Shown here: in pieces, positions 1 to 32,109 of the stretch
Position numbering within the stretch: the stretch's first letter is position 1
Layout: each line of letters begins with the position of its first letter
Source of the DNA: an uncultured Methylococcaceae bacterium
GTDB taxonomy: Bacteria > Pseudomonadota > Gammaproteobacteria > Methylococcales > Methylomonadaceae
Direction: 5' to 3'
Length of the DNA stretch: 32,109 bases
Assembly: GCA_903873165.1 (NCBI GenBank)
Contig: CAIQNQ010000102.1
Location: forward strand, 1 to 32,109
Translations under genes and position numbers: made by a program
Notes under the pieces: model-generated
Databases searched by the model: none
What the model was told of the DNA's origin: nothing
The model's input: the letters and a program-made list of their open reading frames with translations, nothing else

Positions 1-166
1 CTGTACCCAAACCCGCTGAAAAATGCCCACCCGAAATACTCACGGTATGGGTTAAATAATCCCGTAATTCTGCCGATAAGGGCTTAAGCTGATCTTTGCT
101 TAACTTACGGACATCAGCTGGGGTGTTGATATTTGCTAATAAACGATAGTTAGCTGATTTATTCAT
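1..166 (-). CDS. dxs: 1-deoxy-D-xylulose-5-phosphate synthase, N-terminal fragment
   Basis: This is the first 55 codons of DXP synthase, cut by the left window edge. The enzyme condenses pyruvate and glyceraldehyde 3-phosphate with thiamine diphosphate, the first step of the MEP isoprenoid pathway in the cytosol. The visible peptide begins MNKSANYRLLANINTPADV and contains SISGGHFSAGLGT, matching the conserved Dxs N-terminal signature (LRxLxxxxLxxLxxELRxxLxxxVSxxxGHFxxGLGT). The ATG at 166 is the only good start, and no clear Shine-Dalgarno precedes it. It lies 150 bp downstream of ispA in the same direction, the usual xseB-ispA-dxs order of gammaproteobacteria, so co-transcription is likely. 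The identification is confident even though the domain bodies are not visible. Confidence 0.93.
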   Translation of the reverse strand, partial: MNKSANYRLLANINTPADVRKLSKDQLKPLSAELRDYLTHTVSISGGHFSAGLGT

Positions 167-316
167 GTATAGGACAACTCATAATTCGGTATGAAATCCT
201 TCAAGTCTTTATGGTTATTGAAGATTCGGTAAAATCAGCTAAAAATTTCTTTATAGACTGTAATTACATTTAGCTGTTTATTATCCAGAATAAATGCTGA
301 GTAATCAAGTTGGTTA

Positions 317-1213
317 TTAATGTGTGCGCTGAATAATATAAAGTGACAAATCTCTCAGTAAATCCGCTTCCATGCCAAAACCACTTAAACTTTCAATCGC
401 TTTTTCATGTAACTCTTGAGCTTTTTGTTTAGCACCTGATAATCCTAACAAAGCAGGATAGGTCGGCTTATCATTGTCTTTGTCTTTGCCTTGAGTTTTG
501 CCAAGCGTTGCCGTGTCACTTTCTTCATCAAGTATGTCGTCTTTTACTTGAAAAGATAAACCTATGCACTTTGCATAATGATCTAATCGAATCGCAACTT
601 CCTCATCAACATCAGGTTTAGTTAAAGTAGCTAAATTAACACTAGCTCGTATTAAAGCACCTGTTTTATGAATATGCATATTTTCTAATTCAGGTAAATT
701 TAAACGCGTTCCAACAGATTGTAAATCTATAGCCTGACCACCCACCATGCCTTGTGAGCCACTTGCCCTTGCTAAGGCAATAATCATTTTTAATCGAGCC
801 TCTGGTGTCGCTGTGATCGAAGAATCCTGTGCTAATATTTCAAATGCTAAAGCTTGCAAGCCATCCCCTGCCAAAATAGCAGTAGCCTCATCATAAGCAA
901 CATGACAAGTCGGCTTTCCTCTCCTTAAGTCATCATCATCCATTGCCGGAAGATCATCATGAATCAATGAATAAACATGAATAAACTCAACTGCACAAGC
1001 CGCTCCATCCAAGGCATCCAAAGAAATACCCAAAGCGTTTCCGGTACAATAGGTCAACATCGGACGCATACGTTTCCCACCATTAAGCACACTATAACGC
1101 ATCGCTTGGTGTAGTTTTTGTGGCAACAACTGCTCACTGGGTAATCGATCTTCTAAAGCCTTTTCTACTCGCGCTTGACTTAAGCTAAGATATTCTTTTA
1201 ACGCATTACTCAT
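317..1213 (-). CDS. ispA: Farnesyl diphosphate synthase (polyprenyl synthetase family)
   Basis: A short-chain trans-prenyltransferase that would condense DMAPP/GPP with IPP to give farnesyl diphosphate in the cytosol, the precursor for undecaprenyl-PP and quinone side chains. The first aspartate-rich motif (DDLPAMDDDDLRRGKPTCH) is the bacterial DDx4D type, and the second is DDILDEESDT. The lysine/arginine substrate motif NGGKRMRPML is near residue 46. Length of about 298 aa is normal. I chose the ATG at 1213 (MSNALKEYL) over a TTG two codons upstream. This ATG overlaps the xseB stop in ATGAGTAA, so the two genes are translationally coupled. FPP rather than GGPP synthase is inferred from the operon context. 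Confidence 0.95.
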   Translation of the reverse strand: MSNALKEYLSLSQARVEKALEDRLPSEQLLPQKLHQAMRYSVLNGGKRMRPMLTYCTGNALGISLDALDGAACAVEFIHVYSLIHDDLPAMDDDDLRRGKPTCHVAYDEATAILAGDGLQALAFEILAQDSSITATPEARLKMIIALARASGSQGMVGGQAIDLQSVGTRLNLPELENMHIHKTGALIRASVNLATLTKPDVDEEVAIRLDHYAKCIGLSFQVKDDILDEESDTATLGKTQGKDKDNDKPTYPALLGLSGAKQKAQELHEKAIESLSGFGMEADLLRDLSLYIIQRTH

Positions 1214-1439
1214 CAGCAAATAACTCCAAAGTTTGTGTGCCGTTATTTTCTATTAAAATCTGTACTTTGTGTTCAGCATCTTGTAATGCTTTTTGACAGA
1301 TTCGGATTAAATTAACCCCACGTTCAAATGACTTTAATGACTCTTCTAAAGAAACATCACCCTGCTCTAATTGATTCACTAATAATTCAATTTCTGCAAG
1401 TGAGTCTTCAAACAGTGTCACAGTTTTCTTTTTGGTCAT
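1206..1439 (-). CDS. xseB: Exodeoxyribonuclease VII small subunit
   Basis: A 77-aa protein with the XseB signature: FEDSLAEIELLVNQLEQGDVSLEESLKSFERGVNLIRICQKAL, a helical hairpin that binds the C-terminal coiled coil of XseA. Exonuclease VII degrades single-stranded DNA in both directions in the cytoplasm. The large subunit gene xseA is not in this window. The gene is first in the minus-strand run xseB-ispA-dxs and its end overlaps ispA by 8 nt. A TATAAT-like -10 at 1483-1488, about 44 nt upstream, is a candidate promoter for the operon. Length and position are typical. Confidence 0.94.
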   Translation of the reverse strand: MTKKKTVTLFEDSLAEIELLVNQLEQGDVSLEESLKSFERGVNLIRICQKALQDAEHKVQILIENNGTQTLELFADE

Positions 1440-2426
1440 AAGGATCGAGCCAGCACTAAAAACATTAAAAATAAAGCAAAGTATTATATATCAATTTGGC
1501 CTAATTAAATTAATGCCGTCATGCTATCTAGCAATTCCCAACTTAAAACCTTATATTTTTCTGGGTATCTTTATACCCATCTAGCATAAACCATTTCTGA
1601 TTTCAACTGTACTGATGTGTAAAATAACACCACTAATTTTATGTTATAGCTTATTTTTCAATGTATTAAATGCAATTTATGGCAGTGAGCTTCCTAGGCT
1701 CAATACTCAAGAATGCTTTTTAGGCACGGCAATCTTTAGAATAAGCAGTAGCCCAATCTGATTAAACACTAGGCATATCTTTTTCAGCACTAAAAATATC
1801 TTTTTGATCAATGGAGATCTACTGATTTATATTTTTTATATCTGGCTAGGACTCGTCAATGCTTGCAGGAGACTGGGCAAGGTTGAGCCAATGCCTAAAC
1901 ACGTTAGGCAGATGGTTGAACAGATACCTGCTCGTGGTGTGCTGGTATGTCTAGCACTCTTCAAGGTTAGCCCAGTACTCAAACCTGCTTTTTCACCGCA
2001 TAAAAAGTCTTGCTTTTGCTAAGTAGCAATTGCTGAGTCCTAAAATGGATTTACTAGGCATTGGTTTTTTGATTGCCTGGCACTCGTCCGTGATGACAAA
2101 TTGCTCAGTTATACTAGCCTGAGGCACTTTAACGATAACAGGATGTTTGTTAATCGAACTTTGCCAATTTGGCTCATTGAAAGCTACTTACCTGTAGCTC
2201 GAAATTACTTTAGTTTAGCTGGGTTTTAAATTGGAATTGACGGCTATGCAGTAAGCTAAAACGCTAACCACAAAAATAATTACTAGGATATTATCATAAT
2301 GTGTATTAAAACTGTCATATTGATAATGGACTTATCCTATATGATACGCTCTGAAAATAATATTTTTTTCAAATCCTATTTGGCTCAAAACGCCAAATAC
2401 CCCCTCATTTAAACCCTTATAACACC
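1440..2426. other. Gene-free stretch of about 1 kb with weak internal repeats
   Basis: I see no credible gene here. The longest open frame is 72 codons from a TTG at 1804 with no family resemblance. Visible structure is limited. There is a 7-bp hairpin TGGGTAT/ATACCCA at 1562-1579, and an inverted repeat GCCTAA/TTAGGC at 1893-1909. Two imperfect direct repeats of about 23 bp start with CAAGGTT, at 1878-1900 and 1962-1984. There is also a TGAGC/GCTCA pair at 1686-1702 whose right arm shares AGGCTCAATAC with the REP-like element at 27557. The segment could be a decayed gene, a decayed repeat element or an unrecognised small RNA locus. Confidence 0.5.
1483..1488 (-). promoter_or_regulatory. Candidate -10 box for xseB-ispA-dxs
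   Basis: Read on the minus strand the hexamer is TATAAT, a perfect sigma-70 -10, about 44 nt upstream of the xseB ATG. No good -35 is found at 16-18 bp spacing. AT-rich sequence produces such hexamers by chance, so this is only a candidate. Confidence 0.3.
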
Positions 2427-2774
2427 ATGAATATATTAAAAAAAACTACATTAAATTTTTTATTTGCTACTTTAATTGGCTTAAACAGCACTGCTGTTTT
2501 CTCTGAAACTAGCACTACCGCAGCACCCTTAGTTTCTGAAACGATTAAATTTGTTGAAGATGCTCTAGTACAAGTTAACAAAAGTGACTTTTCTGCTGCG
2601 CAATTATTATTAAAGTCAGCTCGTTTAACTTCTGCAAAAATCAGCGGTGACGAAAAAGCTTTAAAAGCGGCTAACGATTCTGTTATTCAAGGCCAAATTC
2701 AAGCTAAACTTGGTGATGTAACTAAATCTGCTGAAGAATTAGAAAAAGCTTTAAAAATATACAAAGCACTTTAA
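2427..2774 (+). CDS. Small exported helical protein of unknown function
   Basis: A 115-aa protein not recognised with certainty. It starts with a clear Sec signal peptide: MNILKKTT, a hydrophobic stretch to about residue 24, and a likely signal peptidase I site around VFSET. The mature part of about 90 aa has no cysteine and looks all-helical: SETIKFVEDALVQVNKSDF, AAQLLLKSARLTSAKIS, then IQAKLGDVTKSAEELEKALKIY. The alternation of A/L positions is reminiscent of TPR-like hairpins or of small periplasmic helical-bundle proteins. It stands alone after a gene-free kilobase and ends at a strong hairpin terminator. A periplasmic location is inferred from the signal peptide, and no function can be assigned. 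Confidence 0.75.
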   Translation: MNILKKTTLNFLFATLIGLNSTAVFSETSTTAAPLVSETIKFVEDALVQVNKSDFSAAQLLLKSARLTSAKISGDEKALKAANDSVIQGQIQAKLGDVTKSAEELEKALKIYKAL

Positions 2775-2781
2775 TTTGCAT

Positions 2782-2818
2782 AAAAGGGTGGAGTAAATTA
2801 AAAAACCTCCACCCTTTT
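2782..2818 (+). terminator. Bidirectional hairpin terminator between the small exported gene and dsbD
   Basis: A 12-bp perfect stem (AAAAGGGTGGAG paired with CTCCACCCTTTT) with a 13-nt A-rich loop. The stem ends are A-rich on one side and T-rich on the other, so it can work as an intrinsic terminator on either strand. It serves the gene ending at 2774 and, more distantly, dsbD ending at 2911 on the other strand. Confidence 0.85.
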
Positions 2819-2910
2819 GTCTATACTACCTACTCATAATTAGAACTTTTTAGGCATTAGTTAACTCTCAATTACTCTAATATAAATAGGGATTTATTAT
2901 TGCGCTTTCC

Positions 2911-5121
2911 TCACTTTAAGCCTTGTAAAGTCTTTAAGAAAACCTCAGACTCTTGATAACCAATCACCCGACTCGATTTAATTTCTTCAGCACTGCCATT
3001 AAAGAATAATATGGCTGGCGGGCCGATTAAATTAAATTTCTCTAATAATTTTTTATTTTCATCGGTATCTTCGGTCAGATCCACTTGTAAAAGCGCATAA
3101 TTCTTCAATGCCGCTTTAACTTTAGGGTCTTTAAAAGTATAAGCTTCCATTTCCTTACAAGAAATACACCAATCCGCATAATAATCTAACATGACAGGCT
3201 GATGATTTACACTGGCTTGCTTAAGCTTTTCCTCTAATGCACTGACCGTAGCCACACGTTCAAATACCAAACCTTCATCAGCTATTGCTTGAGTCGCTTT
3301 ACTGCCAGCAAGCCCCTTAAGAGGTTGTAATGGATTGGTATTACCTAAACTTACGCCTATGATTAAAATCAGCCCATAAGCTAACATGACCAATCCCAAG
3401 CCTTTCCATAATTTAAGCCATCCAGAACCTCCAGGAGGCAATGGATCCACTGCATTAAGATAGACTGCCGGCACAATTAAAAGCATTGCCCACAATAAAG
3501 TTGTTACTTCACCTGGCAATATTCTGCTGAGCATCCATACCGCAACACCTAACATTAATACGCCGAATATCGCTTTAGTAGAATTTAACCAACCCCCTGC
3601 TTTGGGTAATAATTTACCTGCTGAAAGACCCAAAAGTAATAACGGCATGCCCATGCCCATACCCATGGCAAACAATGCACCACCACCTAATAAAGCATCG
3701 CCAGTTTGACCAATAAATATAAGTGCGCCGGCTAAAGGAGCGGCAACGCAAGGGCCAACAATTAATGAAGAAAGCGAACCCATAATCGCCGCCCCCCAAA
3801 GCGAACCATCTTGATGCTTAAAACTAGAATTACTCAATTTTGTTTTTAAAGAATTAGGTAGTTCTAAATCATAAAACCCAAACATTGATAAAGACAACAA
3901 GACAAAAATGCTACTGAACAGAGCAACTATCCAAGGCTGTTGAAATGTCGCCTGTAAATTACCGCCAAATAAGGCCGCTAACACACCAAAAATAGTGTAA
4001 GTGACTGCAGAGGCAGTCACATAAGCTAATGACAACAAAAAGCTATGCAGCGTTGATATTTTGTTACCATGACCAACAATAATGCCCGATAAAATAGGAA
4101 TCATCGGGAATATACAAGGTGTTAAAGAAAGCAGTACGCCAAAACCATAGAAAGTGAGCAAAATAACGCCAAAACTATCGTTGTGTAATGAATTTACAAT
4201 CTGATCTTGTTCAGATATTTTTTCAGGATTAGCGACTGCTTCGGCTTGAATGGCACCTGCTGGTAAAACTAGTTCAGCGCTTTTTTTCATTAAAGGATAA
4301 CAAACGCCTCGTTCTGCACAACCTTGAAACTTTGCATCAAGGATTATATTTTGCGGATTGGTATCTTTTCGTATTAAAGGCAAATCGAAAGTTAATTCAT
4401 CATGAAAAATCTCAACCTTCCCAAATGCCTCATCTTCTTTAGGCGTGCCATGTGGAATGGAATAGGTGCCTAATTGCACGCTTTCTGAGTTTGTTAATGC
4501 TAAAGCGATTTTCTCACGGTATAAATAATAGCCTTTTGCGATTTTCCAATTAACCGTCACAGTATTTGCATCTTTTACTGAACTGAAAAATTGAAAAGCT
4601 TGATCAGGTAACAATAAATCATCTACATTTGATGCTTTAATAAATGGATTTACATTAGTCATAGGTTTTGCAAATGACTCTGTTACAAATGCTGACAAAT
4701 CTAAATCTAGCTGTTTTTTCTGAGGCGGATAACAAATACCTCGGTCAGCACAACCTCTATACTGAACTTGAAACTTAATAGATGACAATTTCTCAGCAAA
4801 TTCCAAAGAAACAGGCACAGTGACGGAGTTACGATAAATAACCACATCACCGAATGAATCATCATGCTTACTTTTTCCTTCAGGCAAAACCAAGGGAGCA
4901 ATTTTCAGCCCATCAGTTTTTGAAATAACTTGAATATAATCTCTATAAAGATAGTAACCCTCTACAACATCCCACGTTAATTCCAGTTTATCCGCTGAAA
5001 CTAATTTATAGTTTAACTTAAAGGCTTGATCTGCCGGTAAAGGCGACTCATCAGCGAAAACATTATTTGTAAAACCCAATAATGAAAAAATACAAAAAAT
5101 AATTATTTGCTTATATGACAT
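2911..5121 (-). CDS. dsbD: Thiol:disulfide interchange protein DsbD with two N-terminal alpha domains
   Basis: An inner-membrane protein that passes electrons from cytoplasmic thioredoxin to periplasmic thiol proteins such as DsbC. I start it at the ATG at 5121, which gives a clean signal peptide (MSYKQIIIFCIFSLLGFTNNVFADE). An in-frame ATG at 5193 adds 24 residues, and a weak promoter (TTCGCA-16-TAGAAT) lies inside that extension. Numbering from 5193, the order is as follows. DsbD-alpha copy 1 is residues about 54-167 with the pair in RGCADRGICYPP. Alpha copy 2 is about 195-311 with QGCAERGVCYPL. Then comes the membrane beta domain with Cys in TPCIFPMIPILSG and VGPCVAAPLAGAL. The C-terminal thioredoxin-like gamma domain has WCISC at 675-679. 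At 736 aa it is much longer than E. coli DsbD (about 565) because of the duplicated alpha domain. Confidence 0.93.
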   Translation of the reverse strand: MSYKQIIIFCIFSLLGFTNNVFADESPLPADQAFKLNYKLVSADKLELTWDVVEGYYLYRDYIQVISKTDGLKIAPLVLPEGKSKHDDSFGDVVIYRNSVTVPVSLEFAEKLSSIKFQVQYRGCADRGICYPPQKKQLDLDLSAFVTESFAKPMTNVNPFIKASNVDDLLLPDQAFQFFSSVKDANTVTVNWKIAKGYYLYREKIALALTNSESVQLGTYSIPHGTPKEDEAFGKVEIFHDELTFDLPLIRKDTNPQNIILDAKFQGCAERGVCYPLMKKSAELVLPAGAIQAEAVANPEKISEQDQIVNSLHNDSFGVILLTFYGFGVLLSLTPCIFPMIPILSGIIVGHGNKISTLHSFLLSLAYVTASAVTYTIFGVLAALFGGNLQATFQQPWIVALFSSIFVLLSLSMFGFYDLELPNSLKTKLSNSSFKHQDGSLWGAAIMGSLSSLIVGPCVAAPLAGALIFIGQTGDALLGGGALFAMGMGMGMPLLLLGLSAGKLLPKAGGWLNSTKAIFGVLMLGVAVWMLSRILPGEVTTLLWAMLLIVPAVYLNAVDPLPPGGSGWLKLWKGLGLVMLAYGLILIIGVSLGNTNPLQPLKGLAGSKATQAIADEGLVFERVATVSALEEKLKQASVNHQPVMLDYYADWCISCKEMEAYTFKDPKVKAALKNYALLQVDLTEDTDENKKLLEKFNLIGPPAILFFNGSAEEIKSSRVIGYQESEVFLKTLQGLK

Positions 5122-5468
5122 AAGAGAATCCACTGAAGATATTCTAAAGAATCGTTTTAAATTGCGAAGGCTATTATTTAAACAAGTTCGCATTTAGCAT
5201 CTGCATTATACCAATTAAATTAACCTCACAAATTATGTCAAAAAAGTTTAACAAGACTTTTGAATGGGGCATAAAAGGATATTAATAAAGACAATTCAAT
5301 AATCAATAGGTTGAAAATTAAAATGCTTGGAGAATTTATTGACTTAAAGATTTGTTGATAAGTCTATGTCAAATTAATACACAGAATAATATCAATAAAC
5401 AAAATGGAAATTATTAAAAAATAGTTAAGACGCAAAGATTGTTAACTACCTTTGCGCCAACCATTTGA
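5122..5468. other. Intergenic region upstream of dsbD
   Basis: An AT-rich spacer of about 350 bp between the DUF2892 gene and dsbD. It holds a terminator-like hairpin close to the DUF2892 stop (separate entry), a weak candidate dsbD promoter at 5141-5168, and no open frame resembling a gene. Confidence 0.5.
5415..5458 (-). terminator. Terminator of the DUF2892 gene
   Basis: On the minus strand GGCGCAAAG pairs with CTTTGCGTC (9 bp including one G-U) around a 12-nt loop. This is followed by a T-rich run (TTAACTATTTTTT). It begins about 10 nt after the stop codon at 5469. Confidence 0.7.
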
Positions 5469-5702
5469 TTATTCTACTGGCGTAACTTCTGCTGCTTGAG
5501 CATTTTTATTAAGACCAGAATAAACAGGGCACCATCCTGAAAAACCTGTTGCCACAAGTACCATGCCTATTAATAATAATGGTATTGATGCGGTAAATAT
5601 TGAAATAGCCAATAATCCTGCACCACCGTATAAGCGGTATTTTTTTTCATTAGCGCCAAGATTGTGCTCAAATTTCGCCATACGTTTATAATCAAAACTC
5701 AT
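5469..5702 (-). CDS. Small DUF2892-type inner-membrane protein
   Basis: A 77-aa protein with the usual DUF2892 layout. An N-terminal NLGANEKKYRLYGG segment is followed by two closely spaced hydrophobic helices (about residues 26-58), then GWCPVYSGLNKN, the conserved G-W/F-C-P-x-Y turn of the family. YgaP C-terminal regions and many free-standing proteins share this module. Its molecular role is not established. A strong Shine-Dalgarno (GAGGGG) lies about 6 nt before the ATG, suggesting efficient translation. It is transcribed away from uvrD and ends at its own hairpin, so it is probably monocistronic. Confidence 0.85.
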   Translation of the reverse strand: MSFDYKRMAKFEHNLGANEKKYRLYGGAGLLAISIFTASIPLLLIGMVLVATGFSGWCPVYSGLNKNAQAAEVTPVE

Positions 5703-5816
5703 ATTAATCCCCTCTGTGTGATAGTTATTATTTCATTCATGCAATGATAATTGATGCCAATGCTACATTGCAAGTAATATACACAGCTCTACAGAATGTG
5801 CAAGTGATAATACAGA

Positions 5817-7982
5817 ATGGATATTACCCCAATAATTGAATCTTTAAATGACGCTCAACGCTCAGCGGTAACAGCACCGTCTCAAGCCATGCTAATACTT
5901 GCAGGTGCAGGAAGTGGTAAAACCAGAGTATTAGTGCACCGTATTGCTTGGCAAATTCAAGTTGAAGGACTCCAAGCACATAGTATTTTAGCAGTAACCT
6001 TTACTAATAAAGCCGCTAAAGAAATGCGCCATAGAATTGAGCACCTGCTTAATGTCAGCAGTCAAAATTTATGGATAGGCACGTTTCATGGCATTACGCA
6101 TCGCCTATTAAGAAGACACGCTAAAGCCGCAAAACTACCTGATACATTTCAAGTGATGGATTCTAGTGACCAACTTCGCGTTATAAAACGCCTGTTAAAC
6201 ACGCTCAATCTCGATGATACAAAATGGCCTCCACGTGAAGTGCAATGGTTTATTAATGCGCAAAAGGACGAAGGTATAAGAGCTCGACACATGCTTGAGT
6301 CAGCCGATTACCACCAAAAACAAATGTTACAAATATACCGTGCTTATGAGGAACTATGTGAGCGATCAGGTTTAGTTGATTTTGCTGAACTCCTATTACG
6401 CTGTCATGAACTATTACGAGATAACCCCGATCTTTTAGAATTTTACCAACAACGCTTTAAACAAGTGCATGTTGACGAGTTTCAAGACACCAATACTATT
6501 CAATATGCATGGTTGCGGCTTTTAACCCATGATAAAGACAATTTGTTTGTGGTTGGTGATGATGATCAATCGATATATGGCTGGAGAGGCGCAAAAATTG
6601 AAAATATTTATAACTTTCAATCGCACTACCCTAACCATCTTATTGTAAAACTTGAACAAAACTACCGCTCTACCGGGACTATCTTAAAAGCTGCCAACCA
6701 CATTATTGCTAATAATAATGACCGGATGGGTAAAGAACTATGGACAGATGCGGGTGATGGTGAACCACTCTCTTTATATGCGGCATTCAATGAACAAGAC
6801 GAAGCTTTTTTTGTGATTGAACGCATTAAAACGTGGATTAAGGAAGGAGGAATGCGTTCTGACACTGCAATACTTTACAGGTCTAATGCTCAATCTCGCC
6901 AATTTGAAGAAAAGCTCATGGCTACAGGCACACCTTATAGAGTCTATGGTGGGCTAAGATTTTTTGATCGAGCTGAAATAAAAAATGCCCTAGCGTATTT
7001 AAGACTCATGAACAATCATGATGATGACGCCTCATTTGAACGCGTTATTAATACACCTACCCGAGGCATTGGCACAAAAGCTATTGATGAAATTAGAAAT
7101 ATAGCCCGTATAGAAAGCAAATCGTTGTGGTCATCAACAATGAGTCTACTTAATACTCATACTCTGACGGCACGGGCAGCTAACTCTTTAAGCAATTTTT
7201 TAAATCTTATCAAAGAATTATCAGTACAAACTGAAAGCCTTGAGCTTTCCGAAAAAGTTAAATTAGTCATCGAAAAAACAAAACTGATTGAGCTTTATCA
7301 AAAAGAAAAAATGGATAAGGGTGAAGAAAAAATTGAAAACTTAGAAGAATTAGTGAATGCCGCTAAATTATTTGATTTTGATCGTGATAACGAAGAAGGC
7401 ATGAATGAACTAGACATGTTTCTAACTCATGCCTCTTTAGAAGCAGGTGATAGTCAAAGCGACGATACTGAAGATTGTGTGCAACTCATGACCATTCATT
7501 CTGCAAAAGGCCTAGAATTTAAAGTGGTATTTTTAGTAGGCATGGAAGATGGATTATTTCCATCCCAACAGTCAATTGACGATATATCCCGCTTAGAAGA
7601 AGAACGCCGACTTTGCTATGTGGGCATGACAAGAGCCATGCAACAGCTATACTTGTGTTATGCAGAATCTAGACGTTTATATGGTCGTGAAAGCTATCCT
7701 AGACCGTCACGATTTCTTAAAGAAATTCCTACTGAACTCATTCAAGAAGTACGCATAAGAGCATCTATTAGTAAACCTATTGCAAATTCACAAACTAATA
7801 ACAAATTTGTAAACCCATCTAGTTTATATAAGCTAGGACAACGAGTCAGACACGAAAAATTCGGGGAAGGCGTTGTTTTACAACTAGAAGGTTCAGGTGC
7901 ACAGGAAAGAGTGCAGGTTAACTTTTCAGAAGTAGGTATTAAATGGCTGATGTTGGCTTACGCAAAATTAAGCAACCTTTAA
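5817..7982 (+). CDS. uvrD: DNA helicase II (UvrD), superfamily 1
   Basis: An ATP-dependent 3'-5' DNA helicase for nucleotide excision repair and methyl-directed mismatch repair. All SF1A motifs are present: Q motif LNDAQRSAV, Walker A AGAGSGKT (about residues 30-37), motif Ia TFTNKAAKEM, GTFHG, motif II DEFQDT (about 219), motif III DDDQSIYGWRG, motif IV QNYRST, motif V TIHSAKGLEF (about 558) and motif VI YVGMTRA. The C-terminal VRHEKFGEGVVLQLEGSG segment is the Tudor-like tail typical of UvrD/PcrA and known in E. coli to contact RNA polymerase. Its 721 aa match E. coli UvrD (720). Rep lacks this tail and has a different N terminus, so UvrD is preferred. No convincing LexA box is seen upstream. 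Confidence 0.95.
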   Translation: MDITPIIESLNDAQRSAVTAPSQAMLILAGAGSGKTRVLVHRIAWQIQVEGLQAHSILAVTFTNKAAKEMRHRIEHLLNVSSQNLWIGTFHGITHRLLRRHAKAAKLPDTFQVMDSSDQLRVIKRLLNTLNLDDTKWPPREVQWFINAQKDEGIRARHMLESADYHQKQMLQIYRAYEELCERSGLVDFAELLLRCHELLRDNPDLLEFYQQRFKQVHVDEFQDTNTIQYAWLRLLTHDKDNLFVVGDDDQSIYGWRGAKIENIYNFQSHYPNHLIVKLEQNYRSTGTILKAANHIIANNNDRMGKELWTDAGDGEPLSLYAAFNEQDEAFFVIERIKTWIKEGGMRSDTAILYRSNAQSRQFEEKLMATGTPYRVYGGLRFFDRAEIKNALAYLRLMNNHDDDASFERVINTPTRGIGTKAIDEIRNIARIESKSLWSSTMSLLNTHTLTARAANSLSNFLNLIKELSVQTESLELSEKVKLVIEKTKLIELYQKEKMDKGEEKIENLEELVNAAKLFDFDRDNEEGMNELDMFLTHASLEAGDSQSDDTEDCVQLMTIHSAKGLEFKVVFLVGMEDGLFPSQQSIDDISRLEEERRLCYVGMTRAMQQLYLCYAESRRLYGRESYPRPSRFLKEIPTELIQEVRIRASISKPIANSQTNNKFVNPSSLYKLGQRVRHEKFGEGVVLQLEGSGAQERVQVNFSEVGIKWLMLAYAKLSNL

Positions 7983-8027
7983 GCTTTTATTTTAAAGATT
8001 CTGTCTTTCGAAATTAAACCTAATGGT

Positions 8028-8063
8028 GATTCTGCACTTAACTTAAAGATTAAGTGCAGAATC
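8028..8063. terminator. Stem-loop between convergent uvrD and pykA
   Basis: A perfect 14-bp inverted repeat, GATTCTGCACTTAA and TTAAGTGCAGAATC, around an 8-nt loop. It sits in the 89-bp gap between two converging genes. Neither side has a long T run, so it may be a shared terminator of low efficiency or an RNA 3'-end stabilising hairpin. Confidence 0.65.
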
Positions 8064-8071
8064 ATGCATAA

Positions 8072-9520
8072 CTAGGGAGTAAGACCTTGCCCTATAACAA
8101 TGACTTTAAGAGCGTTTGTTCCACCTTGAACACCCGTTAAATCACCCTTAGTGATAATAAACTTATCTCCATCTTTCGCTTTGTGCCATCTTCTAAGTTT
8201 TGCAACTATTTCACGATTGACTTCAGCATGATCCTCTTTACCATTCAATTCAAAGTACATGGGAAATACGCCGCGAAATAATGTTACTTTGCCTAAAGTT
8301 TTTTCTTGGCTGCTAAACGCGAAAATTGGGATACCAGAGCTAATTCTAGACATCCATAAAGGCGTTGAACCTGATTCAGTTAAGCTAACAATACCTTTAA
8401 TTTTAGTATGATTAGCCATGTACATTGCTGACATTGCAACCGCTTCATCTACACGTTCAAACTGTATAGTAATACGATGATCAGATTCGCGCACAATCGC
8501 TTGTTTTTCTGCTTCTAAACAAATACGATCCATCGCTTCAACTGCTTTAATAGGATAATTACCTGAAGCAGTTTCTGCAGAAAGCATAATTGCATCAGTT
8601 CCATCATAAACAGCATTAGCTACGTCAAATACTTCAGCTCGGGTTGGAATCGGATTTTCAATCATTGATTCCATCATTTGCGTGGCAGTGATAGCTAGGC
8701 GATTAAGTTCTCTAGCCCGTTTAATTAATAGCTTTTGCACAGCCGGAAGATTTGCATCGCCAATTTCCACACCTAAATCACCACGCGCAACCATCACTGC
8801 ATCAGATGCTAAGATAATTTCATCCATTACCTCAGGAACAATCGCTTCAGCACGCTCTACTTTAGAAACAATTCCTGCATAGCAACCCTCTGCCTCTAAC
8901 AAACGCCTCGCTTCATGTAAATCTTCAGCACAACGAGGAAAAGAGATAGCCACATAATCACAATTCATTAGAGCAACTGTTTTAATATCTTCTTTATCCT
9001 TATCAGTTAATGCCGCTGCAGAAAGCCCACCCCCTAATAAATTGATACCTTTATTATTAGATAATGCTCCACCCACAATAACTGTACAATTTACACGCAT
9101 ATCAATAACATTGATAACGTCAAGCACTATACGTCCATCATCCAATAATAATCGACTACCAGGTACTACCTCTAATGCCAAAGGCTCATAGGTAATACCT
9201 ACTTGCGTGTTATCACCTAACAAAGGGTCAAAGTTAATATCTAAAGCAAAATCCTGGCCTTCTTCTAAAAATACTTTTGTATCCTTAAATCGCGCAATAC
9301 GAATTTTAGGACCTTGTAAATCAGCAAGAATCCCTACTCTTCTACCCGTTTTTTTACTCAATTCACGGATTAAATTTGCTCTATCAATATGATCTTGAGC
9401 TGAACCATGAGAAAAGTTCATTCGGACTACATCAATACCCGCTTTAAATAAGCCTTCTAGCACACCCGGTTTATCTGTCGCAGGGCCGAGTGTGGCTAAA
9501 ATTTTGGTTCTTCTTAACAT
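8072..9520 (-). CDS. pykA: Pyruvate kinase (PykA type)
   Basis: Converts phosphoenolpyruvate and ADP to pyruvate and ATP, the last glycolytic step. It starts MLRRTKILATLGPATDKPG and contains VRMNFSHGS (nucleotide/PEP-binding Arg and Asn), ADLQGPKIRI, and the active-site lysine in SKVERAEAI. The metal-binding MVARGDLGVEIG, TQMMESM and the NAVYDGTDAIMLSAETA stretch follow. GGALSNNKGINLLGGGLS and CGEDL-like PRCAEDLHEARRL match the PykA (type II, AMP/sugar-phosphate responsive) branch rather than PykF. At 482 aa it is a normal length. It begins 12 bp after gap on the same strand, so the two form a lower-glycolysis operon without pgk. The isozyme class is from sequence resemblance only. Confidence 0.95.
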   Translation of the reverse strand: MLRRTKILATLGPATDKPGVLEGLFKAGIDVVRMNFSHGSAQDHIDRANLIRELSKKTGRRVGILADLQGPKIRIARFKDTKVFLEEGQDFALDINFDPLLGDNTQVGITYEPLALEVVPGSRLLLDDGRIVLDVINVIDMRVNCTVIVGGALSNNKGINLLGGGLSAAALTDKDKEDIKTVALMNCDYVAISFPRCAEDLHEARRLLEAEGCYAGIVSKVERAEAIVPEVMDEIILASDAVMVARGDLGVEIGDANLPAVQKLLIKRARELNRLAITATQMMESMIENPIPTRAEVFDVANAVYDGTDAIMLSAETASGNYPIKAVEAMDRICLEAEKQAIVRESDHRITIQFERVDEAVAMSAMYMANHTKIKGIVSLTESGSTPLWMSRISSGIPIFAFSSQEKTLGKVTLFRGVFPMYFELNGKEDHAEVNREIVAKLRRWHKAKDGDKFIITKGDLTGVQGGTNALKVIVIGQGLTP

Positions 9521-9532
9521 GAATTAAATCCG

Positions 9533-10546
9533 TTATTTTGCGTTAAATAAAGCAATAGTAGTATCTAACATACGGTTTGAAAAACCCCATTCATTATCAT
9601 ACCAAGAAAGGACTTTTACTAAACGACCACCTAAAACCTTAGTTAATGGTGATTCATAAATAGAGGAAGCTGGATTGTGATTAAAGTCAACAGAAACCAA
9701 AGGTCTTTCGTTGATATCTAAAATACCTTTTAAAGCACCATTAGAAGCAGTTGTTAAAATTTCATCAATTTCAGCTTTAGTCGTGTCTCTAGCAGCTTGG
9801 AAAGTTAAATCTACAACAGAAACATTAATAGTTGGAACACGCATTGCGAATCCATCTAACTTACCAGCAAGTTCTGGTAATACTAAACCAACTGCAGCCG
9901 CTGCTCCTGTTTTGGTAGGAATCATAGATTGTGTAGCAGAACGCGCACGACGTAAATCGCTATGATAAACATCAGTTAACACTTGATCATTTGTGTAAGA
10001 ATGGATAGTAGTCATTAAACCACTTTCAATACCGATACTATCGTTCAAAGGTTTAACGATAGGTGCTAAACAGTTTGTAGTACATGAAGCGTTTGAAATA
10101 ACCGTATCAGTAGCTTTTAAAGTGTCATGGTTAACACCAAAAACGATAGTTCCATCAACATCATCACCACCTGGAGCAGAGATGATAACCTTTTTAGCGC
10201 CCGCTGCAATATGCGCAGATGCTTTAGCTTTGCTAGTAAAGAAACCAGTACATTCATGTACAACTTCGATACCTAATTCTGCCCAAGGTAATTTAGATGG
10301 ATCTCTTTCTGAGAATACTCTGATTTTATCACCATTGATAACGATATAATCACCATCAACAGCTACCTCAAATGGAAATTTACCATGCACAGAATCATAT
10401 TGTGTTAAGTGAGCATTAGTGTTGCTGTCACCTAAGTCATTAATTGCAACTATTTGAATTTCGTTAGTGCGGCCAGACTCGTATAAGGCACGAACGATAT
10501 TACGTCCAATACGACCATAACCATTGATTGCAACTTTAATTGGCAT
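9533..10546 (-). CDS. gap: Glyceraldehyde-3-phosphate dehydrogenase, type I
   Basis: Oxidises and phosphorylates glyceraldehyde 3-phosphate to 1,3-bisphosphoglycerate with NAD+. I use the ATG at 10546 ([21 protein letters not shown]), which has a TGGAG Shine-Dalgarno 9 nt upstream. The frame is open 36 codons further but that part is not protein-like for the family. Features are the Rossmann motif NGYGRIGR, Asp37 in AINDLGD (favouring NAD), the catalytic Cys155 in [12 protein letters not shown], the active-site His in TIHSYTNDQ, and C-terminal [14 protein letters not shown]. At 337 aa it is normal. The possible alternative, erythrose-4-phosphate dehydrogenase, is disfavoured by the standard [15 protein letters not shown] segment. 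It is the first gene of gap-pykA. Confidence 0.95.
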
Positions 10547-10856
10547 AGATAATCTCCAGAGTGATGTCTTAAAAATATAAAAACGAATGATTTGAAACTT
10601 TTCCAGACTAACTATACCAAAATAGTAGGCGATTAGTCTATGGATGATGGTCATGCAGCGTAAATCAGCATCACAATTCTATTTTTAAACCAATTTCTGG
10701 TCAAAAACTTGACCTAAATTTAGTTTTATATGCCTTCTATACGCATTTTAATTTTAAATTATTTAGATTTAACGTTAACCAGTATAATTAGCGAATTTTG
10801 TGGGATATTAAACATCACACAGGAAACATCACTTATAAAACCCTCACGAGATTATT
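10547..10856. other. Divergent intergenic region gap / ychF
   Basis: About 310 bp between divergently transcribed genes. Besides the candidate gap promoter it holds a TATAAT at 10783-10788 facing ychF, without a convincing -35. No gene or strong hairpin was seen. Confidence 0.45.
10611..10640 (-). promoter_or_regulatory. Candidate promoter of gap-pykA
   Basis: On the minus strand TAGACT, 18 bp, TATAGT. The -10 matches 5 of 6 consensus positions and the -35 matches 4 of 6. It would give a leader of roughly 60 nt before the chosen gap start, and supports that start over the longer open frame. Confidence 0.4.
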
Positions 10857-11948
10857 ATGGCGCTGTATTGTGGAATTGTCGGCTTACCCAATGTTGGTAA
10901 GTCAACCCTATTTAATGCATTAACGAAAGCAAAAATTGCTGCTGAAAATTATCCATTTTGTACAATTGATCCTAATGTTGGTGTAGTGCCAGTGCCGGAC
11001 TTACGTATGGATAAATTAGCTGAAATTGTAAAACCAGAACGGATACTTCCAACAACCATCGAATTTGTTGATATTGCCGGCTTAGTCGCTGGTGCTTCAA
11101 AAGGCGAAGGCTTAGGTAATAAATTTTTAGCTAATATTCGTGAAACCGATGCGATCGCACATGTTGTGCGTTGTTTTCAAGATGACAATGTTGTGCATGT
11201 TGCTGGTAAAGTTGATCCATTATCTGATATTGAAACCATAAACACAGAACTGGCACTTGCTGACATGGCTTCAGTAGAGAAAGCCTTACTGAGGTCTAGT
11301 AAAATTGCCCGTACTGGTAATAAAGACGAACTTGCAAAAAAGACAGTACTTGAGCAAGTCTTAAAACAATTAGAAGCAGGTCATCCAGCTCGTACATTAC
11401 CTCTCTCAGAAGAGGATAAAGCTTTAATCAAAGATCTATGCTTAATGACGCTTAAACCCACAATGTACATCGCTAATGTGCAAGATGATGGCTTTGATAA
11501 CAATCCTCTTTTAGAAGCTGTCCAAACTCTTGCAAAAATGGAGGGAGCAACTGTTGTGCCTATTTGTGCAGCAATCGAAGCTGAAATTGCTCAACTTGAC
11601 GAAGAAGAAAAAAAGGAATTTTTAGACGATTTGGGTTTAGAAGAACCTGGGTTAAATCGAGTTGTTAGAGCGGGCTATGCACTTTTAAATTTAGCGACAT
11701 ATTTTACAGCCGGTGTAAAAGAAGTGAGAGCTTGGACTATACCCATTGGGGCAACGGCTCCTCAAGCAGCTGGGGTTATCCACACTGACTTTGAAAAAGG
11801 CTTTATCCGAGCAGAAGTTATTTCTTATGAAGATTATATCGCCAACAAAGGTGAACAAGGCGCGAAGGATGCTGGAAAATGGCGCTTAGAAGGGAAAGAA
11901 TACATTGTTAAAGATGGAGATGTTGTACATTTTAGGTTCAATGTTTGA
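10857..11948 (+). CDS. ychF: Redox-regulated ATPase/GTPase YchF
   Basis: A universally conserved Obg-family P-loop NTPase that binds ribosomes and, in characterised members, prefers ATP. It has G1 GLPNVGKST (residues 9-17), [22 protein letters not shown] as switch II/G3, the helical insertion domain around residues 125-200, and a C-terminal TGS domain ([30 protein letters not shown]). At 363 aa it equals the E. coli protein. The start [12 protein letters not shown] is the family start. Its stop codon is overlapped by the -35 of a strong promoter for the downstream tRNA. In E. coli ychF is next to pth, but pth is not seen here. Confidence 0.95.
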
Positions 11949-11973
11949 CAAATTAATATTGTCTAACTATAAT
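11945..11973 (+). promoter_or_regulatory. Full-consensus sigma-70 promoter for the tRNA
   Basis: TTGACA, exactly 17 bp, TATAAT: every core position is consensus. The -35 overlaps the TGA stop of ychF (11946-11948). Transcription would start near 11980, about 20 nt before the mature tRNA 5' end at 12003. Confidence 0.85.
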
Positions 11974-12002
11974 TCCATCTCTTAATAGATACTAGTTAGC
12001 AA

Positions 12003-12079
12003 GGCGATATAGCTCAGTTGGTTAGAGCACGGGATTCATAACCCCGGGGTCGGTGGTTCAAATCCACCTATCGCCACCA
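12003..12079 (+). tRNA. tRNA with CAU anticodon, probably elongator tRNA-Met
   Basis: A complete 77-nt cloverleaf with encoded CCA. The acceptor is GGCGATA/TATCGCC (7 bp), the D stem GCTC/GAGC, the T stem GGTGG/CCACC with loop TTCAAAT, and the anticodon loop TTCATAA, giving CAU. The acceptor pairs fully at 1-72, so it is not the initiator. Elongator Met is most likely. A tRNA-Ile whose C34 is modified to lysidine by TilS cannot be excluded from sequence alone. The anticodon stem CGGGA/CCCCG has an A-C mismatch at 31-39 next to the loop. Confidence 0.92.
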
Positions 12080-12085
12080 AAAACT

Positions 12086-12119
12086 AAAGGCTTTTGCGTT
12101 TACGCCAGAGCCTTTTTTT
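12086..12119 (+). terminator. Intrinsic terminator after the tRNA
   Basis: Outer stem AAAGGCT/AGCCTTT with an inner GCGT/ACGC stem, followed directly by a run of seven T. It begins 7 nt after the tRNA 3' end. Confidence 0.88.
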
Positions 12120-12253
12120 ATGCTTTAGGTATAAATCAACGTACTTAACGTATTAAACCACCTTTAAATATACTCCTTCTTGACAATATTGTTGTTTTAT
12201 ATATGCACAATACTTGATTAGTGGACAAACCGCCCATAGAATATCAATATTAT

Positions 12254-12281
12254 TTGACAATACCCAAACTAGCGATTTAAT
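12254..12281 (+). promoter_or_regulatory. Candidate promoter of the TsaC/Sua5 gene
   Basis: TTGACA (perfect -35), 16 bp, TTTAAT (5 of 6). It lies about 80 nt before the ATG at 12364, in the otherwise featureless 12120-12363 spacer. A second TTGACA at 12180 has no good -10. Confidence 0.45.
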
Positions 12282-12363
12282 TTACCTGTGTCACTTTGTT
12301 CATCTCTAAGTCTGCACATTAACATGCGTGTTAATACAGCAAGACTAATTTCAAACGTATAAT

Positions 12364-13368
12364 ATGAAACCTATTTTTGCTGATAACACTACTATTGAAC
12401 GAGCTACTACCCTACTCAGACAAGGAAAACTGGTGGCTTTTCCTACTGAAACGGTTTATGGGCTTGGGGCTGATGCTTCGAATCCAGAAGCTGTATTGCA
12501 AATATTTAATGTTAAAGGCAGACCAACACACCATCCATTAATTGTCCATATTGGAAATGCTAATCAACTTAAATTTTGGGCTCAAAAAATACCTGAAGAC
12601 GCAAAAAAATTAGCATCAGCTTTCTGGCCTGGCCCACTGACATTAATACTTAATAAAAAAGCACATGTTCCCTTTGCGGTAACAGGTGGACAAAACACTA
12701 TTGGCTTAAGAGTCCCAGACCATCCTGTTGCATTAGCATTACTCAATAAATTTGAAGGTGGTATTGCGGCGCCCTCGGCCAACATTTATTCCAGAATCAG
12801 CCCGACTCAAGCATCTCACGTTGAAGAAGAGCTGGGGGATAACGTTGATATGATTTTGGATGGGGGCGCATGTAGGTTCGGTGTAGAATCAACTATAATT
12901 GATCTAACAGATCCCACACCAAAACTATTAAGACCAGGTCATATTAGCATAGCGGAAATTGAAGCCGTTCTTGGAATAGAATTAATCGTTGTTACACCAA
13001 ACTTTAACGAGCGGAAGCCTTCTGAAAATCGTGCATCTGGTATGATGCCGACGCATTATGCTCCTACAACACCCGCTGCCTTATGTGAACATGATAAATT
13101 AGAAGCCATATTAAATAATTTGCGTAATCAAAACAAACGAATTGGCCTACTATCTTATCAATTTAACCCACCAGAAAACAGATTTATGCATATGTTATGC
13201 ATGCCTGAACAGGCTGAAAGTTATGCGCAAATCCTATACGCTTGTTTACGAGATTTAGATAGTAGAAATTTGGATATCATACTTATAGAACAGACACCTG
13301 AAACTGAGGCTTGGCGAGCAATCAATGATAGGATCAGAAAAGCAACAGCCGCGTTAAACGACAAATAA
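12364..13368 (+). CDS. L-threonylcarbamoyladenylate synthase, long Sua5 type
   Basis: Makes threonylcarbamoyl-AMP from threonine, bicarbonate and ATP, the first step of t6A37 modification of ANN-decoding tRNAs in the cytoplasm. The YrdC-like domain spans about residues 10-190, with LVAFPTETVYGLGADA, VKGRPTHHPLIVHI, WPGPLTLIL, GLRVPDHP, SANIYSRISPT and VESTIIDLTDPTPKLLRPG. A C-terminal Sua5 domain follows from about 235 (SGMMPTHYAPTTPAA at the linker). At 334 aa it is the long Sua5/YwlC architecture, not the short E. coli TsaC (about 190 aa). It stands alone with its own promoter and terminator. Its position 0.3 kb after a CAU tRNA, itself a likely t6A substrate, is probably coincidence. Confidence 0.93.
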   Translation: MKPIFADNTTIERATTLLRQGKLVAFPTETVYGLGADASNPEAVLQIFNVKGRPTHHPLIVHIGNANQLKFWAQKIPEDAKKLASAFWPGPLTLILNKKAHVPFAVTGGQNTIGLRVPDHPVALALLNKFEGGIAAPSANIYSRISPTQASHVEEELGDNVDMILDGGACRFGVESTIIDLTDPTPKLLRPGHISIAEIEAVLGIELIVVTPNFNERKPSENRASGMMPTHYAPTTPAALCEHDKLEAILNNLRNQNKRIGLLSYQFNPPENRFMHMLCMPEQAESYAQILYACLRDLDSRNLDIILIEQTPETEAWRAINDRIRKATAALNDK

Positions 13369-13391
13369 TCAATAAACTTACGATAACTTTT

Positions 13392-13445
13392 GATAAAAGC
13401 CTTGTTAAAAATTTTAACTTAATAAAATTAAAAACAAGGCTTATC
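13392..13445. terminator. Terminator between convergent Sua5 gene and dsbC
   Basis: GATAA plus GCCTTGTT pairs with AACAAGGC plus TTATC. This gives 13 bp interrupted by a two-base bulge, with a 26-nt AT-rich loop. It is placed between two converging genes and could act for both. Confidence 0.65.
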
Positions 13446-13473
13446 AGATTATTATTTAATTAAAGATAAACTT

Positions 13474-14202
13474 TTATTTAGCTGATTTTTCTTGAGCCAA
13501 AGTAGCAAATAATTGTTTAGCAGGCAAATAACCTGGATAAATAGCACCACTCTCAGAAATGATAGAAGGCGTTCCATTTAAACCAAAATCATTCACTAAC
13601 TGCATGTGCTCATCAATGGGATTAACACAAGTCTTAACAGGTAATGCTTGATCTTTCTTAGCCGCAGTTAATGCAGCATTCCTGTCTTCTGAACACCACA
13701 CAGACACTGCTTTATTATAAGATTCAGAGTCTTTTCCAGCTCTAGGAAAGAATAAGTATTGAATAGTAATTCCCTCAGCTAAATACTGGTCTATTTCTGA
13801 ATGTAACTTCCGACAGTAACCACAATCTATATCTGTAAATATTGAAACCGTATATTTACTAATTTTAGGCTTAAATGTGATCATTTTTGCCTGACCCAAT
13901 TTGCTAATTGCTAATTGACGCGCACCATTTAATTTTTCTTTAGTTAAATCTTTACTCGTAGCAACATCAATCAATTGCCCAGGCAATAAATATTTACCAT
14001 TTTCTGAAACATAATATATGTTTAAACCCACCACCACCTCATATAAGCCTTTAATTTCTGAAGGTTTAATTGAGTCAATTTTCATTGTAGGCATAGATGT
14101 AGTTAATGCTTGTCTTATAGCAACTTCATCAGCACTTACCTCACTCATCATACACATTGCGCTAAGCAAGAAAACACCTGCTGACTTAATAACATTTTTC
14201 AT
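13474..14202 (-). CDS. dsbC: Thiol:disulfide interchange/isomerase DsbC
   Basis: A periplasmic disulfide isomerase kept reduced by DsbD. The signal peptide MKNVIKSAGVFLLSAMCMMSEVSADE has a likely cleavage after VSA. An N-terminal dimerisation domain of about 60 residues follows (IRQALTTSMPTMKIDSIKPSEIKGLYEV, typical of DsbC/G), then a linker helix. The thioredoxin fold has the DCGYCRKLH active site (CGYC, DsbC-like) and a cis-proline in NGTPSI. A second Cys pair is in WCSEDRN and KTCVNP, as in E. coli DsbC. The length of 242 aa is normal. It is on the same strand as and 69 bp downstream of rseP, so it could be read from the long upstream cluster. dsbD, its electron donor, lies 8 kb away. Confidence 0.94.
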   Translation of the reverse strand: MKNVIKSAGVFLLSAMCMMSEVSADEVAIRQALTTSMPTMKIDSIKPSEIKGLYEVVVGLNIYYVSENGKYLLPGQLIDVATSKDLTKEKLNGARQLAISKLGQAKMITFKPKISKYTVSIFTDIDCGYCRKLHSEIDQYLAEGITIQYLFFPRAGKDSESYNKAVSVWCSEDRNAALTAAKKDQALPVKTCVNPIDEHMQLVNDFGLNGTPSIISESGAIYPGYLPAKQLFATLAQEKSAK

Positions 14203-14271
14203 AGAATTCTCGTAATTTAATAAACAATTGGTGATAAATTAAGCCGCATTAAAATAGGTAAGTTATATTTC

Positions 14272-15633
14272 TCACTGAAATAAACGCTGAACATCCATGA
14301 ACATTGCTACGGTCATTAATAAGAATAGCAAAGCCATACCGACCTGCTGAAAATAAATTTGTATTTTTTGTGGAACTGGTTTTCCTGTTAAACCTTCTAT
14401 AGCAAAAAAAGTTAAATGACCACCATCCAATACCGGCACTGGTAACAAGTTAAGCACACCTAAACTAACACTAACTAGTGCCATAAACTTTAAAAATGCA
14501 GTCACTCCCATGCTAGCCGATTGACCCGCATATTGAGCAATACTAATAGGTCCACTTAAATTCTTAACTGAGGCTTTACCAACAAACATATTGCCCAACA
14601 TCTTCAATGTTGACAATGAGTAATCTGTAGTCGTCTTAATTGCGACAGGAATTGCATCTAACGGTGATAATGCGTATTCAACTTGCATTGATTTTTGAAT
14701 TTCTTCAGGGACAAAGACCGATGCGCCAATTTTACCCTCAACATCCTCACCTACTTGCTCTTTTTTAGGGGTGATTTTTATCGGCAAATGCACACCACCT
14801 CGATCAATAAGCAAATTAATCGTTATTTCTGGATGCTTTTTCACCACTCCAACCCATTGCATCCAGTCTTTTATTTCCACACCATCGGCATTGAGAATCA
14901 AATCATCTTTAAGCAAACCAGCAGCTAGAGCAGCACTATCCGGCAACACATTGCCAATAATAGGCTTTAACGTTGGAGACCATAATTTAAGCCCTAAATC
15001 TTGATACAACACTTCCGGACTTTTGATATCAGCTTCAGTCAAAGACAATAACTTTACAGTTGAAATACCATCAATCTGTTTCACTGTTACTTTAATTTCT
15101 TTATTACCATCTAAAGCACCAGCAACTATAGTACTTAAAGCTTCTGACCAAATCGGAGTTGCTTTATCATTTATTGATAATATTTCGTCCCCCTCTAGCA
15201 AACCGGCTTTATAGGCAAGGGTATCAGGCTTTATTTCACCCAAGATCGGCTTTATTCCGGACTCGCCTATGACTAGAACACTCCAAAAAAGTAATGTTGC
15301 AAGTATTAAATTAAAAATTGGCCCAGCCGCCACTATTGCTACTCTAGCCAACACAGATTGACGATTAAAAGAAAAAGGTAAATCTGCCTCGCTGACTTCC
15401 CCTTCTCTTTCATCAACCATTTTGACATATCCACCCAAAGGAATAGCGGAGATTACATATTCAGTTGTCTGAGGATTTGCTTGATAAGACCATAACACTT
15501 TACCAAAACCAACCGAAAAACGAATTACTTTTACACCTACTTTACGAGCCACCCAGTAATGTCCAAATTCATGGAACGAAACTAATACGCCAATGACGAC
15601 AATAAAATAAAAGAGTGTATGTAAAAAATCCAT
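14272..15633 (-). CDS. rseP: Site-2 protease RseP
   Basis: An inner-membrane zinc metalloprotease that cuts the anti-sigma factor RseA within the membrane during the envelope stress response. The N-terminal helix carries the zinc motif HEFGHYWVARK (HExxH), followed by KVIRFSVGFGKVL and the conserved IPLGGYVKM. Two periplasmic PDZ domains are centred near residues 125-190 and 205-285 (second with VLPDSAALAAGLLKDD). The C-terminal membrane part has NLLPVPVLDGGH, whose Asp is the third zinc ligand. At 453 aa it is normal (E. coli 450). Its ATG shares one base with the dxr stop (TAATG), so the two are coupled. In E. coli bamA follows, but here dsbC does. Confidence 0.95.
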   Translation of the reverse strand: MDFLHTLFYFIVVIGVLVSFHEFGHYWVARKVGVKVIRFSVGFGKVLWSYQANPQTTEYVISAIPLGGYVKMVDEREGEVSEADLPFSFNRQSVLARVAIVAAGPIFNLILATLLFWSVLVIGESGIKPILGEIKPDTLAYKAGLLEGDEILSINDKATPIWSEALSTIVAGALDGNKEIKVTVKQIDGISTVKLLSLTEADIKSPEVLYQDLGLKLWSPTLKPIIGNVLPDSAALAAGLLKDDLILNADGVEIKDWMQWVGVVKKHPEITINLLIDRGGVHLPIKITPKKEQVGEDVEGKIGASVFVPEEIQKSMQVEYALSPLDAIPVAIKTTTDYSLSTLKMLGNMFVGKASVKNLSGPISIAQYAGQSASMGVTAFLKFMALVSVSLGVLNLLPVPVLDGGHLTFFAIEGLTGKPVPQKIQIYFQQVGMALLFLLMTVAMFMDVQRLFQ

Positions 15634-16817
15634 TAAGTGGTCAACTCTGAAATCAATTGATTTGCAACTTCCCTAGCACTTTGATCTGTTTCCAAAATTA
15701 TTTCAATTGAACTGGCAGGACTAACCGTAAATTTATCCATAGTACCTTCAATTATTAACGGAATATCAGTAAAGCGAATTTGCTCATTTAAAAACGCCTC
15801 AACTGCAATTTCATTGGCTGCATTTAATACAGTTGGAATAATTCCACCTAAATCAATGGCTTTATAAGCTAATCTTAAACAAGGAAATCGTTCTAAATTA
15901 GGCTCTTCAAAATCCATTCTACAGACATCAAAAATATTTAATGGTTCAACTCCTGATTCAAAACGCTCAGGCCACGCCATCGAATAGGCAATTGGCACAC
16001 GCATATCTGGATTACCCATTTGCGCTAAGACTGTACCATCGACATAATCAACCATACTATGAATGATACTTTGAGGATGAATAACAACCTGAATTTGATC
16101 TGGATTCATAGCAAACAAAATACAGGCCTCTATCATCTCTAAGCCTTTATTCATCATGGTAGCTGAATCCACAGAAATCTTCTTACCCATATCCCAATTG
16201 GGATGCGCTACTGCTTGTGCGGGTGTTACATTGACTAATTGATCTAAAGGCATCTGACGGAATGGACCACCCGAAGCCGTCAATAAAATACGTCTAGCTT
16301 CTTTTGCTTGCATCCCTGACTGATAGCCAGCTGGCATACATTGAAAAATAGCGTTATGTTCGCTATCAATCGGCAATAACTGCGCACCCGCTTCTGCAAC
16401 CGCATTCATAAAGATATCACCCGACATTACCAAGGCTTCTTTATTAGCTAATAGAATTATTTTTCCTGCTTTTGCTGCTGCCAAAGTAGGAAGTAACCCA
16501 GCCGCACCCACAATGGCTGCCATAACAGAATCTACGTTTTGTAACGTCGCAACATACTCTAAAGACTCTGCCCCAGACAATACTTTAATATCTGAAATAT
16601 TAGTATCTTTGAGCTTTTCTGAAAAAACGTGTGCACTTATCTCATTAACCACTACCACAAATTCAGGATGATGCACTAAGCACTGTTCAAATAACAAATC
16701 AATATTCTTATTTGCAGTTAAAGCGATGACTTTATATAAATCATTATGTCTTGCAGCCACATCTAAAGTACTAACACCTATAGACCCAGTGGCGCCTAAT
16801 ACGCACAAGCCTTTCAT
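15633..16817 (-). CDS. dxr: 1-deoxy-D-xylulose 5-phosphate reductoisomerase
   Basis: Converts DXP to MEP with NADPH, the second step of the MEP pathway. The N-terminal Rossmann motif is LGATGSIGVSTLDV. LLANKEALVMSGD is the conserved central motif, and PIDSEHNAIFQCM carries the metal-binding Asp/Glu. SVDSATMMNKGLEMIEA includes the substrate-binding Ser/Asn/Lys and the last metal Glu, with the flexible loop around HPNWDMG. At 394 aa it is normal. It overlaps cdsA by 4 nt upstream and rseP by 1 nt downstream. Together with the dxs-ispA locus it covers the entry of the isoprenoid pathway. Confidence 0.96.
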   Translation of the reverse strand: MKGLCVLGATGSIGVSTLDVAARHNDLYKVIALTANKNIDLLFEQCLVHHPEFVVVVNEISAHVFSEKLKDTNISDIKVLSGAESLEYVATLQNVDSVMAAIVGAAGLLPTLAAAKAGKIILLANKEALVMSGDIFMNAVAEAGAQLLPIDSEHNAIFQCMPAGYQSGMQAKEARRILLTASGGPFRQMPLDQLVNVTPAQAVAHPNWDMGKKISVDSATMMNKGLEMIEACILFAMNPDQIQVVIHPQSIIHSMVDYVDGTVLAQMGNPDMRVPIAYSMAWPERFESGVEPLNIFDVCRMDFEEPNLERFPCLRLAYKAIDLGGIIPTVLNAANEIAVEAFLNEQIRFTDIPLIIEGTMDKFTVSPASSIEIILETDQSAREVANQLISELTT

Positions 16818-17695
16818 GAATCTAACCCAATTAAAATTATGCCCGCATAAAACAAAGGAATAGCAGCAATAACACTATCAATTCTATCTAAAATACCACC
16901 ATGACCTGGCAACATATTTCCACTATCTTTAACCCCGCCTTGACGCTTAGCCAAACTGATAAATAAGTCTCCATATATAGAAATAAGAACGGTCACTAAT
17001 GACAATAGGACAAAGTCTAATATTCTTGTCCACACAAAGCCATCTCGAAAACTATAATAACCAATAAATGCTACTGCTAAGATAAAACCAAGTACTAGCG
17101 CTCCTCGCACACCTGCAACCGTCTTACCCGGACTAATTTCAGGTGCTAGTTTTGTTGTGCCCCATTTTCTACCTGTGAAATACGCAGCAACATCAGCCCC
17201 CCAAATCAACAGTAAAAAATACATGGTCATTTCTGGGCCGTAAAAAGCTCTTAGCCGTGTTAAAAACATCCATGCTGATAAGAGAATAAACCCGCCAATT
17301 AACGCTTTATAACGCATTTTTAATTGAAGATTTAAAAGATTAATCGGCGCATTCCTTATCAATATCATGCTCGTAATCCAAAATATAACCGGAGCTATAA
17401 CAAACCATTCCAAAATACCTGAATAATCTCTTACATCCGGCCAATTGGTTAATGTGGCTATCAACTCAAGTATCTGAGTCCAAAAATTTAAACCGAGCAT
17501 GGGTAAAATTAATACCACCAAAAACAATACACGTTTATACAAAGTTGAAATACTAACTAAATTAGTCCACTCCCAAGCAGCCATTAAAGTAATGAGCGCA
17601 ATTAATAGCGAGAAATATTCAAGAGGTAATTCAAATACTGCAAGAGCAATAAGAATCGCCAAAACTGTTGCGGTTATAATTCGTGTGACTAACAT
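16814..17695 (-). CDS. cdsA: Phosphatidate cytidylyltransferase
   Basis: A polytopic inner-membrane enzyme making CDP-diacylglycerol from CTP and phosphatidic acid for phospholipid synthesis. About eight hydrophobic segments are visible. The C-terminal CDS signature is intact: SLAKRQGGVKDSGNMLPGHG followed by GILDRIDS, and the upstream GADVAAYFTGRKWG and ISPGKTVAGVRG motifs are present. It is 293 aa. The stop overlaps the dxr start by 4 nt (ATGA), while 24 bp separate it from uppS. The start lacks an obvious Shine-Dalgarno, suggesting dependence on coupling within the cluster. Confidence 0.95.
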   Translation of the reverse strand: MLVTRIITATVLAILIALAVFELPLEYFSLLIALITLMAAWEWTNLVSISTLYKRVLFLVVLILPMLGLNFWTQILELIATLTNWPDVRDYSGILEWFVIAPVIFWITSMILIRNAPINLLNLQLKMRYKALIGGFILLSAWMFLTRLRAFYGPEMTMYFLLLIWGADVAAYFTGRKWGTTKLAPEISPGKTVAGVRGALVLGFILAVAFIGYYSFRDGFVWTRILDFVLLSLVTVLISIYGDLFISLAKRQGGVKDSGNMLPGHGGILDRIDSVIAAIPLFYAGIILIGLDS

Positions 17696-17719
17696 TGTAT
17701 AAGCTATTTTATAGTAAGG

Positions 17720-18478
17720 TTATAAGGTGATTGCTTGATTAAGAACTTGTTCACTCGTGTGACCAAAGCGGCGTTGCCTACCATTAAAGCTCCTAACAGC
17801 CTCTTCAAGAACACTCTGATCAAAATCCGGCCAGAGTGTGGATGTAAAGTACATTTCAGTATATGCCAATTGCCATAACATAAAATTACTTACGCGTTGC
17901 TCACCACCTGTCCTTATAAAAAGATCTGGTTCTGGTAAGCCTGCCGTTGATAAATGATCATTGATCAATTGCTCGGTTATTTCTTGTTTTTCTAAAGCAC
18001 CAATACTCATTTTATCAATGACTTTTTGAGTAGCCTGACATAAATCCCAACGCCCGCCGTAATTAACAGCAATAACCAAAGTCAGTGCACTGTTTCCTTG
18101 GGTTTGTAACTCAGCTTCTAACATTTTTTGTTGTAACTTATCATTAAAGGCTGTTATATCACCAATAAATCTTAGACATACATTTCTTTTATCAAGGCGG
18201 TTGATTTCCCTTTGCAAAGAAGACATAAATAAGCCCATCAACAGCTCAACTTCTGCTGCCGGCCTGCGCCAGTTTTCACTACTAAATGCGAATAAAGTTA
18301 ACACTTCCACATTCTTATTAGCACAGTACTCCACTACATTACGAACGGACTTAACACCCGCACGATGACCCACAGTACGTGGCATAAAACGATTTTGAGC
18401 CCATCTTCCATTACCATCCATTATGATAGCAATGTGTTTAGGCATTTTTAAATCAGACATATCAACACTAATAGACAT
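17720..18478 (-). CDS. uppS: Undecaprenyl diphosphate synthase (cis-prenyltransferase)
   Basis: Extends farnesyl-PP with eight IPP units to undecaprenyl-PP, the lipid carrier for peptidoglycan and surface polysaccharides. Motifs: IAIIMDGNGRWAQNR (catalytic Asp), GHRAGVKSVRNVV, TLFAFSSENWRRP, VIAVNYGGRWDL and the C-terminal LPEPDLFIRTGGEQRVSNFM and YTEMYFTSTLWPDF. Its 252 aa are normal. The start used is MSISVDMSDLKMPKH. An internal ATG six codons later is a possible alternative. It lies 11 bp after frr. With ispA and dxr in the window, the farnesyl and undecaprenyl steps are both represented. Confidence 0.95.
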   Translation of the reverse strand: MSISVDMSDLKMPKHIAIIMDGNGRWAQNRFMPRTVGHRAGVKSVRNVVEYCANKNVEVLTLFAFSSENWRRPAAEVELLMGLFMSSLQREINRLDKRNVCLRFIGDITAFNDKLQQKMLEAELQTQGNSALTLVIAVNYGGRWDLCQATQKVIDKMSIGALEKQEITEQLINDHLSTAGLPEPDLFIRTGGEQRVSNFMLWQLAYTEMYFTSTLWPDFDQSVLEEAVRSFNGRQRRFGHTSEQVLNQAITL

Positions 18479-18489
18479 TACTTGTAAAC

Positions 18490-19047
18490 TTATATGGATA
18501 AGAGATCGGCCTCTTTAGTTTCGAGCAATTTTTCGATATCCTTAATAAACTGATCAGTGATTTTCTGAATTTTTTCTTCACCTAATCGTGCTTCATCTTC
18601 TGAGACCAACTTTTCTTTTAATGCATCCTTAATTTCTGAATTAGCATCCCTACGAATATTTCTTATGGCTACACGGCCATTTTCTGATTCATTTCTGACA
18701 ATTTTAACTAAACCACGACGACGCTCTTCAGTTAAAGCCGGCAATGGGATACGAATAGTCATTCCATTTGTAGCCGGATTTAAGCCAAGATCGGATTTCA
18801 TAATCGCTTTTTCAATTGCTTGTACCATACCCTTTTCCCAAGGAGTAATAGTTAAAGTACGCGCATCTTCAACTGCAATATTTGCAACTTGTGACAAAGC
18901 TGACTCAGAACCGTAATAACTCACACTAATTTGATCAAGCAAACTAGGATGCGCTCTCCCGGTTCTAATTTTTGAAAATTCATGTTTTAATGCTTCAATA
19001 CTTTTACTCATTCGAGTCGCAGCATCTTGCTGAATATCACTAATCAT
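18490..19047 (-). CDS. frr: Ribosome recycling factor
   Basis: With EF-G, releases ribosomes from mRNA after termination. The 185-aa protein has the full RRF pattern: [43 protein letters not shown]-like [52 protein letters not shown] and the helical [16 protein letters not shown] start it at the ATG at 19047. This forms TGATG with the pyrH stop (1-nt overlap), and a TTG one codon upstream is less likely. The gene order pyrH-frr-uppS is standard. Confidence 0.96.
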
Positions 19048-19772
19048 CAATTTGTTCCTCGCTCAATCAACGAGCCAATTTCTTCACCCATCATCAATCT
19101 CATGACAGCACCATTTTCAAAAATGTTCATTACGCGCATTGGTACATTATTATCTCTGCATAACACCAGTGCTGTAGTGTCCATAACATTCAAACGCTGA
19201 TCAAGTGCTTCATCATAAGTTAATCGTGAATAAAAAACAGCATCCTTTACTTTTTGGGGATCTGCAGAATATACACCTTTAACTTTAGTCGCCTTAATCA
19301 TTAAATCTGCATTTATTTCTATAGCTCTTAAGCTTGCCGCTGAATCAGTTGTAAAAAATGGATTACCTGTACCCGCTGCAAAAATAACAACTCGACCTTT
19401 TTCTAAATGTCTTACAGCACGACGGCGAATATAATCTTCACAAACTTGGTTAATTTTCAAAGCTGACATCACCCGTACTTGTTGACCAATGGCCTCCAGT
19501 GCATCTTGCATAGCTAAAGCATTAATTACGGTTGCTAACATACCCATTTGATCACTAGTAACCCTATCCAAACCTTCGGCAGCTTTTTCAGAACCTCTTA
19601 AAATATTTCCAGCACCAATCACTAAACCAACTTCTATCCCTATATCACATAACTCTTTAACTTCTAGCGCCAAACGCTTGACAATATCGGCATCAATACT
19701 GCCACCGGTTTCACTCATCAAAGCCTCACCGCTCAATTTAAGTAAAATTCTCTGGCAAATTGGTTTAGTCAT
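19047..19772 (-). CDS. pyrH: UMP kinase
   Basis: Phosphorylates UMP to UDP with ATP; bacterial UMP kinases are hexamers activated by GTP and inhibited by UTP. The 241-aa amino acid kinase fold shows [74 protein letters not shown] and the C-terminal MRVMNIFE. It begins 91 bp after tsf, and a perfect 9-bp hairpin sits in the gap. No Shine-Dalgarno is evident before the ATG. It ends in a TGATG overlap with frr. Confidence 0.95.
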
Positions 19773-19806
19773 AATATTTATGGGGGTCTATGTTAATAAA
19801 TTAAAC

Positions 19807-19839
19807 AAAGTTGAGCGACTCATTAAGCAACTCAACTTT
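19807..19839 (-). terminator. Hairpin between tsf and pyrH
   Basis: AAAGTTGAG and CTCAACTTT form a perfect 9-bp stem around a 15-nt loop, followed on the minus strand by GTTTAATTTATT. With no continuous T run it may be a partial terminator or an mRNA processing/stability hairpin. It would lower pyrH expression relative to rpsB-tsf. Confidence 0.5.
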
Positions 19840-19863
19840 ACATTTTTAAACTGCTATAAATGA

Positions 19864-20754
19864 TTAAACTGCTCTAACTTGTGCCATTACTTCTTCAGCA
19901 AAGTTTTCTTCTTTTTTCTCTATACCTTCACCCACTTCAAAACGAGTAAAACGTACCGCTTTATTGCCTTTATTTGCAACTAATGCACCCACTGTTACTT
20001 TGTCATCCTTAATAAAAGGTTGACCCAATAAAGTTACTTCCGCTAAGTATTTTTTAATTTGACCAGCAATCATTTTCTCAATAATTTCTGCTGGCTTACC
20101 GCTTTCTAGAGAAATAGCTCTAAATATCTCTTTCTCTTTTTCAATCATTTCTGAAGGCACTTCTTCTTCAGAAACATACTGCGGCTTACTTGCAGCGATA
20201 TGCATAGCAATATCTTTACCTAATTCAACATCAGAAGCTGCAAGCTCTATGATTACACCAATTTTACTACCGTGTAAATAACTTGCTGTACCACCTTCAG
20301 CTGTTTTAAATCGTTCAAAACGTCTAACAGTGATATTTTCACCTAAAGTTGAAATCAAGCCGCGACGTAATTCATCAACCGTTACACCACCATCAAGCGG
20401 TAGAGCCAATAATTCTTCTTCTGTTTCAACATGATCAGCGTTTAACACGGCTTCAGTCACACTGTTTACAAAGTCAACAAAACCATCCGCTTTAGCAACA
20501 AAATCAGTTTCGCAGTTGACATCAACAATGGCTACTGCTTTTCCATCGTCGCTCACTTTTACACCAATAATACCCTCTGCTGCAATACGTCCTGATTTTT
20601 TATCCGCTTTCGCTAAACCCGCTTTACGCATATTTTCAATCGCTAAATCCATATCACCATTAGATTCTACTAACGCTTTTTTACATTCCATCATACCGGA
20701 ACCGGTTCTCTCTCGCAGTTCCTTAACCATGCCCGCACTAATTGTAATACTCAT
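19864..20754 (-). CDS. tsf: Elongation factor Ts
   Basis: The nucleotide exchange factor for EF-Tu. The N-terminal UBA-like domain contains VKELRERTGSGMMECKKAL. The core has VDVNCETDFVAKADGFVDFV (the Tu-contacting TDFV motif), then the two subdomains with SYLHGSKIGVIIELA and MHIAASKPQYVSEEEVP. The C-terminal module has LGQPFIKDDKVTVGALV. At 296 aa it is slightly longer than E. coli EF-Ts (283). It is second in the rpsB-tsf unit and follows a GC-rich intrinsic terminator that probably acts as an attenuator. Confidence 0.96.
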   Translation of the reverse strand: MSITISAGMVKELRERTGSGMMECKKALVESNGDMDLAIENMRKAGLAKADKKSGRIAAEGIIGVKVSDDGKAVAIVDVNCETDFVAKADGFVDFVNSVTEAVLNADHVETEEELLALPLDGGVTVDELRRGLISTLGENITVRRFERFKTAEGGTASYLHGSKIGVIIELAASDVELGKDIAMHIAASKPQYVSEEEVPSEMIEKEKEIFRAISLESGKPAEIIEKMIAGQIKKYLAEVTLLGQPFIKDDKVTVGALVANKGNKAVRFTRFEVGEGIEKKEENFAEEVMAQVRAV

Positions 20755-20785
20755 TTTTGTGTTTCCTTTAAGATGTCGTCACTGT

Positions 20786-20815
20786 AAAAACGCCCCCGTA
20801 AGGAGGCGTCTTTTT
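20786..20815 (-). terminator. Attenuator/terminator between rpsB and tsf
   Basis: On the minus strand ACGCCTCC pairs with GGGGGCGT (8 bp, one G-U) around a 4-nt loop, and a T run follows. It lies between the rpsB stop (20865) and the tsf start (20754), so it probably reduces read-through from rpsB into tsf. The + strand also ends in TTTTT, but no plus-strand gene is nearby. Confidence 0.75.
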
Positions 20816-20864
20816 GATGTCCAGCCTAACCTTTATTCTCAAACGATATAAAGATTAATTTAAA

Positions 20865-21611
20865 TTATTCTGCTACTACTACTTCTTCTTCAACAAAATC
20901 ATCTGACTTTGCAGATAAACCTAAAGTTGCTGATTTAGCTTCAAGTACTGCTGCTGCAACACTTTCACAATAAAGTTTAACGGCACGAATTGAATCGTCA
21001 TTACCCGGAATAACATAATCAATTCTTTCTGGTGAGTTATTTGAGTCAACTACACCTACAACGGGTATGCCTAATTTTTTTGCTTCACTAATGGCATTTT
21101 TTTCATAACCTACATCTAATACAAAAATGACATCAGGAACGCCTCTCATGTCTTTAATACCACCAAGACTACGTTCTAATTTTTCTAATTCACGTTCCAT
21201 ACCTAACGCTTCTTTTTTGCCGAAACGTTGATACAATGTACCATCAGCTTTCATCGCTTCTAACTCTTTAAGACGGTTAATTGATTTCTTAATAGTCTTA
21301 AAGTTAGTCATCATGCCACCTAACCAACGATGATTTACATAAGGCATGCCACATAAAGCCGCTTGCTCTGCAACCACTTTACGCGCTGATTTTTTAGTCC
21401 CTACAAATAAAATTGTACCTTTATTTGCAGTCATTTGACCCAGATAATTCATTGCGTCATTGAACAATGGAAGCGTTTTTTCCAAATCTATAATATGGAT
21501 TTTGTTACGAGCTCCGAATAAATAAGACTCCATTTTCGGATTCCAATAACGAGTTTGGTGTCCAAAGTGAACACCCGCTTCAAGCATTTGACGCATGGAT
21601 ACTGCTGCCAT
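20865..21611 (-). CDS. rpsB: 30S ribosomal protein S2
   Basis: The small-subunit protein S2, needed for S1 assembly. It starts [27 protein letters not shown] and contains [59 protein letters not shown] and [25 protein letters not shown]. At 248 aa it is typical. It is preceded by a clear AGGAG Shine-Dalgarno and a leader of about 145 nt. First gene of the eight-gene minus-strand cluster down to rseP. Confidence 0.97.
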
Positions 21612-21756
21612 TTATATCTCCTAAGTTTAAAATTCGGAATTCATATTCCGAGTTGGGTTATGCCTCCGCCTATCCCGATTGATAACCAACTACAGTAAAG
21701 AAGTCAGCACCCTACCAAACGTGACGATAAGCGTGAGTATTTATTACAAAAATGAA
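21612..21756 (-). promoter_or_regulatory. rpsB 5' leader, candidate autoregulatory region
   Basis: From the predicted start near 21756 to the rpsB ATG the leader is about 145 nt. Close to the Shine-Dalgarno it has a perfect 7-bp hairpin TCGGAAT/ATTCCGA (21634-21651) with a 4-nt loop. In E. coli and relatives, S2 represses its own mRNA through the rpsB leader. That this leader does the same is inferred from position and length, not from a recognised consensus. Confidence 0.4.
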
Positions 21757-21762
21757 CTTAAC

Positions 21763-21791
21763 TTTATACCATAATTTACTGTTTACAACAA
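21763..21791 (-). promoter_or_regulatory. Candidate rpsB promoter (extended -10)
   Basis: On the minus strand TTGTTG, 17 bp, TATAAA. The -10 is preceded by TGG, fitting an extended TGn -10. It would start transcription near 21756. Confidence 0.5.
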
Positions 21792-21888
21792 GCCAAGCTC
21801 TGTTAAAATCACTACTATTATGGAAGTTAACTATAAAAAACTAACTGACTAAACAAACACCCTACTGAACCTTTAACGCTAAAGAATA

Positions 21889-22665
21889 ATGAGTATCACA
21901 ATAAAATCGCCGTTAGAAATTGAAAAAATGCGCATTGCCGGAAGGTTAGCGGCAGAAGTATTGGAAATGATTGAGCCTTTCGTTGTTGCAGGCATCACGA
22001 CAGATGAACTCGACAAAATATGTCACAATTATATTGTTGACGTGCAACAAGCCATTCCAGCACCTTTAAATTATCACGGCTTCCCAAAATCGATTTGCAC
22101 GTCGATTAATCAAACCGTTTGTCATGGCATCCCCAGTGATAAAAAATTAAAAGAAGGTGATATTGTTAATATTGATATTACGGTGATTAAAGACGAATAT
22201 CACGGCGATACCAGTAAAATGTTTTGCATAGGAGAAGTCAGTCAACATGCAAAACGGCTCGTTCAAATTACTGAAGAAGCCATGTACCTGGGCATAAAAC
22301 AAGTAAAAGCTGGTGCGACGCTAGGTGACATTGGTCACGCAATACAAACACATGCCGAAAGTAATCGTTACTCTGTGGTAAGAGTATTTTGTGGTCATGG
22401 TATTGGCAAAGACTTCCATGAAGAACCTCAAGTCTTACATTATGGCAAACCTGGTGAAGGTATCGAATTAGAAGCTGGCATGATAATAACCATTGAACCC
22501 ATGATAAACATTGGTAAAAAAGATGTCAAAGTGCTTGCAGATCGCTGGACTGCAGTAACCAAGGATAGGAGTTTATCGGCTCAATTTGAACACACTATAC
22601 TGGTTACTCAAACTGGTTTTGAAGTATTAACCTTACGTACTGAAGAGCAATCACGCTTTGAATAA
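21889..22665 (+). CDS. map: Methionine aminopeptidase, type I
   Basis: Removes the initiator methionine from nascent proteins co-translationally. The 258-aa pita-bread fold carries the five dinuclear metal ligands: Asp in VNIDITVIKDEYHGD and in HGDTSKMF, His in FCGHGIGKDFHEEPQ, Glu in ITIEPMINIG and Glu in SAQFEHTILV. The catalytic His is in NYHGFPKSICTS. Type I without an extra N-terminal domain. It is divergent from rpsB, the arrangement seen in E. coli, and its end overlaps glnD by 8 nt. Confidence 0.96.
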   Translation: MSITIKSPLEIEKMRIAGRLAAEVLEMIEPFVVAGITTDELDKICHNYIVDVQQAIPAPLNYHGFPKSICTSINQTVCHGIPSDKKLKEGDIVNIDITVIKDEYHGDTSKMFCIGEVSQHAKRLVQITEEAMYLGIKQVKAGATLGDIGHAIQTHAESNRYSVVRVFCGHGIGKDFHEEPQVLHYGKPGEGIELEAGMIITIEPMINIGKKDVKVLADRWTAVTKDRSLSAQFEHTILVTQTGFEVLTLRTEEQSRFE

Positions 22666-25294
22666 ATATATCAATGCTAGCATTTTTGAAAGCACTGCCC
22701 CACTCGTTCACTTAAAAAGTTTAATTAAACAAAAAGAAATTGAACTCAACTTAAAGTTCAACCCTCATGAGTCCGTTGCTGAATTATTACGAGAAAAGTC
22801 AGACTTCATAGACCTTATTTTAAAATGTAGCTGGGAACACTTTCTTGGCAGCCATGCAAAACAATTAGCATTATGTGCGGTCGGGGGGTTTGGAAGAAGA
22901 GAGCTTTTTCCCCATTCAGACATAGACATCATTATCCTTTTGGATTCTAATGAAACCTCAGCTTACCAAGAAGCACTTGGCACTCTATTTACCTTTCTAT
23001 GGGACATTGGCTTAAAACCAGGTCATAGCGTTAGAACCGTTGATGACTGTGTTTCCGCCGCACTAAACGACCAAACGGTGATGACCAGTCTAATGGAAAT
23101 CAGTCTAATAGCGGGTGCTAACTCACTCTATGAAGCACTTAAATTAAAAATTACCCCTGAGCAAATTTGGCCATCCGATCAATTCTTCGCTGCAAAAATG
23201 GAAGAACAGCGTTTACGCTACGCTAAGTTTCATGAAACCGCTTACAACTTAGAGCCCAATATTAAAGAAGGACCAGGCGGATTACGTGATATGCAAGTTA
23301 TCGCCTGGGTATTTAAACGCCATTACAACTCCTCTACACTCAAAGAACTGATCAAATATGGCTTTCTACCAGAATCAGAGTATGCAGAACTCATTGCCGC
23401 CCGTGATGTACTTTGGCGTATCCGTTATGCTTTGCATCTGTTGACTAATCGCAGTGAAAATAGACTCATTTTCGATTATCAACGAGACCTTGCCGAGCAA
23501 TTTGGCTTCAGTCATAAAGACCAAGCCTACAACCAAGATGTAGAACAGTTTATGCAGTTTTATTTTAAAACTGTCCAAGGATTAGAGCGACTCAATGAAA
23601 TGCTTTTACAATTATTCAATGAGCGCTTTGTTAATGCAAACAAGCCAGATAACACGCTAGTCATCAATGAAAACTTTATCTCCATCAATGGCTATATAGA
23701 AACTACCGATAACGCGCTGTTTGAAAAAAATCCAACCGCTTTATTAGAAGTATTTTTAAACCTGCAAAATAATCCTGAGCTAAAAGGTATTAGGGCTAAC
23801 ACGATAAGGTCAATCAGAAAAAACCTGCATTTAATTGATGATAATTTTAGGCACAATAAAACCGCCAATAAACTTTTTTTAGATATCTTTCGACACCCTA
23901 GAGGAGTCACCCATGCACTTCGCCGAATGAATCGTTATGGGATTTTGGCAGCATATTTACCTAACTTTGCCAATATTGTCGCACGTATGCAATATGATTT
24001 ATTTCATATCTACACAGTTGATGAGCACACTTTATTTGTTATTCGTAATCTACGCCGCTTCTCAATAAAAGAGCATGAAAAAGAGTTTCCACTCTGCCGA
24101 GCGGTTTTCAAACTGATTCCTAAACCGGAAATCCTTTATATCTCGGCACTGTTTCATGACATAGCAAAAGGCTTAAAAGGTGATCATTCTGCCATTGGTG
24201 AAAATATAGCGCGTGACTTTTGTCAGCAGCATGAACTATCCAAGTTTGATACTGAATTAATTGCGTGGTTGGTCAAAAGTCATTTAATTATGTCCATGAC
24301 AGCACAACGTAAAGACATTAGTGATCCTGAAGTGATACACGAATTTGCCCAAAAAGTTAATAACATAAATTATCTAAACCACTTGTATTTACTGACAGTC
24401 GCCGATATCAGAGCCACTAATCCTGAATTATGGAATGACTGGAAAGACTCCCTACTCAATAAACTTTATTCGGCAACGCATAGTGCTTTACAGGATGGTT
24501 TACAGAATCCTGCCACCTTAAGTGAGCGAATTCATGAAAATAAACATGATGCTAGAAAAGAGCTATTGAAACTAAATATTAGCAATGAAATCATTGATTA
24601 TGCTTGGCAACACACGAATGATGATTACTTTTTGCGTTATTCAAGTGATGAAATTGCTTGGCACACCCAAGCAATAGCTTCTGCTCATGACAGTGATTTA
24701 CCTTTAGTACTTTTACATCCAAAAACCCAGCACGGTAGTGCAGAAATTTTCATTTATGCAAAAGACAAAGGTCCTATCTTTTCGATTAGTACTGCAACAT
24801 TAGATCAATTAGGATTAACCATATTAGACGCCCGAATTATTACCACTCAAGACCAATACGTACTGAATAGCTTCCAAGTCCTTGAACAAAGTGGTGCTCC
24901 TATCAATGAATCCTACCGTGAAGCTCATATATGTTCAGCATTACGTAGTAATCTAATCAATGGCTTTATCACAGACCAGATTAATATCCATAGATTATCT
25001 AAATCAAGACAAGCTATCCACTTTCCTATTCCAACCCGTGTTAAGTTTTTAGCGGATCCTTTAAACAGAAATAGTATTATTGAAGTCATCACTACGGATC
25101 ACGCTGGACTCTTATCGAAAATCGGTAAAGCTTTTATTAAACAAGAAATTAATCTGCTCAGTGCAAAGATTACTACCATAGGTAGTCGTGCAGAAGATAT
25201 TTTTTATATCACTGATTTAAATAGACAACCGATCAATGATAAAGATAAACAAAATGAAATTTGCGCTCAGTTGATGAATATACTGCAAGAATAA
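22658..25294 (+). CDS. glnD: [Protein-PII] uridylyltransferase/uridylyl-removing enzyme
   Basis: The cytosolic nitrogen sensor: it uridylylates PII (GlnB/GlnK) when glutamine is low and removes UMP when it is high. Domains: nucleotidyltransferase with GGFGRRELFPHSDIDIIILL (about residues 73-93), the helical KEGPGGLRDMQ segment, an HD phosphohydrolase domain with FHDIAKGLKGDHS (about 497-509), and two C-terminal ACT domains, the last beginning near NRNSIIEVITTDHAGLLSKIG. At 878 aa it is close to E. coli GlnD (890). The only plausible start is TTG at 22658, inside map, as no ATG precedes the conserved region. The map-glnD overlap suggests translational coupling. Confidence 0.94.
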   Translation: MNKYINASIFESTAPLVHLKSLIKQKEIELNLKFNPHESVAELLREKSDFIDLILKCSWEHFLGSHAKQLALCAVGGFGRRELFPHSDIDIIILLDSNETSAYQEALGTLFTFLWDIGLKPGHSVRTVDDCVSAALNDQTVMTSLMEISLIAGANSLYEALKLKITPEQIWPSDQFFAAKMEEQRLRYAKFHETAYNLEPNIKEGPGGLRDMQVIAWVFKRHYNSSTLKELIKYGFLPESEYAELIAARDVLWRIRYALHLLTNRSENRLIFDYQRDLAEQFGFSHKDQAYNQDVEQFMQFYFKTVQGLERLNEMLLQLFNERFVNANKPDNTLVINENFISINGYIETTDNALFEKNPTALLEVFLNLQNNPELKGIRANTIRSIRKNLHLIDDNFRHNKTANKLFLDIFRHPRGVTHALRRMNRYGILAAYLPNFANIVARMQYDLFHIYTVDEHTLFVIRNLRRFSIKEHEKEFPLCRAVFKLIPKPEILYISALFHDIAKGLKGDHSAIGENIARDFCQQHELSKFDTELIAWLVKSHLIMSMTAQRKDISDPEVIHEFAQKVNNINYLNHLYLLTVADIRATNPELWNDWKDSLLNKLYSATHSALQDGLQNPATLSERIHENKHDARKELLKLNISNEIIDYAWQHTNDDYFLRYSSDEIAWHTQAIASAHDSDLPLVLLHPKTQHGSAEIFIYAKDKGPIFSISTATLDQLGLTILDARIITTQDQYVLNSFQVLEQSGAPINESYREAHICSALRSNLINGFITDQINIHRLSKSRQAIHFPIPTRVKFLADPLNRNSIIEVITTDHAGLLSKIGKAFIKQEINLLSAKITTIGSRAEDIFYITDLNRQPINDKDKQNEICAQLMNILQE

Positions 25295-25357
25295 ATCAAC
25301 AACTCTGAGTACCGCTTATAAATAACAAAGATTCTGCATTGAACAAAAGGATATTTA

Positions 25358-25996
25358 ATGAACCGTTACAAAAAAATCCACCGAACTATTTTTGTGAGCA
25401 TTATTATATTCGTAGGCATGCCTTTTAAGCTTAGTGCTGATTCTGGCTGGAGTTATCATCAACAGGCTGACAGTTTAAACAATCAAACTTACAGTTACGC
25501 GCAATCACCACTGCCAAAACCCGGCTTGTACGATAACATTATGTTATCTATCGTTTGTAAAGATCATAAATTACAAAGCATTATTGAAACAGATGAACTC
25601 ATTGCTTCACAAGGCAGTAATTTTAGCATCGAATACCAAGTGGATCAGCAAACACCCATCACTTTAAGCTTTAAAACACTCGCCGACTCAAAACGCAAAG
25701 GTTATACTGAAACTGATGCTAATCAAATGGCTACTGCCTTATTATCCGGTCAAGCTGTTTTCATTAAAGTGAACACCATGATTAAAACAACTCTTTCTAG
25801 CTCAATCAGCCTAGATAATGCCCGTGGCGCAGTTGATCGGGTCATGGCTGACTGCAATACAGACAAGAAAATGGTAAGTAATAGTGAAAACAACTATAAT
25901 CTAAACGACTTTGAAAAAGCATTTAAACAACTATCTGCCAATCAACAGCAACAAATCTTAAGCAAACTAAAACAGCTTATGCAGGATGTCCAGTAG
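25358..25996 (+). CDS. Exported protein of unknown function
   Basis: A 212-aa protein that I do not recognise. It has a signal peptide (basic MNRYKKIHR, hydrophobic core to about residue 24, likely cleavage near LSADS). The mature part has two cysteines, in LSIVCKDHKLQ and VMADCNTD, likely disulfide-bonded. It is beta-rich with IEYQVDQQTPITLSF, then a Q-rich helical C terminus (LSANQQQQILSKLKQLMQ). The pattern of a Cys-containing first strand, a YxVD strand and a Cys-ending helix resembles small secreted beta-barrel proteins such as those related to VasI. This is only a loose similarity. A Shine-Dalgarno AAGGA lies upstream, 63 bp after glnD. It may be read from the map-glnD transcript. Confidence 0.72.
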   Translation: MNRYKKIHRTIFVSIIIFVGMPFKLSADSGWSYHQQADSLNNQTYSYAQSPLPKPGLYDNIMLSIVCKDHKLQSIIETDELIASQGSNFSIEYQVDQQTPITLSFKTLADSKRKGYTETDANQMATALLSGQAVFIKVNTMIKTTLSSSISLDNARGAVDRVMADCNTDKKMVSNSENNYNLNDFEKAFKQLSANQQQQILSKLKQLMQDVQ

Positions 25997-26102
25997 TGCG
26001 CTTACATAATAATTATAGCTAGTTTATAAACATTATTTTATGCATTATGACAAAGCATTAAGCCAACATTCTAATCATTTCATTAATCACTAGGCACTCA
26101 AT

Positions 26103-26993
26103 ATGAAAGGCATTATATTAGCGGGCGGCAGTGGCACTCGGCTTTACCCCATTACCAAAGGCGTCAGTAAACAATTAACACCTATTTACGACAAACCCAT
26201 GATTTATTATCCCTTATCGGTGCTGATGTTATCAGGTATTAAAGAGATATTAATCATTTCTACCCCGCACGATCTACCGCGTTTTGAGGACTTATTAGGT
26301 GATGGTTCAGACATAGGCTTAACTCTCTCTTATAAAGTACAACCGTCTCCTGACGGCTTGGCACAAGCGTTTATCTTGGGTGAAGAATTTATTGGTCAAG
26401 AGGATGTTTGTATGGTGTTGGGAGACAATATCTTTTATGGTCACGGTTTAGTCGATATGTTAAATCAAGCGGTTGCCAATGTATCCCATCATAATAAAGC
26501 CACTGTGTTTGGTTATCATGTCAAAGACCCCGATCAATACGGTGTGGTTGATTTTGATAGTCAGGGCAACGCCTTAAGTCTTGAAGAAAAACCTCTGAAG
26601 CCTAAAAGTAACTATGCTGTGGTGGGCTTATATTTTTACCCCAATAGTGTAGTTGAAATCGCTAAAAACATTAAGCCTTCTGCCCGAGGCGAATTAGAAA
26701 TAACGACGGTTAACCAAACCTATTTAGAGCAAGGTGATTTAAAAGTAGAATTAATGGGCCGTGGTTTTGCCTGGTTAGATACTGGTACACATGAATCGTT
26801 ACTGGATGCTTCTAACTTTATTCAGACCATCGAAAAGAGACAGGGTTTAAAAGTGGCCTGTATTGAAGAAATTGCTTTTGAAATGGGCTATATTTCCAAA
26901 GCTGAGCTGATTAACTTAGCTCAACCCTTGTTAAAAAACCAATACGGCCAATATTTGCTGCGCCGTGCCGAAGAAGGAGAAACACGGATATGA
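26103..26993 (+). CDS. rfbA: Glucose-1-phosphate thymidylyltransferase
   Basis: Makes dTDP-glucose from dTTP and glucose 1-phosphate, step 1 of dTDP-L-rhamnose synthesis. The nucleotidyltransferase signature is at the N terminus, [20 protein letters not shown], followed by [26 protein letters not shown]. Also visible are [13 protein letters not shown] (metal-binding Asp), [38 protein letters not shown] and [15 protein letters not shown]. At 296 aa it is normal. It is the first of four rhamnose genes ordered A-C-D-B and overlaps rfbC by 4 nt. Confidence 0.96.
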
Positions 26994-27556
26994 AGTTTAT
27001 TAGAACCGAAATTCCAGACGTCATTATCATAGAGCCTACTGTATTTGGCGATGAACGTGGCTATTTTGTTGAGACTTTTCGCCAAGATAAGCTCAATGAG
27101 TTCTTAGGCTTTGACATCAACTTTATCCAAGATAATGAATCCAAATCCAGCTATGGGGTATTAAGAGGTTTACATTATCAATTAGCCCCAGCCGCTCAAA
27201 CCAAGTTAGTGCGGGTTATCAAAGGCAAAGTGTTAGATGTTGCCGTCGATATAAGAACGGGTAGCCCTACTTTTGGGCAGTATGTGAGTGTTGAGTTATC
27301 AGAGCAAAACAAACGCCAATTATTAGTGCCTCGCGGCTTTGCGCATGGTTTTGTCGTCTTAGAAGATGACACTGTCTTTGCCTACAAAGTAGATAACTAT
27401 TATTCTCCAGAGAATGATCGTGGTATTGCCTTTGATGATCCCGCATTAGGTATCAACTGGAAAGTAGATAAAGACCGCTTAAAACTATCCGCTAAAGACA
27501 CCCAGCAGGTCTTATTAGCCAAGGCCGAAGTGTTTAATGGCGGGTCATTGTATTAA
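26990..27556 (+). CDS. rfbC: dTDP-4-dehydrorhamnose 3,5-epimerase
   Basis: A cupin epimerase acting on dTDP-4-keto-6-deoxyglucose, step 3 of the pathway. Recognisable elements are [39 protein letters not shown] (with the catalytic His), [20 protein letters not shown], and [29 protein letters not shown] (catalytic Tyr region). At 188 aa it is normal. It overlaps rfbA by ATGA, and is separated from rfbD by a REP-like inverted element that begins directly after its stop. Confidence 0.96.
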
Positions 27557-27621
27557 GCCTTCGACAGGCTCAATACAAACGGCTTGGGATAGATAGCGTT
27601 CGTAGTGAGTCTGTAAAACCC
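27557..27621. repeat. REP-like inverted repeat element between rfbC and rfbD
   Basis: Starting directly after the rfbC stop is CCTTCGACAGGCTCAATAC followed by AAACGG (27558-27582), then about 13 nt. A degenerate inverted copy follows at 27596-27621, whose reverse complement reads ACAGACTCACTACGAACGC. The two arms agree at ACAG-CTCA-TAC-AACG, with scattered substitutions. From memory, sequences of the form CCTTCGACAGGCTCA...ACGAACGG are dispersed in many bacterial genomes as short intergenic repeats. I therefore call this a REP/BIME-like element. It could fold into an mRNA hairpin inside the rhamnose operon. Confidence 0.7.
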
Positions 27622-27643
27622 TGCATAAATAATGGAAAATAAC

Positions 27644-28519
27644 ATGAAATGTATTTTAGTCACGGGTGCCAATGGTCAACTGGGATCAGAACTTCAGCAA
27701 CTGGCTCCTTTACATCCTGAACTTCACTTTACTTTTATCACCCGTCAGGAACTTGATTTAAGTGCCAGTGACACTATCAGTACTTGGTTTGCCGATAAAC
27801 ACTTTGATGTGATTATTAATTGCGCCGCGTATACCGCCGTCGATAAAGCCGAAACAGAGCCGGATTTAGCTCATGCCATTAATGGCACCGCAGTGGCAAA
27901 CTTAGCCACCATTGCTAAAGCCCAACACAGCAGTTTAATCCATGTTTCCACCGATTATGTGTTTGCTGGCCAAAACTTTCGACCTTATCAAGAAACCGAT
28001 CCGACTGACCCGCAAGGCTTATATGGTGCGAGTAAACTGGCAGGGGAACAAGCCCTATTAAGCATTAATCCCGCAAAATCAGTGATCATTCGCACAGCTT
28101 GGGTGTATTCGCAATTTGGCAATAACTTTGTCAAGACAATGTTACGCCTAGGTAAAGAACGCGCTGAATTAGGGGTGATTTATGATCAGGTCGGCTCGCC
28201 AACGTCAGCACGAGATTTAGCGGCCGCCATCTTAAGTATCATCGAACATCCCAAATTAGCTAGCTTAACGGGTACTGAAATTTATCACTACAGTAATGAA
28301 GGTGTCTGTAGTTGGTATGATTTTGCTAAAGCTATTTTTAGTTATTCGGGCTTAAGTTGTTTGGTGAAACCTTTAGAAACCAAAGATTACCCAACACCGG
28401 CAAAACGCCCGCATTACAGCTTGCTAAATAAAGCTAAAATTAAACACGATTTTGAAATCACTATTCCTTATTGGCAAGATAGTTTAAAAGCTTGTCTTCA
28501 CAGCTTAAACGGTAAATAA
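27644..28519 (+). CDS. rfbD: dTDP-4-dehydrorhamnose reductase
   Basis: The final step: NAD(P)H-dependent reduction giving dTDP-L-rhamnose. A short-chain dehydrogenase with MKCILVTGANGQLGSEL at the N terminus, DVIINCAAYTAVDKAE, HVSTDYVFAG, the catalytic YGASKLAGE (YxxxK), RTAWVYSQFGNNFVKTML and DQVGSPTSARDLA. I start it at the ATG at 27644, which has a GGAAA about 6 nt upstream and gives the canonical family start. An ATG at 27632 would add MENN. The protein is about 291 aa, a usual length, and rfbB begins one base after its stop. Confidence 0.95.
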   Translation: MKCILVTGANGQLGSELQQLAPLHPELHFTFITRQELDLSASDTISTWFADKHFDVIINCAAYTAVDKAETEPDLAHAINGTAVANLATIAKAQHSSLIHVSTDYVFAGQNFRPYQETDPTDPQGLYGASKLAGEQALLSINPAKSVIIRTAWVYSQFGNNFVKTMLRLGKERAELGVIYDQVGSPTSARDLAAAILSIIEHPKLASLTGTEIYHYSNEGVCSWYDFAKAIFSYSGLSCLVKPLETKDYPTPAKRPHYSLLNKAKIKHDFEITIPYWQDSLKACLHSLNGK

Positions 28520-28520
28520 C

Positions 28521-29525
28521 ATGAAATCACTCTTAGTCACCGGATGTGCCGGCTTTATTGGCAGTAATTTTGTCCCCTACTTTGTTGAGAAATACCCAGA
28601 GTATCAAATCATTAATCTGGATTTGCTCACTTACGCAGGTAACTTACAGAACTTAACAGAAATAGCGGGGCATGAACGCTACACGTTTGTCGAAGGTGAT
28701 ATCTGTGACCGGACTTTAGTCGAGCGGTTATTTGAGCTGCATGATATTCGTGGGGTGATTCATTTTGCGGCTGAAAGTCATGTGGATAATTCGATTAAGA
28801 ACCCCGGTGTGTTTGTGCAAACCAATGTGAATGGTACTTTTACGCTGATTGATGTGGCGTATAAATATTGGCTGGAAAAACCCTTCACCTTTAAAGCCGG
28901 ATATGAAGATTGTCGTTTTCATCATATCTCGACTGACGAAGTGTATGGCACTTTAGGGGAAACCGGCTTATTTACCGAAAGCACACCTTATGCGCCTAAC
29001 TCGCCTTATTCTGCCAGTAAAGCCGGCAGTGATATGATAGTGCGTAGTTATTATCACACCTATGGGATGAACACAGTCATTACTAATTGTTCTAATAATT
29101 ACGGCCCTAAACAACATAATGAGAAACTCATCCCCACCATCATCCGTAAGGCCATCGGCGGTGAGTTAATCCCTATTTATGGTGACGGTAAGAATATTCG
29201 CGACTGGTTGTATGTCTTGGATCATTGCAAAGGCATTGACTTGGTGTATCATGATGGCAAGGTCGGTGAAGTGTATAACATCGGCGGTCGCAATGAGCGC
29301 ACTAATAATTACATTGCCGATAAAGTGTGTGAGATTTTAGATGGTTTAAGACCCAAACCTGAAGGCAGCTATAAAGATCAACTTAACTTTGTTGAAGATA
29401 GAGCTGGACACGATAGACGTTACGCCATTGATGCCACTAAGATAGAAACAGAGCTGGGCTGGCAAGCGGATGAAAACTTTGAAACGGGTATTGTAAAGAC
29501 CATTGAATGGTATTTAAACCGCTGA
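28521..29525 (+). CDS. rfbB: dTDP-glucose 4,6-dehydratase
   Basis: Converts dTDP-glucose to dTDP-4-keto-6-deoxyglucose, step 2. An extended SDR: VTGCAGFIGSNFVPYF (NAD-binding GxxGxxG), HFAAESHVDNSIKNP, HHISTDEVYGTLGE (catalytic Thr-Asp-Glu), YSASKAGSDMIVRSYYHTYG (YxxxK), NCSNNYGPKQHNEKLIPT and DGKNIRDWLYVLDHCKGID. At 334 aa it is slightly shorter than E. coli RfbB (361). It is last in the A-C-D-B set. No glycosyltransferase or rhamnan assembly gene follows in the window, so the consumer of the nucleotide sugar lies elsewhere. Confidence 0.96.
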   Translation: MKSLLVTGCAGFIGSNFVPYFVEKYPEYQIINLDLLTYAGNLQNLTEIAGHERYTFVEGDICDRTLVERLFELHDIRGVIHFAAESHVDNSIKNPGVFVQTNVNGTFTLIDVAYKYWLEKPFTFKAGYEDCRFHHISTDEVYGTLGETGLFTESTPYAPNSPYSASKAGSDMIVRSYYHTYGMNTVITNCSNNYGPKQHNEKLIPTIIRKAIGGELIPIYGDGKNIRDWLYVLDHCKGIDLVYHDGKVGEVYNIGGRNERTNNYIADKVCEILDGLRPKPEGSYKDQLNFVEDRAGHDRRYAIDATKIETELGWQADENFETGIVKTIEWYLNR

Positions 29526-29681
29526 TTAGTTTTATAACTGACTAAGCAGGGTTTGTTGAATTTAACAAGTATGGTGTAATTGCCGACTAGTGATCTACCT
29601 CAGACCCTTGCCTGTTTGCTTAAAACCAGTTTGGGTATAAAGCGGCCGGGGTTTAATAGGGGCAAGATTAATATTGAGCTG

Positions 29682-29930
29682 CTATTTCCAAGGCTTCTCT
29701 TGTTTCATCCTAGGCTTCTCCTGCTTCATCCGAGGTTTCTCTTGTTTCATCCTAAGCTTCTCCTGTTCCATCCTAGGCTTCTCCTGCTTCATCCTAGGCT
29801 TCTCTTGTTTCATCCTAGGTTTCTCTTGTTCCATCCTAGGCTTCTCCTGTTTCATCCGAGGCTTCTCCTGTTTCATCCGAGGCTTCTCTTGGTTCATCCT
29901 AAGGTTTGGAAATTGAAAACCAAGCATCAT
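29682..29930 (-). CDS. Possible small repetitive protein, (MKQEKPR)n
   Basis: An 82-codon frame starting ATGATG, with a unique N terminus MMLGFQFPNLR, then heptapeptides MKQEKPR with variants MNQEKPR, MEQEKPR and MEQEKLR, ending PWK. The product would be strongly charged, lysine- and glutamate-rich and disordered or helical. It runs in the same direction as, and 55 bp downstream of, the secreted-protein gene ending at 29985, so it could be co-transcribed. There is no good Shine-Dalgarno. By my count 12 of 16 differences between units are synonymous in this frame, versus about 10 and 9 in the two open plus-strand frames, weak support for coding. It may equally be a non-coding minisatellite. 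Confidence 0.3.
   Translation of the reverse strand: MMLGFQFPNLRMNQEKPRMKQEKPRMKQEKPRMEQEKPRMKQEKPRMKQEKPRMEQEKLRMKQEKPRMKQEKPRMKQEKPWK
29692..29901. repeat. 21-bp tandem repeat, ten units (minisatellite)
   Basis: Ten uninterrupted 21-bp units start at 29692, 29713, 29734, 29755, 29776, 29797, 29818, 29839, 29860 and 29881. The plus-strand unit begins GGCTTCTC and ends TTCATCCTA or TTCATCCGA. Variable positions within the unit are 1, 3, 9, 12, 14 and 20. Read on the minus strand the unit encodes the heptapeptide MKQEKPR. Units differ by point changes only, with no length variation, indicating expansion by slippage or recombination followed by mild divergence. Confidence 0.97.
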
Positions 29931-29984
29931 TTAAAACAAGCTAAAACCCATATAATTCCAAGAAAAACAACGCTGTATAATCGA

Positions 29985-31079
29985 TCAACTTGCTTGCTTT
30001 GCCAGAATAATTCTCGCTAAATTACGTAAACCATCAGAGGATATTTCTAAACCAAACGGCGCACCTATTTTCTCAAGCTCATACATAACATCAGTCGCCG
30101 CAATAAAAGTAACATACTGCAAGGCTTTAACTTCAGGTAATTGATGAGACAATTCCTTTAACTGCGGCGCTAAACGTTCCCAAGTATCTGTAAAAAAAAC
30201 TCTAACAGGATCTTCGCCTTTAGAGTTATCCGTGCTTAACCCCGCTTGTAATGCTACCTTTGCCTCCACTAATGTTTCCGTTAAAGCCGCTTTTAAATCT
30301 GGGGTTTGCGCATCATCTACCGCTTTTTCTATAGACTGCGTTAAAAAAGTATTCCATTTATCCCATTGAGCTTGCCATTGTTTTTGCTCTACTTCAGTCA
30401 ATGGAGCCGCCACTTTTTTAGGATGAGCTTTAGAAGCAGTCGGCGCATTAAAAGCTAAACGCAACGCCACGGCATTTTCCTTAGCGGTTACCTCAGTAAA
30501 TCGTAAACTATTTAATAAAATTAACACCTCACCGACCTGCTCTTCAGGTAAATACTCATGCAAAGTTTTTTCAATATCGCCGCGTGAAGCATTTAAATCT
30601 AACTTAAGACCAGAGAGCGCAGGCGCTACAAACTGAGTAATCAAATCTTGGATTTTAGGATCATTCAACTGCTGACCTTGGAGATCAGAGACGTTAACTT
30701 GAGTAATCGGTAAACTTAATACGGTCTTATCTTTGTTAATGGTCGGTTTTTGCAGCGTCTCCAGATTCCCTTGCCAATCAATCAATTTAAGACACTTCCC
30801 CCCCAAACTTGCACCAATCCGCGCTTGGACATGATTCTGCAATTTAATCTGTTGCTGCTGCCCGGATACTTTTAAATCAGACAACTTTAAATAACTACAA
30901 CCCTTTTTATCACTCCAAACCTCAGCAGTTTGCCCCTCCCCTTTATACAACTCATTCAGCACTTCTTTTCTAATAAGATTGTAGTCTAGGTCAATAGGCA
31001 GGGTAATTTGTTTGGCAAAGCTAGAGGCGGAACACAGCATTAATGGGAGGATTAATGCAAAAGTTGTCGGTTTATTCAT
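29985..31079 (-). CDS. Secreted protein of unknown function
   Basis: A 364-aa protein I do not recognise. I start it at the ATG at 31079 (MNKPTTFALILPLMLCSASS), which has an AAGG Shine-Dalgarno 8 nt upstream. An in-frame ATG ten codons earlier spoils the signal peptide. The signal peptide likely ends at SFAKQ. The mature protein has two cysteines, in KKGCSYLKL and GGKCLKLIDW, probably a disulfide. The N-terminal half looks beta-rich (LKVSGQQQQIKLQNHVQARIG, LSLPITQVNVSDLQGQQL). A helical C-terminal half starts near VEQKQWQAQWDKWNTFL. It lies 55 bp downstream of the surface-protein gene on the same strand, suggesting an operon. Periplasmic location is inferred. Confidence 0.75.
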   Translation of the reverse strand: MNKPTTFALILPLMLCSASSFAKQITLPIDLDYNLIRKEVLNELYKGEGQTAEVWSDKKGCSYLKLSDLKVSGQQQQIKLQNHVQARIGASLGGKCLKLIDWQGNLETLQKPTINKDKTVLSLPITQVNVSDLQGQQLNDPKIQDLITQFVAPALSGLKLDLNASRGDIEKTLHEYLPEEQVGEVLILLNSLRFTEVTAKENAVALRLAFNAPTASKAHPKKVAAPLTEVEQKQWQAQWDKWNTFLTQSIEKAVDDAQTPDLKAALTETLVEAKVALQAGLSTDNSKGEDPVRVFFTDTWERLAPQLKELSHQLPEVKALQYVTFIAATDVMYELEKIGAPFGLEISSDGLRNLARIILAKQAS

Positions 31080-31134
31080 TACTTTACCTTGATTAAAATT
31101 GCTACGCATGGTGTTCTGCTAATCGCTTAACTAA

Positions 31135-32109
31135 TTACAAATAGCTTAACACGCCATGCGCCGAATCAAAATGGACATGACTAGGATTAATCCCCACTAA
31201 TTGAATTAACTCATCACCGGCACTGATAGTCGATATTTTTTCCGGCGTAGAATGCGAACCATCCCGGATTAATACTTTAGTATTTCCCCCTTCAACCCAC
31301 ATAGCAAATTGGCCTGCTTTATGGGTGGGTGCTAAGCCAAGCGCTTTTTCTACAGCGGCAATTTTAAGTGCCGAGGTATTATCTTTTGGGTCAAATGTTG
31401 CCATTCCCTTAGCATTAATTGCGGCAGTACCCGTTGTTGCACCGTTATGAGCTACAGTTGTTAACACTATATTCTTTCCAGACACATCACTATAACTAAT
31501 TGAATCTCCGACACTCCAACCCTTTATACTGTCATAATGACTTGCTGAAGGAGTACCATGCACATTAGCAGAAAAATCTAACTTCTCATGTTTTACAGAA
31601 GTCGCATCAATATTGATATTTAATGTCCCTGCAATCTTATTAAGTACATCTTTATTGGCTATAAACTGACTGGCGGTAATTGTTTTAGTGGGAGCCTTAG
31701 TTAAACTAATTGAACTGATATGACCATTACGCAACTGAGTATGCAAATCTGCTATATAAGTGTATACATTATCACCTGAATCCTTGACTGCTAAATGATA
31801 ATTCCCTATTTTATTTAAGACCATTGCATCACGACGGACTTGGGTTGCTGATACTTTTAAATCTACCAGTGTTTTATCGGTTTGAGTAATTGCTGTAATC
31901 TTAGCTAAAGTATCTTGTAATACATTTAAATTCGCAGCAATATTGGCGCCGGTATCTGATATCTTAATTGAAGATACATGCTGGGTATCAAGCAATACTT
32001 TCGTAACATTTGCCGCTAAGACTCCCGAAATATTCAGTTTGTACGCACCATTATTTAACAAGGCTAAGGCTTTCGTATCATTAACTAACTGGGTTGCTGT
32101 AATATTTAA
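31135..32109 (-). CDS. C-terminal part of a large repeat-rich, probably secreted surface protein
   Basis: The reading frame is open through the right window edge, so only the last 324 codons are seen. The edge begins LNITATQLVNDTKALALLNN. The sequence consists of degenerate units of roughly 80-90 residues combining strands and short helices. HVSSIKISDTGANIAANLNVLQ compares with HISSISLTKAPTKTITASQF, and LNITATQLVNDTKALALL with LKVSATQVRRDAMVLNKI. The sequence V.SI.ISDTGANIAANL is typical of long bacterial extracellular repeat proteins. The last 120 residues differ: a beta-rich module ending in WVEGGNTKVLIRDGS and AGDELIQLVGINPSHVHF. It resembles C-terminal target regions of type I secreted proteins. 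No RTX nonapeptides are visible. Adhesion is inferred only. Confidence 0.72.
   Translation of the reverse strand, partial: LNITATQLVNDTKALALLNNGAYKLNISGVLAANVTKVLLDTQHVSSIKISDTGANIAANLNVLQDTLAKITAITQTDKTLVDLKVSATQVRRDAMVLNKIGNYHLAVKDSGDNVYTYIADLHTQLRNGHISSISLTKAPTKTITASQFIANKDVLNKIAGTLNINIDATSVKHEKLDFSANVHGTPSASHYDSIKGWSVGDSISYSDVSGKNIVLTTVAHNGATTGTAAINAKGMATFDPKDNTSALKIAAVEKALGLAPTHKAGQFAMWVEGGNTKVLIRDGSHSTPEKISTISAGDELIQLVGINPSHVHFDSAHGVLSYL

Follow-up and report, generated by a model that had tools for sequence, protein, structure and literature searches.

The analysis of the window, a stretch of 32,109 nucleotides from the draft genome of an uncultured methanotroph, outlined a tandem array of 21-bp units that is probably a locally amplified, non-coding intergenic minisatellite, and one of a set of arrays with units of about two helical turns. 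The array is real and far beyond chance. Across the arrays analyzed, the period, the non-coding context, turnover at one site and palindromy in most of the arrays tested were all observed. The source genome is a 3.46-Mb draft in 298 contigs, and a PmoA/AMO match of 406 bits, against a cut-off of 27.5, indicates that the source organism is a methanotroph.

The window array and its site

TRF placed a repeat of 21-bp period and 10.2 copies at 29687-29901 (86% matches, 0% indels, score 311), which bears out the ten-copy array reported in a preliminary description of this DNA; an additional 63-bp row (score 346) is a duplicate call of the same array. The ten units depart from their consensus at 17 positions, which fall in six columns. 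The features of the region are as follows.

28521 to 29525, plus strand: dTDP-glucose 4,6-dehydratase gene (rmlB/rfbB), convergent left neighbour (TIGR01181, 456.9 bits against a cut-off of 365.1; PF16363)
29526 to 29984, no strand: convergent gap of 459 bp holding the array, between rmlB (plus) and the 374-aa gene (minus)
29580 to 30020, plus strand: open frame (HPRLLLF)n, 146 aa with a TTG start, spanning the array; a weak rival coding frame
29674 to 29916, plus strand: open frame of 80 aa with a TTG start
29682 to 29930, minus strand: open frame (MKQEKPR)n of 82 aa, started by ATG and closed by a stop codon, which we do not consider a gene
29687 to 29901, no strand: tandem array of a 21-bp unit in 10.2 copies, plus-strand consensus TCCTAGGCTTCTCCTGTTTCA, based on TRF, the unit listing and related arrays of the same genome
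29985 to 31109, minus strand: gene of 374 aa, right neighbour, with an N-terminus that resembles a signal peptide by eye

The right neighbour matched no Pfam, PHROGs or NCBIfam family and is present in 22 of the 35 genomes of the genus, its own included. With head-to-tail units inside the 10-100 bp range of intergenic minisatellites and a gap with at most weak coding support (not significant for the minus frame, weak for the plus frame), the array presents the defining features of such elements. A terminator was discarded, as no terminator-like sites were detected in 29400-30100 (0.5 expected). A megablast search of 28521-31109 against plasmids returned no match, and Rfam searches of the window and ten array loci, at gathering thresholds, identified only tRNA and t44, away from the arrays, so that no known RNA is assigned to them.

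The survey of orthologues encompassed 22 loci in 21 relatives, with at most 1.5 kb on each side and some shortened by contig ends. Among these, rmlB was found beside the orthologue of the right-hand gene only at locus L028 of genome G029, where the right-hand protein is 80% identical and rmlB, on the opposite strand, 87% identical. The L028 gap harbours a 42-bp array (7.5 copies), a 20-bp array (2.6 copies) and a 19-bp array (11.7 copies), and its best blastn matches to the window gap span 8-9 nt (E 1.9 or worse). In this single comparison, both species have arrays at the site, and one unit in G029 is likewise a multiple of 21 bp, but their sequence is different. Within L028:2590-3334, the 19-bp array (3113-3334) shows eleven units of CTCACCAAGAACGGATGTA after a palindrome of the CCTGAGCCCTGTCGAAGGG type, which gives the impression that one half of a REP-like repeat underwent tandem amplification.

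Coding potential and rival explanations

The preliminary description had suggested that the minus strand might encode a small, charged repeat protein, (MKQEKPR)n, and the layout that it gave is confirmed: the frame starts with ATG, remains open for 82 aa and lies in line with neighbouring minus-strand frames, at 29985-31109 and, further on, at 31135-32061. Its counts of silent differences between units (12 of 16, against about 10 and 9 in two plus-strand frames) were recovered in part, since the 12 and the 9 stand, the total amounts to 17 and the same-phase frame of the opposite strand has 11. When variable columns were moved to random columns of the same base (5000 trials, best of six frames), the silent excess yielded P 0.003 for the MKQEKPR frame alone, and was not significant once all six frames were allowed for (P 0.16). 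No Shine-Dalgarno-like sequence was apparent by eye upstream of the ATG, and no Pfam or NCBIfam family matched the frame; its two weak PHROGs matches (E 1.6e-4, unknown function; E 3.4e-4, virion structural protein) we read as compositional. Because the unit measures 21 bp, a stop-free frame anywhere in it stays open through the whole array, and plus-strand frames are open for the same reason. Searches with the array DNA identified three related intergenic arrays in the same genome (L067, L068 and L069) and no match in the other 60 genomes searched, while a pattern search returned no match in the other 34 genomes of the genus and, among named genomes, three single matches, in Patescibacteria, Mesobacillus and a deltaproteobacterial record. 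The MKQEKPR-homologous frame is not kept open in the related arrays, with 3, 1 and 3 stops in L067, L068 and L069, respectively, and arrays at other intergenic sites without an open frame were among the outcomes that the preliminary description had named as evidence against its protein. The frame is also absent from the orthologous gap of G029. The translated search that it had suggested, run over 311 genomes of the order, detected 37 places in 20 genomes, of which 23 contain stops and 13 besides the window are stop-free (23-44% identity); several of these lie within frames of 350-740 aa and resemble the charged repeat regions of ordinary proteins. Among the matches with stops, the one at G230 C1:2897382-2897594 has 10 TGA within 213 bp, roughly one every 21 bp, which suggests, from the match and not from the letters themselves, a non-coding array of 21-bp period in another genus. 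The stops in related arrays and the six-frame test led us to reject the (MKQEKPR)n protein, which we regard as highly improbable.

Two of the related arrays, L068 and L069, were further analyzed in flanked versions, L002 and L003, which constitute a paralogous pair. The arrays are identical at 195 of 211 positions, without indels, against 178 of 217 in the downstream flank (P 0.0014), and the array is therefore better kept than its surroundings. In the MKQEKPR frame, the 16 nucleotide changes of the pair alter the amino acid of 13 codons, a further point against that protein, and in the opposite-strand frame that of 6 codons (P 0.029, minimum over six frames). The latter bias would fit a repeat protein encoded on the opposite strand, as (HPRLLLF)n in the window and (HPRFRKLHPKPLLL)n in L002/L003. 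No stop interrupts its frame in the arrays of the window, L068 and L069, L002 and L003 carry two ATG-started frames of equal length (114 aa), and in the array part the 14 nucleotide changes distribute as 3/2/9 by codon position, with 5 of 13 changed codons altering the amino acid. We nonetheless consider this protein unlikely: the silent-site excess is weak and comes from a frame picked after the fact, in a test in which recurrent changes at one unit position are not independent, the frame has 4 stops in L067, starts with TTG in the window and yields no Pfam match up to E 0.1, and its outer part shows no conservation at the protein level (in the tail, 11 of the 16 changed codons alter the amino acid). 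The same pair could also be taken to indicate that a mobile element of the MITE or REP kind carries the array, given that L002 and L003 have the array, a leader (58 of 64 positions identical) and the downstream flank in common, with a sharp upstream border (54 of 155 columns identical), and that CTGTTYGCTTA-like words adjoin arrays in 4 of their 8 occurrences in the sample of this genome. This is, in our estimation, quite unlikely. No MITE ends in the form of inverted repeats of at least 14 nt were found in 29526-29984, where three short ones (10-13 nt) are present; the shared leader word was picked post hoc and rejected as a weak element signature, with about one shared 11-mer expected among such flanks by our own estimate; and the L002/L003 homology continues into the adjacent gene, a pattern like that of a segmental duplication. 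The gene downstream of the L002 array (L002:1917-2546, 209 aa) is intact and its copy after the L003 array (from about 1940) is disrupted, indicating that the array and the gene start were duplicated and that one gene copy then decayed.

Arrays of similar period in the genome and the order

The reading of the window array as a non-coding minisatellite belonging to a set draws on a scan of stretches from five genomes of the genus, in which contigs were picked by number and not at random. The sample of the source genome comprised 81 pieces including the window, and 764 kb after 18 all-N pieces were dropped; about 71 kb in four pieces had been targeted for the window array and its relatives, leaving an untargeted remainder of 693 kb. 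In this remainder, a lag scan (lags 9-63, 150-bp windows) revealed that six of nine periodic regions classed as non-coding peak at lag 21 or 42 (L054, L061, L110, L168 at 41-42, L176 and L181), the other three having periods of 10 bp (L104, and L187, which overlaps a long ORF by 44%) and 6 bp (L072). L054 and L176 were counted as non-coding despite TTG and ATG frames of 135 and 113 aa, because the array itself generates those frames, and L110, of 21-bp period apart from a single 1-bp insertion, has stop codons in every frame of both strands. Periodic coding regions show other periods in the same scan (24, 27, 36, 45 and 57). Extrapolating from the six arrays in 693 kb, about 30 such arrays would be expected per genome. 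L072:13857-14100 consists of about forty copies of a 6-bp CGGTGA-like unit that is open in four of the six frames.

The lag scan also identified a 43-bp array in G029 (L073), in addition to the 42-bp and 19-bp arrays of its targeted locus, and 42-bp and 20-bp arrays in one piece of G006 (L139), and no non-coding periodic region in G018 (400 kb) or G021 (about 91 kb without N), both of the same genus. The 20-bp array of G006 is a sibling of the 21-bp arrays; at L139:9500-9870, eighteen 20-bp units present AAGTTT...AAACTT arms and strongly diverged middles. For G018, TRF listed other repeats, mostly of long period or two copies. Among them, a region of about 14 kb, L114:169-14232, has numerous repeats of long period (67-418 bp) that lie for the most part outside long ORFs; their consensus units have a common core around GTTAAGCGCCTTGGCTTATTGATC. 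According to the ORF lists, the gaps that hold arrays are convergent (window, L110), divergent (L002, L176) and tandem (L061, L054, L004), which makes a pure terminator or promoter role unlikely for the class. The class was assembled post hoc, from about 23% of one genome and parts of four others.

Palindromy was assessed in 13 arrays, some of them related copies, by comparing each unit profile with its own shuffled columns. In 12 of the 13 arrays the units are palindromic at the basic period (P 0.04 or lower), encompassing all six untargeted arrays of lag 21 or 42 and the related arrays L067-L069 (P 0.007-0.04 at period 21), and the sole exception is the window array, which shows no significant palindromy (P 0.30). 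Similarly, L068, one of the related arrays (z -5.2), and three arrays that differ in sequence (L110, z -8.2; L080, -8.1; L061, -4.8) fold better than shuffles, and the window array folds no better than shuffles on either strand (z +0.22 and -0.68). The window array, being neither significantly palindromic nor better-folding, is hence not a typical member of the class. The structural RNA that the preliminary description had entertained was rejected for the window array on these near-zero scores, and the structural DNA element, its other suggestion, is the reading that survives. In the sample of the source genome, seven of eight palindromic-hexamer triplets, targeted loci included, are spaced at 21, 42 or 63 bp. 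Non-palindromic words gave 62 triplets with the same peak, and most hexamers that occur three in a row with a spacing of 21 or 42 bp are not palindromes; the count is therefore not specific to palindromic words.

Array L061 contains ten units at exactly 21 bp, in which GTTAAC has 93% pairwise identity and the spacers 33% (27% expected from composition). Recent duplication alone is insufficient for this pattern; a constraint on palindrome and spacing would give it, and a heptad frame of the form VNxxxxx, which stays open over 82 aa in this array, would account for it in part. GTTAAC was picked because of L061 for a spacing test over 311 genomes, with triplets at spacings of 11-41 bp and at least 37 loci compiled. 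The triplet was found in 31 of the 311 genomes, and 13 of the 14 listed loci that are evenly spaced (within 1 bp) lie at 20-22 bp, with spacings of 20, alternating 20/21, 21 and 22 bp, the remaining one lying at 33 bp; without three 21-bp loci seen previously, the figure is 10 of the 11 listed. The scrambled word GTTACA formed triplets in 44 of the 311 genomes, with one of 21 evenly spaced compiled loci at 22 bp and many at 11 bp (Fisher P 1.3e-7; 3.8e-6 with homologous copies collapsed). Five GTTAAC loci (G072, G149, G000 C117, G182 and G184) are spaced at 20, 20/21 or 22 bp, distances that cannot correspond to heptads, and a codon-based cause therefore cannot explain all loci; the individual 21-bp loci of G127-G129 could be coding heptads. 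For the LuxR-type gene beside the L061 array, G013 gave no match and G029 only one of 24% identity, on a different contig, so the 21-bp GTTAAC arrays of these three genomes are probably not at one orthologous site.

Two other palindromes were analyzed in the same manner. CCTAGG triplets occur in 5 of the 311 genomes (21/21 in the window, 22/20 in G025, 35/35 in G063, 40/40 in G094 and 12/30 in G098), and one of the three evenly spaced loci, the window itself, lies at 21 bp, the others at 35 and 40 bp. CAATTG, searched in the genus only, was found in 10 of 35 genomes at 13 loci, six of them evenly spaced, of which two fall at 20-22 bp (21/21 in G032, possibly coding, and 21/20 in G018) and the others at 18, 30, 30 and 41 bp. 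The clustering at 20-22 bp is evident for GTTAAC, and not clearly so for CCTAGG and CAATTG (three of nine together). GTTACA recurs at 11 bp in G063, G048, G076, G141, G148 and G280, and at 11/10/11 bp in G112, G140 and G020, in a manner that resembles CarH/LitR-type operators with 11-bp repeats. G063 carries two different 35-bp tandem repeats (C120 and C219), one with GTTACA and the other with CCTAGG.

A probable minisatellite and its known counterparts

The explanation that we favour for the window array, local amplification of a non-coding minisatellite, would involve slippage or unequal recombination at the site. The array would be one of a set found in this genome, and paralleled in some relatives, with units close to two B-DNA turns in length (20-22 bp, in many cases alternating to 40-43 bp). 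The period might be held at the DNA level, with units on the same face of the helix jointly bound, folded or tolerated; a candidate binder is a dimeric DNA-binding or nucleoid protein, and hairpins may serve instead in the palindromic arrays. The window array itself looks like a recent, homogeneous, non-palindromic member of the set without a necessary function of its own. A broader proposal, which we advance tentatively and regard as possible rather than probable, is that the chromosomes of some methanotrophs of the order carry intergenic arrays with short palindromes every two helical turns (20-22 bp), in which palindrome and phase would be kept while the spacers and, between species, the whole sequence of the site are replaced. 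Such arrays could constitute a sequence-flexible, phase-constrained DNA scaffold, for instance for a dimeric nucleoid or regulatory protein, of which the window array would be a young member.

These results call for caution in predicting small heptad-repeat proteins from 21-bp arrays, where the period may come from the helix and not from the codon. If the phase constraint were genome-wide, the arrays would provide natural multi-site platforms on which sequence evolves freely while spacing is held, and one could then test for a chromosomal protein that recognizes phase and palindromy instead of one motif.

Intergenic minisatellites are a known kind of element, of which helical phasing with locus-specific palindromes would be a variant. 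REP repeats are, like the methanotroph arrays, extragenic and palindromic, with a size of 20-40 bp, but they are dispersed copies of one family, whereas the methanotroph arrays are tandem and locus-specific in sequence. Searches of the open-access literature returned no description of phased intergenic arrays of 20-22 bp in methanotrophs.

The closest parallels come from three published reports, compared here on the excerpts available of each. BrickBuilt, a minisatellite/MITE of Porphyromonas gingivalis, has 23-nt units and is always intergenic, with 19 copies in one genome (PMC4596501). It shares with the methanotroph arrays a head-to-tail, intergenic unit of about two turns and a limited host range, but the excerpt describes leader and tail units, inverted-repeat ends and one common unit sequence (PMC4596501); the window gap showed no ends of this kind, and the methanotroph arrays differ from one another in unit sequence. 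The tandem repeats of Borgs, in the excerpted account, arise independently and evolve fast, and about half are intergenic; one intergenic example, with 20-nt units and a 21-nt one, is absent from the closest Borg, and the authors note that small ORFs made only of repeats may be mispredicted genes or de novo repeat peptides (PMC9879509). Borg repeats are described there as perfect, A-enriched and extrachromosomal, with 14-38% of intergenic unit lengths divisible by three (PMC9879509), whereas the methanotroph arrays are imperfect, chromosomal, mostly of 20-22 or 40-43 bp and mostly palindromic. The TAACTGA repeats of the Beggiatoaceae, as far as the excerpt covers them, likewise form many intergenic short-unit arrays in a gammaproteobacterial lineage, and three of their 7-mers amount to 21 bp (PMC4679880). 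They consist, however, of one fixed 7-mer located mostly just upstream of start codons (PMC4679880), in contrast with the 21-bp units of the methanotroph arrays, which are array-specific and lie in convergent, divergent and tandem gaps.
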